Origin: Thermanaerothrix sp.
GTDB taxonomy: Bacteria > Synergistota > Synergistia > Synergistales > Synergistaceae
Assembly: GCA_026417795.1 (NCBI GenBank)
Contig: JAOACP010000007.1
Span: forward strand, 1-64,000
Length of the DNA stretch: 64,000 nt
Reading direction: 5' to 3'
Of this stretch, positions 1-64,000 are shown piece by piece. Numbering within the stretch: position 1 is the first letter of the stretch; each line of letters begins with the position of its first letter. Under the pieces are notes generated by a model. It worked only from the letters and a program-made list of their open reading frames with translations, was not told where the DNA came from and did not search any database. Both the position numbers and the translations under genes were made by a program.

Positions 1-153
1 ATCCGAAACCTCGTGAATCACCGTTACGTAAAGCTTGGATCCGTCATAAGACAGGTCCACCTTTGCGGGCGGATGGGCAAAAGCAGCTCCCGCCATGCCC
101 GTAAGCAGCAAGAAAGCCGCCACGGTCCTCGCAAAACTCGCGAAACGCCTCAA
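1..153 (-). CDS. Secreted protein of unknown function, N-terminus only
   Basis: The left edge cuts this minus-strand gene, leaving 51 codons. I read a TTG start at 153-151 preceded by a G-rich ribosome site (AAGGGGGG). The product begins with two arginines, a hydrophobic stretch and AFA, a good Sec signal peptide with cleavage before HPPAKVDLSYDGS. What remains of the mature part looks like a beta strand start (LYVTVIHEV). It lies 27 bp downstream of the peroxiredoxin gene on the same strand and may be co-transcribed. The family cannot be decided from this fragment. Confidence 0.6.
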   Translation of the reverse strand, partial: MRRFASFARTVAAFLLLTGMAGAAFAHPPAKVDLSYDGSKLYVTVIHEVSD

Positions 154-180
154 GGGACCCCCCCCTTCCTTAGGGGTAGT

Positions 181-636
181 TTACAACAGGTTGAGCACCT
201 CTTCAAAGTCCGGAAGGGTCTTTATCTCATAAACCTTGATCCACTGGACCTTGCCTTCTTCGTCAACCAGGACGTTGGCCCGCTCGGAGAAGCCGTTCTT
301 CTCCCGGAAAAGACCCAGAGAGTCCGCCACCTCACCGTGGGGCCAGAAGTCGGCCAGGATCTTGAGGTTCTTAAGCCCCATGGAGTCCGCCCAGGCCTTC
401 TTGCAGAACATAGAGTCAACGCTGAGCCCCAATGGCTCCACGCCCTTCTCCTGGAACCTGTGGTACAGGTCGTCCAACGCCTTCATCTGATCCCTGCATA
501 TGGGAGTCCACGCCAATGGATGGAAGGAAAGAAGCACCTTGCGCCCCTTAAAGGAAGAAAGGGTGACGTCGTTGCCGTCCTGGTCCTTGAGGGTGAAATC
601 CTTAACCAAATCTCCAACTTTAACGAGCTCCGCCAT
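181..636 (-). CDS. Peroxiredoxin (AhpC/TSA family)
   Basis: A 151-residue thioredoxin-fold peroxidase that should reduce hydrogen peroxide or alkyl hydroperoxides in the cytoplasm. The peroxidatic cysteine is Cys47 in the context HPLAWTPICRDQM, the family's P-x3-T-x2-C motif. A second cysteine near residue 78 (FCKKAW) is a candidate resolving residue. Length is normal for the one-domain class. The start has a strong AGGAGGAG site 6 bases upstream. In an anaerobe this is a defence against oxygen; it neighbours an oxygen-sensitive oxidoreductase. The reductant (thioredoxin or another) cannot be told. Confidence 0.93.
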   Translation of the reverse strand: MAELVKVGDLVKDFTLKDQDGNDVTLSSFKGRKVLLSFHPLAWTPICRDQMKALDDLYHRFQEKGVEPLGLSVDSMFCKKAWADSMGLKNLKILADFWPHGEVADSLGLFREKNGFSERANVLVDEEGKVQWIKVYEIKTLPDFEEVLNLL

Positions 637-719
637 GACTATCTCCTCCTATACCGTGTCTTTATTTTTCATGCCCCTAAGGGGTGAAAACAACTTGACC
701 GGCCCACTCCATTAAGAGA

Positions 720-1583
720 TCACCGGTAAGAACCTATGAAACGGTTCAGCTCCTCCGGGCTCCTTTGCCTCTCGTAAAGGGGCCTTAAATCGCCAGCCGC
801 GTAAGGGGGCAGGGTCCTGTGGAATGGGGTTCCCTGCTTTTTGTACAACACCCCCACTGGGTACGGGGCTCCCCTAAACGCCAGCTCCATGGCCTTGCTT
901 TTATCGCAAGGATCATGGTCATCCCCTATGGGGACGGTGTTGCTGCGGAACCACTGATAGGTATTTATCTTGTTGAAAGAGACGCAGGGCTGGAAGACGT
1001 CTACCAGGGCATACCCCTCCCCAGCCAGCGCCTCGGTCAATACATTTACCATCATGTCCTTGTCCGCACAGAAAACCCTGGCCACGAAGGAAGCTCCAAG
1101 GGATATGGCCACCGCCAGCGGGTTGAAGGGCTCCGATGAAACCCCTTCCACCTGAACGGGGGTTACCATCCCCCTTGGACTCGTTGGGGATGCCTGCCCC
1201 TTGGTAAGGCCATACACCATGTTGTTATGGACCAAATGCAAAAGGTTGGGGTTTCGCCTTATGGCGTGGAGGAAGTGGTTGCCCCCTTCTCCATACATGT
1301 CGCCATCGCCGCCAACGCATATCACCTTGAGGGCCGGGTTGGAGGCCTGAACCGCCGTGGCAACCGGCAGCGCCCTTCCGTGAAGACCGTTGAAGAAGTG
1401 GCTTCTGAAGTAATGGGGCAGCTTGGCCGCCTGCCCTATCCCGGATACCACCACCACATCCTTGGGGGTCAGGCCCGAAAGGGCCACCGCCTCCTTAAGG
1501 CAGTCCAATATGGGGAAATTGCCGCAACCGGGACACCAGGAATTATCACCGGGCACGTTGAATACCTTTGGATCCACCGCCAT
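720..1583 (-). CDS. korB: 2-oxoacid:ferredoxin oxidoreductase, beta (TPP) subunit
   Basis: Beta subunit (287 aa) of a 2-oxoacid:ferredoxin oxidoreductase, binding thiamine pyrophosphate and a 4Fe-4S cluster. Near the N-terminus it has WCPGCGN, and near residue 92 the TPP motif GDGDMYGEGG. Further cysteines (VFC, QPC) probably complete the cluster ligands. It is 6 bp downstream of the alpha subunit gene, with GGGGAGGTGA as ribosome site. Family members oxidise 2-oxoglutarate or other 2-oxoacids to acyl-CoA with reduction of ferredoxin. The substrate is not evident from sequence; the Kor name is by architecture (two-subunit, fused gamma-alpha partner, no ferredoxin subunit beside it). Confidence 0.88.
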   Translation of the reverse strand: MAVDPKVFNVPGDNSWCPGCGNFPILDCLKEAVALSGLTPKDVVVVSGIGQAAKLPHYFRSHFFNGLHGRALPVATAVQASNPALKVICVGGDGDMYGEGGNHFLHAIRRNPNLLHLVHNNMVYGLTKGQASPTSPRGMVTPVQVEGVSSEPFNPLAVAISLGASFVARVFCADKDMMVNVLTEALAGEGYALVDVFQPCVSFNKINTYQWFRSNTVPIGDDHDPCDKSKAMELAFRGAPYPVGVLYKKQGTPFHRTLPPYAAGDLRPLYERQRSPEELNRFIGSYR

Positions 1584-1589
1584 GACAAG

Positions 1590-3314
1590 TCACCTCCCCA
1601 TCGCTTCGCCTATTAAAGCCACGGCCTGCTCAACCGACATCTGAAGCCCAGAATAGTGGTTAATCCTGTGGCTGGATACAAAGCTGTTAAGCCTCAAAAG
1701 CCCATCCAGCTGGCCTGTGGCGTTGCCCTCCAGGGTTATCAACTTCTTACCGGGAAGAAGGCGTTTGAGTTCCTTAACAGGCAAGGGCCATACCTGGGGA
1801 AGGTGTACCTGAGCTATGCCTCCGCCCAATGACCTTATGGCCTCCTCTATGATCCATTTGGTTGATCCCCACCCTATGACCGCCACCGGGGAATCAATGT
1901 CCCCTCCAACCACCGGGGGCATAACGCAGGACTCAAGCCCCTCGGCCTTCTTAAGCCTCTTGTTCACCATTTGAACCCTGAGCTTGAAGTCCTCCTTCAT
2001 GTGGCCGGTCCGGTCGTGCTCGTGGCTGTCCACGCATACGAGCCCATCACCCAAACCCGGTATCCCCCTGGGGGAGATCCCGTCCTCGGTTATCTCGTAT
2101 CTTGCATAATCACCGGAGGTCGTGACCACCTGATTGGACAGGATCGAGTCAACCTCAAAGGGCTCCAGGGACCATGAGCTATCCAGAAGATACTGGTCGG
2201 TGAGGATGAAAACCGGCACCTGGTAACGATCCGCCACGTAAAAGGCTTGCCTCGCGCAGTGGAAGGCCTCCAGCGGATCTCCCGGTGCGAAGATGGCCCT
2301 TGGGAACTCCCCGTGACCCGCGTAAAGGGCCAGGTTCAAGTCCCCCTGCTCCGTCCTGGTGGCCATGCCCGTGGCAGGACCGGGACGCTGGCCGATGTGG
2401 ACTACCATGGGGACCTCGGTAACCCCCGAAAGGCTCACCGCCTCGCACATTAGAGCAAAGCCGCCGCCGGATGTGGTCGTCATTGCCCTTCCGCCAGCGT
2501 ACCAGGCCCCAAGAACCATGTTGGCGGCGCATATCTCGTCCTCCGCCTGCTCCACGATGACACCGAACTTTTTAGCATGGGCCGCCATGAGCTGCAGCAC
2601 CCCTGTGCCGGGGGACATGGGATAGGCGGTGACGAAGTCGCATCCTCCAGAGAGGGCGCCCAAGAAAACCCCTTCGTTGCCGGACAGGAGGAGACGATCC
2701 GCCAGCTCTCCCCTAGGATCAAGGGATACGACTATTCCAGCCCTTGCCTTCAGGCTTAACCCCTCTCGGTAGCCAGCCAACGCCCCATTAAGGTTCCCAT
2801 CGAGGAGGTCCTGACCTTTTTGGCTGAAACGGGACTTCACCTCCCCGCAGAGGAGGTCCTCAGAAACCCCTACGATGGCTCCCATGAGGCCAAGGACCAC
2901 TGAGCTGATAAACGATGGGGAACCGGCGGACCGGCTTAAGGCCAAGAAAGGAAAGGGCAGGAAGGAACCACCCAGGGATGCGGCCTCGTCTCCCATTTCG
3001 TCAGGATCACCCAATACCAGGGTATCGGAGGATATCCTCTCCCGGATGTTGTCCCTTATCCCCCGGTTCATGCATATCATAAGGTCAATCCGGTCAACCG
3101 GAGCTCCCACCGGGAGATCGGACAGCCTGAACTGGGAGGAGTTGCTACCTCCCCGGACCCTTGACATGAACTCCTTGGTGGCAAAAACGTGAAACCCCTG
3201 GCGCTTGAACATCTTAGCTCCCATGACCTCAACGGTCTGGAGCCCCTGGCCGGCGGCTCCACAAATCACGATGGAAAGGTCCCGGAAGCCTTCTCGAGGT
3301 AGAGAAACCGACAT
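1590..3314 (-). CDS. korA: 2-oxoacid:ferredoxin oxidoreductase, fused gamma-alpha subunit
   Basis: A 574-residue fusion. Residues about 10-190 are the gamma domain (ICGAAGQGLQT, then EFMSRVRGGSNSSQFR), and about 205-574 are the alpha domain (YPMSPGTG pyrimidine-domain motif near 233). Gamma-alpha fusions followed by a beta subunit are typical of KorAB-type enzymes. The ATG at 3314 is chosen because GGAGGG lies about 10 bases upstream; a GTG two codons earlier is also possible. With korB it should convert a 2-oxoacid plus CoA to acyl-CoA, CO2 and reduced ferredoxin. It is the first gene of the pair, with a promoter presumably in 3315-3390. Confidence 0.88.
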   Translation of the reverse strand: MSVSLPREGFRDLSIVICGAAGQGLQTVEVMGAKMFKRQGFHVFATKEFMSRVRGGSNSSQFRLSDLPVGAPVDRIDLMICMNRGIRDNIRERISSDTLVLGDPDEMGDEAASLGGSFLPFPFLALSRSAGSPSFISSVVLGLMGAIVGVSEDLLCGEVKSRFSQKGQDLLDGNLNGALAGYREGLSLKARAGIVVSLDPRGELADRLLLSGNEGVFLGALSGGCDFVTAYPMSPGTGVLQLMAAHAKKFGVIVEQAEDEICAANMVLGAWYAGGRAMTTTSGGGFALMCEAVSLSGVTEVPMVVHIGQRPGPATGMATRTEQGDLNLALYAGHGEFPRAIFAPGDPLEAFHCARQAFYVADRYQVPVFILTDQYLLDSSWSLEPFEVDSILSNQVVTTSGDYARYEITEDGISPRGIPGLGDGLVCVDSHEHDRTGHMKEDFKLRVQMVNKRLKKAEGLESCVMPPVVGGDIDSPVAVIGWGSTKWIIEEAIRSLGGGIAQVHLPQVWPLPVKELKRLLPGKKLITLEGNATGQLDGLLRLNSFVSSHRINHYSGLQMSVEQAVALIGEAMGR

Positions 3315-3414
3315 CCCCACACCCCCTCCGCTTTTATCTATAACAATTTTAGTTTATACCATACTCCCTCAAAGTCAACCACCATGTGGAACCGGCTATC
3401 TAGAGATGACGAAA

Positions 3415-3435
3415 GCCCCGGGCAGGGCCCGGGGC
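3415..3435 (-). terminator. Hairpin terminator after cstA
   Basis: GCCCCGGGC pairs with GCCCGGGGC around a 3-base loop, seven bases past the cstA stop codon. The T-tract on the minus side is short (TTTC), so it may be a weak or factor-assisted terminator. Confidence 0.6.
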
Positions 3436-3441
3436 AATGGG

Positions 3442-5064
3442 TCAAATGGTGTCCCTCTTAAGGGCTCCAAAGGCCTCCTTCACCATGAGGATCGCCAAGA
3501 CCATGAGCAAGACCGACGGGACCACCAGGATGTAGTTAGGGGTGGCCAGCATGAGGTTATCCTTGATCATTATGGCAAGGGCTCCTACGGTGGTGGCCAA
3601 CATGAACCACATGGGGACCATGAGGAACGAGTTGTCCTTCTTGAGGCCCTTGGCTACCCACACCGATACGGACAGCAGGGCAAGGGCGGCCACCATCTGG
3701 TTAGATGCCCCAAAGACCGGCCATATGGCGGCCCAAGCGGGCACCTCCTTGCCGTCCGCCCCGTGGATCTTCACCAGAAGCAGCACCAGGGCGCCTATGA
3801 CGGTTATAAGGGTGGCGCTGTACTTATCCACCTTGTAGTTGGTGAGCTCCTGGATCTGATACCTGGTAAGCCTCGTGGCGGTGTCAAGGGAGGTCAGGAT
3901 GAAGGAGTTTATGGCCAAAAGCCCAAGCGACACGCCTACCTTGGGATTGATGCCCAGAAGACCCGCGAACTTACCAAAGCCCTTGGCGTAGGTGACCACC
4001 GGCCCTCCCTGGTCCACCACGCCGCTTATCATCACGGTGCCTATGGCTATAACCGCCACCACCCCTTCAAGGAGCATGGAGCCGTAGCCCACCGCCACCG
4101 CGTCGGTCTCCTTCCGGAGCTGCTTGGACGTGGTGCCGCTGCCAACCAAGGAGTGGAAGCCTGATATGGCACCGCACGCCACAACCACGAAGAGCATGGG
4201 CCAAAGGTACTGGTTGCCCGCTGCGAAACCCTTGAAGGCAGGCAGGGTAACCGCGAAGTCCGATCCCCTTCCAAGCAGCATTCCAACGCCGCCTATGATC
4301 ACAGAGAAGTAGAGGAAGTACGACGCCAAGTAGTCCCTGGGCTGCAGGAGAAGCCAAACGGGAAGGACCGAAGCGGCGAATATGTAGACCGCCAATATCC
4401 AACGCCAAGTCTCCGCGGGAAGGGAGAACAGGTCCTGAACCCACTGGGCGTCATTGCCGTACCAACAGGCGTATATGACTATGGGTACCATGATCACCGT
4501 GGACCAAAGAAGGGGCACCCTGTAGCGGTAAACCATGACCCCAAATATCATGGCCAGGAGTATGTACAGCATCCCGGAGAACGCCACCGCCGGGTCGGCG
4601 GCAAAGGAGTTCGCCGCCAGCTGAAGGAAAACGGCCACCACCAAAACCAGGGCCAGTATGGTAAAGCATAGGAACAGCACCTTGCCCCTACGGCCTATCC
4701 AACGGTCCACAACCTCTCCCACGGACTTACCATCGTGCCTCATTGAGGCAACCAGGGAGCCCATGTCGTGGGGGCCTCCCACGAACGCCGATCCCACAAG
4801 ACACCATATATAGGCCGGAAGCCAGCCGAACATGGAGGACGCGGTTATGGGCCCCACTATGGGCCCCGCCCCGGCTATGGAGGAGAAATGATGCCCCAGC
4901 AACACGGACGGATGGGCAGGGCAGAAGTCCACTCCATCGCAAAGGACCACCGCAGGGGTATCCTTATTGGGGTCAAGCTCGTAAAGCTTAGCCATCCTAC
5001 CACCGTAAAAGCGATAGCAAACCGCAAAAACGACAATGGCGAAAACCAAAAGCCCAAGAAGCAA
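3442..5064 (-). CDS. cstA: CstA family carbon starvation protein / peptide-pyruvate transporter
   Basis: A polytopic inner membrane protein of about 540 residues with a dozen or more hydrophobic segments and the CstA motifs (HHFSSIAGAGPIVGP near the N-terminus, VGSGTTSKQLRKETDA in the middle, SFILTSLDTATRLTRYQ later). CstA proteins import peptides or, in some bacteria, pyruvate. I prefer the TTG at 5064, eight bases after AAAGGAG, over an upstream ATG with no ribosome site. It is shorter than E. coli CstA (about 700 aa), as in many anaerobes. It is a single-gene unit bounded by a hairpin. In a peptide-fermenting organism import of peptides or small acids is a reasonable role. Confidence 0.9.
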   Translation of the reverse strand: MLLGLLVFAIVVFAVCYRFYGGRMAKLYELDPNKDTPAVVLCDGVDFCPAHPSVLLGHHFSSIAGAGPIVGPITASSMFGWLPAYIWCLVGSAFVGGPHDMGSLVASMRHDGKSVGEVVDRWIGRRGKVLFLCFTILALVLVVAVFLQLAANSFAADPAVAFSGMLYILLAMIFGVMVYRYRVPLLWSTVIMVPIVIYACWYGNDAQWVQDLFSLPAETWRWILAVYIFAASVLPVWLLLQPRDYLASYFLYFSVIIGGVGMLLGRGSDFAVTLPAFKGFAAGNQYLWPMLFVVVACGAISGFHSLVGSGTTSKQLRKETDAVAVGYGSMLLEGVVAVIAIGTVMISGVVDQGGPVVTYAKGFGKFAGLLGINPKVGVSLGLLAINSFILTSLDTATRLTRYQIQELTNYKVDKYSATLITVIGALVLLLVKIHGADGKEVPAWAAIWPVFGASNQMVAALALLSVSVWVAKGLKKDNSFLMVPMWFMLATTVGALAIMIKDNLMLATPNYILVVPSVLLMVLAILMVKEAFGALKRDTI

Positions 5065-5169
5065 CTTAGTCACTCCTTTCCCATCAACAAACCACACAAC
5101 GGAAGATACCTTCTTGATGCTTAATTAAACAAAAACCCAATAACGGCATCCCTCTTTCTTTTTTATTTT

Positions 5170-5607
5170 TTAAGCACCCCCCTTCACCTCAAAGTTCCCC
5201 GTCCACGCGGACAGGGCTATGGCGCCTAAATCCTCAAAACCTCTTGGCGCCTTGACGCCAGGCCCCAGCAGGCAGGCCTCCGCAAAACCCCTTAACCCAA
5301 AGGAAAAAGAACGAACCCTCCTCTTCCCATCCGAATTCAGGGAAGACCAAAGGAGGAATCGCTGGGTCATGACGTCGGACATGGGACGAGCGGACGCCAG
5401 GATCTCCTCAACGTGGCGGTCATTGAGCTCACCCCAGAGTACGTGGTCCCAGGCATAATAGCGGCACACCTCCCCCAAAAGCCCGTCCTTGACGAAAGCA
5501 ACCCTTCTTTTAACTCCGCTAAAACCCCCCCACTCCCATGGCTCGAACCCCAAGGACTCAAAAAGCCTCATTCCTCCCTTAAGATCCAAAAAGCCGCACC
5601 CCTTCAC
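5170..5607 (-). CDS. Hypothetical protein
   Basis: An open frame of up to 145 residues with no family I recognise. It is rich in aromatic residues (WEWGGF, YYAWDHVLWGE) and has no signal peptide or membrane segment, so it is likely cytoplasmic. The start is uncertain: the GTG at 5607 has no ribosome site, while the ATG at 5571 follows AAGGGAGG with only one base between. It lies just past the copZ terminator in the same orientation and about 70 bp from the cstA start. Codon use looks like its neighbours. No function is proposed. Confidence 0.5.
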   Translation of the reverse strand: MKGCGFLDLKGGMRLFESLGFEPWEWGGFSGVKRRVAFVKDGLLGEVCRYYAWDHVLWGELNDRHVEEILASARPMSDVMTQRFLLWSSLNSDGKRRVRSFSFGLRGFAEACLLGPGVKAPRGFEDLGAIALSAWTGNFEVKGGA

Positions 5608-5626
5608 GTAAATTTAATATCAAGAA

Positions 5627-5653
5627 CAAAAAAAAAGGGGGTATCACTCCCCC
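5627..5653 (-). terminator. Intrinsic terminator overlapping the copZ stop codon
   Basis: On the minus strand GGGGG and CCCCC pair around a 7-base loop that contains the copZ TGA stop, directly followed by a run of ten T bases. This is a textbook terminator folded into the last codons of the gene. Confidence 0.8.
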
Positions 5654-5847
5654 TCCTTGCAATCGTACCCAGCCTCCTTAATGGCTTCAATCGCCCTCTC
5701 AAGGATACCCCGGTCATCGGACTCAATGGTTACTTTTTTTGACGAAAGATCCACGGTAAAGCCCTCAATCCCCGCGGCTCTTAGGGCCTTGGATATGCGG
5801 TCCACGCAGTGCCCGCAGGACATGTCCTCAACTGCTATGGCGATCAT
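5644..5847 (-). CDS. copZ: Heavy-metal-associated domain protein, CopZ-like copper chaperone
   Basis: A 67-residue single HMA domain. The metal motif is MSCGHC near residues 9-14, after a typical beta strand, and the body keeps the ferredoxin-like pattern (FTVDLSSKKVTIESDD). It should bind Cu(I) in the cytoplasm and hand it to the neighbouring P-type ATPase. It lies 66 bp downstream of copA in the same direction. No copper regulator (CopY or CueR type) is visible next to the pair. Confidence 0.9.
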   Translation of the reverse strand: MIAIAVEDMSCGHCVDRISKALRAAGIEGFTVDLSSKKVTIESDDRGILERAIEAIKEAGYDCKEGE

Positions 5848-5913
5848 TCCTTAAGACCTCCCCCATATTACACGTCGAGTTACACACCAACCCCACAACG
5901 GCCCGATAAAAGG

Positions 5914-8085
5914 TCATCCCCTCGACCTTATCCTAAGCGAGTTGATTATAACGGTAATGGAGCTGCAAAGCATGGCCAACTCCGCCAACATGGGGTGCAT
6001 TATGCCCAACATGGCAAGGGGTATGAACACGAGGTTGTACCCGAACGCCCCAGCCAAGTTCTGGGCTATCACCTTGGAAAGGCCCTTTGATATGTCAAAG
6101 GCCCTTACAACCCCGGAAAGACCGGGCCTTACCAGCACCAGGTCGGCGCTGTCGATGGCAAGATCCAACCCGCTTCCCATGGCTATGCCCACGTTGGCCC
6201 CCTTGAGGGACGCGGCGTCGTTGATGCCGTCCCCCACCATGGCCACCTTAAGCCCCTGGGCCTGAAGGGAGTGTATCAACCCCAGCTTGTCCTCCGGCTT
6301 CATCCTTCCCCGCCAGCTTTCGATCCCCGTCTCCTCCGCCACCCGCCGGGCCACCGCCTCAGAGTCGCCGGTGGCCATGATAACCTCAACGCCCCTTTCC
6401 TTGAGGGCCCTCACGGCCTCCATGCTGTCCTCTCGCAAGGGATCCTTAAGTCCCATGGCCCCCAGCACCTGACCGCCCTTCCGAACCTCCACGACGGTCA
6501 AACCCTCCTGAGCCCAGCTGGCCCATTTCGAACCCTCAGGACGACCTACGAACCAATCCTCACCGTCTATGACCCCAAAGACCCCTTCGCCAGGAACCTC
6601 CCTTGGGTTCTCCACCGCAAAGACCTCAACCGCAAAGCTGGAAGCGATATGCGCCGCCACCGCCTTGGCTATGGGATGCGATGACGACGACTCAAGGGAC
6701 AGGACATGGCCCGCTGCCCAATCAGGTATCTGCCACCTAACCACCGCCGGGCGGCCCATGGTCAACGTACCGGTCTTGTCCAGGACCACCGCGCCCACGG
6801 ACTTTAACTCCTGAAAGGCCTCCCCATCCCTTATGAGCACGCCGGCCGAGGAAGCTTCCCCCGACGCCACCGCGAGGGCCATGGGGGTGGCAAGCCCCAA
6901 AGCGCAGGGGCAGGCGATGACAAGGGTGGCCATGGAGGCGTACAACCAAGGCCACATAACAGAGTGTGCGTTGAAGCCCAAGAAGGAGAGCACCATCCCC
7001 CGGATGTAGCCCATGCCGCCTTCCGCCAGCACCCAAAGGACTCCCGAAGCCACCGCAAGGCCTATCACCACCGGCACGAAGTACATGGTTACCCGGTCCG
7101 CCAGGGCCTGTATGGGGGTCCTGGCCCCCTGGGACTCCCTCACCATCTGGAGCATCCGGGATACAAACGATTCATCCCCCACCTTCTCGGCCCGTATTGT
7201 CAAAGGACCGGTAAGGTTCAAGGAGCCGCTCACCACCGGGTCTCCTGGGCCCCTCAATGGCAGGTCGGACTCTCCGGTTATGAAGGACTCGTCGACCCCT
7301 GAAATACCCTCCAGGACAACCCCATCCACCGGTATCCGCTCCCCGGGAAGCACCTTTATGGTCTGGCCTGACTTGAGGAACTCCTCGGGGACCAACTCCT
7401 CCCGATCTTCCTCGAGAATCCTGGCCATCCGGGGCTTCATGTCCATGAGGCTTCTAACCTTCTTCAGGGCCCTGTCCCGCAGCCTGGACTCGATGAACCT
7501 TCCCGTCAGGTGAAGCACCACCATCATGGTCCCCACGGCGGCAAAGGATGGGATATGGTGGGACATGGCGCCAAGGAAGCCAGTCAGGGAGCCCGCCGCA
7601 GCGCCTATGCCTATCAGGACGTCCATGTTGGCATGCCTATGGGACAGGGCTATCCAAGCGCCGCGGAATATGGTCCTTCCGCCGATGAATATGGCAAAGA
7701 AGGCTAAGAGCGCCTCCGCCAGGGGACCAAGGGGGGCGTGGCGGCGCAATACCATGTGGTAAAACATGTTCCACCACACCGGCAAGGAAAGGGCCGCCGC
7801 AAGGAGCAGATTCCGCACCGATGCCCTGTAACGCTGGCCTTCATTTGAATCCACCGCCTCTGAGAATGGAACTATGGGGTACCCCGCCTTCTCCGCCGCG
7901 GCAATCAGCACCTCATCCGATACATCGCCGTCGCATATCACCAGGGCGGTTTCGGTGGCCAGGTCTACGGAGACAAAACTAACCCCCTCCACCTTCGACA
8001 GCCCCTTCTGAAGCATCCTTGAACAGGTGGCGCAGGTCATGCCCGATACCCGGTATGTCCTCTTGGTCAATTCCGCTTCCGACAA
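5914..8085 (-). CDS. copA: Copper-translocating P1B-type ATPase
   Basis: A 723-residue P-type ATPase. One N-terminal HMA domain has GMTCATC (about residues 15-21). The transmembrane CPC ion motif is in ACPCALGLATP, the phosphorylation site is DKTGTLT, the nucleotide-domain HP is in SSSHPIAKAV, and the hinge is MVGDGINDAASL. This set marks the Cu(I)/Ag(I) export subgroup. It sits in the inner membrane and exports copper using ATP. Together with copZ it forms a minimal copper homeostasis unit. Length and domain order are normal and the gene appears intact. Confidence 0.95.
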   Translation of the reverse strand: MSEAELTKRTYRVSGMTCATCSRMLQKGLSKVEGVSFVSVDLATETALVICDGDVSDEVLIAAAEKAGYPIVPFSEAVDSNEGQRYRASVRNLLLAAALSLPVWWNMFYHMVLRRHAPLGPLAEALLAFFAIFIGGRTIFRGAWIALSHRHANMDVLIGIGAAAGSLTGFLGAMSHHIPSFAAVGTMMVVLHLTGRFIESRLRDRALKKVRSLMDMKPRMARILEEDREELVPEEFLKSGQTIKVLPGERIPVDGVVLEGISGVDESFITGESDLPLRGPGDPVVSGSLNLTGPLTIRAEKVGDESFVSRMLQMVRESQGARTPIQALADRVTMYFVPVVIGLAVASGVLWVLAEGGMGYIRGMVLSFLGFNAHSVMWPWLYASMATLVIACPCALGLATPMALAVASGEASSAGVLIRDGEAFQELKSVGAVVLDKTGTLTMGRPAVVRWQIPDWAAGHVLSLESSSSHPIAKAVAAHIASSFAVEVFAVENPREVPGEGVFGVIDGEDWFVGRPEGSKWASWAQEGLTVVEVRKGGQVLGAMGLKDPLREDSMEAVRALKERGVEVIMATGDSEAVARRVAEETGIESWRGRMKPEDKLGLIHSLQAQGLKVAMVGDGINDAASLKGANVGIAMGSGLDLAIDSADLVLVRPGLSGVVRAFDISKGLSKVIAQNLAGAFGYNLVFIPLAMLGIMHPMLAELAMLCSSITVIINSLRIRSRG

Positions 8086-8162
8086 TTAAAAACCTCCGTT
8101 TCTTGCGCCAAAACAAGCCGCAATTCCGCAGCTTCGCAAAATCCACGAAAACCCCAAAAGCC

Positions 8163-8591
8163 CTAACGGATGAGATCCAAGCGCACGGCCCCCAAGGGGG
8201 TGAGCACCAGATTGCCCACAAGGGTTCCACCCCTTAGGGCGTTGTAAACCCCTATGGTCACCCCGGGGGAGAAGGTATGCCACTGGGGGTAATAGGTTAT
8301 GAGATCCCCGTACCCCGACCCAAGGAAGAATCCCCTTCCCCCCGCATTAAAGGCCTCCCATCGGTTAAGCCTAGGCCAGAACACCCTTAGCGTCTCGGTC
8401 CTGGAGGACAGCGCGACCTTAAGGACAAAGGGTTCCATGCCCTCCTTGGCCCTCACAAGAACGCATCTAAGCCACTCGCAGGCCTCCAGCGCAGCCTCCC
8501 TGCAGCGGTCATCCGCCGGGTCCGAAGCGAAACCGCCGTACATCCTAAGCGCTAACCCCCCCAGCAGGAGCGACGCTATCATAAGCGCCAC
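8163..8591 (-). CDS. GspH/FimT-like pseudopilin with out-of-frame leader
   Basis: From the GTG at 8591 the product is 142 aa, but the same frame is open upstream and encodes RRLGFSLAEVL before it, so the full segment reads GFSLAEVLVALMI followed by a hydrophobic helix. That is a prepilin cleavage and methylation motif. The C-terminal part (SPGVTIGVYNALRGGTLVG, then LTPLGAVRL) resembles GspH/FimT minor pseudopilins. No ATG, GTG or TTG precedes the motif in frame after the stop at about 8690. The ATG at 8638 would give MDV and then the RR leader only if one base were added. So this is a frameshifted gene, a sequencing error, or an unusual start. Confidence 0.6.
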   Translation of the reverse strand: MALMIASLLLGGLALRMYGGFASDPADDRCREAALEACEWLRCVLVRAKEGMEPFVLKVALSSRTETLRVFWPRLNRWEAFNAGGRGFFLGSGYGDLITYYPQWHTFSPGVTIGVYNALRGGTLVGNLVLTPLGAVRLDLIR

Positions 8592-8665
8592 GAGGACCTC
8601 CGCCAGGCTAAACCCAAGGCGACGCCACGTACATCCATTTAACTTGTGGAGGCTAGAAAAGCCTC

Positions 8666-9085
8666 CTACCCCTCCAACCCGCTCATCCTCCTTTTAAGCC
8701 AGAGGTAAAAAGGGTTGTCGCCGGTTATCAAACGCCCTTCCCTGTCGCATATGCCGTGTTTCGTTGTCCCCTCCGCAAGAAGCGCTTGATCCAGCAGAAC
8801 GCGGTACGAAAAGGTCACGCTGTGGGGCAGCAGATCCTTCAAACCGCATTCCACAGTTATAACGTCGTCGTAGTGGGCGGGCCTTTTATACCTGCAGCGC
8901 ACCTCCACAGCGGGAAGGAGTATCCCCCTCTCCTCCCACTCCCGGTAAGATACCCCCAGGGCTTCACAAAAAGCCGCCCTAGCCACCTCAAACCACACCA
9001 GGTAGTTGGCGTGATACGCTATACCCATCTGGTCGGTCTCGCTGTAACGAACCCTTACCTTAGTGGCATGGACCGGCAAGGACAT
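8666..9085 (-). CDS. Acyl-CoA thioesterase, YbgC/4-hydroxybenzoyl-CoA thioesterase family
   Basis: A 139-residue hotdog-fold protein. The family signature VRYSETDQMGIAYHANYLVWFE is at residues 11-32, with Asp18 (as in YbgC) the likely catalytic residue. It should hydrolyse short acyl-CoA thioesters in the cytoplasm. Its start overlaps the stop of the upstream CoA-binding protein gene by one base (TGATG), so the two are translationally coupled and may act on related CoA metabolites. A small 7-bp hairpin (8648-8666) overlaps its stop codon. The substrate is not determinable. Confidence 0.88.
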   Translation of the reverse strand: MSLPVHATKVRVRYSETDQMGIAYHANYLVWFEVARAAFCEALGVSYREWEERGILLPAVEVRCRYKRPAHYDDVITVECGLKDLLPHSVTFSYRVLLDQALLAEGTTKHGICDREGRLITGDNPFYLWLKRRMSGLEG

Positions 9086-9498
9086 CAGAGGATACCCCCG
9101 CTCAGGGACATGTGGACCGCCATGACACAGCCCTCGAACACCTCAAACCCAAGTCCCCTAAGGGTTTCCTCCCCCTCAGGGTTCTCCGCCCCGGGCTGGA
9201 AGAAAACCGCAGGCCTAACCCTCATCTGCCCCAGGTCTTGGATCACATCCCCTTGATTAGCGGAAGAAAGGAACAGGGCCACCACGTCCACATCCTCCGG
9301 CAGCTCCAGAACACCCCCAAGGCAAGGGTCTCCGTTTACCTCCTCGCCCTTGATGGATGGGTTCACCGGATACACCTTGAACCCCTTGGACTTGAGGTAC
9401 CGGTGCACCCGGTTAGACATCCTTTCCTCCCTCTTTGAAGCACCGACTATCGCCACGGTCCGGGCGGACGAGATCAGGGACTCCATCTTAGACCGCAT
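9085..9498 (-). CDS. CoA-binding domain protein (YccU-like)
   Basis: A 137-residue protein that is one CoA-binding Rossmann domain, as in the first part of succinyl-CoA synthetase alpha chains: VAIVGASKREERMSNRVHRYL near the N-terminus, YPVNP, then AVFFQPGAEN and the late VMAVHM. Stand-alone proteins of this family bind CoA but their role is unclear. The ATG at 9498 follows GGAGG by about 10 bases. It is first in a coupled pair with a thioesterase, which supports a link to acyl-CoA handling. Confidence 0.85.
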   Translation of the reverse strand: MRSKMESLISSARTVAIVGASKREERMSNRVHRYLKSKGFKVYPVNPSIKGEEVNGDPCLGGVLELPEDVDVVALFLSSANQGDVIQDLGQMRVRPAVFFQPGAENPEGEETLRGLGFEVFEGCVMAVHMSLSGGIL

Positions 9499-9596
9499 CA
9501 AAGGACATCCTCCTTCAGTTTTTTAGGCCCCAAGGCGCATGGCATAACAAAACGCCAAGGGGAATCCCTACAATCCATTAACCATCAAGCACAAAT

Positions 9597-9965
9597 TCAC
9601 TTCCCACAGGTTCCACACGTCTCGTCCAACAGCATAACTCTTACCCCCGAGGGTATCAAGCTGGTTCTTAGGGTCACGACAAACTGGCCGGTGGACCTGG
9701 CAGGCAGGTATGGCCCCTTGGGCCTTCCCCAGGCGCTTGAGATCTGGTTGCCCAACGAGTCAAGCAGGACCACCGCCACCCGGGGCGAGGAGATCCTGTT
9801 GCCGCTCAGGTTCTGCACCCGGACCGCGGCCCTGCCAACCCCCGAGGAGGCGTCATAGGACCATTCAAACCCCTTTATGGCCACCCCGTTACCTGCCGCC
9901 CAAGACGAGCCAAAGAAGCCTAGCACGAGAAGGAGCGACAATAACGCCCCAAGGGCCACCCCCAT
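9597..9965 (-). CDS. Secreted protein, FxLYD-like beta domain, cysteine-rich tail
   Basis: About 122 residues. It has a signal peptide (GALLSLLLVLGFFGSSWAAG), then a beta-sandwich-like domain with GFEWSYD, RVQNLSGNRISSPRVAVVLLDS and RSTGQFVVTL, similar in pattern to FxLYD-type extracellular domains. The end, CGTCGK, carries two cysteines that could form a disulfide or bind metal. Longer in-frame starts exist but run through the tRNA-Ser gene on the other strand, so I use the ATG at 9965 (AAAAAGGA just upstream); a GTG two codons later is equally possible. Function unknown. Confidence 0.6.
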   Translation of the reverse strand: MGVALGALLSLLLVLGFFGSSWAAGNGVAIKGFEWSYDASSGVGRAAVRVQNLSGNRISSPRVAVVLLDSLGNQISSAWGRPKGPYLPARSTGQFVVTLRTSLIPSGVRVMLLDETCGTCGK

Positions 9966-10032
9966 GGTCCTTTTTAGCAAGGTTAAGTCGGTGCGAAGCG
10001 GCCCCTTTTGTGATAAAATCACTTTCGTGCGC

Positions 10033-10119
10033 GGAGGGCTGGCCGAGCGGTCTAAGGCGGCTGACTTGAAATCAGTTGTGGCACTGCCACCGCGGGTTCG
10101 AATCCTGCGCCCTCCGCCA
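10033..10119 (+). tRNA. tRNA-Ser (anticodon UGA)
   Basis: Complete cloverleaf. The acceptor stem GGAGGGC pairs with GCCCTCC, followed by discriminator G and an encoded CCA. The D arm contains GCCGAGCGGTCTAAGGC, the anticodon loop is CTTGAAA giving UGA, a long variable arm marks a class II tRNA, and the T arm has GGTTCGAATCC. It decodes UCA. It stands between two minus-strand genes of unknown function. Confidence 0.96.
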
Positions 10120-10150
10120 AAGCTTCCGCTGCGCAACCTACCATTTCCCA

Positions 10151-10450
10151 TCACGCAAGCCACTGCCTGAACTGCCCCCTCCCATAGGGATACTCGCTAA
10201 ACAGCACCTCCGTCTCCCGGTAGCTCCTCCTTGCCACCAGGTATGTCATCGACACGGGGACGTCCCCCTGCCATCCCTCCAGAACCCTGTATTGGTATAC
10301 CACGTCCATGTCCCTGTCCCCCGGGACTGGCACCCTGTTGGACCAGGCGGGGGGAACGTCCCTGTCCTTCCCTCTTAACAGCCCATAAAGGTATGACGCT
10401 TCGCCGGGTATCTGATAACCGGTCCTCTCAACCACCCCGTATATCCTCAT
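10151..10450 (-). CDS. Hypothetical protein
   Basis: A 99-residue protein of unknown family, starting at the ATG at 10450, eight bases after GGGAGG. It has no signal peptide or membrane helix. The central part (MDVVYQYRVLEGW, then VPVSMTYLVARRSY) alternates as beta strands, and aromatic residues are frequent throughout. It ends 32 bp from the tRNA-Ser gene, convergent with it. No function is proposed; start and reality are supported by the ribosome site and GC-biased codon ends. Confidence 0.55.
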   Translation of the reverse strand: MRIYGVVERTGYQIPGEASYLYGLLRGKDRDVPPAWSNRVPVPGDRDMDVVYQYRVLEGWQGDVPVSMTYLVARRSYRETEVLFSEYPYGRGQFRQWLA

Positions 10451-10530
10451 GGATGGCACCTCCCTTCAATGTCTTTTTTAGCCATTATCATAGCAAAAGG
10501 TTGCCGAGCGAGGAACTCTGGGGACGAGAC

Positions 10531-10559
10531 TTGACTTTCGTTTTAGCAAGATGTAGTGT
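10531..10559 (+). promoter_or_regulatory. Candidate sigma70-type promoter
   Basis: TTGACT at 10531-10536 and TAGTGT at 10554-10559 with a 17-base spacer, about 35 bases before the start of the secreted protein gene at 10593. The minus 10 box is imperfect. Confidence 0.45.
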
Positions 10560-10592
10560 TGCGATGATATCCTAAGATAAGGGGGGATTGCC

Positions 10593-11000
10593 ATGCGTCG
10601 ATTAGGGTTGTTGCTGTTGGCGGTTTTCCTAATGGCGGCCCTCCCGGGCCTTGCGTGGGCTAGGGAACTGGAGATCGCCGGCCCCTGGCTGTTGGAGTAC
10701 CCACAAGGCAAGGGCATGTTGATCCTGACCAAGACAGGGGATACCTACACCGGGAGCCTAAACATACCCAAGCCCAAGTCCGGAGGCTCATACGCCTACA
10801 ACGTCAAAATGCTCACCCACAGGTCTTACCTGCTACCGGGCAACAACATAACCTTCGACTGCGACGGATCCGGGGCCTATTTCTTCCTCAACCTGAGCAG
10901 CGAGACCACCGGCGTGGGGTGGCTTAACACTGGGCCCGGCGCGGAGGGCAACGCCGAGCTGGTCTCTCTTAACGGTCTCAAGGTACAAGCCCACCGCTAA
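10593..11000 (+). CDS. Secreted hypothetical protein
   Basis: 135 residues with a clear signal peptide (RRLGLLLLAVFLMAALPGLAWA) ending in an AWA signal-peptidase site. The mature domain begins ELEIAGPWLLEYPQGKGMLI and reads as a series of beta strands (ITFDCDGSGAYFFLNL), suggesting a small beta-barrel or sandwich, with a lone cysteine. AAGGGGGG is well placed before the ATG. First gene of a run of three plus-strand genes. I do not recognise the family. Confidence 0.68.
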   Translation: MRRLGLLLLAVFLMAALPGLAWARELEIAGPWLLEYPQGKGMLILTKTGDTYTGSLNIPKPKSGGSYAYNVKMLTHRSYLLPGNNITFDCDGSGAYFFLNLSSETTGVGWLNTGPGAEGNAELVSLNGLKVQAHR

Positions 11001-11038
11001 GAAGATACGGCCTTAATTCAGCCGACGAAAGAGGGGTG

Positions 11039-11488
11039 ATGCAATTGTCAGGGGAGAACATCCTAAAGGCCGCACAGGATGCCATAAGCAGCGTCAACGG
11101 CAAGTTCGAGAAAAAGGGAGATGTGTTCTGCCTTAACGTGATGATCGCGGAGAGAAAGGCGTTCCTCTCGAAGCAGAGCCTTTGGTACACCGCCCGCTTC
11201 AAGGTGGACGAAGCCTCAAAGCAGGTAACCTTCACGGAGATGCTGGAGGAGCGGAAGTCAGGCCTTGGAGCGGGGGACCTTGACGGCATCTCCCAGGGGT
11301 TCAGCTTCAAGAAGACGGTCACCAAATCCGGCACCGATGGGCTCGAGGGGTTCATAGACGAGCAATCGGACCTGTTCGGCAAGAAGTACTCCTACTCCTT
11401 CGACCACAAGGCGGTTAGGGAGGCGGTAAGAAGGGCGGCGGAGGCGGAAGGATACTCGTTCAAATACAGCATTTGGGGAAAGCTCTAG
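11039..11488 (+). CDS. Hypothetical cytoplasmic protein
   Basis: About 149 residues, no signal peptide. It starts with a helix (SGENILKAAQDAISSVNGKF), has a two-stranded middle (WYTARFKVDEASKQVTFTEML), and ends with a helix rich in Arg, Ala and Glu plus GYSFKYSIWGKL. The start is uncertain among GTG 11036, ATG 11039 and TTG 11045: GAGGGG at 11031-11036 is best spaced for the TTG. The pattern repeats loosely (substrate-free beta/helix layout) but matches no family I know. It is flanked by two secreted proteins in the same direction. Confidence 0.55.
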   Translation: MQLSGENILKAAQDAISSVNGKFEKKGDVFCLNVMIAERKAFLSKQSLWYTARFKVDEASKQVTFTEMLEERKSGLGAGDLDGISQGFSFKKTVTKSGTDGLEGFIDEQSDLFGKKYSYSFDHKAVREAVRRAAEAEGYSFKYSIWGKL

Positions 11489-11548
11489 GCACCTAAGGGG
11501 TAACGAGCAACTCCTGGCCTAACATAATTAAGAAAGGGGTTGAGGGGG

Positions 11549-11932
11549 ATGAGAAGGATCTTGGGTTTATGCGCAATCCTTGGGCTGATCCTGCTGGCCC
11601 TGGGTTCACCTTCGCAGGCGGTATCGGGTCCATATTCCGTTTACGCGTCGGTTACCACCGGCAGCGGTTCCATCCAGGCCGTTTTGGTGCCCGGCGAGTT
11701 CACGGTCCCCAACGGCAGCAACGCCGTCATAGTGAGCTTCAGGCACGATGACCCCAACACCGGGTACCACTCCGAAAAGCTGGGGAAGAACATCTACTCC
11801 GTCACCCTTGGCAAGTACATGGTGGACAGCAGCGGCAATCCCCTGCTTAGGCTCCCGCCCGGGCAGTACCGCTTCGTGGTCGGAGGATACCCAGGCGCCA
11901 CCGGGGGATTAACCTACAACCTGGAACCCTGA
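11549..11932 (+). CDS. Secreted hypothetical protein
   Basis: 127 residues from the ATG at 11549 (AAAGGGG about 9 bases upstream); a TTG three codons earlier is possible. Signal peptide RRILGLCAILGLILLALGSPSQA, then a mature part with regular beta-strand alternation (YSVYASVTTGSGSIQAVLV, NAVIVSFRH) and a terminal QYRFVVGGYPG. It looks like a small extracellular beta-sandwich. No catalytic motif or cysteine pair is visible in the mature part. A strong terminator follows 39 bp downstream. Confidence 0.62.
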   Translation: MRRILGLCAILGLILLALGSPSQAVSGPYSVYASVTTGSGSIQAVLVPGEFTVPNGSNAVIVSFRHDDPNTGYHSEKLGKNIYSVTLGKYMVDSSGNPLLRLPPGQYRFVVGGYPGATGGLTYNLEP

Positions 11933-11970
11933 GCCACGGAAGCGACGAAAGGCCGAAAGGCTGAAAGAAA

Positions 11971-12000
11971 AGGAGGGAGAGGGCAAGCCCTCTCCCTTTT
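11971..12000. terminator. Bidirectional intrinsic terminator
   Basis: GGGAGAGGG pairs with CCCTCTCCC around CAAG and is flanked by AAAAGGA on one side and TCCTTTT-like pairing on the other, so it can end both the plus-strand secreted-protein unit and the minus-strand hutU, whose stop is at 12038. Confidence 0.8.
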
Positions 12001-12037
12001 ACCATCCCTGCACGTTCCTCCGGACAAGCTTTACCGT

Positions 12038-14068
12038 CTATTTCCCAGAGAAAGCTCTGCTTACCAGCTCCTCCACAAGCCCCTCCTTGGGCACGTAGGG
12101 AAGGGTTATATGGTCCCGGCCGTCGGATTTCAAGTTGTACTCCCTGGACACCTCTATGGCGTTTCTGTTTCTGGCCCACGCCCGCCTGGCCACGCCTCCC
12201 ATGACGTCCCAGGAGAGGGCGGACTTTATTATCTCGTCCACCCGATGGGACCCATCCAGCACCAGGCCGAAGCCTCCGTTTATGGACTTGCCTATGCCCA
12301 CCCCGCCCCCGTTATGTAGGGCTATGAGGCTCATACCCCTGGCGGCGTTGCCGGCGAAACAGTGGGTGGCCATCTCCGCCATCATGTTGCTGCCGTCCTT
12401 TATGTTCGCCGTCTCCCGGAAGGGGCTGTCGGTCCCCGACACGTCGTGGTGATCCCTGCCCAGCATTATGGGCCCCACCTCTCCCTTGCGGACCATCTCG
12501 TTGAACCTAAGGGCTATCCTGACCCGACCCTCCGCGTCCTGATAGAGGATCCTGGCCTGGGTTCCCACCACCAGCTTGTTCTTCTCCGCGTCCCTTATCC
12601 AGACCCAGTTATCCCGGTCCTGGCCCCGGCGGTTCGGATCTATGCACTCCATGGCGGCCTGATCGGTCTTGCGGAGATCCTCAGGACGGCCGGACAGACA
12701 CACCCAACGGAAGGGACCGTAACCGTAGTCGAAGAGCATGGGGCCCATTATGTCCTCCACGTAGGAGGGGAATATGAACCCGTCCTTGTCGTCCACGCCG
12801 TTCTTGGAGACCTCCTTGACGCCGGCGTCAAATACCGCCTTGAGGAAGGAGTTTCCGTAGTCGAAGAAGTAAGCTCCCCGCTGGGTGAGTATCTTGATAA
12901 GCTCAAAGTGCTTACGCAGGCTCTGATCCACCAGTTCGCAGAACCTGGTCCTGTCCTCCTTGAGAAGCTTCGTCCTCTCCTCGAAGGTCAACCCCTGAGG
13001 GCAGTAGCCGCCGTCGTACACCGCATGACAGGACGTCTGATCGGACAGGAGCTCAACTTTTACGTTCCTATCGACGCAGTACTGGAGAAGATCCACTATG
13101 TTGCCGTGGTAAGCGATGGACAAGGGCTCCCTCTTGGACAAAGCGTCATTGGCCCAGGCGAAGACCTCGTCCAGGTTGGACGAGCACTTGCTGACCCAAC
13201 CCTGATCCAGCCTGGTCTTTATCCTGCTGTAATCCACCTCCGCCACTATTCCCACCGCTCCGGCTATCTCCGCCGCCTTCGGCTGGGCCCCGCTCATGCC
13301 GCCAAGGCCGGAGGATATGAAGAGGTGCCCTCTAAGATCCTCGTCGTCCCTTATGCCCAGCTTGAGCCTCCCGGCGTTGAGGATGGTGTTGAAGGTGCCG
13401 TGCACTATCCCCTGGGGACCTATGTACATCCATCCACCCGCGGTCATCTGGCCGTAGTTGGCCACCCCAAGCTGGGTGGCCAGGTGCCAGTCGCTTGGGT
13501 TGTCGTATATGCCCACCATGAGACCGTTGGTGATTATCACCCTTGGAGCTTCCGGATGGGACTTAAAAAGGCCCAGGGGATGCCCCGACTGGATCACCAG
13601 GGTCTGGTCCTGGGTCATCACCTGCAGGTATTTCATTATCAGGCGGTACTGCATCCAGTTCTGGCATACCTGACCGGTCTCGCCGTAGGTGACCAGCTCA
13701 TAGGGATACAGGGCCACCTCAAAGTCCAGGTTGTTGTCTATCATCACCTGGAAGGCCTTCCCCTCGATGCAGCGGCCCTCGTACTGATCTATGGGCTTGC
13801 CCCATATCCTGCCCTTGGGACGGAAACGATAGCCGTATATGCGCCCCCGGGTCATAAGCTCGTTAAGGAACTCCGGGGCTAGCTTCTCGTGATACTCCTC
13901 GGGTATGTAGCGCAGGGCGTTTTTAAGCGCCACCACCGTTTGAGCCTCCGTCAAGGTAAATCCCCTGTCCGGGGCCCTCCTTATGCCGGGCTCAAAGGGG
14001 GGTATCTCGTCGGGTATCTCGTCCAACCTGACCGTCATGGCCTGCCTTATGTCCTGGTTCGACAGCAT
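12038..14068 (-). CDS. hutU: Urocanate hydratase
   Basis: A 676-residue urocanase, converting urocanate to imidazolonepropionate in histidine breakdown; it uses NAD+ as a bound electrophile. Family marks include SSGLGGMSGAQPKAAEIAG (nucleotide-binding loop), SDQTSCHAVYDGGYCPQG with the conserved cysteine region, and GRDHHDVSGTDSPFRET. The length is that of the longer type found in many anaerobes. The ATG at 14068 has AAGGAGGAG six bases upstream. No histidase, imidazolonepropionase or formiminotransferase gene is next to it, so the rest of the pathway must be elsewhere. Confidence 0.95.
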   Translation of the reverse strand: MLSNQDIRQAMTVRLDEIPDEIPPFEPGIRRAPDRGFTLTEAQTVVALKNALRYIPEEYHEKLAPEFLNELMTRGRIYGYRFRPKGRIWGKPIDQYEGRCIEGKAFQVMIDNNLDFEVALYPYELVTYGETGQVCQNWMQYRLIMKYLQVMTQDQTLVIQSGHPLGLFKSHPEAPRVIITNGLMVGIYDNPSDWHLATQLGVANYGQMTAGGWMYIGPQGIVHGTFNTILNAGRLKLGIRDDEDLRGHLFISSGLGGMSGAQPKAAEIAGAVGIVAEVDYSRIKTRLDQGWVSKCSSNLDEVFAWANDALSKREPLSIAYHGNIVDLLQYCVDRNVKVELLSDQTSCHAVYDGGYCPQGLTFEERTKLLKEDRTRFCELVDQSLRKHFELIKILTQRGAYFFDYGNSFLKAVFDAGVKEVSKNGVDDKDGFIFPSYVEDIMGPMLFDYGYGPFRWVCLSGRPEDLRKTDQAAMECIDPNRRGQDRDNWVWIRDAEKNKLVVGTQARILYQDAEGRVRIALRFNEMVRKGEVGPIMLGRDHHDVSGTDSPFRETANIKDGSNMMAEMATHCFAGNAARGMSLIALHNGGGVGIGKSINGGFGLVLDGSHRVDEIIKSALSWDVMGGVARRAWARNRNAIEVSREYNLKSDGRDHITLPYVPKEGLVEELVSRAFSGK

Positions 14069-14259
14069 GCGGATCTCCTCCTTGTTGGAAGGTCTTGGAT
14101 CTTCCGCAAATTCTAAACCATACCTCAATCAACGTCAAATATGCGTCTATAAATCATCAAAAAACCACCCCCACCCCAAGACCGCACAACTTCAAGGTTT
14201 TTGTGGTATTCTAGTAAATTGCGCTCCAAAGAGGGCAAAATCAAAGAGGAAAAGAAGGT

Positions 14260-16125
14260 ATGTCTACGATGAAACCCCATGAGATGATAAGAAACGTGGC
14301 CATAATAGCCCACATAGACCACGGCAAGACCACGCTGATAGACTCCATCTTCAAGGCCGCCAGGACCTTCAGGGAAAACGCCAGGCTTTCGGAGAGGATA
14401 ATGGACAGCAACGACCTGGAGAGGGAAAGGGGCATAACCATAAAGGCCAAACACTGCACCGTAACCTGGGGGGACTACAAGATAAACATAGTGGACACCC
14501 CAGGACACGCGGATTTCTCCGGCGAGGTGGAACGGGTGCTCTCCCTGGTGGACTCCGCCCTGCTGCTGGTGGACGCCGTTGAAGGCCCCATGCCACAGAC
14601 CAGGTACGTTCTGTCCCGGGCCCTTAAGATGGGGCTTCGTCCCATCGTCATCGTAAACAAGGTGGACCGCCCACACGGGGACCCCTCCGCGGCGCTCAAC
14701 AAGACGTTCGACCTCTTCGTGGAGCTAGGCGCCTCGGACGAGCAGTGCGACTTCCCCATCCTGTACGGATCGGGCTTGAACGGATGGGTGGTGAAGGACC
14801 TTAACTCCCCAAGGGAGGGCATGGAGGACCTCTTCGACACCATAATCCGTTTCGTACCCCCACCCAAGGCGGACCCCGACGGCGACTTCCTCATGCAGGT
14901 CTGCACCCTGGCCTGGAGCGACTACTTGGGACAGATAGGCTGCGGCAAGATACTAAGCGGAACTATTAGACGCTCCAAGAGGCTGAACCAGGTGAGGGTG
15001 GCTTGGACGGACCGGCAAAGGGGGGAGTTCCAGACCATATGGTCCGGGGAGACATCCTGCGAGCACCTCTTCGTCACCCAGGGGCTTGAACGGGTTGAGG
15101 TGGAGGAAGCCGGCGCGGGAGACATAGTTTGGTTCTCCGGCCCCGACGAGATAGCCCTGGGGGACACCTTCATGGATACCCAGTCCCAATCGTCCCCCCT
15201 TCCGCCCCTCGACGTGGAGGAACCCACCGTATCCATGTTCTTCCTCGTCAACAACGGCCCCTTCGCCGGCAAGGAGGGACAGGCGGTGACATTAAGGCAG
15301 CTCAAGGCAAGGCTTGAGCGGGAGAGCAAGACCGACGTGGCCCTAAAGGTGGAGGACGCGGGACGCCACGACGGCCTTAAGGTATCCGGCAGGGGGGAGC
15401 TTCACCTGGCCATCCTCATAGAGGAGATGCGCCGGGAAGGGATGGAGTTCTGCGTCTCAAGGCCCGAGGTCATAACCTCCAGGGACGACAACGGCAACCT
15501 GCAAGAGCCCGTCGAGGAGCTCACCATAGACGTGCCAGAGGAGTTTCAGGGCACGGTGATCCAGAAGCTGGCGCTTCGCAAGGGAGAGATGGTCTCCATG
15601 GAAAACCACGGCACCGGCACCGTGAGGCTAAGCTACGTGATCCCCACAAGGGGGCTCATAGGCTACAGGGGCGAGTTCCTCACCGACACCAAGGGCCTTG
15701 GCACCATGTCCAGCCGGGTCATCGGCCACGCCCCCTGGGCGGGGGAGATATCCGGCCGCGCCAGGGGGTCCATGATAAGCGTTGACGACGGCCAGGCCAC
15801 ATCCTACGCACTGGAAAACCTGCAGGTCCGGGGCACCCTCTTCGTATCCCCAGGGGAAGAGGTCTACTGCGGAATGGTGGTGGGGGAGCACTCCAGGGGC
15901 AACGACCTGCCCTGCAACCCAGCCAAGAAGAAGCAGCTAACAAACCATCGCTCCGCCACCAAGGACGCCACGGTCATCCTTAACGCCCCCAAGCAGCTCA
16001 CCGTGGAAGGGGCCCTGGAATGGATAGCCGACGACGAGCTGGTGGAGATAACCCCTTCCTCCATAAGGATAAGGAAGGCCATACTGGACCCCAACGAGAG
16101 GAAGAAGGCATCTAAGGCCCTGTAG
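14260..16125 (+). CDS. typA: TypA/BipA ribosome-associated GTPase
   Basis: A 621-residue translational GTPase of the EF-G group. G1 is AHIDHGKTT near residue 18, the switch region has [11 protein letters not shown]3 is DTPGHADF, and G4 is NKVDR. The C-terminal part includes [18 protein letters not shown] and the TypA-specific GTRGLIG-like [12 protein letters not shown]. It binds the ribosome under stress and helps subunit assembly. It stands alone, divergent from hutU. A possible extended minus 10 (TGG followed by TATTCT near 14203) precedes it. Confidence 0.96.
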
Positions 16126-16154
16126 CCCCTGGCAAGGGGTAGGTTCTTGAAGTT

Positions 16155-16189
16155 AAAAAACAAGCCCGGGGACGCCACGCCCCGGGCTT
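16155..16189 (-). terminator. Intrinsic terminator of the GH26-like gene
   Basis: AAGCCCGGGG pairs with CCCCGGGCTT around an 8-base loop. Read on the minus strand it is followed by GTTTTTT, so it ends the operon whose last gene is the GH26-like protein. It may also stop typA transcripts, though the plus side has no T-tract. Confidence 0.78.
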
Positions 16190-16192
16190 AGC

Positions 16193-17284
16193 TCATTCTA
16201 CAGTTTTAGGGGGCGAACCAATCCTTGGAACGGTTACGAAGTCCTCCAACCCCGCCCACCTGCGGTAAGCCTCCTGGGATTTTGGCGACGAACCTAGGTC
16301 CAGCCCCGAAGGGGACCCATCGGGCTTAAGGGCCTTGTCCCACCAGGCCACCGCCCTCAACCCCCTGTGCCGTTCCGCAAGAAAAGCCCTGAAGGCATCC
16401 TCTATCCAAAGGGGCTTATTAATATCAGGCCCATCCGCCACCGACCACTCAAGGACGGCCAGAGGCTTCGACCTGGATATGCCCCTTAGCCTCGTGATGG
16501 CGCGATCCAACAGGCCGTCCATGCCCCTGAGGGGCCTAGTGCCCAACCGGCCGTAAAGGCTCACCCCCATCCAGTCCACCACGTGGTCTCCGGGATAGTA
16601 AAACCTCCCCTGGTTCCAAGGCGCATCGGGACCAGGCCGCTCCGCCAGGTGAAAGACCCACGTCACGTTACGGGTCCCCTGGGCGTCAAATATCCCTACA
16701 AATCGCCTGAAGGCATCCCTGAACCGCTCCGGTCCGTCCGGAACCTTGAGGTCCCCGTAACCGTCGGTCACGCTCCCCCCGTTAAAACGCCCCGACCAAG
16801 GGAACCACCCGCCGTCCGCCTCGGGGCCGAAGGTGATCATCACCGGGAAGCCAAGGGCCCTCACTTCCCTCGCCGCCTCCGCTATCTGACGGTCGTAAAC
16901 CCCATCAAGTATCCTCCTAAGGCTTATCTTCCACTCCGGCCGGTTCTGAACCCTTTGGGACCAGGGCATGACCCCTATCAATGGAACTATTCCCCTGTTC
17001 CACAGGGCCCTGCACTGATCCGCCGGGAACTTGGACTCCCCGTCCCAGTTCCAGCTTAGGTACATCCATGCCATGCCCCTGCCGGTAAGGGCCACGAAGC
17101 GGTCCAACTCCTCCTCCATCAGGACGTCGTCATAGGGACCGGAGTAGGGGTGTGCCGAAAGGTAAATCCCCCTCTCCGGAGGCAGTACCTTGAGTGTCTC
17201 CAGTCCAGCGGCCCCGGCGGCCATAAGGGTGGTCAACATAAGGCCCCCTGCGGCCAAGGCCCCAAGGGACCGCACAAAGCCCAT
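16193..17284 (-). CDS. Secreted glycoside hydrolase 26-like protein
   Basis: 363 residues with an N-terminal hydrophobic signal (LGALAAGGLMLTTLMAAGAAG). The body follows GH26 mannanase layout: ITFGPEADGGWFPWSG with a candidate acid/base Glu, NVTWVFHLAERPG, YPGDHVVDWMGVSLYG, and LAVLEWSVADG with a candidate nucleophile Glu near residue 284. GH26 enzymes cut beta-1,4-mannan or related glycans. The usual HE at the acid/base is PE here, which is a departure from characterised mannanases. It overlaps the DedA stop by one base (TGATG) and is last in a tight four-gene operon. Substrate is unknown. Confidence 0.75.
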   Translation of the reverse strand: MGFVRSLGALAAGGLMLTTLMAAGAAGLETLKVLPPERGIYLSAHPYSGPYDDVLMEEELDRFVALTGRGMAWMYLSWNWDGESKFPADQCRALWNRGIVPLIGVMPWSQRVQNRPEWKISLRRILDGVYDRQIAEAAREVRALGFPVMITFGPEADGGWFPWSGRFNGGSVTDGYGDLKVPDGPERFRDAFRRFVGIFDAQGTRNVTWVFHLAERPGPDAPWNQGRFYYPGDHVVDWMGVSLYGRLGTRPLRGMDGLLDRAITRLRGISRSKPLAVLEWSVADGPDINKPLWIEDAFRAFLAERHRGLRAVAWWDKALKPDGSPSGLDLGSSPKSQEAYRRWAGLEDFVTVPRIGSPPKTVE

Positions 17285-17907
17285 CAGGAAGCCTCCTTCT
17301 TGCCCTTCTTAATCGATAAGGCCACGTACACAGCTACCAAGAGGGCGACGAAGGCTATTAGCCCAAAGGACGCCCGGCCCACCGCCCTGTGCACCATTTC
17401 CTGGTTGCTGCCGAACCAATACCCCGCCAGGGCAAGGACCACCACCCATATGCCAGAACCCAGGGCGGTGTAGAAGGAGAAGGACCATAGGGACATCCTG
17501 GAGACCCCGGCGGGAAGGGATATGTACTGCCTTATGACCGGCAGGAGCCGCCCGGTGAAGGTGCTCACGTGGCCGTGTCGGGCAAAGAACCTCTCCGCCT
17601 TGTCCAAGGCCGACGGGGTGACCCCAAAGTAACGTCCGTACCTCTCGAAGAAGGGTCGCCCAAACCTGACCGCCACCCAATAGTTGAACCAAGCCCCCAA
17701 AAGGCTCCCCAATATCCCGGAGGCTATAACCGCCCATAGGTTCATCCTTCCAAGGCTCGCCAGATACCCCGCCGGGGGGACCACCACCTCGCTTGGGAAA
17801 GGAAAGAACGAGGACTCCAAGAACATGAGGCCCACCACCCCTGGGTACCCCATCTTGCCTATGGTTCCCACAAGAAAATCCACCAGATGATGCAGAATAT
17901 CCGTCAA
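17284..17907 (-). CDS. DedA family membrane protein
   Basis: 207 residues with about five hydrophobic segments. It has the SNARE-associated/VTT domain marks: [20 protein letters not shown] near residue 30, [17 protein letters not shown], and [19 protein letters not shown] with the conserved arginines. DedA proteins are thought to flip undecaprenyl phosphate or phosphatidylethanolamine across the inner membrane. The TTG start directly abuts the stop of the AlaX-like gene, so translation is likely coupled. A partner in the same operon is a secreted glycan hydrolase, which would fit a cell envelope setting. Confidence 0.9.
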
Positions 17908-19098
17908 CTACAACTCTCCCCTCATCCTATCCACCCAAAGATCCAGGTTAAAATCCCCAAAGATCCCGCTCACCCAATCGGGGGAACCGCCCCCCTTAAG
18001 ACCAAGGTCCCTGTTCCCCTTAAGCCATTTGGAGAGGTCCAGCGCCACATCCCCACCGCGGCAAATGGCAAAACGATTTGTCCCGCCGCTAAGACACACC
18101 CCAACGGCGATGCACTTGGGATCCTCCGCCGCCTTGGCCCTTAGCGGATGGGTCATCATCTCCGACGGAAGATCCCCCAAGGACAAGAGATCCATCACGA
18201 AGATGTTTACCCCCTTAAGACGTACCTCGTTCATCGGGAAAACTAGAAAGGGCCTAAGCCTCTCCAGCAGCTTTCCCTTGGACTTTGCATCCTCCTTTGC
18301 GCTCATATAAACCTTCTCTATCTCATCGGGCTGACAACCCACGTCCCTGGAGAAACGGCGTACCAGCCGGCTCCAACGGTTGATCAGTCGGGACCTCACT
18401 GGCTCCACGGTGTACCTGACCTCCCATCGGGAAGGGGACCCCTTAAAACCGGTCACCAATACCCCGCCGATCTGGGACGTCCGCTCCACGTGCAAACCGC
18501 AACAGGCCACCCGATCGTAATCGCCGAGACTTACCACCCTAACTAAGTCCGGCATGTCCATCTGCAACCGCTCCCAGTTGGCCTTGAGGGACTCATCCCG
18601 CAAGGCATCCTCTCCGCTGAGCTCCTCTATCCGCACCGTTAGGTCCCTAGCTATGACCCAGTTGGCCTCGTCCTCCGCAAGCCAAAGCTTATCCCACGTA
18701 AGTTCCTCCGGATAGTCCAGGGTTATTAACCCCTCCTCATCGGCGATGTTAACCTTGAAGACCCTGAGACCCTGAAAGTTCCTCTCCAAGGCCCTGGACA
18801 AGGCGTGCTCCCCGGAGTGCATCCGAGCAACCCAATCCCGCCACTCAATGTCCACCTGGATTTGAACCTCCGCCCCCGGCACCACACGGTCTAACGATCC
18901 CTCAAGCACCTTCGCGGTTATAACCGCCTCGTCTGCCTTGCCGCGGCAATCCACCACCTCAAGGTTGAAACCGTCCCCCCTTATAAAACCCCTGCCGCCG
19001 GGCTGCCCTCCGCCGGCCAGGTGAAAGGGGTTGGGGTCCAATGACACGAAAAGCAACTCCCCCTTGGACTCCACGGAACTTATGACCCCGTTCAACAC
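17908..19098 (-). CDS. AlaX-like aminoacyl-tRNA editing domain protein
   Basis: 396 residues resembling the editing half of alanyl-tRNA synthetase without the catalytic half. A small beta domain leads (NPFHLAGGGQPGGRGFI), then MHSGEHALSR, which carries the HxxxH zinc motif near 93-97, then CCGLHVERTSQIGG giving the CxxxH pair near 200-204. The rest (about 245-396) resembles a DHHA1-like tail. Such proteins deacylate mischarged Ser- or Gly-tRNA(Ala). Usual second motif is CGGTH; here CCGLH has both a Cys and a Leu change. GTG start after GGAGAGGGGG. Immediately follows the acylphosphatase gene. Confidence 0.8.
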   Translation of the reverse strand: MLNGVISSVESKGELLFVSLDPNPFHLAGGGQPGGRGFIRGDGFNLEVVDCRGKADEAVITAKVLEGSLDRVVPGAEVQIQVDIEWRDWVARMHSGEHALSRALERNFQGLRVFKVNIADEEGLITLDYPEELTWDKLWLAEDEANWVIARDLTVRIEELSGEDALRDESLKANWERLQMDMPDLVRVVSLGDYDRVACCGLHVERTSQIGGVLVTGFKGSPSRWEVRYTVEPVRSRLINRWSRLVRRFSRDVGCQPDEIEKVYMSAKEDAKSKGKLLERLRPFLVFPMNEVRLKGVNIFVMDLLSLGDLPSEMMTHPLRAKAAEDPKCIAVGVCLSGGTNRFAICRGGDVALDLSKWLKGNRDLGLKGGGSPDWVSGIFGDFNLDLWVDRMRGEL

Positions 19099-19395
19099 TC
19101 ACTCCCCCTCTCCAACCGTGGGAAGCACCCGAAAGCCCTCCTGCTCCCCCACGGCTTCCAACGGTACCTCCCGGCACTCGAAACGCTCCACCCGGGCCCA
19201 GGGGGGCCCCTGCTCAATCAGCCCGCAAAGGGCCTCCACCGCCGACGGCTTCCCAACCAACAGGGCCTCCACCGACTCAAGTCCCACGTTCCTCACAAAG
19301 CCTCTCACCCCCATGGCCAGGGCCTTCATCTGAACAAACCGTCTAAACCCCACGCCCTGGACATGGCCGGTAACTAAAACCCTCCGGGCCACCAC
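19099..19395 (-). CDS. acyP: Acylphosphatase
   Basis: About 98 residues. The family signature is complete: VLVTGHVQGVGFRRFVQMKALAMGVRGFVRNV was read with the anchor arginine in GVGFRRF and the catalytic asparagine in VRNV. It hydrolyses acyl phosphates such as acetyl or butyryl phosphate. I start at the GTG at 19395 after AAAGG, because the extra 26 residues before it look unlike the family. It is first in the four-gene minus operon, next to AlaX by 0 bp. In a fermenter that makes acyl phosphates this enzyme would waste or balance them. Confidence 0.85.
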   Translation of the reverse strand: MVARRVLVTGHVQGVGFRRFVQMKALAMGVRGFVRNVGLESVEALLVGKPSAVEALCGLIEQGPPWARVERFECREVPLEAVGEQEGFRVLPTVGEGE

Positions 19396-19828
19396 ATGTT
19401 CCCTTTGGGAAAACTCATCCTGGAAGTCCACCACCCAAACACCTCCACGGGGCTGATCCACCAAGGGCTGCATAACGCTCCGCCACGTTCTCCTACACGA
19501 CGAACCAGTTGAAGATCATACGCAAGACCGGATCTATAGCGCAAGGGCATGGAAGCCGCAAACCATGGGCTCTGCGGTTGCGGCGTGAAAGGGTTATAAT
19601 CCTCGTAATGCTCAGAGGAGGAAACCATGGGCCGGGATCTTAAGGGAGTACAATGGCCAAGATGACGGTCCTGTTATCCAAAGCCTCGGCGATTTTGGCA
19701 AATGGCTGAAGCGTGGGTATACAAAGCCCGCCTTAAGCGTTAAGGGCTGATGACGTATGGAGCCGCTAAGTCAAGATTTTTCTAGTATCCGGTGAAGCAG
19801 TTTTATCCAGGAGGTGACCCAGGCAAAG
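19396..19828. other. 433-bp intergenic region with divergent promoters
   Basis: I find no gene of normal length here. It holds a perfect TATAAT (19595-19600) with no good minus 35, preceded by an inverted repeat GCCGCAA / TTGCGGC (19555-19561 and 19578-19584) that could be an operator. Two very short frames with ribosome sites (ATG near 19627 and 19653) are too small to call. It serves as the upstream region of the LUD gene and of acyP. Confidence 0.4.
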
Positions 19829-20473
19829 ATGGCTGATCTCATGTCGCATAAGGCCAAGGCCGATGAGGTGCTGGCGGAGGGCGTGGCCCAGAAGCTTCGA
19901 GGCAGGGGGTTCCAGGCGTGGGTGGTAAGGGATGCCCAGGAGGCGTTGGCCAAGGTGCTTGAGCTGGTGCCCGAAGGGGCGTCGGTAGGCATACCTGGGA
20001 GCGTAACCATAAGGCAGATAGGTCTTCCCGAGGCACTGGACAGGCGGGGCAACCGGGTCATTCACCACTGGAAAGAGATGACGCCGGAGGAGCGCAAGAG
20101 GGTTCTTGTGGAGGAGATATGCGCCGACGTGTTCCTGTCCAGCGTCAACGCCCTCTCACAAGAGGGGCTCATCGTGAACGTTGACGGCACGGGCAACCGC
20201 GTGGCGGGCATCTCCTTCGGCCCCGGCAAGCTGATCCTGGTAGCGGGGATCAACAAGATAACCTGGGACCTGGAATCAGCCCTTAAGCGAGCTAAGGCCT
20301 CCGCGGCCCCCAACGGGCTAAGGCTGAACTCTTCGGTACCGTGCGCCAAGACCGGGACCTGCGTGGACTGCCAAGTACCGGATAGGATGTGTCGGGTGGT
20401 GTCCATACTTGAGAGGTGTCCCGCCGGAAGGGATGCCCACGTTATAATCGTCCTCCAGGAACTGGGATACTGA
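19829..20473 (+). CDS. LUD domain protein (lactate utilization LutC-like)
   Basis: About 214 residues of the LUD fold: NAGASVGIPGSVTIRQIGL-type start, VFLSSVNALSQEGLIVNVDGTGNRVAGISFGP in the middle, and a late cysteine set CAKTGTCVDCQVPDRMC near the C-terminus that could bind a cluster or zinc. LUD proteins accompany lactate or hydroxyacid oxidation, but no lutA or lutB partner is here. The start is ambiguous: GTG 19814 overlaps AGGAGG, ATG 19829 is 14 bases past it. It is followed 68 bp later by an asparaginase-fold gene. Confidence 0.8.
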   Translation: MADLMSHKAKADEVLAEGVAQKLRGRGFQAWVVRDAQEALAKVLELVPEGASVGIPGSVTIRQIGLPEALDRRGNRVIHHWKEMTPEERKRVLVEEICADVFLSSVNALSQEGLIVNVDGTGNRVAGISFGPGKLILVAGINKITWDLESALKRAKASAAPNGLRLNSSVPCAKTGTCVDCQVPDRMCRVVSILERCPAGRDAHVIIVLQELGY

Positions 20474-20541
20474 ACGGCTGCATCAAGTGCCACCGAGCCC
20501 AGCTCCGGTCCTCATGGATCACGAACGCAAGGAGGCAAGCG

Positions 20542-21495
20542 ATGAGATCTAAAAAGACGGCACTGGTTTTCGCCGGAAGCCCATCTCTGGCGGACCTTTC
20601 ATCATCGGATTCACTGAAGGCGACCATAGGCCTGCCTTCGGAGATGGGAGATCTGGAGGTAGTAGAGTGGAGCCGACAGCCCAGCAGCCACTACACCATA
20701 CGGGTAACCACCGACCTGCTGGAGCTCTTAAGATCCCTGGTAAACGAGGGCTTCGACGGCATAGCGGTGGCGAGCGGCACCGACGTGATGGAGGAGATGG
20801 CCTACCTGGTGGACCTGCTTTGGCCGTATCCGCAGCCGGTGGTGTTCGCCGGGTTGGGGTCTCCGGCAAGGCACGGCAGCAACGAGGGAGTCATAAACCT
20901 GCGTCAGGCGGTTTTATCCGCCTCCTCCGAGGAGTGCTGGGGGATGGGGGTCACCATCTTCTCCCGAGGGGAGCTCTTCGCCGCCTCCGAGGCTTGTAAA
21001 TACTACAGCCATCGGGGGCATGACTTCGCCGCTCCCGGCATGGGCCCGGTGGGCGAGGTGGTTCAAAACAGGGTGTACGTTAACAGGATACCCAAGAGGC
21101 CAAGGGTCATAGACAGACCGGTGGTACCCGCCAAGGACGTGGAGGTTCTCTACGCATCTTTGGGGGGCGGAGAGCTGGTGCTGGGACATCTATCCAGGGA
21201 CGAATCCCTGAAGGGCCTGGTGCTTGGGGGCTTTGGGACCGGCAATGTGCCGCCCCCTTGGATACCGCACCTTAAGAACATAATCCGCCGCAGGGTCCCG
21301 GTGGTAATAACCTCCCGCTGCCAGTTGGGCAGGGTGCTGCCCCTTTACGATTTCGAAGGATCCGCCAAGAGGCTCATAGACATGGGGGCCATAGACGGCG
21401 GCACGCTAAGACCCGTCCAGGCTAGGCTCCGCCTGTCCGTGGCGGTGGGAGCCGGCATGGAGGAACAGCAGATAAGGGAGTACATGTTGAGCTAG
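20542..21495 (+). CDS. Asparaginase/glutaminase family protein with atypical active site
   Basis: 317 residues, ATG after AAGGAGG at good spacing. The family's second motif (GTDVMEEMAYLVDLL, normally HGTDTLEETA) and later RHGSNEGVINLRQAV and GGFGTGNVPPP match the L-asparaginase fold. The N-terminal nucleophile loop, which is TGGTI in active asparaginases, reads FAGSPSLADL here, so the first catalytic threonine is not obvious. Either serine takes over or the protein acts on another amide or is inactive. It lies downstream of a LUD gene in the same direction and ahead of a convergent YbaK gene. Confidence 0.8.
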   Translation: MRSKKTALVFAGSPSLADLSSSDSLKATIGLPSEMGDLEVVEWSRQPSSHYTIRVTTDLLELLRSLVNEGFDGIAVASGTDVMEEMAYLVDLLWPYPQPVVFAGLGSPARHGSNEGVINLRQAVLSASSEECWGMGVTIFSRGELFAASEACKYYSHRGHDFAAPGMGPVGEVVQNRVYVNRIPKRPRVIDRPVVPAKDVEVLYASLGGGELVLGHLSRDESLKGLVLGGFGTGNVPPPWIPHLKNIIRRRVPVVITSRCQLGRVLPLYDFEGSAKRLIDMGAIDGGTLRPVQARLRLSVAVGAGMEEQQIREYMLS

Positions 21496-21616
21496 CCCCA
21501 AAGGGTAGAAACGCCGGCCCAAGGACCTAAAGCTAAAGGCTGCGGCTCCTTGGACCGGCGTGGTCTTTCACGTCATCGCCGCGTAAGCCCAACGCAAAGG
21601 CCCCATCAAGCCTTCT

Positions 21617-22093
21617 TTATTTTTTTATATCCCCCACCGAAGCTCCAGTGTAACCCTTAAGCTCCTCCGGGGACACGGGGAAGAAAGAGTGGTCATCGCC
21701 CGCCGCAGCCCAGACGACATCGTAAAGGAACAGGTCCTCGTCCATGAGGGCCCTTATGGGGAACTGATACCCCACCGGCGGCACGCCTCCGGGCTTGAAG
21801 GGGGTAAGGGCCACCACTTCATCGTAAGTGGCCATCCGAATCCTTTTGAGCCCCAAAAGCCCCGCGGCCTTCTTAAGGTCCAAACGGTTAGTGCCGCTCA
21901 TAAGTGCCAACACCAGCTCCCCCCGGTCCATGAGGAGGATGCTCTTAAGGATCCTGCCCTCCTCCACCCCAACGGCCCTTGAGGCGTCCTGCACGGTGTG
22001 GATCGTTTCCGCTGACTTAAAGACCCTTCCGCCATACCCCATCTCCTTAAGCCTGGACTCCACGAGCTCCACCGCATCGGGGGAACATGCCAT
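21617..22093 (-). CDS. YbaK/EbsC family aminoacyl-tRNA deacylase
   Basis: 158 residues, a single YbaK/ProX-like domain. SAETIHTVQDASRAVGVEEGRILKSILL carries the conserved lysine of the active site, and GGVPPVGY is the family GxxPP motif. It clears mischarged Cys-tRNA(Pro) or Ala-tRNA(Pro). The ATG at 22093 has AAGGAGG eight bases upstream; longer readings lack a site. It is a single gene convergent with the asparaginase-like one. The specificity (Cys or Ala) cannot be told. Confidence 0.88.
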   Translation of the reverse strand: MACSPDAVELVESRLKEMGYGGRVFKSAETIHTVQDASRAVGVEEGRILKSILLMDRGELVLALMSGTNRLDLKKAAGLLGLKRIRMATYDEVVALTPFKPGGVPPVGYQFPIRALMDEDLFLYDVVWAAAGDDHSFFPVSPEELKGYTGASVGDIKK

Positions 22094-22251
22094 CGTTAAG
22101 ACCTCCTTGCACAAAAGTATAAGGCCAACATCTGATATACTCTTCCGAGCCAAAGTTTAGCACTCAGCGAAGGGTAAGCCTCAGTTTCAAGGTTCCAACA
22201 TCCCCAAGGATCCGGGGGCTGGCTCAAAAATCCAGAAAGGGGCGTGATCCG

Positions 22252-23187
22252 GTGAAGAGTAGGGCCGATCACCTATCCACCATGATAGGCTGCGCCGCCG
22301 CCTGGGCCTCCGCAACGGAGGTGCTTATATGCCCCAAGCCAGGCCTGGTGGATCCCAGCGATCCGGGCTGCCACGACGACATGGACTGGACCCACTTCCT
22401 TTTGAGCTGTTCGGCCCTGGCGGGCTTTTGGAGCAGGCAGGCCCAGGTGGGGCTCATGGGCATGACCGGGGAGGCGGCCCTTGGAACGCTAAGGCGGAAC
22501 GGACTTGAGATGGAGCGGGCCATGTTCGAAGCCACCGGCGGGGTGAACACCCACAAGGGGTTGATCTTCGCCCTGTCGCTGTGGGTCTACGGGGCGGGCA
22601 GTTGCGCAATCAATGGGTTGCCGCTGGACGTGGCCCTCATGGGCTCCGCCGCGGCGGGACCAGCGGCGGGCCTTGTGGAGAGGGAACTTAGGCCATTGAA
22701 GGACGGTCCTGGTAGAAAACCGCATCTCACCCACGGGGAAAGGCTTTACCTGGAACACTCGGTCACCGGCATAAGGGGTGAGGCGGAGGCGGGATTCCCC
22801 ACGGTGGTTAATCGCGTGTACCCGGCGGTCAAGGAATGGCTTTCCAAGGGGGCATCCCTTAACAACGCGGCCCTCATGGGGCTCCTTTCCGCCATGGAGG
22901 CTTGCGAGGACAGCAACGTGATACACCGGGGAGGATACGAATTCTGGAACGGAGCCTACAGACAGGCGGTTAGAAACGCCCTCCGGGAGTTCAGCCCCCT
23001 GTCAGGGGACTACTCCCCAATCATGCGGCTTGACCTTGAGCTAAAGGAGGCCGGAGTAAGCCCCGGGGGTGCGGCGGATCTTCTTGCCTGCGGGCTATTT
23101 GCCCTTATGCTGGCGGACAAAGAGTTGATAACTCAAACAAACGGACATATACTGCTAGATAACATCAAGCGAAATGGGGGTGATTAG
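22252..23187 (+). CDS. CitG-like triphosphoribosyl-dephospho-CoA synthase family protein
   Basis: 311 residues of the CitG/MdcB family. Signatures are EVLICPKPGLVDPSDPGCHDDMDW at the N-terminus, TGGVNTHKGLIFALS in the middle and SPGGAADLLA near the end. The family makes the prosthetic group precursor for citrate or malonate decarboxylase acyl carrier subunits. No citrate lyase or malonate decarboxylase gene is near, so either the target is elsewhere or the protein serves another use of ATP and dephospho-CoA. GTG start. It is directly followed, with no gap, by an XRE regulator. Confidence 0.85.
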   Translation: MKSRADHLSTMIGCAAAWASATEVLICPKPGLVDPSDPGCHDDMDWTHFLLSCSALAGFWSRQAQVGLMGMTGEAALGTLRRNGLEMERAMFEATGGVNTHKGLIFALSLWVYGAGSCAINGLPLDVALMGSAAAGPAAGLVERELRPLKDGPGRKPHLTHGERLYLEHSVTGIRGEAEAGFPTVVNRVYPAVKEWLSKGASLNNAALMGLLSAMEACEDSNVIHRGGYEFWNGAYRQAVRNALREFSPLSGDYSPIMRLDLELKEAGVSPGGAADLLACGLFALMLADKELITQTNGHILLDNIKRNGGD

Positions 23188-23550
23188 ATGAGCCTTGGCA
23201 TGAGGGTAAAGACCCTTCGACTGGCCAAGGGGCTCACTCAGCAGAAGCTGGCGGACATGATAAACGTCAGCCGAATATACGTTCAAGCCATAGAGAGCAA
23301 CCGCAGGAAGCCCTCCATGGACCTTCTTGAGCGGTTGGCGGAGGCGTTGGACGCCACCCCGGCGGACCTGATGAGGGCCCCATCCGACGGAGGGGGCAGG
23401 ATGCAGCTGGAGGAGGTTTTGTCGTCCGGAGAGGTGGAGGTCTGGTACAGGAGCAGAAAGCTCTCCCCCAAGGACATGAAGCGCATCCACCGGCTGGTGG
23501 AAACTGTTCTAGAGGAATGGGATGAGGAAGAGGAAGGAGACCGAGTTTAA
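23188..23550 (+). CDS. XRE-family HTH regulator
   Basis: 120 residues. Residues 5-58 are a Cro/C1 helix-turn-helix (GMRVKTLRLAKGLTQQKLADMINVSR was read in this region, followed by YVQAIESNRRKPSMDLLERLAEALD). The C-terminal third is an acidic helix ending EEWDEEEEGD. It starts two bases after the CitG-like stop and is followed by an ImmA-type protease, an arrangement like ImmR/ImmA in which a protease cleaves the repressor. No phage gene accompanies the pair. What it represses is unknown, possibly its own operon. Confidence 0.88.
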   Translation: MSLGMRVKTLRLAKGLTQQKLADMINVSRIYVQAIESNRRKPSMDLLERLAEALDATPADLMRAPSDGGGRMQLEEVLSSGEVEVWYRSRKLSPKDMKRIHRLVETVLEEWDEEEEGDRV

Positions 23551-23560
23551 GGGGGGTTCC

Positions 23561-23968
23561 ATGGGCTGCCGTATGGACTTTCCGTCTCCGCCGGAGGAGC
23601 TGCCCCGGTGGGCATTGGAGGAGGCCAAGAGGTGGCAGAGGAAGGACGAGTTCGACGTGTTGGTCATGGCGGAGGAACTGTGCGGCCGCTCCCTTGAGGT
23701 TCGGTACACTGAGCTGCCCGACGGCATGTGGGGGTTTCACATCTGCAGGACCTCCAGGGGGGCCATACTGATAAACTCGTCCCTCCCCCCCTTCTGGAGG
23801 CGCTTTACCCTCTTCCACGAGGTGTACCACATAATCCACCACCCCAAGGGGCAGGCATTCTTCGATAGGACCCTTCAACCCCTAAGCCGCTTTGAGCAGG
23901 AGGCGGACCACTTTGCCTGGGCCGCGGTATGGCCCGAGTGGATAGAGGGGGACTACCGGGACTGGTGA
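23561..23968 (+). CDS. ImmA/IrrE family metallo-endopeptidase
   Basis: About 135 residues from the ATG at 23561, which has AAGGGGGG just before it; an upstream ATG at 23522 would overlap the XRE gene by 29 bp. The zinc motif is HEVYH at residues 86-90, followed by HHPKG and QEADHFAWAAVW with a third ligand candidate (Glu in the QEADHFA helix). Related proteases cut cognate XRE repressors or regulators such as DdrO in response to stress. It pairs with the preceding XRE gene. Its substrate is inferred, not shown. Confidence 0.85.
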   Translation: MGCRMDFPSPPEELPRWALEEAKRWQRKDEFDVLVMAEELCGRSLEVRYTELPDGMWGFHICRTSRGAILINSSLPPFWRRFTLFHEVYHIIHHPKGQAFFDRTLQPLSRFEQEADHFAWAAVWPEWIEGDYRDW

Positions 23969-24002
23969 TATACCCTACCTTGAAGGCAGGAGGTGCTATC
24001 CT

Positions 24003-25076
24003 TTGGCATCTTTGGAAACCGTGCGGAAACTCTTTGAGCCCCCCAACGTTGGTGGCGTTACGCTTACCTGCCGTTTCGTGGCCTCCGCCATGACAACCGA
24101 GGCTTTTAAGCCATGGCCCTCCGACAGGGCCCTTAGGTTTTACCGTTCCATTGGGGCGGGTGGCGCCGGAGCGGTAATAACCGGTGAGTTCCAGGTGGAC
24201 AGGCTGGAGAGCGACAAGGCCCACAGAGACGGCTTCGTAGGGTTTGTGGAACGGCTGAGCGCTCTCTTAAGGGATGTGAGCTGCCCCCTGGTAGTTCAGC
24301 TGGGACACTCAAGCCACAGGACACACAACGTGCCCCAATTCATGGGGCCCAAGGGACCGCTTCCCGGCGAGGTGGACCCGCTCAGGGTGGCCCAGGCGTT
24401 TGGCCGCTTCGCCCAAAAAGCTTTTGAGGCGGGAGCCTCGGCGGTGCAGATCCGTTGCTGCCACGGGAGCCTCCTGGACTCTTTCTTAACGGCTCAACCT
24501 AACCCACCGGGCATCAAGAACCCCTGGGAGCCGGCGGCAATGGTCCTTGACACGTGTCTTCCCCATGGACCCGTATGGGTCAAGGTTGGGTTAGGAGAGG
24601 AGGTACCGGAGGGCTACGGGGTTGAAGAGGGGCTCACGCTTGCGCTGGAGCTGGCGAAGAGAGGCGCACACCTCATAGAGGTCACCTCCGGCACGTTTGC
24701 ATCAAAGCCTCCCCTTGGGACGTTGAGGCTTGGGGTATCATCGGGGGAAAGCGAAGCCCACTTGGCGCCGCAGTGCCGCCGTCTTTCGACGGCCCTAAGG
24801 GAACTCAAACTCAACACCCACGTGATGCTGTCAGGCGGCATTAGGAGCATTGAGCGCGCCGCGGATCTGCTTGAGGAGGGCGTCTGCTCGGCGGTTTCAA
24901 TGGGAAGGCCCTTCATAGCGGAATCGGATCTGGTGAACCGCTGGAAGGAAGACGACCGCCGGCCCTCCGCGTGCTTCTCGTGCAACGCCTGCGTGGCGAA
25001 TGGCGTTGAATTTGCAACCTGTCCCGTCATGAGGGAAAAGGAAGAGAACTTTTGGAACTTGAGAAGCCCCGATTGA
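24003..25076 (+). CDS. NADH:flavin oxidoreductase (Old Yellow Enzyme family)
   Basis: 357 residues, a TIM barrel with FMN site. Marks are ASAMTTEAF (strand 1), VVQLGHSS, CCHGSLLDSFLT (usually AHGYLLxQFLSP), and MGRPFIAESDLVNRW near the C-terminus. A final CFSCNACVANG motif could be a remnant of the 4Fe-4S site of the larger 2,4-dienoyl-CoA reductase subgroup. It likely reduces alpha,beta-unsaturated carbonyls. TTG start after GGAGGTG. The substrate cannot be deduced, and the change of AHGY to CHGS in the active site loop is unusual. Confidence 0.82.
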   Translation: MASLETVRKLFEPPNVGGVTLTCRFVASAMTTEAFKPWPSDRALRFYRSIGAGGAGAVITGEFQVDRLESDKAHRDGFVGFVERLSALLRDVSCPLVVQLGHSSHRTHNVPQFMGPKGPLPGEVDPLRVAQAFGRFAQKAFEAGASAVQIRCCHGSLLDSFLTAQPNPPGIKNPWEPAAMVLDTCLPHGPVWVKVGLGEEVPEGYGVEEGLTLALELAKRGAHLIEVTSGTFASKPPLGTLRLGVSSGESEAHLAPQCRRLSTALRELKLNTHVMLSGGIRSIERAADLLEEGVCSAVSMGRPFIAESDLVNRWKEDDRRPSACFSCNACVANGVEFATCPVMREKEENFWNLRSPD

Positions 25077-25116
25077 CCTAAAAAACTCAAAATTTAGAAA
25101 CTTCAAATCCATTGGA

Positions 25117-25145
25117 TTGACAATCATAACCCACAAGTTTAAACT
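25117..25145 (+). promoter_or_regulatory. Promoter of the aminotransferase-buk-vor operon
   Basis: TTGACA at 25117-25122 and TAAACT at 25140-25145, spaced by 17 bases. It would give a transcript start near 25152 and an untranslated leader of about 170 nt holding a small hairpin around 25273. Confidence 0.6.
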
Positions 25146-25322
25146 TACTAGCGGAGGGTAAGCGTGATACCTAAAGCTTGACGCAAAAATCACATAAAAA
25201 CCTTGACTCTTCTTGTTTCTCACGCTGTCACAAAGAAGCGCCAAAGCCAGGGCTTTAGAGGCACCCTTTTACGGCGTCCGCCGTGGCCCAAGGGGCATAA
25301 AAGAGACGAAGGAGTGGGTATC

Positions 25323-26558
25323 ATGTCATTGGAAGACAAGCTGTCGGAAGTGGGACTGAACTTGAGATCCTCCATCATCAGGGAGCTTTTGAAGTTCGCC
25401 GCCTCTCCGGAGGCCATATCCTTCGGCGGAGGAGTCCCGGACCCTAACACCTTCCCCCGTCACGAGCTGGCCCAGATAGCCAAGGAGGTAATCGAGCAGG
25501 ATTACTCCTACACGCTGCAGTACAACACCACCGAAGGGGACGACCTCTTAGCTCAGGAGATGGCCAAGCTGCTCCACAGGACCTACGGCATCGACGGAAT
25601 CCAGAGGGATCAGATGCTATTCACCACCGGCTCGCAGCAGGCCCTGGACCTCATGGCTCGTATATTCCTCGACAAGGACAGCATATGCTTCATGGAGTTC
25701 CCCGCGTACCTTGGGGCGGTGAGCGCCTTCAGGATGTCGTTCCCAAGGTTCGAAACCGTTCCAATTGAGGACGACGGCATGGACGTGGACTACCTTGAAA
25801 GGCGCCTTAAGGAGATCGACGCCCAGGGGGAGATAAACAAGGTAAAGTTCATTTACACCGTCCCCAACTTCCACAACCCCGCCAGCGTCACCATGAGCCT
25901 TGAGAAGCGCAAGCGGCTCATAGAGATCTGCGACCGCTACGACATCCTCATCCTTGAGGACGACCCCTACGGGATGCTCCGTTTCAGCGGGGAACCCCAG
26001 CCCTCCCTTTACAGGCTTGCGGGCCCCGATCGGGTGGTCCTGCTTAACACCTTCAGCAAGGTTCTTACCCCAGGGCTTAGGATCGGCGTGATCCTGGGCA
26101 GGTCCGACATAGTGCGCAGGGCCACCATGGCCAAGCAGGCCATGGACCTCTGCTGCCCCAGCCTTACTCAGCGCATAGCCGCGCGGTACCTGAACCGCTA
26201 CGACATAGTGGAGCAGATAAGGCCCGGCATAGAGCTTTATCGCTCCAAGAAGGACACCATGATAAAGGCCCTGAACGAGGATTTCTCGGTCATAGAGGGC
26301 GCCAAGTGGATAGACCCGGAGGGCGGCCTTTTCGTTTGGATCACCCTGCCCCAGGGTTTCGACACCATAGGGATGTTCGACGTGGCGAAGTCCAAGAACG
26401 TCTACTACATACCCGGCGAGGCGTTCTCCATCGAAAAGACCCCGTCCACTTCCATGAGGCTGTCCTTCTGTCTGCCGCCGGAGGGGAAGATAGTCGAGGG
26501 CGTAAGGCGCCTTAGGGACGTCATCGTGGAGTACGGCAAGCAAAAGGGGCTGATGTAG
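25323..26558 (+). CDS. PLP-dependent aminotransferase, class I/II
   Basis: 411 residues of the 2-aminoadipate / MocR-like aminotransferase group. It has an ISFGGGVPDPNTFP start, TTGSQQALDL in the PLP site, YTVPNFHNPA, the DDPYGMLRF Asp/Tyr motif, and NTFSKVLTPGLRIG with the Schiff base lysine. It should move an amino group from an amino acid to 2-oxoglutarate, probably from branched-chain or aromatic residues given the downstream Vor operon. ATG after GAAGGAG. First gene of a plus-strand operon that runs to 32123. Substrate is inference from context. Confidence 0.9.
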   Translation: MSLEDKLSEVGLNLRSSIIRELLKFAASPEAISFGGGVPDPNTFPRHELAQIAKEVIEQDYSYTLQYNTTEGDDLLAQEMAKLLHRTYGIDGIQRDQMLFTTGSQQALDLMARIFLDKDSICFMEFPAYLGAVSAFRMSFPRFETVPIEDDGMDVDYLERRLKEIDAQGEINKVKFIYTVPNFHNPASVTMSLEKRKRLIEICDRYDILILEDDPYGMLRFSGEPQPSLYRLAGPDRVVLLNTFSKVLTPGLRIGVILGRSDIVRRATMAKQAMDLCCPSLTQRIAARYLNRYDIVEQIRPGIELYRSKKDTMIKALNEDFSVIEGAKWIDPEGGLFVWITLPQGFDTIGMFDVAKSKNVYYIPGEAFSIEKTPSTSMRLSFCLPPEGKIVEGVRRLRDVIVEYGKQKGLM

Positions 26559-26559
26559 C

Positions 26560-27636
26560 ATGAAGATATTGGTCATCAATCCCGGATCCAGCAGCACCAA
26601 GGTCGCCATCTTCAACGGCAAGGAGAAGGTGGCGCAGGAGAACTTGAGCCACCCGGCGAACGAACTGGATCGCTACGAATCACTCATGGACCAAAGGGAG
26701 CTCCGGGAGAAGGCCATATCGGATTTCCTAACCAGGAACGGCCTTTCGGTTGATCAGCTGGACGCCATAGCAGCCCGGGGAGGGATACTGCCCCCGCTGG
26801 AGAGCGGCACGTACCAGGTCAACCATGAGATGGAGGATTACCTCCTCCACCACGCTAAAGTCCAGCATGCCTCAAACCTCGCGGCGGTCATAGGCCTTGA
26901 CATGGCCCGGAAGGCCAAGAAGGAAGTACCGGTGTACGTGACCGACCCGGTCAGCGTGGACGAGATGGAGGACGTGGCAAGGATCTCGGGGATAAAGGAC
27001 CTTGAGAGAAAGTGTCTGTCCCACATATCCAACATGCGGGTGGTGGGCATCAAGGTGGCGGAAGAGGAGCTCAAGGCGCCATTTCATGAGACCAACATGG
27101 TGATAGCCCACCTGGGGGGCGGCATATCGGTGGCCCCCTTTGAAAAGGGGCGCATGTTCGACGTTAACAACGCCAACGACGAGGGCCCCTTCAGCGTGGA
27201 GCGCTCCGGGGAACTGCCGGTGGGAGACGTGGTGAAGACGGCCTACTCCGGCAAGTACACCAAGGATCAGCTGAAGAAGACCTTCGTCGGCAAGGGGGGA
27301 CTGGTGGCTTATCTTGGGACGAACGACCTAAGGGAGGCGTTCAAGATGTCTCAAGAGGACCCCAAGGCCCTGGAGGTTATCGAGGCCATGGCTTACCAGA
27401 TAGCCCAGGAGATAGGGGCCATGTGCGTGGCCCTCAAGGGCAAGGTGGACTGCATTGTCATAACCGGCGGCATGGCCCACAGCGGCGACTTCATCAACAT
27501 GATACGAAGCTACGTGGACCGGTTCGCTAAGGTGTTCGTAGTTCCCGGGGAGATGGAGATGGAGGCTCTGGCCTACGGAGCCCTCCGGGTCATGACCGGC
27601 CAGGAGAGGGCCCGGTCCTGGACGTTCAAGGCTTAG
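26560..27636 (+). CDS. buk: Butyrate kinase 1
   Basis: 358 residues of the acetate/butyrate kinase fold. INPGSSSTKVA at the N-terminus is the adenosine site, AHLGGGISVAPF is the phosphate loop, and ITGGMAHSGDF is near the end. It converts acyl phosphate and ADP to a carboxylic acid and ATP. It starts one base after the aminotransferase stop. With the downstream Vor enzyme it would harvest ATP from isobutyrate, isovalerate or 2-methylbutyrate formation. The companion phosphotransbutyrylase is not in this window. Confidence 0.93.
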   Translation: MKILVINPGSSSTKVAIFNGKEKVAQENLSHPANELDRYESLMDQRELREKAISDFLTRNGLSVDQLDAIAARGGILPPLESGTYQVNHEMEDYLLHHAKVQHASNLAAVIGLDMARKAKKEVPVYVTDPVSVDEMEDVARISGIKDLERKCLSHISNMRVVGIKVAEEELKAPFHETNMVIAHLGGGISVAPFEKGRMFDVNNANDEGPFSVERSGELPVGDVVKTAYSGKYTKDQLKKTFVGKGGLVAYLGTNDLREAFKMSQEDPKALEVIEAMAYQIAQEIGAMCVALKGKVDCIVITGGMAHSGDFINMIRSYVDRFAKVFVVPGEMEMEALAYGALRVMTGQERARSWTFKA

Positions 27637-27678
27637 CCCTTGGCGTGTCGGCAACGAACCATAAGAAGGCGGTGCTGA

Positions 27679-28770
<1,092 letters not shown>

Positions 28771-28780
28771 GGGTGCTAGT

Positions 28781-29434
28781 GTGACGGAGCTTAGGAAAAA
28801 CTACGCGTTCATCGGGCTCTTCGGAAGCGGGAAGACCGAGATGGCCATAAACTGGGCCCTGCATCTTAGGCAGCAGTGGCCCAAGGTGGCCATAGTGGAC
28901 GGGGACATAATATCCCCCTATTTCAGGAGCCGGGATGTGGCGGAAGAGCTGGAGGTTTTGGGGCTTACACCGGTATATCCCCAAGGATCTCTTCGGAATG
29001 GGGATCTTCCGGTGATAACCGGCGCTGCCAGGGGCTATCTGGAGCGCCAGGAGTACAAGACCGTGATAGACGTTGGGGGAGAAGAGGGGGGCATCGTGGT
29101 CCTGGGGTACCTGAAACCCCACCTCGGGGACTGCGAGATATCCATGGTGGTAAACGTGGCGCGCCCCTTCTCCTCCACCGTGGACGGCATAACAAAGGCA
29201 CTGGATGACCTAACCAAGGTGGCGGACATAAGGGTTGATTACCTGATAAACAACCCCAACCTCTCAAAGGAGACCACATTGGACCTCATCCTTCGTGGGG
29301 AGGAAGTGCTTGAAGAGGCCTCCAGGAGGCTTGGCATCCCGGTCAAGTTCACGGTGGTCCCGGACTTCATAGAACCCAAGGGGCTGCGGTTCCCGGCTTT
29401 TCCCATAAGGCGCTTCATGAGGATGGAAATATAG
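28781..29434 (+). CDS. P-loop NTPase of unknown function in the vor operon
   Basis: 217 residues. Walker A is GLFGSGKTE at residues 12-20; the second motif is VIDVGGEEGG near 89-98, and NPNLSKETT lies near 163. The strand order and the aspartate in VDGDIISPYFRSRD fit the SIMIBI class (ParA/CobQ/MinD-like) rather than a kinase. GTG start, ten bases after the second kinase stop. Position between a kinase and the ferredoxin of a 2-oxoacid oxidoreductase suggests a role in assembly or regulation of that enzyme. I do not recognise a named family; function unknown. Confidence 0.8.
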   Translation: MTELRKNYAFIGLFGSGKTEMAINWALHLRQQWPKVAIVDGDIISPYFRSRDVAEELEVLGLTPVYPQGSLRNGDLPVITGAARGYLERQEYKTVIDVGGEEGGIVVLGYLKPHLGDCEISMVVNVARPFSSTVDGITKALDDLTKVADIRVDYLINNPNLSKETTLDLILRGEEVLEEASRRLGIPVKFTVVPDFIEPKGLRFPAFPIRRFMRMEI

Positions 29435-29466
29435 AAAGGCACATCAAGCACGGAGGTGTTGTTGGT

Positions 29467-29700
29467 ATGGCAAAGGCCAAGGGCAAGATTGATATCGACC
29501 AGGACAGGTGTAAGGGGTGCGGTCTATGCGTGAGCGTCTGCCCCATGAAGGTCATCGAGTTCGGTGACTCGTTCAACGCCAAGGGGTATCATCCCGCGGA
29601 GGCCAAGCACCTGGACAAGTGCATCGGCTGTGGTTTCTGCTACAACATATGTCCCGACGTGTGCATAACCGTCTACAAGGAAACGGCGGACAACGCTTAA
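29467..29700 (+). CDS. vorD: Ferredoxin subunit of 2-oxoacid:ferredoxin oxidoreductase
   Basis: 77 residues with two 4Fe-4S motifs: CKGCGLCVSVCP near residues 18-29 and CIGCGFCYNICP near 55-66. Such a delta subunit carries electrons from the TPP subunit to external ferredoxin. It starts with ATG after GGAGGTG and is followed by the alpha subunit gene 46 bp later, in the usual D-B-A-C order. The final DVC adds another cysteine. Confidence 0.93.
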   Translation: MAKAKGKIDIDQDRCKGCGLCVSVCPMKVIEFGDSFNAKGYHPAEAKHLDKCIGCGFCYNICPDVCITVYKETADNA

Positions 29701-29746
29701 GGGGCGCTTAGGGATAACACCTAAAAGGATTGGGAGGGGAACTCAT

Positions 29747-30808
29747 ATGGCCGAGAGAGTTTTGGTAAAGGGAACGGAAGCCATGGGGGAGGCCGCCGTA
29801 AGGGCCGGTTGCAGGCTGTTTTTCGGTTACCCCATAACGCCCCAGAACGAGCTTCCTGAGTACATGTCCAAGCGGATGCCGGAGGTAAACGGCACCTTCC
29901 TCCAGACCGAGAGCGAGGTGGCCACCATCAACATGGTATACGGGGCCGCCTGCACCGGCACCCGGGTCATGACGTCCACATCGTCCCCCGGCTACAGCCT
30001 AATGCAGGAGGGCGTTTCCTACATGGCCTGCGCAGAGCTGCCGGCAGTGCTTGTGAACGTGGTGCGCGGCGGACCCGGCCTTGGGGACATACAGCCCGCC
30101 CAGGGTGACTACTGGCAGGCCACCAAGGGGGGTGGACACGGAGACTACAAGCTGATAGTCCTGGCCCCCTCCACCGTGCAGGAGGCAGTGGATCTCACGG
30201 TGCTTGCCTTCGATCTGGCGGACAAGTACCGAAACCCCACGTTGATAATCGCCGACGGAGTGATAGGCCAGATAATGGAGCCCGTCACCTTCCCGGATTT
30301 CATGGACCTGTCAGCCCTTCCGAGCCACAGCAACTGGGCTCTTACCGGCGCCTCGGGAAGGGATAAGAGGATTGTGGCCCCCTTTGACCTGGATCCCTAC
30401 AGGCTTGAGCAGATGAACCTGGCACTGGTGGCCAAGTACGAGCGGATGGAACAGGAGGAGGTCCGCTGGGAGGAGTACCTCACGGAGGATGCGGATGTGA
30501 TCATAACCGCCTTCGGCACCGTGGCCAGGATCGCCAAGAGCGTGGTCGATCAGGCCCGCTCCAGCGGCATAAAGGCGGGGCTTTTCCGCCCCATAACCCT
30601 GTGGCCCTTCCCCTACAAGAGGCTTGAGGAGCTGGCCAAGGGCAAGAAGCTCATCTTGGACGCGGAGCTCAACATGGGACAGATGTTGGAGGACGTTAAG
30701 ATGGCGGTTAAGGACCATGCCCCCGTGGAGTTCTTCAAGCGCATGGGCGGAGTGGTGCCCACCCCCGACGAGATCCTAAACGCCCTAAACTCGAAGCTGG
30801 GGAGGTAA
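29747..30808 (+). CDS. vorB: 2-oxoacid:ferredoxin oxidoreductase alpha subunit
   Basis: 353 residues. It has the pyruvate-ferredoxin-oxidoreductase alpha fold with FFGYPITPQNELPEYM near the N-terminus, TESEVATINMVYGAACTGTRVMTSTS, and the C-terminal transketolase-like domain with ITAFGTVARIAKSV and LNMGQMLEDVK. Four-subunit enzymes in this branch usually act on 2-oxoisovalerate or other branched 2-oxoacids (VOR). The aminotransferase and butyrate kinases in the same operon fit branched-chain amino acid oxidation. The true substrate is inferred. Confidence 0.9.
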   Translation: MAERVLVKGTEAMGEAAVRAGCRLFFGYPITPQNELPEYMSKRMPEVNGTFLQTESEVATINMVYGAACTGTRVMTSTSSPGYSLMQEGVSYMACAELPAVLVNVVRGGPGLGDIQPAQGDYWQATKGGGHGDYKLIVLAPSTVQEAVDLTVLAFDLADKYRNPTLIIADGVIGQIMEPVTFPDFMDLSALPSHSNWALTGASGRDKRIVAPFDLDPYRLEQMNLALVAKYERMEQEEVRWEEYLTEDADVIITAFGTVARIAKSVVDQARSSGIKAGLFRPITLWPFPYKRLEELAKGKKLILDAELNMGQMLEDVKMAVKDHAPVEFFKRMGGVVPTPDEILNALNSKLGR

Positions 30809-30815
30809 TTGAGCC

Positions 30816-31565
30816 ATGACTTTTCAGGTTGTTATGAAGAGGCCCGACAGCCTCACCATGAAGGAGTTCACCTACTGTCCCGGCTGCACCCACGGGGTGA
30901 TCCATCGGCTGGTGGCGGAGGTGCTGGACGAGCTAGGCATAAGGGAGAAGACCGTAACGGTGGCTCCCATAGGTTGTTCCGTCTTCGCTTACGAGTTCTT
31001 CGATACCGACGGGACCATAGCGGCCCATGGCAGGGCCCCCGCAGTGGCCACCGGAATAAAGAGGGCCAGGCCGGACCTTTACGCGTTCACCTACCAGGGT
31101 GACGGGGATCTTGCGGCCATAGGTACCGCGGAGATAATCCACGCCGCAAACCGTGGGGAGAAGATCACCACCATCTTTGTTAACAACGCCATATACGGGA
31201 TGACCGGAGGCCAGATGGCCCCCACCACCCTGCTTGGGATGAAGAGCACCACAACCCCCTACGGCAGGAAGGCGGAGAACGATGGTTTCCCCTTGAGGGT
31301 TTCCGAGCTCATAAAGGAGACCCGCGGAGTGGCTTACCTGGCCCGCACCAAGGTCAACACCCCCCAGGACATACGCAAGACCAAGGATGCGATAAGAAAG
31401 GCCTTCCTCGCCCAGGTAAGGGGGCTTGGCTTCGGGATGGTGGAGGTCCTCTCCACCTGCCCCACCAATTGGGGCATAGATCCCGTCAAGTCGCTCAAGT
31501 GGCTGGAGGAGAACATGGTTCCCGAGTATCCCTTGGGAGTATTCGTGGACAAGGTGGGTGAGTAA
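30816..31565 (+). CDS. vorA: 2-oxoacid:ferredoxin oxidoreductase beta (TPP) subunit
   Basis: 249 residues. CPGCTHGVIHRL near the N-terminus supplies Fe-S cysteines, GDGDLAAIGTAEIIHAANR is the TPP motif, and VNNAIYGMTGGQMAPTT follows, all typical of the beta subunit. It lies 7 bp after vorB and 3 bp before vorC. A cysteine in STCPTNWG near the C-terminus probably completes the cluster. It catalyses TPP-dependent decarboxylation of the 2-oxoacid. Confidence 0.92.
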   Translation: MTFQVVMKRPDSLTMKEFTYCPGCTHGVIHRLVAEVLDELGIREKTVTVAPIGCSVFAYEFFDTDGTIAAHGRAPAVATGIKRARPDLYAFTYQGDGDLAAIGTAEIIHAANRGEKITTIFVNNAIYGMTGGQMAPTTLLGMKSTTTPYGRKAENDGFPLRVSELIKETRGVAYLARTKVNTPQDIRKTKDAIRKAFLAQVRGLGFGMVEVLSTCPTNWGIDPVKSLKWLEENMVPEYPLGVFVDKVGE

Positions 31566-31568
31566 CCG

Positions 31569-32123
31569 ATGAACACTCGGATGATCTTCGCTGGATTCGG
31601 GGGGCAGGGAGTCATGCTCATGGGGCAGATAATATCCCTGGCAGGCATGTTTGAGGGCAAGCACGTCACCTGGATGCCCTCCTACGGCCCGGAAATGCGC
31701 GGGGGTACCGCCAACTGCACGGTGGTGATAAGCGATGAGCCCGTGGCCTCACCGGTCACCAACGACGCGGAAGTGGTGGTGGCCATGAACATCCCTTCCC
31801 TCACCAAGTTCGAGCCCGCGGTAACTCCCAAAGGGCATCTTCTGATCAACCAGTCGGTTATAGATCGGGAGCCCCAGAGGAAGGACATCGTGTCAGTTAA
31901 GGTCCCCTGCAACGAGATAGCGGACCAGCTGGGGAACCTCAAGGTGGCCAACATGGTCATGCTGGGCGCCGTGGCGGGAGCCACCGGCGTCGTCTCCATG
32001 GACAGCATAGTCAAGGCCCTGGAGAAGAAGCTCTCCGCCGGCGGCAAGGCATCCCTCATAGAGGTGAACAAGAACGCCATCGAGCGGGGGTATCAGATGG
32101 CCAAGGAAGCGGTTTCCGCTTAA
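31569..32123 (+). CDS. vorC: 2-oxoacid:ferredoxin oxidoreductase gamma subunit
   Basis: 184 residues. AGFGGQGVMLMGQ at the N-terminus and SYGPEMRGGTANC are the family marks of the gamma subunit, which carries the CoA-binding role. It closes the operon and is followed by a strong terminator. Together with VorDBA it makes acyl-CoA from a 2-oxoacid. GTAACCGATG has a weak ribosome site, so translation is probably coupled to vorA. Confidence 0.92.
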   Translation: MNTRMIFAGFGGQGVMLMGQIISLAGMFEGKHVTWMPSYGPEMRGGTANCTVVISDEPVASPVTNDAEVVVAMNIPSLTKFEPAVTPKGHLLINQSVIDREPQRKDIVSVKVPCNEIADQLGNLKVANMVMLGAVAGATGVVSMDSIVKALEKKLSAGGKASLIEVNKNAIERGYQMAKEAVSA

Positions 32124-32150
32124 AAGCTGAAACATTAAACGACAAAGCCA

Positions 32151-32189
32151 AGGGCCCCTTCTCCGTTGAGGAGGGGCCCTTCTTCTTTT
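32151..32189 (+). terminator. Intrinsic terminator of the vor operon
   Basis: A 13-bp stem (AGGGCCCCTTCTC paired with GAGGAGGGGCCCT) with a four-base loop, followed by TCTTCTTTT. It lies about 28 bases after the vorC stop. Confidence 0.9.
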
Positions 32190-32244
32190 ACAGCCCAAAG
32201 GTGTCAACTGTAGACAACGAACCAAAAGGGAAAATCAGTTTCCT

Positions 32245-32381
32245 TGGCATATGCCATGGTATATAATGTACAGGAAAACTTGAACGGAAACCCCGTTAAG
32301 GTTTACTAAAGTCCCCAATATCTCACCCCAATGGTAGAAACCATGGGGTGAGGCCGTGCCTTCAAGAGGTTTCAAGAGGTC
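32245..32381 (+). promoter_or_regulatory. rpiR promoter and structured leader
   Basis: TATAAT at 32262-32267 with a 12-bp perfect palindrome TGGCATATGCCA (32245-32256) just upstream, a likely operator. A long hairpin (CTCACCCC ... GGGGTGAG, 32322-32352) lies in the leader, followed by two tandem copies of TTCAAGAGGT (32362-32381). The leader is about 200 nt. These could serve autoregulation by RpiR. Confidence 0.5.
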
Positions 32382-32475
32382 AAAGCACCTCCAAGCCGAT
32401 GGCGCCGTAAGGGCCCCTTTGAAGGTAGGGACTAACAGGTTCGTAAATCCCACTGATAACGGAAGGGGTGTCAAC

Positions 32476-33342
32476 ATGGACAGTGCCCAGCTTCAGGCGC
32501 TGATGATGGAACGGGTGGAAACCATGCCCAACAAGGCAAGGCGTGTGGTTGAGTACTTGCTGTCGAACATGCGGGAAGCGGCTTTCAGATCCATAGGGGA
32601 CGTGGCGGAGGACCTCAACGTCTCCAAGGCCCAGCTGGTGAGGGTGGCCAGGATGCTCGGGTTCGAAGGCTATTCAGAGCTCAAGGACGCACTGCAGAAG
32701 GCCATCCTTGAGCAGGTGAACCCCGCCGCCATGCTGGCCAAGGTATCCAGCTCGGAGGAGAGCCTGCCGGACACCATATACCGCATGGAACACGCAAACC
32801 TGGACGACACTTGGTCCCAGCTGTCAGCCGCAAGCGTGTCCACCTTTTGCGATATGGTTCAGCGGGCGCGAAACATATACTGCATCGGCTGGGGCATATC
32901 CTCCATGGTGGCGGAATCCCTTCAGGTACGGCTTAGGGTTATGAACTTAAACTCCTTCCTCCTTAAGCGGGGAACTTTAACGCTGCATGAGCAGGTGCGG
33001 GTGGCGGGCAAGGAGGATCTGCTGGTGGTCTGCGAACTTCCCAGCTACGTGGTGGAGGTCACCGAATCCGTGGAGACCGCCCACAACAACGGCTGCAAGG
33101 TTATATCCATAACCGACAGCCCCGCAGCGCCGGTTTGCAGGTTCGCGGAGCTATCCATGTACGTCTCCGCCTCCTCCCCCACCTTCGGAAGCAGCATAAT
33201 AGGCCCGCTCTTCCTGGTGCACGTGATAACATCCGTCCTGGCGATCCGCATGGGAGACCGGGCAAAGAAAGCCTTGGAGGAACAAGCCAAGTTCCTGCAC
33301 GACGAGCGCATCTTCCACCCGGTGTTCGGCCTCAGATACTGA
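32476..33342 (+). CDS. RpiR/MurR family transcriptional regulator
   Basis: 288 residues. An HTH_6 domain (residues about 1-75, with SIGDVAEDLNVSKAQLVRVARMLGFEGYSELK) precedes a SIS phosphosugar-binding domain (about 120-255; GWGISSMVAESLQVRL and SITDSPAAPVCRFAELSMYV). Regulators of this family sense sugar phosphates and control sugar or amino sugar genes. The ATG at 32476 follows AAGGGGTG; the frame is open upstream from 32356 but that part is probably leader. Target genes are not evident. Confidence 0.88.
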   Translation: MDSAQLQALMMERVETMPNKARRVVEYLLSNMREAAFRSIGDVAEDLNVSKAQLVRVARMLGFEGYSELKDALQKAILEQVNPAAMLAKVSSSEESLPDTIYRMEHANLDDTWSQLSAASVSTFCDMVQRARNIYCIGWGISSMVAESLQVRLRVMNLNSFLLKRGTLTLHEQVRVAGKEDLLVVCELPSYVVEVTESVETAHNNGCKVISITDSPAAPVCRFAELSMYVSASSPTFGSSIIGPLFLVHVITSVLAIRMGDRAKKALEEQAKFLHDERIFHPVFGLRY

Positions 33343-33356
33343 TTGCATCAAAAGAT

Positions 33357-33387
33357 CAAGGGCGGGAGACTCCCCATCCCGCCCTTG
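33357..33387. terminator. Hairpin between convergent genes
   Basis: CAAGGGCGGGA pairs with TCCCGCCCTTG around a 9-base loop, between rpiR (plus) and the MBL hydrolase (minus). A short T-rich stretch follows on the minus side (ATCTTTT). It probably separates the two convergent units. Confidence 0.55.
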
Positions 33388-33450
33388 AAACCTGTGGTCA
33401 CCAATGGACCGTCCCAACTACTTTAACCCTTCGTGCAGCATCTCCTTGGG

Positions 33451-34134
33451 TCAATCCCCTACGGTCAAGGACTCCCCCGGGGACAATACGACGGTCTCTG
33501 CCTCTGCCCCCACCAATTGAGCAAACCGTTTAGGATCCGCTTTTATGGGAGGGAACGTGTCATAGTGCATGGGAACCACCTTCCGGGGCTTTATCATGCT
33601 CACCGCCCTTACGGCATCCTCACAGTCCATCACGTAAAATCCGCCGATGGGCAACAGGGCCAGATCTATGCCCTCCTGGGCTAAAAGCCCCATGTCAGCG
33701 GTAAGCCCCGTGTCCCCCGCGTGGTACACCTTTACCCCACAGGCCTCTATCACAAAGCCGCAGGCCACACCTCCGTAGGCCACCGTATCCCCTTCGTCAA
33801 CCCCGGAGCCGTGAAGGGCCTTCACCATCCGGACGCTGCCAAAGGGCATAGGAGTCCTTCCGGCAAAGTACATCCCCATGGTCCTAACACCCCGGCGGCC
33901 AAGGATGAGGGACAACTCATAGTTGCACACCACCGTGGCTCCGTATTCCTTTGCCATGGCCACGGTGTCCCCCAGGTGGTCCCCGTGGCCATGGGTCACG
34001 AAGATCCACTGGGGCCTTATTCCTTCAATCCCCCTGGCCACGGGGTTGCCGCTTATGAAGGGATCCACCAGGGCGCCGAAGGAATCCCCCTCCAGGTAAA
34101 AGGCCGCATGTCCAAGAAACCTGACGGAAAGCAA
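33451..34134 (-). CDS. MBL-fold metal-dependent hydrolase (UPF0173)
   Basis: About 227 residues, TTG start at 34134, eight bases after AGGAGG. The metallo-beta-lactamase motif is THGHGDHLGD near residue 51, with further ligands in GSGVD, HAGDTGL and VPMHYDTFP. UPF0173 proteins are stand-alone hydrolases of unknown natural substrate. It is convergent with rpiR and 82 bp from aspS on the same strand. Zinc binding is predicted from motif only. Confidence 0.88.
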   Translation of the reverse strand: MLSVRFLGHAAFYLEGDSFGALVDPFISGNPVARGIEGIRPQWIFVTHGHGDHLGDTVAMAKEYGATVVCNYELSLILGRRGVRTMGMYFAGRTPMPFGSVRMVKALHGSGVDEGDTVAYGGVACGFVIEACGVKVYHAGDTGLTADMGLLAQEGIDLALLPIGGFYVMDCEDAVRAVSMIKPRKVVPMHYDTFPPIKADPKRFAQLVGAEAETVVLSPGESLTVGD

Positions 34135-34216
34135 AGACAACACCTCCTGTCCTGGGATTAGCGTACCACCTTGCAAGCTTTAATCAAACAATCAAATAAT
34201 CAAATCTGGAAGGCGG

Positions 34217-36025
34217 TCAATCCGCCGCGTCATCTCCTTTGAACGTGCTGGCTATGTATAGCTCATCCAGCTGTGACTTATCAACCCACGAAGGGGCTCC
34301 CGACAGCAGGCACTGAGCCCTTTGGGTCTTGGGGAAAGCCATGACCTCCCTTATGGACTTGGCTCCGCAGAGCATCATTACCAGCCGGTCGAAACCGAGG
34401 GCAAGCCCTCCGTGGGGAGGAGTTCCGTAGGAGAGGGCGTCCAACAGGAATCCGAACCGATCCCTCAGCTGCTCCTCCGAGAAGCCCAACACCTTGAACA
34501 CCCTCTCCTGCACCGCTGGATGGTGTATCCTTATGGACCCCCCTCCAACTTCGCTTCCGTTCAGCACCAAGTCGTAGGCCCGGGATCTCACCGCCAGGGG
34601 ATCGGACTCCAGGATGCCAAGGTCCTCCTGCTTGGGAGAGGTAAAGGGATGATGTACCGAGACGTAGCGGCCCTGATCTTCGTCCCACTCGAAAAGCGGG
34701 AAGTCCACCACCCAAAGGAAACGCCATCCCTCCTCCACCAACCCAAGGGACCGGGAGGCCTCAAGCCTTATGGTGCCAAGGACCTCGCAGGCCAGGCGCC
34801 AGGACTTATCCGCTAAGACCAGGAGGGCATCGCCCTCTTCCAGGGCCGACAATTCCAGAAGCCTCTGCTTTGTTCCGTCATCCATGCCCTTCACAAAGGG
34901 CCCCTTAAGCCCCTCATGGGTGCGCTGTATGACCGCCAAGCCCTTAGCCCCAAGCTCAATGGCTCGGGCCTCAAGGTTGGACGCGTCCTTCCTGGACAGC
35001 TTGGCGCCACCCTGGAGCCTAAGCCCCTTCACAGAACCGCCCTCATCCACCAATGCCTTCAAAGGAGAGCCCTCAAAGGCCATGACGGACGATAGGTCCA
35101 CCATATGGGACGGTATCCGCAAATCCGGCTTATCGCTTCCGTAAAGATCCATGGCCTCCCGCCATGTGATTCGCTTGAAGGGGGTTGGGATATCCTCCCC
35201 CAGCACGTGGGAGAACAGCCCCTTGATGTAGCCTTCAAGCAGGGAAAACACGTCCTCCTCGGTTATGAAGCTCATCTCCAGGTCCACCTGGGTGAACTCC
35301 GGCTGGCGGTCCGCCCTTAAATCCTCATCGCGGAAACATTTGACTATCTGGAAGTACCGGTCGCATCCGGCCACCATGAGTATCTGCTTGAATATCTGGG
35401 GCGACTGCGGGAGGGCAAAGAACTTGCCGGGGTTTACCCTGCTGGGAACCAAAAAGTCCCTTGCCCCTTCCGGGGTGGACTTGGTGAGCATGGGGGTCTC
35501 CACCTCAAGGAAACCGTTCTGGGACAGGTAGCTCCTGGTGAACAGCGCGGCTTTACCTCGCACCCTCAGGTTATGCTGCATCTTATCGCGCCTTAAGTCC
35601 AAGAAGCGGTGCTTAAGCCTCAGGTTCTCATCAACCCTGTCCGCCTCGTTTATCTCGAAGGGAAGGGGCTTGGAGGGTGCCAGCACCTGAATGTCCTCCG
35701 CCACCACCTCCACTTCCCCGGTGGGCATATCGGGATTCTCGGTGCCCTCGGGCCGCCGGCTTACGCGACCCTTCACGGCAAGCACGTACTCGCTTCTCAC
35801 GTCCTTGGCCTTCTCGTGGGCGGAGGGCGCCACCTCGGGGTTTATCACCACCTGGACAAGGCCGGTATAGTCCCACAGCTCAAGGAATATTATCCCACCA
35901 AGATCCCTGCGGCGTCTGAGCCATCCGTTCAAAACCACGGCATCGCCGGTCAGGGACGGCCCCACCTCACCACACTTAACGGTCCTCTTCCAAGACTCCC
36001 CGAAGAGACCCTCTGAAACGGACAT
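34217..36025 (-). CDS. aspS: Aspartyl-tRNA synthetase
   Basis: 602 residues, bacterial class IIb enzyme. It has an OB-fold anticodon-binding domain (about 20-110), motif 2 FRDEDLRADRQPEFTQVD, the bacterial GAD insertion (about 300-420) and the GLALGFDRLVMM motif 3. It charges tRNA(Asp). It starts one base after the hisS stop, so hisS-aspS is an operon. Whether it also charges tRNA(Asn) cannot be seen. Confidence 0.96.
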   Translation of the reverse strand: MSVSEGLFGESWKRTVKCGEVGPSLTGDAVVLNGWLRRRRDLGGIIFLELWDYTGLVQVVINPEVAPSAHEKAKDVRSEYVLAVKGRVSRRPEGTENPDMPTGEVEVVAEDIQVLAPSKPLPFEINEADRVDENLRLKHRFLDLRRDKMQHNLRVRGKAALFTRSYLSQNGFLEVETPMLTKSTPEGARDFLVPSRVNPGKFFALPQSPQIFKQILMVAGCDRYFQIVKCFRDEDLRADRQPEFTQVDLEMSFITEEDVFSLLEGYIKGLFSHVLGEDIPTPFKRITWREAMDLYGSDKPDLRIPSHMVDLSSVMAFEGSPLKALVDEGGSVKGLRLQGGAKLSRKDASNLEARAIELGAKGLAVIQRTHEGLKGPFVKGMDDGTKQRLLELSALEEGDALLVLADKSWRLACEVLGTIRLEASRSLGLVEEGWRFLWVVDFPLFEWDEDQGRYVSVHHPFTSPKQEDLGILESDPLAVRSRAYDLVLNGSEVGGGSIRIHHPAVQERVFKVLGFSEEQLRDRFGFLLDALSYGTPPHGGLALGFDRLVMMLCGAKSIREVMAFPKTQRAQCLLSGAPSWVDKSQLDELYIASTFKGDDAAD

Positions 36026-36026
36026 C

Positions 36027-37307
36027 CTACCTTACCTCCCCTGCTGTCTTAAAGATAACCTCCGCCGCCGCTGCAATAGGCACTTCCTGCTGGGTGCCCT
36101 GCCCCATGTCCTTGAGGGCCACCACGGACTTCTCAAGTTCATTGCGGCCGATTATGCAAACCCACGGGACCTCCTTCTGGGAAGCCAGTTTCATCTGAGC
36201 CTTGAAGGACTTGCCGGAGTAATCCATGTCCGCTTTAACGCCCATGGAGCGAAGCTCCTTCAGGATGCCGGCGGCGGCCAGGCGGACCTCAATGTCCTGG
36301 TCGGCGGCCACCACGAAGACCTGGGTGCTGGGAGCATCTCCGAAGGAACAGCCCTGGCTCTCCATGGTTATTACGATCCGCTCTATGCCGGACGCAAAGC
36401 CAACGCCGGGCACGAAGGGACCCCCTATGGCCTCCGCCAGGTGGTCGTATCGGCCTCCGCCGCAGACCGCGTTCTGGGCGCCCAAGTCCCCGGACAGTAT
36501 CTCGTAGGCGGTCTTGGTGTAGTAATCAAGCCCCCGGACGAGCCTCTTGTCCAGGCTGACCTTGGCCCCCACCGAATCCAATCCTCTGAGGAGGGCGTCA
36601 AAATGCGCCCTGCACTCCTCGCAAAGGTGATCCGTCATGGCAGGGGCTTCCTCGGTCAGCTCCTTGCATGAGGGGTTCTTGCAGTCCAGTATCCTCAAGG
36701 GGTTCCTGGAAAACCTGCCCTGACAGGTCTCGCAGAGCTGACCCAAACGGGGCTCCAGGTAATCGGTCAAGGCCTTCCGGTGCTCCGGACGGCACTTAGG
36801 GCACCCCACCGAGTTAAGAACTACCTCGAGATTGGAAAGCCCAAGCCTGCGATACAACTCCAGGGAAAAGCCTATCACCTCAAGATCCACCAGCGGATCC
36901 TGAGAGCCCAGCGCTTCCACGTCCACCTGCCAGAACTGCCGGTAGCGCCCCTTCTGGGGCCTCTCGTAACGGAACATGGGACCGGCGCTCCAAAGCTTTA
37001 CCGGCTGGGGCTGGTTCTTGAGGTCGTGCTCAAGGTAGGCCCTCACCATGGAGGCGGTCAATTCCGGCCGCAGGGTTATGCTCCTGCCCCCCCGATCAGT
37101 GAAGGTGTACATCTCCTTCTCAACCACGTCGGTGGTGTCACCAATGCCCCGGCAGAACAGCTCCGTGTGCTCGAAGATGGGAAGCTGAACCTCCCGGTAG
37201 CCGAAGTCATCCGCCACATCGCGGCACACCTTAAGGACGTACGCCCACTTCCATGACTCGTCGGGCATGATGTCCTTAGTTCCCCTAGGCGCCCTTATGG
37301 CCTCCAT
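36027..37307 (-). CDS. hisS: Histidyl-tRNA synthetase
   Basis: 426 residues. RAPRGTKDIMPDE opens the protein, motif 2 is FRYERPQKGRYRQFWQVDVE and the histidine motifs LVRGLDYYTKTAYE and GGRYDHL are present. The C-terminal anticodon domain carries VVAADQDIEVRLAA. The ATG at 37307 is preferred over a TTG eight codons earlier since GGGGGG lies about 8 bases upstream. The aspS gene follows with a one-base gap. Confidence 0.96.
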   Translation of the reverse strand: MEAIRAPRGTKDIMPDESWKWAYVLKVCRDVADDFGYREVQLPIFEHTELFCRGIGDTTDVVEKEMYTFTDRGGRSITLRPELTASMVRAYLEHDLKNQPQPVKLWSAGPMFRYERPQKGRYRQFWQVDVEALGSQDPLVDLEVIGFSLELYRRLGLSNLEVVLNSVGCPKCRPEHRKALTDYLEPRLGQLCETCQGRFSRNPLRILDCKNPSCKELTEEAPAMTDHLCEECRAHFDALLRGLDSVGAKVSLDKRLVRGLDYYTKTAYEILSGDLGAQNAVCGGGRYDHLAEAIGGPFVPGVGFASGIERIVITMESQGCSFGDAPSTQVFVVAADQDIEVRLAAAGILKELRSMGVKADMDYSGKSFKAQMKLASQKEVPWVCIIGRNELEKSVVALKDMGQGTQQEVPIAAAAEVIFKTAGEVR

Positions 37308-37402
37308 CTCTAATCCCCCCAAGACTTTCAATTATGAAGACGCGGATCCCTCCCATGAAACAACCCCCTAAAGGGATCCCACAAAAGGCTTATCCTCTCA
37401 TA

Positions 37403-37443
37403 TTACTAAAATGGGGTCCCCCGTGACAACTCACGGGGGACCC
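37403..37443 (-). terminator. Intrinsic terminator after spoVS
   Basis: GGGTCCCCCGTGA pairs with TCACGGGGGACCC around CAAC (37414-37443). On the minus strand it is followed by CATTTTAG. It lies about 114 bp past the spoVS stop and separates it from hisS. Confidence 0.75.
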
Positions 37444-37556
37444 GCGGATGGACAGATGAACCTATTCCCGCCAATCTCCGCGCCTAATGGCCCCTAGCAC
37501 AGCACGCCGTCATGGCTTAAACCCCGCAGAGAAGGGGCTGGGACCCTCGGACAAAT

Positions 37557-37817
37557 TTAACGGGACTCCAGCAGGAACTTGATGGCGGTCCTCTCCTCGT
37601 TGTCTATCTCTATCCTGGCGAAGGCGGGAATGCATATCAGGTCTATCCCGTTAGGGGCCACGTAACCGCGGGCAATGGCTATGGACTTCACCGCCTGGTT
37701 CACCGCCCCGGCGCCCACCGCCTGGACCTCAACGGAACCGGACTCCCGAAGAACCGCCGCTATGGCACCAGCCACGGACTTCGGCTGGGAGTTGCCCGAG
37801 ACCTTAAGAACTTCCAT
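37557..37817 (-). CDS. spoVS: Stage V sporulation protein S family
   Basis: 86 residues matching SpoVS, an Alba-like fold: MEVLKVSGNSQPKSVAGAIAAV, VQAVGAGAVNQAVKSIAIARG, IPAFARIEIDNEERTAIKF. It occurs in spore formers but also in thermophiles and anaerobes that do not sporulate, where it may bind nucleic acid. It is a single gene between hisS and a divergent L,D-transpeptidase. Its role here is unknown. Confidence 0.93.
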   Translation of the reverse strand: MEVLKVSGNSQPKSVAGAIAAVLRESGSVEVQAVGAGAVNQAVKSIAIARGYVAPNGIDLICIPAFARIEIDNEERTAIKFLLESR

Positions 37818-37960
37818 ATCGCTTCCCCTCCCTTAAGTTTGTAGATGTGGCGACCCGCACCCGGCTTAAAGCACATCAAGCGAATCGAAAGGCCTCTTGT
37901 TCACAAAAGGCAACCCCTTAAAGGGGCTTTGAGGATACTATAAACCAAACCGTTGAAAGA

Positions 37961-37969
37961 TGCTATAAT
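37961..37969 (+). promoter_or_regulatory. Extended minus 10 promoter of the L,D-transpeptidase
   Basis: TGCTATAAT at 37961-37969, an extended minus 10 motif about 42 bases before the TTG start. No convincing minus 35 is seen, as is common with extended boxes. Confidence 0.55.
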
Positions 37970-38010
37970 TCCCACTTAAAGACACCTCGCCTCAGGAGGA
38001 GACCCCAAGA

Positions 38011-38784
38011 TTGAGCAAGAAGATAGCTGTCCTTTTAGCCGCGCTGTTTATGATCTCCGCCACAACGGCATGGGGGGCCCCCTTTACCATAAAGAAGGAC
38101 GAGTACTGGATCAAGATCGACAAGTCGAAGTTGAGGCTCTACCTCATGAAGGGGGACGAGCCCCTTAAATCCTTCCCCGTGGCCATAGGCCGAGGCAAGG
38201 GAGACACCAAGAAGGACCGTCTGGACCTCATCACACCTGTGGGGGTCTTCAAGGTCCGCAGAATCCTCCAGGACGCCACAAACCTGGTGTTCGACCCCGC
38301 GTGGTTCAACGAGCCAGGAGAGCCCCAGAAGGGGGTTTACGGGAGCAAGCTCATATCCTTCTACAACCCGTGGCAGATAGCCATTCACGGGACCAACAGC
38401 CCTGGGTCAATAGGCAAGAGGGTGACCCACGGCTGCATAAGGATGCGCAACCGGGACATTGAGAAGCTGGTAACGTACATAGCCCCAGGCACCAAGATAT
38501 GGATAACCCCTGGGGAAACAAAAAACGCAGCCCCACAAAAAGGGGGCAAGGCGGCCGCCCAAAGTCAGGGGAAAGCCAAGATGCCAGGGCTTCCACCCAA
38601 GGGGGCTACCAAGGAAGTGGTAAAGGACAAGCAGGAGGAGGCCAGCGCCTCTCCGTCGGAGTCCTTCACCGCGGCCCCCCAGGACGAAGGATCCGCCGGC
38701 AACGCTCCAGCATCACAGGACCTGCCACAAGGGGCAAAGGACCCGAACAACGCTACCCACAACGAAAAGAAGGAGTACCTGTAG
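38011..38784 (+). CDS. L,D-transpeptidase (ErfK/YbiS family)
   Basis: 257 residues. A signal peptide ends near SATTAWGA, and the catalytic YkuD domain spans about 30-165 with HGTNSPGSIG and THGCIRMRN holding His126, His140 and nucleophile Cys142. It makes 3-3 peptidoglycan cross-links or attaches proteins outside the inner membrane. The last 80 residues are a low-complexity Pro/Ala/Lys/Gln tail. TTG start after CAGGAGGAG. It is the only visible peptidoglycan enzyme in the window. Confidence 0.93.
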   Translation: MSKKIAVLLAALFMISATTAWGAPFTIKKDEYWIKIDKSKLRLYLMKGDEPLKSFPVAIGRGKGDTKKDRLDLITPVGVFKVRRILQDATNLVFDPAWFNEPGEPQKGVYGSKLISFYNPWQIAIHGTNSPGSIGKRVTHGCIRMRNRDIEKLVTYIAPGTKIWITPGETKNAAPQKGGKAAAQSQGKAKMPGLPPKGATKEVVKDKQEEASASPSESFTAAPQDEGSAGNAPASQDLPQGAKDPNNATHNEKKEYL

Positions 38785-38818
38785 CGCCAAGTCAAGGGCG
38801 ATTAGGCGCCTAAGTCCG

Positions 38819-39073
38819 CTAACCCCTGGGCTCCTCCAGCATGGCCTTGACCCGCCGGAGCTCCTCCTCGGTGCGCTCGATGTCCTCTTTGGTCTGGGCT
38901 ATCCAGCGTTGCCTGGTGGCGGGGTCTATTGACTCCGCCTTGGGGTCCGTGGTAAGGAAAGCGAGCTTCTTCCGCTGGATGTTGAGCCAATCGGTCCGCT
39001 TCTTAACGTATGACTCATCGTACTTGAGGTTAAGCAGATCCTCGTCTTCTTCCCTAACGAAGGCTCGGCTCAT
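38819..39073 (-). CDS. Hypothetical small coiled-coil protein
   Basis: 84 residues. The first part (MSRAFVREEDEDLLN) recalls the start of small GreA-like coiled-coil proteins, and the rest is a helix rich in Lys, Glu and Arg (WIAQTKEDIERTEEELRRVKAMLEE). No membrane segment or signal. It is a single gene convergent with the L,D-transpeptidase and divergent from the ornithine decarboxylase. Function is not known. Confidence 0.55.
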   Translation of the reverse strand: MSRAFVREEDEDLLNLKYDESYVKKRTDWLNIQRKKLAFLTTDPKAESIDPATRQRWIAQTKEDIERTEEELRRVKAMLEEPRG

Positions 39074-39253
39074 GTGTGGAACAACCTCCAGTCCTTAACC
39101 ATTTACGTGTCACAGCCTCGGCGGTGGCGCAATCCGCTCGAGAGGTCATATAAATATAGCACCAAATGGGATTGCTCATTAAGGTGTAAGCCATTAAACT
39201 TCTCCAGGGCTCGCCGAAATGAGCGCACAAAAAAGGGGAGGAGAGAGGAAAAT

Positions 39254-40432
39254 TTGAAGACACCCATCTACACCTTTGACCTGGACAGGTACTTCCCTCC
39301 GGACAGGTTCGAGAGGCTTAAGGCCTTCGCCGCCCAGAAGGAGACACCCTGCTTAGTGGTGGACATTTCCAAGGTGGTGGAAAGGTACGAAGAGATAAAA
39401 CGAGAGATGGGCTTTGCAACGTGTTACTACGCCGTGAAGGCCAACCCCCACGACCAGGTGGTCAAGGCCCTTGCGAACCGGGGCAGCCATTTCGACGTGG
39501 CCTCCGTATACGAGCTGGATCAGCTCCTTTCCCTGGGGGTGGAGCCGGAGAGGATAAGCTACGGCAACACCATAAAGAAGGCCCGTGACATAGCCTACGC
39601 ATACTCCAAGGGGGTCCGGGTGTTCGCCACGGATTGCGAGTCGGATCTTAGGAAGATAGCGGACAACGCACCGGGGTCCAAGGTGTTCTACAGGATCCTG
39701 TCGGACTGCAGCGGGGCGGACTGGCCCCTGTCGAGGAAGTTCGGCACCCACCCGGACTCCATATACCGCCTCATAGGGCTGTCCAAGAGGTTGGCGGTTG
39801 AGCCATACGGTCTTTCGTTCCACGTGGGGTCCCAGCAGAGGGACATAGGTCAGTGGGGATTCCTCATATCCACCTGTAAGTACCTCTTCGACTCCGCCAA
39901 GGAGTTCGATGTGGAGCTAAAGATGATCAACCTGGGAGGGGGATTGCCAGCCCAGTACCTGGAACCCACGGCGCCCTTGTCCCTCTACGCCTCTGAGATA
40001 AGGCGCTTCCTCAAGGAGGACTTCGGAGAGCAGCTGCCGGAGATATGGATAGAACCGGGCCGAGGCATGGTGGGCGACGCGGGGATACTGGTCTGCGAGG
40101 TGGTGATGATCTCCAAAAAGTCCCAGACGAACCCTTACAGCTGGGTCTACCTGGACGCCGGCAAGTTCGGGGGACTTATAGAGACCTTGGACGAGGCCAT
40201 AAAGTACCCCATATACGTGGAGAAAAAGGGACCCAGCCAGAAGGTGATACTGGCGGGCCCCACCTGCGACAGCGTGGACATCCTCTACGAGCACTTCAAG
40301 TATGAGCTGCCGGTGAGCCTTGCGGAAGGGGACAGGGTATATTTCCTCACCGCCGGGGCTTACACCGCAAGCTACTGCTCGGTCAACTTCAACGGGTTTC
40401 CCCCCATCAAAACGTACGTATTCGAGGGATAG
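39254..40432 (+). CDS. Ornithine/lysine decarboxylase, PLP fold type III
   Basis: 392 residues of the alanine-racemase-fold decarboxylases. CYYAVKANPH carries the PLP lysine at about residue 62, FHVGSQQ follows, and GPTCDSVDILYE holds the catalytic cysteine. The short ODC-type loop suggests ornithine, perhaps lysine. TTG start at 39254. It would make putrescine or cadaverine. An amino acid ABC importer follows 5 bp later, so uptake and decarboxylation may be linked. Confidence 0.88.
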   Translation: MKTPIYTFDLDRYFPPDRFERLKAFAAQKETPCLVVDISKVVERYEEIKREMGFATCYYAVKANPHDQVVKALANRGSHFDVASVYELDQLLSLGVEPERISYGNTIKKARDIAYAYSKGVRVFATDCESDLRKIADNAPGSKVFYRILSDCSGADWPLSRKFGTHPDSIYRLIGLSKRLAVEPYGLSFHVGSQQRDIGQWGFLISTCKYLFDSAKEFDVELKMINLGGGLPAQYLEPTAPLSLYASEIRRFLKEDFGEQLPEIWIEPGRGMVGDAGILVCEVVMISKKSQTNPYSWVYLDAGKFGGLIETLDEAIKYPIYVEKKGPSQKVILAGPTCDSVDILYEHFKYELPVSLAEGDRVYFLTAGAYTASYCSVNFNGFPPIKTYVFEG

Positions 40433-40437
40433 AAGGG

Positions 40438-41226
40438 ATGAACGGGAAGGCTCAGCCCCTGGTGGTGGTGGAAAACCTCTGCAAGGGATTTGAAGACGGA
40501 GAGGTTCTCAACAACATAAGCCTCACCATAGAGGAAGGGGACCTGGTATCCATAATAGGCCCCTCCGGGTGCGGCAAGTCCACGCTGCTTAGGTGCCTTA
40601 ACTGTCTTGAGATCATGGACCGGGGACGCCTTACGGTGTGCGGACACACGTTGGAACGGGACGGCAGTGAAAGGGGATACGGCAAGGAGACCCTGATGAA
40701 GGCCCACGAGATCCGCAAGGAAGTGGGCATGGTGTTTCAGTCCTTCACGCTTTTCCCCCACAAGACGGTTCTGGAGAACGTTATGTTGGCGCCTATGGTG
40801 GTAAAGGGGGAGGATCGGGAAACGGCGGAGGCCAGGGCTGTAGAGCTGCTCAAGAAGGTAGGCCTTGGGGACAGGATGAACCGCTACCCCTCCACGTTGT
40901 CCGGCGGGCAAACCCAGCGGGCCGCCATAGCCAGGGCCCTGGCCATGAGCCCAAGGGTCATGCTTTACGATGAACCCACATCGGCTTTGGATCCGGAGCT
41001 TGTTGGAGAGGTCCTGCAGGTCATGAGGGACCTGGACGCGGAGGGGATGACCCAGATAATAGTCACCCACGAGATGCGGTTCGCCAAGGAGGCCTCAGAT
41101 TACGTGGTTTTCATGGACCGGGGGGAGATCGTGGAGATAGACGATGGGGAGGTCCTCTTCTCCTCCCCCAAGAACGAGCGCACCAGGGAGTTCCTAAGGC
41201 ACCTGGTGGGGACGGGGATCGCGTGA
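40438..41226 (+). CDS. Polar amino acid ABC transporter, ATP-binding protein
   Basis: 262 residues. Walker A is GPSGCGKST near residue 41, the signature is LSGGQTQRAAIARAL, and Walker B is VMLYDEPTSALDPEL. It is a GlnQ/HisP-type ATPase. Its stop overlaps the start of the next gene by one base, and it follows ornithine decarboxylase by 5 bp. It energises import of a basic or polar amino acid, plausibly ornithine, arginine or lysine given the decarboxylase; that is an inference. Confidence 0.92.
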   Translation: MNGKAQPLVVVENLCKGFEDGEVLNNISLTIEEGDLVSIIGPSGCGKSTLLRCLNCLEIMDRGRLTVCGHTLERDGSERGYGKETLMKAHEIRKEVGMVFQSFTLFPHKTVLENVMLAPMVVKGEDRETAEARAVELLKKVGLGDRMNRYPSTLSGGQTQRAAIARALAMSPRVMLYDEPTSALDPELVGEVLQVMRDLDAEGMTQIIVTHEMRFAKEASDYVVFMDRGEIVEIDDGEVLFSSPKNERTREFLRHLVGTGIA

Positions 41227-42782
41227 TGGGACGCCGCCATCTTAGCTTCCCGCTCCTTGGGATGCTCACCATTATGTTGTGCCTTCTCATACCCTGGGTC
41301 GCGTGGGGGCAGGAGAAGATTTTGCGCTGGGCTGGGGACTCCGAAGGTGGCGTTCCTTTCATGTTCAACGACCCCAAGAACGTGGATCGCCTCATAGGCT
41401 TTGAAGTGGACATCATCGAGGCCGTGGCCAGGGAGATGGGGCGCAAACCGGTTTTCGTCAACAACAGCTGGGACAACCTGATACCGGGGCTGAACAGAAG
41501 GCTCTACGACGTGGCCATAAACGGCCTTGAGGTTACCCCGGAGCACCAGCAGGAGGTGGCCTTCTCCATACCCTACTATCACACCTACCTCCAGATAGCG
41601 GTGCGCCGGGACAACAGGGACATAAAAGCCTTTTCGGACCTCAAGGACAAGACCGTGGGGACCCTTAAACAGTCCTACGCCTACTTCCTCTTGAAGGATC
41701 TTGGCTGCAAGGACATAAGGACCTACATCGTGGAGGCCAACGCCTACGACGACCTGGTGAACGGCCGCCTTGACGCCACGTTGTTCGACGCCCCCATAGC
41801 CATGTACTCCGCGGGGTTCAACCCGGAGGTCAAGTTCGTTGGGGAGCCGGTGGGGAGCATGACATACGCCATAGCGGTGCGCAAGGAGGACAAAAAGCTG
41901 CTGCGGGAGATAAACGCCGCACTGATGAAGCTCAGGGATACCGGGGAGTTAAGGCGTATATACGACCGCTGGAACCTCTGGAATCCGGTGATGGCCAAGG
42001 AGTGGAACGACTTCTCCCCTCCTAAAAGCCCGCCCTATGCCTATAACGACTGGGCAGAGGCCCACAAGCCAAGGTTGTCCTTAAAAGACCGCATCAATCG
42101 GTACCTCAGCTTCCTGCCCACCTTCGGCGAGGCTGCGGTGGTGACCTTGAAGGTGTCGGTATGCGCGATGCTTCTTGCCATGGCGGCGGGGTTCGTGCTG
42201 GCAATCATGAGGGTGTTCGGGCCTAAGTGGGCATCGGCGCTGGCTTTGGGCTACATAGAGGTCATCAGGGGAACGCCGGTGCTGATACAGCTTTTCTTCA
42301 TCTTCTACGGGTTGCCCAACGTTGGGATAAAGCTCTCCCCCTTCATGGCAGGGGTCATAGGCCTGGGGCTCAACTACGCAGCCTATGAGGCAGAGAACTA
42401 CCGGGCGGGACTCCTTGCAGTTCCAAGGGGGCAGATGGAGGCCGCACTGGCGCTTTCCATGACCCGATGGCAGGCGTTAAGGCACGTGGTTATCCCACAG
42501 GCCTTCCGGGTGGTCATACCGCCGGTCACCAACGACTTCATCTCGCTTCTTAAGGACTCGTCGCTGGTGTCCATAATAACCATGGTGGACCTTACCAAGG
42601 CCTACGGCCAGATCGCCGCCACCTACTACGACTACTTCGGGACCGGGATAATGGTGGCCGCCATATACCTACTGCTGGGCCTGCCCTTTGTGAGGCTATC
42701 CCGATGGGCGGAGCGGAAGTTCTCCATCCAGGACAGGGAGAAGCAGCGCCACCACGAACAGATGATGCGGGGCTGGCGCTAA
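41226..42782 (+). CDS. Fused substrate-binding protein and permease of an amino acid ABC importer
   Basis: About 518 residues. A signal or anchor segment (PLLGMLTIMLCLLIPWVAWG) is followed by a periplasmic solute-binding domain (about 30-265; GFEVDIIEAVAREMGRKP, FDAPIAMYSAG). Then comes a permease domain with several helices and the EAA loop MTRWQALRHVVIPQAFRVV near residue 415. Fused binding protein and permease occurs in some PAAT-family systems. With the preceding ATPase it makes a complete importer. TGATG overlap with the upstream gene. Confidence 0.88.
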   Translation: MGRRHLSFPLLGMLTIMLCLLIPWVAWGQEKILRWAGDSEGGVPFMFNDPKNVDRLIGFEVDIIEAVAREMGRKPVFVNNSWDNLIPGLNRRLYDVAINGLEVTPEHQQEVAFSIPYYHTYLQIAVRRDNRDIKAFSDLKDKTVGTLKQSYAYFLLKDLGCKDIRTYIVEANAYDDLVNGRLDATLFDAPIAMYSAGFNPEVKFVGEPVGSMTYAIAVRKEDKKLLREINAALMKLRDTGELRRIYDRWNLWNPVMAKEWNDFSPPKSPPYAYNDWAEAHKPRLSLKDRINRYLSFLPTFGEAAVVTLKVSVCAMLLAMAAGFVLAIMRVFGPKWASALALGYIEVIRGTPVLIQLFFIFYGLPNVGIKLSPFMAGVIGLGLNYAAYEAENYRAGLLAVPRGQMEAALALSMTRWQALRHVVIPQAFRVVIPPVTNDFISLLKDSSLVSIITMVDLTKAYGQIAATYYDYFGTGIMVAAIYLLLGLPFVRLSRWAERKFSIQDREKQRHHEQMMRGWR

Positions 42783-42800
42783 GCAGCGCTAAAAGCTAAA

Positions 42801-42829
42801 AGAAGAGGGGGCCATAAGCCCCCTCTTCT
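42801..42829 (+). terminator. Intrinsic terminator of the decarboxylase-ABC operon
   Basis: AGAAGAGGGGGC pairs with GCCCCCTCTTCT around CATAA, followed by CCTTTATCTT. It lies 18 bases past the permease stop. Confidence 0.85.
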
Positions 42830-42872
42830 CCTTTATCTTGAAACGCGCCAGCGGAGGTCAAGGGAGCAAAAG

Positions 42873-43277
42873 CTAACGGCCTTGCCGCTCCGCCACCTTC
42901 CGCTCCAGGGCGGACACGTGGACCACCGCCCGCTCCTGAGTCCCCTTCGCCACAGGACCATACATGTCGCTGGCGACCATGGAGAAAAACACCCGGTTGC
43001 CTTCCACGCTGTCAAGGGAAACGGTGAAGGCCACGTCCTCCCCCAACACAGCGGGGGCCAGGTTCTCCACGTGGGACATGACCCCAAGCGATATAAGGCC
43101 TTCCGGAAGTTTAGGATCCACCAGCTCAACCGCCAACTGGGTCATGGTCTCAAGACATGCGGCGGTGGAAAGGAACTCCTCCAGCGCCTTGGACTTATTG
43201 CCCACCGTATCGGAGGTGGACACCTTCTTCACCAGTTTCTTTACGCTGCCCAGCGGCAGAAGATCTTTCAGGTCCAT
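42873..43277 (-). CDS. Hotdog-fold thioesterase, FlK-like
   Basis: 134 residues resembling fluoroacetyl-CoA thioesterase FlK. LSTAACLETMTQLAVELVDPKLPEG near residue 36 and SLGVMSHVENLAPAVLGEDV near 62 are characteristic, with His69 in SHVENLAP. The central strand set VAFTVSLDSVEGNRVFFSM completes the fold. FlK relatives hydrolyse various acyl-CoAs. It is followed by a 35-bp gap to an amidohydrolase gene in the same direction. Substrate unknown. Confidence 0.8.
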   Translation of the reverse strand: MDLKDLLPLGSVKKLVKKVSTSDTVGNKSKALEEFLSTAACLETMTQLAVELVDPKLPEGLISLGVMSHVENLAPAVLGEDVAFTVSLDSVEGNRVFFSMVASDMYGPVAKGTQERAVVHVSALERKVAERQGR

Positions 43278-43312
43278 AGCATCACCCCCTTTAACTTTAT
43301 CCTTTTATTTTA

Positions 43313-44539
43313 TCACAACACATCCCAACTCGACGTAATCTCTCTGATGCGCTCCTCCACCGCCTCAAGGTTCATTGTCAAAAGCTTGCCTTGGGACACC
43401 ACCTTGCGTCCCCCTACGAATACATCTAGAACCTGCCTGCCGTTCATAACCTTAAGGTCCCCCATGGCGCCCACCTCCATGGACCCCACAGTTCCACACC
43501 TCATGTTGAAGGGCATCGGCGGAACCGACACCCCGAAGCGTTCAAGGGCGAAATCCCGCTCCTCCTGGATGCTGAGGCCATAGTTGCTGGCCTCGCCGTC
43601 GGTACCGAGGTAAAGCGGAACGCCCCTTTCAAGGAAGCCCGGCAAGTCAGGGGTACCCACCTTCATTCGGTGGTTCATCCTAAGGTTCAATACCACCGAG
43701 GCCCCCATTTGGACGAGCAGGTCCTTCTCCTCCTGGGACAACCATATGCAATCGGAGAGCAAAAGTCTTACGGGGCCAGTTCTCTCCAAAAGCCGGGCCA
43801 ACACGAACACGGGCCGCTCCCCATAGAGGTCAAGGCACAGGTCCACATCTCCCTTGTCCTCGGAAAGGTGGAACTGTAGGGGCGAATCAAGCTCTACGGC
43901 GAGCTCCAACCCCCTTGTTATGGCGCCCAACGTGTTGGCGTGAAAGCTGTGAAGGGAAGGGACGATCTGCACCCCAGGAAGGCCCTTGAACTCCTCCATG
44001 AGGGATATTAGATGGTTCTCGTAATAGGGGCCCTCGAAGTAGCTCTCCTGAGAAGCCCGCTTATTAGGGTACGCGTCCTCGGACAGCAGGTCGTAATTCA
44101 TCCTTCCGAACAGGATCCTGATGCCCGAATCCAGCGCGGCTCTTATGACCTCTCGGTCAAGGGCGTTGCCCATGCGGTTGTGGCAGTAAAAGGAAACCGC
44201 AACGGAGGTTATTCCGTTCAGCAGCATGCGGCCAAAGGCCCTGCAGCAGCTTAGGTAAACAAGCTCAGGGGTCATGTGGACGCTGTGAGCGTATATGGTC
44301 CTCCTGCACCAAGTTGGAAGGTCCCACCCCTCCTGAACCACGTGGGCGTAAACGGACTGCTCCGGATGGCTGTGGCCGTTGAAATCCCCTGCCGTCACGG
44401 AAAACCCACATTGGTAGTCCTCGATCCTCTCCGCCGCGGAGTTCACCGCAAGGGCCTCCGATGGATCCGAAAGGACGCCGTCCTTCACCGCCGCCACAGG
44501 CTTTCCATCAATCCTTATCAAAACGTCCGATCCCAACAC
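43313..44539 (-). CDS. Amidohydrolase, SsnA-like, with an altered metal ligand
   Basis: About 408 residues. The protein follows the chlorohydrolase/cytosine-deaminase fold: FNGHSHPEQ gives HxH, LQFHLSED gives the third His, and GTDGEASN the late Asp. In the fourth metal-ligand position, where relatives have LAHCVHL, it reads LSDCIWL, so the second His is replaced by Asp. SsnA-like proteins act on guanine or related aminohydrolase substrates, often with dihydropyrimidinase neighbours. I chose the GTG at 44539, after GGAGG. Function and activity are uncertain. Confidence 0.72.
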   Translation of the reverse strand: MLGSDVLIRIDGKPVAAVKDGVLSDPSEALAVNSAAERIEDYQCGFSVTAGDFNGHSHPEQSVYAHVVQEGWDLPTWCRRTIYAHSVHMTPELVYLSCCRAFGRMLLNGITSVAVSFYCHNRMGNALDREVIRAALDSGIRILFGRMNYDLLSEDAYPNKRASQESYFEGPYYENHLISLMEEFKGLPGVQIVPSLHSFHANTLGAITRGLELAVELDSPLQFHLSEDKGDVDLCLDLYGERPVFVLARLLERTGPVRLLLSDCIWLSQEEKDLLVQMGASVVLNLRMNHRMKVGTPDLPGFLERGVPLYLGTDGEASNYGLSIQEERDFALERFGVSVPPMPFNMRCGTVGSMEVGAMGDLKVMNGRQVLDVFVGGRKVVSQGKLLTMNLEAVEERIREITSSWDVL

Positions 44540-44638
44540 CCCACACCTCCACAACCCCGCGCCAAAAGCAGGAGCGGTAAAGTCCTGTCCATTTTATGAT
44601 AAACTCCTGGTTGCTGAATTAAGGAGGTCTGGTAAATC

Positions 44639-45256
44639 GTGATCCTATGGAACATATTCGAAGCCTTGGGCACCGTGGCCTTCGCAGCTTCCGGGGCGCT
44701 TACGGGGATAAAGAGGGGTTTTGACCTTTTTGGGGTTTGCGTGCTGGGGCTTGTAACCGCGGTGGGGGGAGGCATAACCAGGGACCTTTTGTCCGGCAAT
44801 CTACCCCCTCTGGCGCTGAAGGACCCACATTACTGCCTCATGGCCGTTGCAACTTCGGTTCTAGTATTTGTCAAACCCATTCCGGTTCTCAAAATGGACA
44901 AGACCATAGCCCTCATGGACGCGGTGGGCCTTGGGGCCTTCTCTGCCGTGGGGGGGATGCTGGCCATAAACATGGGGTTCCAAAGCTTCTTCACCGTAAC
45001 CGCCCTCGGGGTCATAACCGCCGCAGGGGGCGGTATCTTAAGGGATGTGCTTTCTAGCTCAACTCCCCTCATATTCCGCCGGGAGGTCTACGCTGTAGCG
45101 GCGCTTATGGGATCTGCCACACTCCTGCCAATAACCAGGGCACTGTCCGCAGAACATGCCATGTACGCGTGCATGATAATAACCACCGCCTCGAGGATAT
45201 ACTGCCTCAACAAGGGGATACACCTGCCCTCAGGGAGGCCAGGACGGAGGCCATGA
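44639..45256 (+). CDS. TRIC/YicG family channel (UPF0126)
   Basis: 205 residues, six or so hydrophobic segments. The two-repeat UPF0126 pattern is clear: ASGALTGIKRGFDLFGV with GGGITRDLLSG in repeat one and GAFSAVGGMLAINMG with GGGILRDVLSSSTP in repeat two. This family is related to trimeric intracellular cation channels, and members may conduct potassium. GTG start. Its stop overlaps the ATG of the rRNA methyltransferase gene (ATGA). Confidence 0.9.
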   Translation: MILWNIFEALGTVAFAASGALTGIKRGFDLFGVCVLGLVTAVGGGITRDLLSGNLPPLALKDPHYCLMAVATSVLVFVKPIPVLKMDKTIALMDAVGLGAFSAVGGMLAINMGFQSFFTVTALGVITAAGGGILRDVLSSSTPLIFRREVYAVAALMGSATLLPITRALSAEHAMYACMIITTASRIYCLNKGIHLPSGRPGRRP

Positions 45257-46326
45257 GCCGCCCGGGGTGCCCGGACCAGTGCCGGGGCTGCAGGTACAAA
45301 GGCATACCCTACGAAGAGGGTCTTCGGCTGAAGGAAGGGTGGATACGCAGGGCGCTCTCGGACCACAGGGACGCGATCCATCCCATTCGAAGCGCCGGTG
45401 AGCACAGGGCGTTGGGGTACAGGAGGCGGGTACGCCTCAAGGCCCTTCACGATGGGTTCCGCTGGCGGTTCGGCATGATGAGAAGAGATCACATCATCCC
45501 CCTGGAGGAGTGTCCGGTTCAGCGGGATCAAATAAATGGGATGCTGAAGGCGCTCATGGGCTTGCCCAAGGGCATCCCGCTCTTCATGGTGGCTATAACC
45601 ATGGCCCAGGTGGCATTGGTCTTCAAGGACAGACGACTTCCTACCATGGAGTTCCCCTTTGAAGATCTTGCCCGCTGGGGCTGCGAGGGGCTGTGGGGAC
45701 ACGCCAACCCGTCGGCGGGGCAGAGGATATTCGCAAAAAACGGATGGCACCTGATCTACGGCAAGCCCTTCTCCTTTGATGAGTCCCACATGGCCTACGG
45801 GCCATGGTCCTTCGTCCAGCAGATACCAGACCTCCACAGGGACTCTCTGGAGGAGGCGTTGAACTTCCTGCGCCCCTCCCAGGGCAAGGGGGTGGTGGAC
45901 CTCTACTGTGGCGACGGGGCGTCCTTGGCCCTGTGGTCAGCCAACGGGGCATCCACGCTGGGGGTGGAGCTGTCATCCCTGTCCTTGAAGATGGCGGGCA
46001 TCAACTCCCCTTCGTCGTTGCTGCTTCAAGGGACCTGCGCCCAGAGGGTGCCCCAGATAGCGGACTTTCTGAGATCCTTCCCGGTTGAAAACCGCCTTGT
46101 CTACGCAAACCCCCCAAGGTCCGGCATGGAGGCCGAGGTTTTGAACATGCTGGGGGAAGTCAGGGCACGGCGGATAGCCTACCTATCCTGTGCCGCCTCC
46201 ACCCTTTCCAGGGATTTAGCCCAACTGGCTTCCATGGGATACGGGGTGGCAAAGGTAATACCCTATGACTTCTTCCCCATGACCGACCACGTGGAGTGCC
46301 TGGCTTTAATAGAAAACCAACATTAA
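45253..46326 (+). CDS. 23S rRNA (uracil-5-)-methyltransferase, RumA/RlmD-like
   Basis: 357 residues. An N-terminal iron-sulfur cysteine set (Cys6, Cys10, Cys13, and a fourth near 88 in EECPVQ) precedes a SAM methyltransferase fold with DLYCGDGASLALW, ANPPRSGMEAEVL and YLSCAASTLSRDL holding the nucleophile, and ending DHVECLAL. The short form lacks the TRAM domain. It methylates a uridine in 23S rRNA or tRNA. ATG overlaps the channel gene stop. The Cys spacing (x3 then x2) differs a little from E. coli RlmD (x5 then x2). Confidence 0.85.
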   Translation: MSRPGCPDQCRGCRYKGIPYEEGLRLKEGWIRRALSDHRDAIHPIRSAGEHRALGYRRRVRLKALHDGFRWRFGMMRRDHIIPLEECPVQRDQINGMLKALMGLPKGIPLFMVAITMAQVALVFKDRRLPTMEFPFEDLARWGCEGLWGHANPSAGQRIFAKNGWHLIYGKPFSFDESHMAYGPWSFVQQIPDLHRDSLEEALNFLRPSQGKGVVDLYCGDGASLALWSANGASTLGVELSSLSLKMAGINSPSSLLLQGTCAQRVPQIADFLRSFPVENRLVYANPPRSGMEAEVLNMLGEVRARRIAYLSCAASTLSRDLAQLASMGYGVAKVIPYDFFPMTDHVECLALIENQH

Positions 46327-46378
46327 GCGGAAACTATTAAGGCAACTTACTCCGATACACTCCTATAGCCCGGAACCC

Positions 46379-46408
46379 TTGACTGGTAAACGATCGTTTA
46401 CCTTAAAT
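46379..46408 (+). promoter_or_regulatory. Promoter with TetR operator in the spacer
   Basis: TTGACT at 46379-46384 and TTAAAT at 46403-46408 are 18 bases apart, and the whole spacer is the perfect 18-bp palindrome GGTAAACGATCGTTTACC. That is the standard design of a TetR autoregulated promoter. It sits 19 bp upstream of the TetR gene. Confidence 0.82.
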
Positions 46409-46426
46409 TACCGGGATGGTGGTGCC

Positions 46427-47071
46427 ATGAATCAAACGAAGGAGCGGATCCTCTCCGCCGCGCTGAAGCTGTTCGCCCAGCGAGGCTACGACGCGGTATC
46501 CACCGCGGACATAGCTTCGTCGGTGGGACTTACCAAGGGGGCCCTCTATAAACATTTTAAAAACAAGGAGGACATCCTAAACAGCGTTGTGGCCAGGATG
46601 GAGGAATTGGACAGGGAAAGGGCCAGGGACAAGGGAGTACCGGACGAAACCATAGATATCTGCAAAGATCAATATGAGGATCTCGATCTAAACAAGTTGC
46701 TGGATTTTGCAAAACACCAACTCACTTATTGGTCTAGCGACGATCTAGCAGCGAACTTCAGGAGGATGATAACCAAGGAACGAGAAAGAAATCAGCACAT
46801 GCGCGATCTTTTCAATAAACATCTTGGACTTGGCCCCCTAGAATACGTAAGCGATATTATGGCCCAAAAATTTAATCTAAGCCAAGGCTCGGCAACCATA
46901 ATATCAATAGGGCTGATAGGTCCAATGTATTTTTTCTACGAGCTCATGGATGTCATAAGCACCGAAAATTCTCTACAAAGAGAGCAAGAGCTCACAAAGG
47001 CAATAAATAACTACCTAGATCTCTATTTTGATATGATCGATAAAATTGCAACTAAAATCAACCAAAGGTAG
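46427..47071 (+). CDS. TetR/AcrR family transcriptional regulator
   Basis: 214 residues. Residues 1-50 are a TetR DNA-binding domain (ERILSAALKLFAQRGYDAVSTADIA, then GLTKGALYKHFKNKEDILN), and the remainder is the helical ligand-binding part. It likely represses itself and the next gene by binding the palindrome in the promoter. The second half is AT-richer (for example ATAAATAACTACC, GATATGATCG) than the surroundings. Ligand unknown. A methyltransferase gene follows by 10 bp. Confidence 0.9.
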   Translation: MNQTKERILSAALKLFAQRGYDAVSTADIASSVGLTKGALYKHFKNKEDILNSVVARMEELDRERARDKGVPDETIDICKDQYEDLDLNKLLDFAKHQLTYWSSDDLAANFRRMITKERERNQHMRDLFNKHLGLGPLEYVSDIMAQKFNLSQGSATIISIGLIGPMYFFYELMDVISTENSLQREQELTKAINNYLDLYFDMIDKIATKINQR

Positions 47072-47081
47072 GTTTTATTCG

Positions 47082-47795
47082 ATGATATATACGCTTAGCA
47101 AAAAGTATGAGAACAAAAAATTCATGGATAAAATAATGGGTCCCAACCCAATAAAGCTCGCCGAAGAACTCCTGACGGACCACAAAATACCCAAGGACGC
47201 TGTAATATGCGACCTCGGAAGCGGCAACGGAGTAACCAGCGTCTTCATGGCCTCTGAATACGGCTTTACCGTCTATGCGCTGGATCTATGGAGCGATCCA
47301 GAGGAAAACCAGGAGTTCTTTAACCAGTTCGAGTGCAAGGACAGGTTAATAGCCGTAAAAGGAGACGCCAACCAACTGCCCTTTGAAAAGAACTTCTTTG
47401 ACGCCATAGTGAGCGTCGATTCTTACAACTACTTCGGAAGGGATCCCCGCTTCCTAGATGAAAAGATAATGGACTTTCTAAAGCCGGGTGGGCTTATCTA
47501 CATCGCCATCCCAGGGATGAAGAAGGACCTCCACGATAACCCCCCATCAGAGCTGCTACTCTCCTGGACCAAGGATCAACTGGACTACATCCACGACATA
47601 AGCTACTGGAGATCAATGGTAGAAAACTCTAAGAAGGGGGAGCTGTTGTCCATAAGAGAGATGCAGAGCTTCCAGGAGGTTTGGGATGACTGGCTTAAGC
47701 TGGATAACCAATATGCCGTATCGGACAGAAAAGCCTTCCAAGCAGGGGGCGGAAAATACTTCAACTTCATATCAATGGTCCTAAGGCGCCATTAA
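47082..47795 (+). CDS. SAM-dependent methyltransferase, small molecule type
   Basis: 237 residues. Motif I is ICDLGSGNGV at residues 42-51, followed by the acidic loop ALDLW and the SVDSYNYFGRDPRFL region, typical of UbiE/Gcd14-like class I methyltransferases. It is encoded right after a TetR regulator on the same operator-controlled transcript, suggesting inducible modification of a toxic compound or metabolite. Base composition is lower in GC than the genes around. No substrate can be named. Confidence 0.85.
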   Translation: MIYTLSKKYENKKFMDKIMGPNPIKLAEELLTDHKIPKDAVICDLGSGNGVTSVFMASEYGFTVYALDLWSDPEENQEFFNQFECKDRLIAVKGDANQLPFEKNFFDAIVSVDSYNYFGRDPRFLDEKIMDFLKPGGLIYIAIPGMKKDLHDNPPSELLLSWTKDQLDYIHDISYWRSMVENSKKGELLSIREMQSFQEVWDDWLKLDNQYAVSDRKAFQAGGGKYFNFISMVLRRH

Positions 47796-47849
47796 CGGGA
47801 TCCCGCCAATGATTCAGCCTCTTCAACAAAGCTGACAGCTTCAACATTC

Positions 47850-47896
47850 AACAAAAGCCCCCGGGCTAAATCCTGGCCAGGACCTAGCCCGGGGGC
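47850..47896 (-). terminator. Intrinsic terminator for the SIMPL gene
   Basis: GCCCCCGGGCTA pairs with TAGCCCGGGGGC (47857-47896) with a 16-base loop that can itself pair. On the minus strand it is followed by TTTTGTTG. It may also stop the TetR-methyltransferase transcript from the other side. Confidence 0.78.
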
Positions 47897-47940
47897 ATGC
47901 ACCTTGCAAATCAGCCCCTAAGTCCTCCAAGGGCTTTCCC

Positions 47941-48657
47941 TCAATCCTCCAGGTAGTATTGAACGGTGGTAACCACCCGTACCCTCTTGTAGTCCGGGGA
48001 TCCCTTGTCCCGATCCTCTATGCTGAAGTACCCCTGCTCCGCCCGTCTAATACCCCCCAAGCGGCTGTTGGAGTCCTTGGCGAACTGCTCCGCCGCGTTC
48101 CTGGCGCTCACCGTGGCCTCCGCCACCATCTTGGGCTTGATTGAGTCCAGCTTGGTGAACACGAACTCCGGCATTACCCCGTACTCCTGGGACAGAACAA
48201 CCCCCTTGCTCACCAGTTCCCCAGCGCGCTCCATCGCCCTTTTCGCCTTATCAACCTGCGTGGTCCGCAAGGTCACGAAGCTCTGGGCCACGTAGCGCTC
48301 ATCAATCCTGGAGGACTGATCAACCCCGTACTGGGTCTTCAGGTCGTTTATCTGGGGTGGGGACTCGCTTATCTCCTCCGGCTTGAAGCCCAACGAGAGC
48401 AGAAAAGCCCTTATCTCTCCCTTAGCCCTGTCGTTAAGCCTCTGCAGAGTACTAAGGTCGTTGGCAGACACCCTGAACATTATGGGCCACACCGCCAGGT
48501 CCGCCCTAACCTCCATCTCGGAGAAGCCCTTCACCGTAACATAACGGTCGATGCTTTTGATCTTCCCAATGGAACCTGCTATAAGAAAGGCGGACAACAC
48601 CAAGGAGATGCCCAACAACGCCGCAGGCACCGTCAAATAACCCTTTCTCTCGTCCAT
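47941..48657 (-). CDS. SIMPL domain protein (YggE-like)
   Basis: 238 residues. An N-terminal hydrophobic helix (LTVPAALLGISLVLSAFLIAG) anchors or exports it; the rest (about 40-238) is the SIMPL/oxidative-stress-defence domain with VTVKGFSEMEVRADLAVW and RTTQVDKAKRAMERAGELV. In E. coli YggE lowers oxidative stress; the mechanism is unknown. The ATG at 48657 follows GGAGGGG by 8 bases. Located between a terminator and proC on the same strand. Confidence 0.85.
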   Translation of the reverse strand: MDERKGYLTVPAALLGISLVLSAFLIAGSIGKIKSIDRYVTVKGFSEMEVRADLAVWPIMFRVSANDLSTLQRLNDRAKGEIRAFLLSLGFKPEEISESPPQINDLKTQYGVDQSSRIDERYVAQSFVTLRTTQVDKAKRAMERAGELVSKGVVLSQEYGVMPEFVFTKLDSIKPKMVAEATVSARNAAEQFAKDSNSRLGGIRRAEQGYFSIEDRDKGSPDYKRVRVVTTVQYYLED

Positions 48658-48731
48658 TCCCAACACCCCTCCCTAAGTGACCCCCAAGCCCAAGGGCATG
48701 ACCCCACAGAAGCCCATATGGTTTTTCTACT

Positions 48732-49589
48732 CTAACTCTCCCTGACCTGATGCGCAAGGATCCCCTTGTCAATCACGTTCCTCCTGGCGGAATCCGCCAG
48801 TTCTACTGCCCTTGAGGCCGCGGCGGAAACCGCTCTCATGAAGGCGGTCCTTACCCTACCCTCCTCAAGCTCGTAAAGCCCCTCTATGGTAACCCCTCCT
48901 GGTGTTATCACCTGATCCCTCAGCTCCGCCGGATGTCCACCGGACTCAAGCAAAAGTGATGAAGCCCCTATGGCGGTGTTGGCCGCGGCGCGCAACGCCA
49001 GATCCCTGGGCAGCCCTGCCTTGAGGGCGCCCAATATCATGGCTTCCAAGACGGTGTATATGTAAGCAGGCCCGCTGCCGGACATGGCGGTAAGCACGTC
49101 CAGGTACTGCTCATCCACCCTCTCAAAGGCCCCCATGGACCTGAAGACGCTCCTAACCATGGCCTCCTCCGACTCTCCCACGCCCGATCCGTTAGCGTAA
49201 ACCGTGTACCCCCGCCTTATCCGACAGGCGGTGTTGGTCATGGCCCTCACCACCGGGAAGGGACAAACCGCTTCCATCATCTGGATGGTCATGGCCGCCG
49301 CCAGGGATATCACCACCTTCGGGCCGGATCCCGGCGCTAAGGCAGCTATCTGGGACATAACGTCCAGCACCTGGTAGGGTTTCACCGCCAATATCACCAC
49401 GTCGGCCCACGACGCGGCCTCTTGGTTAGACCCTCCCTCCTCCACTCCGGCCTCCAAAAGCTCCGTAGGTATCACGCCCCTCTTCCGGGTGGCCATCACC
49501 TCAAAATGGGGCCTAAGTGCCATGGCCGCCGCGCTTCCTATGGTTCCCGCCCCTATTATGGCCACCTTCCTCACAACTACCCTGTCCAT
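48732..49589 (-). CDS. proC: Pyrroline-5-carboxylate reductase
   Basis: 285 residues. VAIIGAGTIGSAAAMAL is the dinucleotide site, AVKPYQV and VRAMTNTA follow, and the C-terminal half has AMSGSGPAYIYTVLEAM and the DQVITPGGVTIEGL signature. It reduces pyrroline-5-carboxylate to proline with NAD(P)H. ATG at 49589 after GGAGGTG. A separate promoter about 250 bp upstream and a terminator-like hairpin just before the ribosome site suggest regulated expression. Confidence 0.94.
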   Translation of the reverse strand: MDRVVVRKVAIIGAGTIGSAAAMALRPHFEVMATRKRGVIPTELLEAGVEEGGSNQEAASWADVVILAVKPYQVLDVMSQIAALAPGSGPKVVISLAAAMTIQMMEAVCPFPVVRAMTNTACRIRRGYTVYANGSGVGESEEAMVRSVFRSMGAFERVDEQYLDVLTAMSGSGPAYIYTVLEAMILGALKAGLPRDLALRAAANTAIGASSLLLESGGHPAELRDQVITPGGVTIEGLYELEEGRVRTAFMRAVSAAASRAVELADSARRNVIDKGILAHQVRES

Positions 49590-49604
49590 CCGTCGCACCT
49601 CCCG

Positions 49605-49812
49605 TGAAAATAAAACGGGGCCGCCCCCGAAGGGACGGCCCCGCACCCAAATCATCCAAAGGGCCTTACGATCTCAGCTGCTTCATACCTCAAGGCCAAG
49701 GACGGGCAAAGGGCATCCTCCCGGGGAACCCCAAGGGCTCCCCGGGCTAGGGATCGCTTGAAACGCAGACCAGGAGCACAACGTCAAGTTCCCTACCCCC
49801 TCCCGCAACATG
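49605..49812 (-). ncRNA. Candidate structured RNA ahead of proC
   Basis: About 205 nt on the minus strand with no credible gene, between a TTGACA/TACAAT promoter and an intrinsic terminator. It has at least two strong stems: CCCGGGGA paired with TCCCCGGG (49721-49744 region) and GGCCTT paired with AAGGCC (49662-49697). The terminator (CGGGGCCG/CGGCCCCG, then TTTTATTTT, 49606-49643) ends 15 bases before the proC ribosome site. It could be an independent small RNA or a regulatory leader of proC. I could not match it to a known riboswitch, T-box, 6S or SRP RNA by eye. Confidence 0.4.
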
Positions 49813-49818
49813 CGGGAG

Positions 49819-49847
49819 ATTGTAAAACAAGCTGGACCACCTGTCAA
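49819..49847 (-). promoter_or_regulatory. Strong sigma70 promoter, minus strand
   Basis: On the minus strand TTGACA (49847-49842), a 17-base spacer and TACAAT (49824-49819). Expected start near 49812. The only downstream gene in this direction is proC, 220 bp away. Confidence 0.75.
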
Positions 49848-49923
49848 ACCGCTCCCGATTTAATCACCTGTCACTCCATCAGTCATCATCATTGAGGATT
49901 AAGATTTTCATTTCCCGGCTTTA

Positions 49924-49952
49924 TTGACATATCCTGAGATGAGAATCAAAAT
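49924..49952 (+). promoter_or_regulatory. Candidate promoter of cysK
   Basis: TTGACA at 49924-49929, 17-base spacer, CAAAAT at 49947-49952, about 36 bases before the TTG start. Confidence 0.5.
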
Positions 49953-49987
49953 CCTTAGCGTCAATTACTTCGAGGGAGGAATAAATT

Positions 49988-50884
49988 TTGAGAGAAGGAA
50001 TCCTTGCCCACGTGGGTAACACCCCCATGGTGCTGCTTAAGAACTCGTCACCCAACCCCAACGTCAAGATATGGGCCAAGTTGGAGATGCTGAACCCGAG
50101 CGGATCCCTGAAGGACCGGGTGGCCCTTTCTATAGTCGAGGGAGCCGAAAGGCGCGGGGAACTCAAGCCCGGCATGACCCTGGTGGAGGCCACCAGCGGT
50201 AACACCGGCATAGCCCTGGGCATGGTGGCGGCGGTCAAGGGATACAAGCTGAAGATCTTCATGTCCGAGGCCAAGACCATAGAGAGGCGGAAAATCCTCA
50301 AGTACTGGGGGGCCGACCTGGTGCTCACCACCAAGGACGACCCGGACAGCCACATACTCTCCGCCATGGCGTACGCCAAGGAAAACCCCGACTGCTTCTA
50401 CGCAAACCAGAACGAGAACTTCGACAACGTGGAGGCCCACCGAACCGGCACCGGGGTGGAGATCATAGAGCAGCTGAAGGGGCAGGTTGACGCCTTTGTG
50501 GCGGGCTTCGGCACCGGCGGATGCCTTATGGGGGTGGCCAAGGCGTTCCAAGACAAGGGCGTGCCCGCTAAGGTTTACGGGGTGGAGCCGATGCCCAACA
50601 CCGGCGGCATAGACGGCCTCAAGCACAGGTCCGAGGCCTATCAGCCCCTCATCGCCGACAGGGGGCTCCTGACGGGGATAATAGACGTAAGTCGGGACGA
50701 AGCCATCGCGGGGGCCAAGGCCATATCCGCCAAAGAGGGCATAATGGCGGGCATGTCCTCCGGAGCCACCCTCCACGCCGCCCAGCAGCTGGCCCTCAAG
50801 ATGGAACGGGGCAACATAGTGGTGATCTTCGGCGACCGGGGGGAGAGGTACTTCAGCACCCCAATATTCGACTACCAGGGCTAG
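49988..50884 (+). CDS. cysK: Cysteine synthase family protein (PLP fold type II)
   Basis: 298 residues. NPSGSLKDRVALS holds the PLP lysine, TSGNTGIALGM binds the cofactor phosphate, and FGTGGCLMGVAKAF is the glycine loop. It makes cysteine from O-acetylserine and sulfide. TTG start after GGGAGGA. CysM or a related beta-synthase function is possible; the fold alone does not settle it. It is a single gene. Confidence 0.88.
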   Translation: MREGILAHVGNTPMVLLKNSSPNPNVKIWAKLEMLNPSGSLKDRVALSIVEGAERRGELKPGMTLVEATSGNTGIALGMVAAVKGYKLKIFMSEAKTIERRKILKYWGADLVLTTKDDPDSHILSAMAYAKENPDCFYANQNENFDNVEAHRTGTGVEIIEQLKGQVDAFVAGFGTGGCLMGVAKAFQDKGVPAKVYGVEPMPNTGGIDGLKHRSEAYQPLIADRGLLTGIIDVSRDEAIAGAKAISAKEGIMAGMSSGATLHAAQQLALKMERGNIVVIFGDRGERYFSTPIFDYQG

Positions 50885-50959
50885 GAAAACCTTAAACATC
50901 CATGAGCACAGATTAGGGTAAGTTGGATCCCACACTGTGCCGTGCCAAAGAGGCGCTTG

Positions 50960-50996
50960 GTTCCCCCGGGGATGTCCATTTCTCCACCGGGGGAAC
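50960..50996 (+). terminator. Hairpin between cysK and pdxS
   Basis: GTTCCCCCGG pairs with CCGGGGGAAC over a 17-base loop. It may end cysK or form part of a pdxS leader. There is no T-tract, so the call is tentative. Confidence 0.4.
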
Positions 50997-51037
50997 TGTT
51001 ATATCCTCTCGGTTAAATCCGGAAGGGAGGCGCCTTT

Positions 51038-51928
51038 ATGATGAACACGGAGGACAAAAGCTGGAAGCTGAAGGACGGCCTGGCCCGAATGCTGGTTGGA
51101 GGGGTGATAATGGACGTCACCACCGCAGAGCAGGCAAAGATCGCCGAGGATGCGGGAGCCGCGGCGGTGATGGCCCTTGAGCGGGTGCCAGCCGAGATCC
51201 GTCAGCAGGGCGGGGTGGCCAGGATGGCGGATCCAAGCAAGATAATGGAGATTCGCAACGCGGTCTCCATACCGGTGATGGCAAAGGCCAGGATAGGGCA
51301 CTTCGCGGAGGCCCGGGTACTGGAGGCCCTGGGGGTGGATTTCATCGACGAAAGCGAAGTGCTCACACCCGCTGACCACGAGGCCCACATCGACAAGCAC
51401 TCCTTCAACGTCCCCTTCGTATGCGGCGCGAGGAACCTCGGCGAGGCCCTAAGAAGGGTGAACGAGGGGGCCGCCATGATAAGGACCAAGGGCGAAGCGG
51501 GCACCGGCGACGTGTCCCAGGCGGTAAAACACGTGAAGACGGTAACCAAGGAGATAGAGGCCCTAGCTGGGGTCGAGGAAGAGGAACTCTCCCGGTTGGC
51601 GGTGGAACTTAGGGTCCCGCTGGAGCTAATCAAGACCTGCGACAGCCTCAAGAGGCTTCCGGTGGTCAACTTCGCCGCCGGAGGCATAGCCACCCCCGCG
51701 GATGCAGCGCTCATGATGAACCTTGGATGCGACGGGGTCTTCGTGGGCAGCGGCATCTTCAAGAGCGAGAACCCCTCCAAGAGGGCGGCGGCCATCGTGC
51801 AAGCGGTGGCACACCATGAGGACTGGGACCTGGTGGCTAAGGTCTCCGAAGGACTGGGAGAGGCCATGAGAGGCATATGCGTCAGCTCCATAGACGAGGC
51901 CTCCATGCTTCAGACAAGAGGGTGGTAA
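51038..51928 (+). CDS. pdxS: Pyridoxal 5'-phosphate synthase, synthase subunit
   Basis: 296 residues. [51 protein letters not shown] and [16 protein letters not shown] are PdxS marks. It builds PLP directly from ribose 5-phosphate, glyceraldehyde 3-phosphate and ammonia. It lies two bases before pdxT. The start may be the first or second ATG (51038 or 51041). Confidence 0.97.
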
Positions 51929-51930
51929 CC

Positions 51931-52500
51931 ATGCGGGTAGGCGTGGTGGCCTTCCAGGGGGCCTTCAGGGAACACATGTCAAAGCTTAGCCGTCTTGGGG
52001 CGGATGCCGTGCCAGTCAAGGAACTCGAAGACCTGGAGGGCTTAGATGGCATCGTGATACCCGGAGGGGAGAGCACGGTCATAGGCCGCTTCCTCCAGCA
52101 GGAGGGGCTGTCCTCCGCCATAGCGGACAGAGTGAAGGACGGATCTCTGGCACTCATGGGAACCTGCGCAGGGGCCATACTCACCTGCAAGAAGGTTTTG
52201 AACGATCCCCCAATGGGAAGCATAGGGATCTTCCCGGCGGAGGCAAGGCGGAACCACTACGGCACCCAAAAAGACAGCTTCCAAGGGGATATCACCCTTT
52301 ACGACGGCCAAAGGATACCTGGGGTTTTCATAAGGGCGCCGAAGCTGGTTCCACTAGAAGGGGCTTCGGTGCTGGGACTGCACCAGGGGGAACCGGTGGC
52401 CCTATCATGGGGTCGGTGCCTTTTGATGTCCTTTCATCCGGAGCTCACCGAGGACGACTCAATGCACAAGCTGTTTCTCAAGATGTCCTCCGTGGGATGA
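51931..52500 (+). CDS. pdxT: Pyridoxal 5'-phosphate synthase, glutaminase subunit
   Basis: 189 residues, class I glutamine amidotransferase. GVVAFQGAFREHM opens it, GGESTVIGRF and MGTCAGAI carry the cysteine, and SFHPELTED the histidine. It supplies ammonia from glutamine to PdxS. It starts two bases after the pdxS stop. The ATG is used because a longer frame overlaps pdxS. Confidence 0.97.
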   Translation: MRVGVVAFQGAFREHMSKLSRLGADAVPVKELEDLEGLDGIVIPGGESTVIGRFLQQEGLSSAIADRVKDGSLALMGTCAGAILTCKKVLNDPPMGSIGIFPAEARRNHYGTQKDSFQGDITLYDGQRIPGVFIRAPKLVPLEGASVLGLHQGEPVALSWGRCLLMSFHPELTEDDSMHKLFLKMSSVG

Positions 52501-52576
52501 GCATCAAACCAACCCCCATTCTTTCAAGGCTCCAACGGCACAGGGTTTATAAGGCACAGCCCAGTTAAAAACATAA

Positions 52577-52610
52577 GGCGGCGGGGCCCATTAAAAGGGG
52601 TCCCGCCGCC
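52577..52610. terminator. Bidirectional terminator between pdxT and the nucleoside locus
   Basis: A 13-bp stem (GGCGGCGGGGCCC paired with GGGTCCCGCCGCC) flanked by ATTTAAAAT on the plus side and TTATGTTTTT on the minus side. It separates the convergent pdxST and nucleoside hydrolase units. Confidence 0.75.
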
Positions 52611-52688
52611 ATTTAAAATATGGCTAGCCTTAAGGGGCACCGGCTTCCCTTAGGTCCTCCGCCAACCCGGCCCACACCGCCGCTAAGC

Positions 52689-53624
52689 TCAGGAGTATCG
52701 TCTTATGCATTCCTCCAACAGGTCCCAGAACCTGTCAAGGTCCAGGGTGACGGCCACTTCGGCGTTCGGCTCCCTCTTGGTTACGCCAAAGTAGTCGCAA
52801 CAGGTCCTCCCGTAGGTGTGCTCTCCCCTCAGCTCCACATCAACCCTCATGGGCTTTGTGACGAATATGGAAGGGTCTATGACGTACGCCACGGTGGTAG
52901 GATCGTGAAGCGGCGGGGCGTCCCATCCGAAGATCTCCCGCTGAGTCTTAGCGAAGAACTCCATGAGCTCCACAAAAACCTTGGAAACCCTGTTGCCTAT
53001 GGCTCCTATCCTGCTAACAACCTGGGAGGTACAGCGAACCTGCCTGGTGAGATCAAGCCCCATCATCACCACCGGCCTTCCGGAGGAGAACACCACGTGG
53101 GCTGCCTCTGGGTCCGCGTATATGTTGAACTCCGCAGCAGGGGTCACGTTGCCAAGTTGATATGAGCCCCCCATGAGCACTATCCGCTTTATCTTCTCTA
53201 CGATCTTAGGCTCCTTGCGCATGGCCATGGCAACGTTGGTAAGAGGCCCCGTTGGGACAACGGTTACGTCCCCATCGGAGTTCATCAGGGTTTCGATCAT
53301 AAGATCCACCCCGTGCCTTGGGTCCTTCCGAACGGTGGGTTCATCAAAGCTTGGACCGTCCAGGCCGGTCTTCCCGTGTATGTCGTCCGCTATTATCTGC
53401 TCCCTCACCATGGGGCGGGACATCCCAGCCGCCACCGGCACGCCCTTGAGCCCCAGCAATGACGCGATGTTGAGTGCGTTTCTCACAGTCTTATCAAGGG
53501 TCTGGTTTCCAGCCACCACCGTCACGGCCAGGAGCTCCACCGACGGGTGGGACGCCGCCATCATCATGGCCACCGCGTCATCGTGCCCCGGGTCAACGTC
53601 AAGGATGATCTTTTCCCTCTTCAA
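52689..53624 (-). CDS. Ribonucleoside hydrolase (IunH/RihA-C family)
   Basis: 311 residues. LDVDPGHDDAVAMM near the N-terminus is the DxDxGxDD calcium motif, and VVPTGPLTNVAMAM, MGGSYQLGNVTPAAEFNIYADPEA and PPLHDPTTVAYV are the rest of the site. It splits a nucleoside into a base and ribose. It is last in the operon with BMP-type importer genes, ideal for using imported nucleosides. TTG start. Base specificity cannot be told. Confidence 0.92.
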   Translation of the reverse strand: MKREKIILDVDPGHDDAVAMMMAASHPSVELLAVTVVAGNQTLDKTVRNALNIASLLGLKGVPVAAGMSRPMVREQIIADDIHGKTGLDGPSFDEPTVRKDPRHGVDLMIETLMNSDGDVTVVPTGPLTNVAMAMRKEPKIVEKIKRIVLMGGSYQLGNVTPAAEFNIYADPEAAHVVFSSGRPVVMMGLDLTRQVRCTSQVVSRIGAIGNRVSKVFVELMEFFAKTQREIFGWDAPPLHDPTTVAYVIDPSIFVTKPMRVDVELRGEHTYGRTCCDYFGVTKREPNAEVAVTLDLDRFWDLLEECIRRYS

Positions 53625-53630
53625 GCTGCA

Positions 53631-54599
53631 TCACTCCTCCAGGTGAACCGAGAGGGCGCTCATCCTGGCCCTCTGGGACCTAAGCTTTCTGTACATGGCA
53701 AGGCTAAGTATAGCGGCGGTGACTATATAGGGGATCATCAAGATGAACTGGGATGGGAACCCAAAGGTCTGAAGCCTCGCCCCCACCGAGTCCGCCAACC
53801 CGAAGATGAAACAGCCTATCATGCTCTTAACTGGATCTCCTCCGCCGAAGAGCATCGCCGCCACCCCCATGAATCCCCTTCCGTTGGTCATGTTCTCCGC
53901 GAAGACCTTGCTGTACCCCAACGACAGGTACGCTCCAGCGACACCGCCTATGATGCCCGAGTAGATCATGACCTCGAACTTGCGAAGGGCCACCCTTATG
54001 CCCGCGGTCTCCGCCGCCTTTGGGTTCAACCCCACGCAGCGGAGCCTAAGGCCCCAAACGGTCCTGTACAGCATGTATTGAAGGAATAGCACCAATAGGA
54101 TCCCCACCGGCTCCAGAAGCGAGTAACCGTTAAAAAGGCTGTCGAGGACCTCATTGGACCCTAAGAAGGGCAGGTTGATCCTTGGCATGGGCGCTATGGC
54201 GGGGTCCATGAAGGAACCGGACTCGTTGAGGAGCCTGTTCAGAAGGAGCTTGGTTATGGCCAGGGCAAACATGTTGACCCCCATGCCGACCACAAACACG
54301 TCGGACTTATACTTTATGTGGGCCAAGGCCATAAAAGAGGCTATGGCCACCCCCACGAGAACCGACGCCCCTAGGGCCAGGAGCCAGCTTCCGGAGAAGT
54401 AGCTAACCGCCACGGCGGTGAAAGCCCCACACAACATTATGCCCTCCACACCTATGTTCAATATATCCGCCTGTTGGGTTATGACGCACGCCATGGCGGC
54501 GTAAATTATGGGCATTGAGGATCTAAGGGTGGATCTTATGAGGGTGTAGTCCACCACCAAGGACAGGTTGTCCATCAAATCCGCCAAGGACTCCAGCAT
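53631..54599 (-). CDS. Nucleoside ABC transporter permease 2
   Basis: 322 residues with about eight hydrophobic segments of the BPD_transp_2 family, as in NupQ/YufQ-type transporters. ACVITQQADILNIGVEGIMLCGAF and VGLNPKAAETAGIRVALRKF are family marks. It follows the other permease by two bases and precedes the hydrolase by six. Import of purine or other nucleosides across the inner membrane is the expected role. Confidence 0.88.
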   Translation of the reverse strand: MLESLADLMDNLSLVVDYTLIRSTLRSSMPIIYAAMACVITQQADILNIGVEGIMLCGAFTAVAVSYFSGSWLLALGASVLVGVAIASFMALAHIKYKSDVFVVGMGVNMFALAITKLLLNRLLNESGSFMDPAIAPMPRINLPFLGSNEVLDSLFNGYSLLEPVGILLVLFLQYMLYRTVWGLRLRCVGLNPKAAETAGIRVALRKFEVMIYSGIIGGVAGAYLSLGYSKVFAENMTNGRGFMGVAAMLFGGGDPVKSMIGCFIFGLADSVGARLQTFGFPSQFILMIPYIVTAAILSLAMYRKLRSQRARMSALSVHLEE

Positions 54600-54601
54600 C
54601 T

Positions 54602-55642
54602 TCAGCCCCTCCCGACGGATCCATCGGATCCGGACTTGTTGGTTTTGAACTTAAACTTAAAGAGCCCCTCCATGGAGGCCAACAGTATGAACAGGGCTAT
54701 CACGGTATCCACCAGCGCCTTGGGGACCCCGGTGAAACGCTCCATCCCCAACGCCCCGGATTTGAGGGCCGCCAGAAAAAAGGAGAGCAATGGGATAAGC
54801 CTTATGTCGTTCCTGGCTATCAGGGACGCCAACATTCCGTCAAAGGCTAGCCCCGGAGAGAAGTTGTCAACGAAGGAGCCGAACACACCCAAAACCTGTA
54901 TGGCCCCAGCTATTCCGCCCATGGCGCCGCTGGCCGCCATGGCCCACAGCATGACCGCTTTTGAATTTATGCCCACGTGTTCCGCATACTGCCGGTTCTC
55001 CCCCACCGCCCGCAACCGGTAGCCCCAGGTGCTCTTGTGGACCACCCAGTAACAGGCCACCAATATGGCTATGCCCATAAATAGACCGGTGTTCGCCATG
55101 CTGGGAGGCATTATGCGGGATAGCATGAGATAATCCGGCACCGGCGTGGTCTGGGGAGCCCCCAAGCCCGAAGACAAGGGATAGTTGACCAGGTAAGAGG
55201 TGAAGAATATGGCCACGTAGTTGGCCAGTATGGTGACACAGACCTCGTTCACGTCGTAGTAGGCCTTGAGGTAGCCGGGTATAAGCGCCCAAAGGGCACC
55301 AGCCAGCACCGCGGCGGCAAAACAAAGCACAAGGTGCAACGGCCACGGCATGGGGCCAAAGGCGATGCCCACCCACGCGGCAGCCATCGCCCCAAGGTAA
55401 AGCTCTCCCTCCACACCCACGTTGAACACCGAGGCCTTGGAGGCCACGGAGAAAGCAAGGGCGGTAAGAAGAAGCGGAACGAACTTCTCAAGGGTACCCC
55501 CCAGGTTGAACTTCCCAACAAGCGCCCCCTTGACCAGCTCCACGTAGGACTCCACCGGGCTCTGCCCCATCAGCGCTATGGCCCCAGCCCCTATCACCAG
55601 GGCCAGAAGGGCGGTGAGAATGGAGTTCAAAAGCCTATTCAT
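54602..55642 (-). CDS. Nucleoside ABC transporter permease 1
   Basis: 346 residues, nine or so hydrophobic segments, NupP/YufP type. Motifs FVPLLLTALAFSVASKASVFNVGVEG and the GENRQYAEHVGINSKAVM loop. The ATG at 55642 overlaps the ATPase gene's last bases by 8. It forms the pore together with the second permease. The gene order ATPase, permease, permease is typical of BMP-type systems. Confidence 0.88.
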   Translation of the reverse strand: MNRLLNSILTALLALVIGAGAIALMGQSPVESYVELVKGALVGKFNLGGTLEKFVPLLLTALAFSVASKASVFNVGVEGELYLGAMAAAWVGIAFGPMPWPLHLVLCFAAAVLAGALWALIPGYLKAYYDVNEVCVTILANYVAIFFTSYLVNYPLSSGLGAPQTTPVPDYLMLSRIMPPSMANTGLFMGIAILVACYWVVHKSTWGYRLRAVGENRQYAEHVGINSKAVMLWAMAASGAMGGIAGAIQVLGVFGSFVDNFSPGLAFDGMLASLIARNDIRLIPLLSFFLAALKSGALGMERFTGVPKALVDTVIALFILLASMEGLFKFKFKTNKSGSDGSVGRG

Positions 55643-57155
55643 TTGCAGCACCCCCGGTCATGAGAAGCCCCAATTTCTCCTCATCCGCCTGGTCCGCGTC
55701 TATTATTCCCGTTATCCGCCCCTCGTAAAGAACCGCTATGCGGTCCGACAGGGACAGGATCTCCTCCAAATCCGCAGATATAAGGACTATGGCGGTGCCG
55801 TTATCCCTCACCCTGACCAGTTCTTTCCTGATGTTCTCTATGGAACCTATGTCCACCCCTCGGGTGGGCTGGCATGCCAGGAGGACCTTAGGATTGGAGT
55901 CCACCTCCCGGGCCACCACTATCTTCTGGGCGTTGCCTCCGGAGAAACCCGTGGCAGGGGCATCCGCCAGGGGAGGCCTTATGTCAAAGGTCTTTATCAG
56001 CCCCTCCGCAAAACGGTTGAGCTCCCCCTCCACCAATGCGACCCCCTTCGATATGGGAGGCCTGCGAAAAGCCAGGCCCGCCAGGTTCTCTTTGACGGTC
56101 ATGACCCTGTTGAGCCCCCGGGTGTTTCGGTCCTCAGGGATGTGGGCAAGCCCCGCCTCCCTCACCTTAAGGGGACTCATGTTCTGGACCTCCACCCCAT
56201 CTATCTTGACCTTGCCCCGCTCCACGGACCTCAAACCAGCTATGGCCTCCGCCAGCTCGCTCTGGCCGTTGCCGTCAACCCCGGCTATGCCCAGTATCTC
56301 GGAGCGCCGGACCTGGAAGGAGACCCCCCGTATCTTCGCATGCTCCTTGGAGCTTGGCACGTATATGTCCTCCACGCTTAAGACCACGTCGCCGGAGGCG
56401 GCGGATTGAGACCGCTGAACCCCAAGGAACACGTCGCGCCCCACCATGAGCCTAGCCAACTCGGGGATAGACGTATGAGACTTCAAAACGGTGCCCACGT
56501 GGCGGCCCTGGCGCATCACCGTCATCCGGGACGCCACCTCCATGACCTCGTTCAGCTTGTGGGATATGAATATGACCGACTTGCCCAATTCAGTGAGGGA
56601 CCGTATCACCTTAAAGAGCCCCTCCGCCTCCTGGGGGGTCAGAACCGCGGTGGGCTCGTCAAGTATCAGCACCTCCGCCCCCCTGTACAGGGCCTTTATT
56701 ATCTCCACCCGCTGGGCCTCCCCAACGGAAATGTCGTTAACCCGCTTTTTAAGGTCCACCCAAAGCCCATACTCCTCCATTATGGAGGTTATCCTCTCCT
56801 CCGCGGACCTGAAATCTATCTTGCCCATGGACAACCGGGGCTCAAAGCCGAGTATCACGTTCTCCAAAACCGTAAGCTGCTGGACCAACATGAACTCCTG
56901 ATGCACCATGCCTATGCCCCTGGCTATGGCTTCCCCTGGGGTCTGGTGCTGGAAGGTCTCCCCTTTAACCGTTATGGCCCCGGAATCGGCCTCATAGACC
57001 CCGTAAAGGATCTTCATGAGCGTTGATTTCCCAGCCCCGTTCTCCCCTATAAGGGCATGGGCCTCCCCAGGCATCAGGTCAAAAAGACCCCGGTCCACCG
57101 CCCGGACCCCGGGGAAGTCCTTGACTATGTCCCTCATCAGAACTATGGGTTCCAT
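55635..57155 (-). CDS. Nucleoside ABC transporter ATP-binding protein
   Basis: 506 residues with two ABC domains. The first has GENGAGKSTLMKIL near residue 37, a signature VGEAQRVEIIKALYRG and DEPTAVLTPQE. The second has FSGGNAQKIVVAREVD and GVDIGSIENIRKE. This is RbsA/NupO architecture. The second domain's Walker A is replaced by GVDGNGQSELAEAIAG, as is usual. It drives the two permeases. Confidence 0.93.
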   Translation of the reverse strand: MEPIVLMRDIVKDFPGVRAVDRGLFDLMPGEAHALIGENGAGKSTLMKILYGVYEADSGAITVKGETFQHQTPGEAIARGIGMVHQEFMLVQQLTVLENVILGFEPRLSMGKIDFRSAEERITSIMEEYGLWVDLKKRVNDISVGEAQRVEIIKALYRGAEVLILDEPTAVLTPQEAEGLFKVIRSLTELGKSVIFISHKLNEVMEVASRMTVMRQGRHVGTVLKSHTSIPELARLMVGRDVFLGVQRSQSAASGDVVLSVEDIYVPSSKEHAKIRGVSFQVRRSEILGIAGVDGNGQSELAEAIAGLRSVERGKVKIDGVEVQNMSPLKVREAGLAHIPEDRNTRGLNRVMTVKENLAGLAFRRPPISKGVALVEGELNRFAEGLIKTFDIRPPLADAPATGFSGGNAQKIVVAREVDSNPKVLLACQPTRGVDIGSIENIRKELVRVRDNGTAIVLISADLEEILSLSDRIAVLYEGRITGIIDADQADEEKLGLLMTGGAANE

Positions 57156-57201
57156 CTGGACTCTTTACACCCCTCAGTCTCCACATGGGAGGGTAAGATT
57201 A

Positions 57202-57229
57202 AAAGGGGCGGACCTGCAAGGCCCGCCCC
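57202..57229 (-). terminator. Hairpin between the binding protein and ATPase genes
   Basis: GGGGCGG pairs with CCGCCCC around an 11-base loop and is followed on the minus strand by TTTTAATC. It lies just after the binding-protein gene and may end most transcripts, keeping the binding protein in excess of the membrane parts. Confidence 0.7.
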
Positions 57230-57241
57230 GAAAGGCCAGGG

Positions 57242-58279
57242 CTAGATATCCCGCTTGAAGCCCTTATACTGCTCCACCTTGATCTTACCGGACTTTATGT
57301 CCTCGGTGAGCTGCTTTATCTTGACCAGTATGTCATTGGGGAACTTATCTCCCAGGGCCTTCTTCATAACCGACATGTCCGTAAGCCCCACGCCGCCGGA
57401 GGCCACGCCCATCTCCACCACGGTGTTGCCCTTGAACTTGTTCTCCTTGACGTCCTTAACCACCTTGTAGGTAGCCACGTCCACCCTCTTTATCATGGAG
57501 GTGAGGATGTGTCCGGGGTATATGCCGTCCTGGTCCATATCCACGCCGATGGCGTAGAGCCCCTTCTCCTTGGCGGCCTCCAGTATGCCGTTACCGGTGG
57601 TGGAAGCCACGTTCATAACTATGTCAGCCCCCTGCTCAAACTGGGCCAGCGCCAGCTCCTTGCCCTTGAGGGGGTCGCTGAAGCTCCCGGCGAAGGACAC
57701 CAGCACCTTAACGGAGGGGTCTATGTACTTGGCTCCCTGCTTGTAACCGGTCAGGAAGTCCTGAAGGACCGGTATGTCCATGCCGCCAACCCAACCGATG
57801 ATCTTCTTGTTGTTCACGCCGGGAATGTTGGTCTTGGTGGTGAACATGGCAGCGGCGGCTCCGGCCAGGAAGGAACCCTCGTTCTGGGCGAAGATGATGG
57901 ACTCCACGTTGGGGGCCTTAACAGCGCCGTCGATGACCCCGAACTTCACGTCCGGGAAGGAGGCGGCGTGCTTCTTTATGAGCTCCGCTATCTGGGTGCT
58001 GGAACCTATTATCACGTCGTACTTGGCGGAGGCCATGGAGAGCAGGTTGGCCTCCCAGTCCGCGGGGTTCTTGGACTCCAGAACCTTGAGCTCTATGCCA
58101 AAGTCCTTCTTGGCCTTCAAAAGCCCCTTGTAAGCGGAGTCGTTGAAGGACTTGTCACCCAAAAAACCGGACAGTATTAGCGCCACCTTCATGGGCTTGT
58201 TGGCCGCCATAGCGCCGGAGGCCATCAGAGAAAGGGCCATGCAAGCGACCAAGAGAACAGAAAGAACCTTCTTCTTCAA
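57242..58279 (-). CDS. BMP family nucleoside-binding protein
   Basis: 345 residues. The signal peptide is MKKKVLSVLLVACMALSLM with cleavage near AMA-AN; a possible lipobox LVAC occurs at residues 10-13 but sits early. The BMP domain has VALILSGFLGDKSFNDSAY near 32, GFIGG-like IGWVGGMDIPVL, and GVDMDQDGIYPGHILTSM. It captures nucleosides in the periplasm for the importer downstream. TTG start after GGGGAGAG. It is the first gene of the transporter operon. Confidence 0.9.
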   Translation of the reverse strand: MKKKVLSVLLVACMALSLMASGAMAANKPMKVALILSGFLGDKSFNDSAYKGLLKAKKDFGIELKVLESKNPADWEANLLSMASAKYDVIIGSSTQIAELIKKHAASFPDVKFGVIDGAVKAPNVESIIFAQNEGSFLAGAAAAMFTTKTNIPGVNNKKIIGWVGGMDIPVLQDFLTGYKQGAKYIDPSVKVLVSFAGSFSDPLKGKELALAQFEQGADIVMNVASTTGNGILEAAKEKGLYAIGVDMDQDGIYPGHILTSMIKRVDVATYKVVKDVKENKFKGNTVVEMGVASGGVGLTDMSVMKKALGDKFPNDILVKIKQLTEDIKSGKIKVEQYKGFKRDI

Positions 58280-58449
58280 GTGTGATCTCTCCCCTCTGCG
58301 GTAAAGAAAAACTCAACCCCTCAAAGCCAAACCACGTGGTTCAAACCACCGCATCTCCTTCAGCCCATACCATCCCGCCCGGAGTACCACCTCCCCGATG
58401 TAAGCTTCATACAGCTTCCGTAGAGATTATCCCCTAAAACCACAGGGGA
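58280..58449. other. 170-bp upstream region of the nucleoside operon
   Basis: No gene. A perfect 12-bp palindrome AACCACGTGGTT (58330-58341) lies about 50 bp before the binding-protein start and could be an operator. I see no clear promoter boxes. Confidence 0.35.
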
Positions 58450-59454
58450 CTACCGGAGCCTTGGTTTCCCGGTGGAACTCCTCTCCACCAGCCTACAGTT
58501 TATCACCCTGGCAACGGGCTCAAAACGCTCAGATCCCATCCTGGCAACCACCAAATCCACCGCCACCGCCCCCATTTCAGCGATTGGCTGGGCCACGGTG
58601 GTCAAGGGAGGAACCAGAAACTGTCCGATCGATATGCCGTCAAATCCGATGACCGATAGATCTGCGGGCACCGAAAGCCCCAGATCCCTGGCGGCCCTCA
58701 CCGCTCCCAAGGCCATCAGGTCGTTCATGGCGAAGATACCGGTCACCGAGCGGTCCTTAAGCATTTCTAAAGCAAGGGCGTAGCCGGAAGGACAGGTAAA
58801 GTCTCCCCAAACCACAAGGGATTGATCCAACGGCACCCCTTCCTCCCCAAGGGCCCTCGTGAAGCCCTTCAAGCGATCTTCGCTTGGCCCAAGCCCCTTG
58901 GGGCCGCAAATGCAGCCTAACCTTCGATGCCCAAGCTCCAAAAGGCAACGGGCCGCCAGGTACCCGCCTCCCACGTTGTCGGACTGGACGGAATCCACCG
59001 GCAAACCCTCTATCTTACGGTCCACCATGACCACCGGTATCTCAAGGCCCGAAAGAACCCGGGCCTGCTCCTCGGGGAAACCAAGACCCACTATTATCAT
59101 GCCCCCCACCCGGTGGGACGTCATGGCCTCAACCGCCCGCCTCTCCCTGTCGGGCTGCCCTGCGGAGCTGGCCATCATTAAGGAGAATCCAAGCTCATAG
59201 CACCGGTCCTCAACGGCCCTTGCCACCTCCGCAAAGTAGGGGTTGGTGGCGTCGGGCACCACAAGGCCCAGGAGGGGCGCTCCCTTCCGCCTTAGGCTTC
59301 GGGCCATCATGTTAGGCCTGTAGCCCAGGGAATCCACCGCCCTCAGCACCCTTTCCCGGGTGTGAGGATCCACCCGCCTGGTACCGTTTAGGACGTGGGA
59401 CACGGTGGAAACCGACACCCCGGCAAGCAAAGCCACGTCCTTCATGGTCACCAA
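58450..59454 (-). CDS. LacI family transcriptional regulator (RbsR-like)
   Basis: 334 residues. Residues about 1-50 are the LacI helix-turn-helix and hinge (MKDVALLAGVSVSTVSHVLNGTRRV), followed by a periplasmic-binding-type ligand domain (LLGLVVPDATNPYFAEVARA, GIFAMNDLMALGAVRAARD). It resembles ribose/purine regulators. It is divergent from rbsK and borders the nucleoside importer genes, so it probably controls both. The start may be TTG 59454, GTG 59451 or ATG 59445. Confidence 0.9.
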   Translation of the reverse strand: MVTMKDVALLAGVSVSTVSHVLNGTRRVDPHTRERVLRAVDSLGYRPNMMARSLRRKGAPLLGLVVPDATNPYFAEVARAVEDRCYELGFSLMMASSAGQPDRERRAVEAMTSHRVGGMIIVGLGFPEEQARVLSGLEIPVVMVDRKIEGLPVDSVQSDNVGGGYLAARCLLELGHRRLGCICGPKGLGPSEDRLKGFTRALGEEGVPLDQSLVVWGDFTCPSGYALALEMLKDRSVTGIFAMNDLMALGAVRAARDLGLSVPADLSVIGFDGISIGQFLVPPLTTVAQPIAEMGAVAVDLVVARMGSERFEPVARVINCRLVERSSTGKPRLR

Positions 59455-59471
59455 ATCGCATCCCCCCGTGG

Positions 59472-59499
59472 GCGCAAAGGATTGCGCAATCCTTTGCGC
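59472..59499. promoter_or_regulatory. 28-bp perfect palindrome, LacI-type operator
   Basis: The half site GCGCAAAGGATTGC and its exact reverse complement meet at the centre, with the GCGC core expected of LacI-family operators. It lies between the regulator and rbsK genes, and directly beyond the minus 10 of the regulator promoter, so binding would block both units. Confidence 0.88.
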
Positions 59500-59501
59500 G
59501 T

Positions 59502-59530
59502 ATGCTACTTTTATCCCAAGAGATTGTCAA
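59502..59530 (-). promoter_or_regulatory. Promoter of the LacI-family regulator
   Basis: Minus strand TTGACA (59530-59525), 17-base spacer, TAGCAT (59507-59502). The start would fall inside the adjacent palindrome, so autorepression is likely. Confidence 0.68.
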
Positions 59531-59588
59531 CAACTTTTTGGATTTTATTGCCCAAGGAAACCAACCAAATTTTAAGGAAGTGATCGTC

Positions 59589-60479
59589 TTGAAGAGGATC
59601 GTGGTGGTGGGCTCCCTCAACATGGACATGATAATGCGGGCGGAACGGATGCCCATGAAGGGTGAGACCCTTACCGGAGGCACCTTCTCCACAGCCGAGG
59701 GCGGCAAGGGGGGCAACCAGGCGGTGGCCTGCTCCAGGATGGGAGCTAAGGTCACCATGGTGGGCAAGGTGGGACAAGACCAGTTTGGAGACCTGCTGGT
59801 GGAAAGCCTTTTACGGGAGGGGATAGAGGCCAAGGTAAAAAGGTCCCACGTCCACACCGGGGTGGCGCAGATCACGGTGTTTCAAGACGACAACTCCATA
59901 ATAGTCGCCCCAGGGGCTAACCGCCACCTTTCCCCCGAGGACCTGGACCTTCATTGCTTCACGGGGGCCCATGGAGCCGTCTTCCAGCTGGAGATACCCC
60001 TTGAGACGGTGGAAGCGGGGTTGAAGGCCGCCAAGGCCAGTGGATGCATAACCTTCCTCAACCCATCGCCCATAAGGCCCATGGGAGAAAAGGCCCTGGC
60101 GAACTGCGACTACATAGTCTTAAACCAGGTGGAGCTAGGCCAACTGAGCGGCGAGGACCGGCCAGATACCGGCATAAGGAAGCTGCTTGACCTTGGGGTC
60201 AAAGGGGTAGTCCTAACCATGGGATCCCAAGGGGCCAGGTTCGTATCCCCATACCAGGACGGAACCGTTGAAGCGCCAAAGGTAGAGGTGGTTGACTCAA
60301 CCGGAGCGGGCGACGCCTTCATGGGGGCCTTTGCGGTGATGATATGCGAGGGACGCCCAATGGACGAGGCGGTCCTAGCCGGCGTGGCTGCGGGATCTCT
60401 TGCGTGCCTGAGGGAAGGGGCCCAACCCTCTATGCCCTCAAGGGAGCAGGTGCTAAAGCTAATGGCTTCAATGCCATAA
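59589..60479 (+). CDS. rbsK: Ribokinase
   Basis: 296 residues of the PfkB family. VVVGSLNMDMIMRAERMPMKGET is the N-terminal signature, AEGGKGGNQAVA is the ribose site, and DSTGAGDAFMGAF near residue 238 holds the catalytic Asp. It phosphorylates ribose to ribose 5-phosphate, completing salvage of imported nucleosides. TTG start at 59589, about 10 bases after AAGGAA; a GTG at 59580 is possible. It is divergent from the LacI-type regulator. Confidence 0.93.
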   Translation: MKRIVVVGSLNMDMIMRAERMPMKGETLTGGTFSTAEGGKGGNQAVACSRMGAKVTMVGKVGQDQFGDLLVESLLREGIEAKVKRSHVHTGVAQITVFQDDNSIIVAPGANRHLSPEDLDLHCFTGAHGAVFQLEIPLETVEAGLKAAKASGCITFLNPSPIRPMGEKALANCDYIVLNQVELGQLSGEDRPDTGIRKLLDLGVKGVVLTMGSQGARFVSPYQDGTVEAPKVEVVDSTGAGDAFMGAFAVMICEGRPMDEAVLAGVAAGSLACLREGAQPSMPSREQVLKLMASMP

Positions 60480-60486
60480 AAGACCG

Positions 60487-60515
60487 CCCCCGGCCCTATA
60501 TTCCCGGGCCGGGGG
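60487..60515 (+). terminator. Hairpin after rbsK
   Basis: CCCCCGGCCC pairs with GGGCCGGGGG around a 9-base loop seven bases past the rbsK stop. There is no T-tract, so it may rely on structure alone. Confidence 0.5.
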
Positions 60516-60558
60516 GTGGCAGCTATGGCCCAAAACAATCGGCCAAGGCCCAATGGGC

Positions 60559-62340
60559 CTAACCCCTGGGAGGGGGCAGAGCGGCACCTCTTTGTACTGC
60601 GCCCGCGGACAGCTGGCCATGCTTGGTCTTGAAATGGGCTATCATTCCCAAGAGGTTCGAGGCAAGCTTCACCATGTCCTCTGCTCCCTCCGCCACCCTC
60701 TCCGCGGCCTTGGTCACCTCGGACATCTGATCCCTCACCACATCCGAAGAAGAGGCCGCCTTGGACACCTCAGCGGCTATGTCCCTCACCGCGGCGGATA
60801 TCTCCTCGCTGGACGCCGCCTGCTCCTCCGACACCGCCGCCAGGTCCTGGGTGGCGGAGGATATCTCAGAAAGGGCGGATATTACGCTCTCTATGGTCCT
60901 CTCAGCCTCCCTGGCCAAAGAGGAAGCCTCCTGGGACAGGCGGGAGTTCTCGTCCGACGACTCCACCACCCGCTTGAGCTCCTCGGTTATGGTGTTTGCC
61001 AGCTCCGAGATCTTCCTGGCCGCCCCGTTGGACTCCTCCGCAAGCTTGCGGACCTCCTCGGCCACCACCGCAAAACCCCGCCCATGCTCCCCCGCCCTGG
61101 CGGCCTCTATGGCGGCGTTCAAGGCCAAAAGATTGGTCTGATCCGCTATGCCGCTTATCTCCGCCACAAAGGACTGTATCTCCCTGGCGCTGTCCACAAG
61201 GCGCCTCACCTCCCCGGCCATGGCGCTTGAAGCCTCCGCCACGCTTTCTATGCGCTGAGCCACCCGGGCCACGGAGGAAGCCCCCTCCGAGCCGGAGGCC
61301 CTGGCCACCTCCACCCGGTCGGCTATATCAGTGCTCCTCTGGGCCGACATCTGGGCTCCCGACGAGACCTCCTCCACGGAAGAGCTTATCTCCGACGCCG
61401 AGGCGGAGAGGGAGTCCATCTGCCTTGACACCTCGTCCACGTTGGCCTTGGACTCCTGGGCGGCGGCTATGGTCTCCTGAGACACCGCGGAAAAGTCCTC
61501 CCCTTCCTTGCCCAAAGCCTCCGCCATGGACCTTATGTCCTCCATGGAGCGACTGAGGTTTGAGGCCATCTGGTTAAGGGACCGCCCGACCGACGCCACC
61601 TCATCGGCCCCCTCTTCGTCAAAAACCATGGACAGATCCCCCTCCGCAAAGGCCCTAACCCCTTGCTCCATGAAAGCAAGACGCCTTGACAGGCTGAGGC
61701 ATACGAACAACCCCGCCGCCAACATCAGGATCACCGCCGAGACGGAACCCACACCCATGACCCATAGGGCGCTGACGGAGTACCTGCGGTTGTCCTGGTT
61801 CCTCTTGGCCGCCTCATTGCGCAGGTAATCAGAAAGAGCCCTCATCTCCTTTTGATACTCCTCAAAGGCGGGGAAGCCCCTCTGCTCGAAGAGCTCCCGG
61901 GCCTCCTCCCCGCGGCCGGACCTTGCAAGGTCCAAAGCCTCCCGCAACACGGCCCTATAAGCTTTCAGCAGCTCCTTAGCCTTGGGGAGGCGCTCCTTTT
62001 CGTAATCTGTCAACACGGTGTTCTCCCACCGGGATATGTTCTCATCCACCTGCTTCGCCCTCCTGGCGATGTCACTGGCCAGCTGCTCAACCTTAGCGGG
62101 ATCGGAGGCAAAGGTGATCCTCAAAAGGTTGCCCTGGATGGCGCGGCCGTGCACAAGACAGTCCATGGCAAGCACCGATGGCACGAAGAAATCGTTGTAC
62201 ATGGTATCGGCCAAACCCAAGGACCTCTTCTCGAGGTATATTCCCATGGAAACCACCGCCGCAAGGACCAGGCTCAGAAGGGCTATCATGGCCAAAAGCC
62301 TGGCTTTGATGCTGAACCGGTTTAAGCAGCTGCCCTTCAT
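60559..62340 (-). CDS. Methyl-accepting chemotaxis protein
   Basis: 593 residues. TM1 about 15-37, a periplasmic four-helix sensor (about 40-190), TM2 about 191-213, HAMP about 214-268, and a signalling domain whose tip is [22 protein letters not shown] near residue 405. Long heptad segments on both sides make the coiled-coil bundle. It would sense an extracellular small molecule and signal through CheW/CheA, which are not in this window. A divergent rbsK lies next to it, but a link is speculative. Confidence 0.93.
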
Positions 62341-62406
62341 GCAAAAATACCCCCCTTCTTAACCTAAATAACGCTTAGCCCTAATCAAAGCTCAAGCACA
62401 AGGAAA

Positions 62407-63753
62407 CTATTTACGTGTTTGCCTAAGCAAACCCATGACCGCTTCCCGGATGGATGAAACCTCACTTCCAGCCTTCTTGGCCAGCTCCCTCAAGGGCACG
62501 TCCTTCGACTCCGCAAGGTCCTCCGGCCATCCGGCGGCCTTGAGTATCCGCCTCTCGTCGAGTCCGTAGATGGAAGCCACCTCCCCAAGGGTTTGGCTGC
62601 CCTTTATGGAGTCAGGATCCGGAACGGATTTCTTGTCCTGCGGGGCTGAAGCCAGGTAAGCCCTGACGGAGTCCTTAACCTTCTCATCATCAACCCCCGG
62701 TATCTTCTTAAGCGCCACATCCCTAGGAACCCCTTCGTCAAGCCCCGCGGCCCTTATGAACTCCTCCACCGGCAGCCCCACCTGCTTTGAGGCCTGCTCC
62801 ACCGTCATCCACCCAAAGATCCCCTCCACCGGGTCCGATGCGGCCTCCTTCGAGGCCCCATAGTAGGTCCGCCAAAACCCGGCATACCGGGCGACGCCGT
62901 AGGCCCCCAAAAACACCATCAGCCCCGCAATCCCAACCACCAATGGAGCCACCCTAAGCCCCTTCAAGCTGAACCCCAGCGTTCCCCTCACGGGGCAGGC
63001 CCCCACGCATTCTCCGCAGGATATGCAGTCCCCATCGGACACCGCGCGGGCCTTGGAAACCGCGATCCCCATGGGGCAGGCCCTGTCGCAGGCCCCGCAG
63101 TTTATACACGTCCCCTCGTCCCGCCTCACTTTAGTCAGGCTCATAAGCTGCAGAAACCACAGCGCCCCTCCCAATGGGCAGAGGTACCGACAGAAGAAAC
63201 GGGACGCCAACATGGCAGCTCCAAGCACAAAGATGAACAGGACGAGGAAACCGAATGGAGACGATGAAATCTCATCCCACCCGGCGCTCATATGGGCCCA
63301 GCTGACCCAGGGGTCGTAAGGCCTCATCACAAGGGTTCCAAAGGACCACGTAAGGATCAGCACCGCCGCAAGGATCAAGATCTTTACGAACCTGCCCCAG
63401 GGCTCAAACTTTTGCAAGGCACGGGAAAGACCCAGACGCTTCCCCAACATGCCCGCCATCTCCCCCAGGGCCCCAAGGGGGCATATCCAGCCACAGAAAA
63501 CCCGTCCAATGCCAATCGTCATCAAGGCCACCACGCCCCAAAGGATCAGCGAACTTGGAGCGGTCCTCTTAAGAAAGACACCCTCCCTCAAGTACGCGTA
63601 AAGGCTCTCCAGGCCTCCAAAGGGACAAAGGGCGTCCACCGGAGGCACCCCGGAAGGACCTCCTCCAACAACCTGGTGCCTGTACCCCATCCAAGTCATG
63701 AAAAGCAGAAACGAAAAGAGGGAACCGTACCTTATCCATCTGGAACCGATCAT
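62407..63753 (-). CDS. NapH/NosR-like membrane iron-sulfur protein with C-terminal helical repeats
   Basis: 448 residues. Four or five hydrophobic segments; CGWICPLGALGEM and FFCRYLCPLGGAL are the twin CxxxCP membrane motifs, and CINCGACDRACP plus CISCGECVGACP bind two 4Fe-4S clusters. The last 150 residues hold two short helical repeats (KQVGLPVEEFIRAAGL and SIYGLDERRILKAAGW type) seen in other membrane Fe-S proteins of anaerobes. It may pass electrons between quinol or ferredoxin and a partner. ATG after GGAGGTGG. No nitrate, nitrous oxide or other reductase gene is adjacent. Confidence 0.82.
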   Translation of the reverse strand: MIGSRWIRYGSLFSFLLFMTWMGYRHQVVGGGPSGVPPVDALCPFGGLESLYAYLREGVFLKRTAPSSLILWGVVALMTIGIGRVFCGWICPLGALGEMAGMLGKRLGLSRALQKFEPWGRFVKILILAAVLILTWSFGTLVMRPYDPWVSWAHMSAGWDEISSSPFGFLVLFIFVLGAAMLASRFFCRYLCPLGGALWFLQLMSLTKVRRDEGTCINCGACDRACPMGIAVSKARAVSDGDCISCGECVGACPVRGTLGFSLKGLRVAPLVVGIAGLMVFLGAYGVARYAGFWRTYYGASKEAASDPVEGIFGWMTVEQASKQVGLPVEEFIRAAGLDEGVPRDVALKKIPGVDDEKVKDSVRAYLASAPQDKKSVPDPDSIKGSQTLGEVASIYGLDERRILKAAGWPEDLAESKDVPLRELAKKAGSEVSSIREAVMGLLRQTRK

Positions 63754-63855
63754 CTAAACCACCTCCAGATCCCAGGATAAAGCACCGCAGGAAGCTAAAG
63801 ATCAGGGAAAGAGCCTATTTTTCAAGGTCATTTTTGTATGTATATTTTGATTATT

Positions 63856-63917
63856 ATACCACAGGCCGCCGGGATTTCCCATAGGGGTAGACAAACAGGG
63901 GCTCCCTGTGGTATCTA
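63856..63917 (+). promoter_or_regulatory. tRNA-Leu promoter flanked by a 10-bp inverted repeat
   Basis: ATACCACAGG (63856-63865) and its exact inverse CCTGTGGTAT (63905-63914) frame a 39-base interval. A TAGACA box (63888-63893) and TATCTA (63912-63917) spaced by 18 bases could drive the tRNA, and the repeat overlaps the minus 10. This may be regulatory or a cruciform. Confidence 0.4.
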
Positions 63918-63934
63918 TATCATCGCTTTCTTGC

Positions 63935-64000
63935 GCCGGGGTGGCGGAATGGCAGACGCAGCGGACTCAAAATCCGCCGTGGGCAACCACGTGGGGGTTC
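63935..64000 (+). tRNA. tRNA-Leu (anticodon CAA), 3' end cut off
   Basis: The sequence begins GCCGGGGTGGCGGAATGGCAG with a normal D arm, followed by an anticodon stem GCGGA/TCCGC with loop CTCAAAA, giving CAA, and a long variable arm (GTGGGCAACCAC). The window ends inside the T arm (GTTC), so the acceptor 3' side is missing. It decodes UUG. Confidence 0.9.

Follow-up and report, generated by a model that had tools for sequence, protein, structure and literature searches.

The window, a stretch of 64,000 nucleotides of Thermanaerothrix sp. DNA, carries on its minus strand a proC gene for pyrroline-5-carboxylate reductase, identified by NCBIfam TIGR00112 (231 bits against a cut-off of 197) and by Pfam P5CR_dimer. 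The gene is preceded by a leader of about 205 nt, and a divergent cysteine synthase-like gene lies upstream of the leader. The features of the region, in the order of transcription, are:

49842–49847, minus strand: −35 box TTGACA; the same box is conserved in the same-genus genome G002
49819–49824, minus strand: −10 box TACAAT, separated from the −35 box by a 17-base spacer
49796–49804, minus strand: strong Shine-Dalgarno-like sequence GGGAGGGGG of the leader, read from the sequence
49683–49787, minus strand: leader-peptide ORF MTLCSWSAFQAIPSPGSPWGSPGGCPLPVLGLEV, TTG start, TGA stop at 49685–49683
49704–49751, minus strand: six Pro codons, the putative control codons (CCT 49751, CCG 49745, CCT 49736, CCG 49724, CCT 49712, CCC 49706)
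49633–49718, minus strand: predicted antiterminator, in which 49718–49700 pairs with 49657–49633, overlapping the 5′ arm of the terminator
49662–49697, minus strand: intervening hairpin GGCCUUG...UAAGGCC, found by folding, inside the antiterminator and spanning the leader stop codon
49607–49644, minus strand: intrinsic terminator, a 13-pair stem with a UUCG loop (49644–49615) followed by the tract TTTTATTTT (49615–49607)
48732–49589, minus strand: proC, assigned by profile matches, the controlled gene in the reading proposed below

The promoter pointed out in the earlier note (a perfect TTGACA, a 17-base spacer and TACAAT) was recovered at 49847–49819 with 11 of 12 consensus matches. Two promoter-like sites were found in the region as compared with 0.2 expected in shuffled sequences, and transcription would start near 49812. 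The −10 box and the Shine-Dalgarno sequence of the leader flank a perfect 8-bp inverted repeat at 49800–49818 (CTCCCGCA/TGCGGGAG), which is largely kept in G002, with a paired change, and is replaced by a different dyad at the same place in G001. A large imperfect dyad at 49891–49965 (arms 49895–49914 and 49936–49955, 80% complementary) surrounds the promoter-like site of the cysteine synthase-like gene, TTGACA-17-CAAAAT; since it is almost unchanged in G002, it is likely an operator.

The strong stems and the terminator with its T-tract noticed on first reading were likewise confirmed. All of 200 dinucleotide shuffles were less stable than the leader, whose predicted fold has an energy of −101.8 kcal/mol (z −3.35). 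The terminator at 49644–49607 directly precedes the ribosome site of proC (GGGAGG, 49603), and the ATG follows at 49589.

The same interval had been described as holding no credible gene, which did not stand. It contains a 34-codon ORF, MTLCSWSAFQAIPSPGSPWGSPGGCPLPVLGLEV, with six Pro codons and a Shine-Dalgarno sequence, conserved in relatives; this ORF (49787–49683) is part of a 54-amino acid ORF at 49683–49847 in the ORF listing. Its start codon is TTG, which counts against the attenuator reading proposed below, and an in-frame ATG at 49811 offers an alternative, nearly leaderless, start. The earlier note had named a coding gene in the interval as evidence against its proposal; such a gene is indeed there, but as the probable sensor of an attenuator.

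Search for Known RNA Classes

No Rfam family matched the leader at the gathering score and nothing credible appeared at relaxed thresholds, in agreement with the earlier failure to recognize a T-box, TPP, glycine, SAM, 6S or SRP RNA. The T-box model (RF00230) gave no match at the proC locus, the three T-box matches of the genome being on other contigs; T-boxes occur in the same genomes, not at proC. The 6S RNA model (RF00013) gave no match at the locus either, and the 6S-like RNA of this genome was found on contig C35. The Rfam Trp, His, Leu, Thr and Phe leader covariance models were also without a match at the gathering score.

A leader with a terminator ahead of a biosynthetic gene, together with a high structure z-score, would suit a riboswitch or a protein-controlled leader, the RNA binding a ligand such as proline directly. 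We consider this very improbable in view of the missing Rfam match and of the alignment of 12 related leaders (see below) with MAFFT/RNAalifold, in which the consensus fold comprised the terminator only and no conserved aptamer core.

Leaders of proC in Synergistota

A ProC alignment was searched against 188 Synergistota genomes, together with named loci of another collection, and the regions upstream of the proC genes were compared. The layout of promoter, Pro-rich leader, terminator and proC was found in 12 Synergistota genomes. The sigma-70-like promoter precedes the leader ORF in all 12, usually as TTGAC[A/G] with a 17-base spacer, and an intrinsic terminator stands between leader ORF and proC in every case, with compensatory changes in eight of 12 terminator pairs. 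The leaders have 28–35 codons and three to eight Pro codons each, amounting to 60 Pro codons in about 370. Besides that of the window (genome G000), the leader ORFs are:

G002: MKAAFDWSGFQMIPSPGSPWGSPEGCPLPVLGLRI
G001: MLSRIGMASFVNPLPSPGVLCPPDRFPFAPSAQP
G006: MAQHLRRLPSPCLPRPQAIFARGWSVLS
G059: MSLKRRFDMALPCYPCPASRFPGVSRPCPGA
G067: MILNRRFDMALPCSPRPVSKHPGGGRPCPGA
G050: MAGCFRTVHTINPCVPPVVGHRSARSGPPVS
G045: MARTFIINTNPSPCPSVVPGRCVFREGLVLS
G054: MAYVTRNTNPCPCPTVMPGRCIFRGGLVLS
G181: MQVSVRRTTRPNPCIPPRSRKSLSREGTVLS
G184: MRNTFIRISRSNPCVPPCTGKNCRRKGLVVS
G187: MIDILKRTARPNPCVPPRTRRNISREGLVMS

The geometry is also maintained: the first Pro codon lies 57–66 nt ahead of the leader stop, the terminator begins 22–42 nt past it, and, in the genomes with a clear proC start, the stop lies about 86–103 nt before proC. 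A covariance model of the leader ends retrieved a thirteenth leader, in G185, on a short contig. The leaders of G000 and G002 are 82% identical, with the Pro block unchanged, and the sole indel inside the leader ORF is one of 3 nt, in frame. Beyond the genus, apparent nucleotide homology was limited to short matches attributed to chance, several of which fall within unrelated coding genes. In the other Synergistota families the scan upstream of proC genes revealed no such arrangement; scattered ORFs with at least four Pro codons occur before proC there, and the geometry is missing.

The Pro enrichment was assessed by shuffling the dinucleotides of each leader while keeping the position window and the Shine-Dalgarno requirement. 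The observed Pro count was reached in 0–4.5% of shuffles per genome, and Fisher's combination over nine genomes, one per lineage, gave p 1.3e-8, a value that is only indicative because the nine lineages share ancestry. GC-rich DNA often yields Pro codons, and an ORF with at least three of them appeared in 2–13% of shuffles, so that the terminator might be suspected of being an ordinary one that ends some unrelated short transcript, the Pro-rich ORF being there by chance. This explanation has next to no probability in our view, as nine lineages repeat the arrangement (p ~1e-8) with a fixed geometry and a coding-like indel.

The same comparison bears on the first half of the earlier either/or, an independent small RNA, about 200 nt long, that would act in trans and end before proC by happenstance. 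The element has its own promoter, a strong fold and a terminator, and an RNA of this kind would also be released whenever an attenuator terminates. Against this, all 12 genomes have the element ahead of proC even though its nucleotide sequence is poorly conserved outside the genus; what is kept is the Pro content of the ORF and the geometry, not the RNA sequence. A free RNA is accordingly improbable, while control of proC by termination in a leader, the second half of that alternative, is strongly supported.

At least one Cys codon stands beside the Pro codons in every proC leader (NPC, CPC, GCP and similar; 49712–49751 in the window). Cys codons are also present in many of the Tyr-rich leaders described below, and neither RNA pairing nor proline sensing obviously accounts for them.

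Predicted Antiterminator and Structural Switch

When transcripts ending in the terminator loop were folded, the end of the leader ORF paired with the 5′ arm of the terminator in nearly all leaders. In G000 a conserved short core, UGGCC (49698–49694), can pair with GGCCG (49640–49636). In general form, YGGYY near the stop and RGCCG in the terminator, this core, placed by hand, pairs in 74 of 75 cells over 15 leaders, one pair being broken in G054. Two tests of the antiterminator arm were not significant, namely a duplex shuffle test (Stouffer z −1.1) and a comparison of own with swapped arms (p 0.12); GC-rich arms readily pair with many partners. In a position scan over nine lineages, complementarity to the 5′ arm of the terminator peaked only at the ORF end, for scan segments starting at −18 to −6 relative to the stop, with a mean z as low as −1.5.

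In a further test, the stretch of RNA accessible beyond a ribosome stalled at the first Pro codon was compared with that accessible beyond a ribosome at the stop, with shuffled leaders carrying the same terminator as control. The gain in sequestered terminator arm on stalling was 0.38–0.44 versus 0.13–0.18 in shuffles (p 0.001–0.004), and the loss of terminator at equilibrium was 0.26–0.39 versus 0.01 (p ≤ 5e-5). For G000 the terminator probability fell from 0.98–1.00 with a finished ribosome to 0.07–0.60 with a stalled one, varying with the assumed transcript end; across assumed footprint edges and transcript ends, the value for stalling at the first Pro codon ranged from 0.01 to 0.66. This dependence counts against the attenuator reading, as does the finding that, with the ribosome at the stop and RNA polymerase still in the loop, the terminator arm of G000 was also sequestered (0.80–0.82). 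For G006, G067, G045, G184 and G187, equilibrium favours the terminator whether the ribosome is stalled or finished, and the switch in these genomes must therefore be kinetic. In the modelled folds the antiterminator would exclude the terminator, and a ribosome finishing the leader would sit over the 5′ part of the antiterminator.

Proposed Mechanism

The region is very probably a ribosome-mediated, leader-peptide transcription attenuator of proC, of the trp/his type, that senses the supply of prolyl-tRNA. A short upstream ORF rich in codons for the end product, the hallmark of such attenuators, is present as a predicted ORF in 12 genomes. The component parts and their conservation were established by computation, as were the enrichment of Pro codons and the predicted switch in structure; the following course of events, from transcription start through translation and stalling to a response to proline, is proposed. 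RNA polymerase would start near 49812 and a ribosome would translate the Pro-rich leader. Should charged tRNA-Pro be scarce, the ribosome would stall at the early Pro codons, so that the exposed end of the leader ORF could pair, as antiterminator, with the 5′ arm of the terminator and transcription would continue into proC. With plentiful proline the ribosome would reach the stop codon and cover the ORF-end segment, the terminator would form, and the product would be a short RNA of the leader, about 200 nt in length. The sensor would then be the ORF of a Pro-rich leader peptide and not a riboswitch-like element, contrary to the initial label of an orphan structured RNA; the guess of a dependence on proline made at that time would fit this reading of the sequence.

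The leader might instead act through slow Pro-Pro bond formation, reporting EF-P status, or sense cysteine as well, rather than respond to tRNA-Pro charging alone. Several leaders contain Pro-Pro (CVPP, CIPP, LCPP), and the Cys codons mentioned above lie close to Pro codons in all 12 leaders. However, there is no Pro-Pro pair in the leaders of the window and of G002 (IPSPGSPWGSPGGCPLP), nor in those of G045, G054, G006, G059 and G067, and the controlled gene is a proline gene, which makes this variant unlikely and leaves sensing of prolyl-tRNA as the preferred explanation.

Searches for proA and proB gave no match in the 12 genomes, and were positive in 12 and 13 of the 14 genomes used as controls; ProC may for this reason be the committed proline step. 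Proline is probably made from ornithine or arginine, and ProC would therefore be the natural control point. Members of the ornithine cyclodeaminase family were detected in each of the 12 genomes, and these matches are no proof of a proline route bypassing ProC, since the family is too broad. In G067 alone, 15 matches to the ornithine cyclodeaminase/mu-crystallin family were counted.

Related Leaders on Other Genes

The covariance model of leader ends also found related leaders without Pro bias. Some of its further matches are plain terminators after long genes, and the model alone is therefore no detector of attenuators. Tyr-rich leaders (e.g., MPADMFRNVSYYYAYSYPRCDHAPGLLVFSAKSESA) with a terminator precede a sodium:solute symporter gene at the Synergistota loci L166, L167, L171, L177, L181–L183, L185 and L186, which suggests a Tyr-sensing transporter attenuator. 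Leaders rich in Tyr, Phe and Trp codons (e.g., MVKSVANLNVWFSFYYYFYFTWPAKLRERLAMLCKR) precede aroE (shikimate dehydrogenase) at L165, L169 and L188 and suggest aromatic amino acid attenuation. Leaders with runs of Tyr codons before the gene of a TRAP transporter solute-binding protein (L170 and L197) give a hint of the substrate of that transporter. In the core pairing described above, the proC leaders have C-G where the aroE and TRAP leaders have U-A.

These leaders may share one Synergistota attenuator chassis in which the sensing codons were exchanged in evolution (Pro with proC, Tyr with the symporter and TRAP genes, Tyr/Phe/Trp with aroE), a proposal on which we are almost evenly divided, leaning slightly to doubt. 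As proposed, and as hinted at by the leaders, the chassis would consist of a similar ORF end (approximately REGLVLS or RERLAML) and a terminator of the GGCCGCC or AGCCGCC type.

Comparison with Known Systems

The proC leader resembles the trp, his, leu, thr and phe attenuators (Rfam Trp_leader, His_leader, Leu_leader, Thr_leader and Phe_leader) in its short ORF rich in end-product codons and in an antiterminator that overlaps the terminator, followed by a biosynthetic gene. It differs from them in the amino acid and gene (proline and proC), in its unrelated leader sequences without an Rfam match, in control codons that are interspersed and not in a run, and in its occurrence in Synergistota instead of Proteobacteria, Actinobacteria or Firmicutes. 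In Bacillus, proline genes carry tRNA-Pro T-box leaders that respond to tRNA-Pro charging and act by termination. The T-box binds the tRNA directly, in contrast to the leader proposed here, which has no T-box match.

Known proline leader peptides are those of the Salmonella mgtCBR and mgtA leaders (PMC3641672). In mgtP, the short Pro-rich ORF of mgtCBR and in this respect similar to the proC leader, the Pro codons were shown by experiment to matter, and stalling under proline limitation raises downstream transcription (PMC3641672). Unlike the proC leader, which would control proline synthesis, mgtP has a virulence protein and a Mg2+ transporter as its targets; it has 17 codons with three consecutive Pro, and no sequence relation was seen (PMC3641672). 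A 2010 survey noted that leader peptide systems had until then been demonstrated in Proteobacteria and Actinobacteria alone, and added Firmicutes to these (PMC2965389); the available part of a 2022 study that includes Synergistetes histidine genes assigns a repressor to these and attenuators only to Firmicutes (PMC9413887). The candidate His leaders of Firmicutes are similar in that a leader peptide and a terminator were predicted by comparative genomics beyond Proteobacteria; they concern histidine genes, and the available text of both papers reports no leader peptide for proline or in Synergistota (PMC2965389, PMC9413887). No leader peptide on a proline biosynthesis gene and no leader-peptide attenuator in Synergistota was found in searches of open-access literature, outside which most subscription journals lie. 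The proposed mechanism is a known one, and the pairing of proline with proC and the phylum are apparently new.

Conclusions

A coding attenuator ahead of a metabolic gene can look like a structured RNA without a gene, and be missed both by a reader of the raw sequence and by Rfam. The proC leader provides a testable rule for how these anaerobes, which ferment amino acids and whose genomes yielded neither proA nor proB, control their proline supply. If the shared chassis is true, leader-peptide attenuation would be a main, so far unrecognized, mode of amino acid control in an amino-acid-fermenting phylum.
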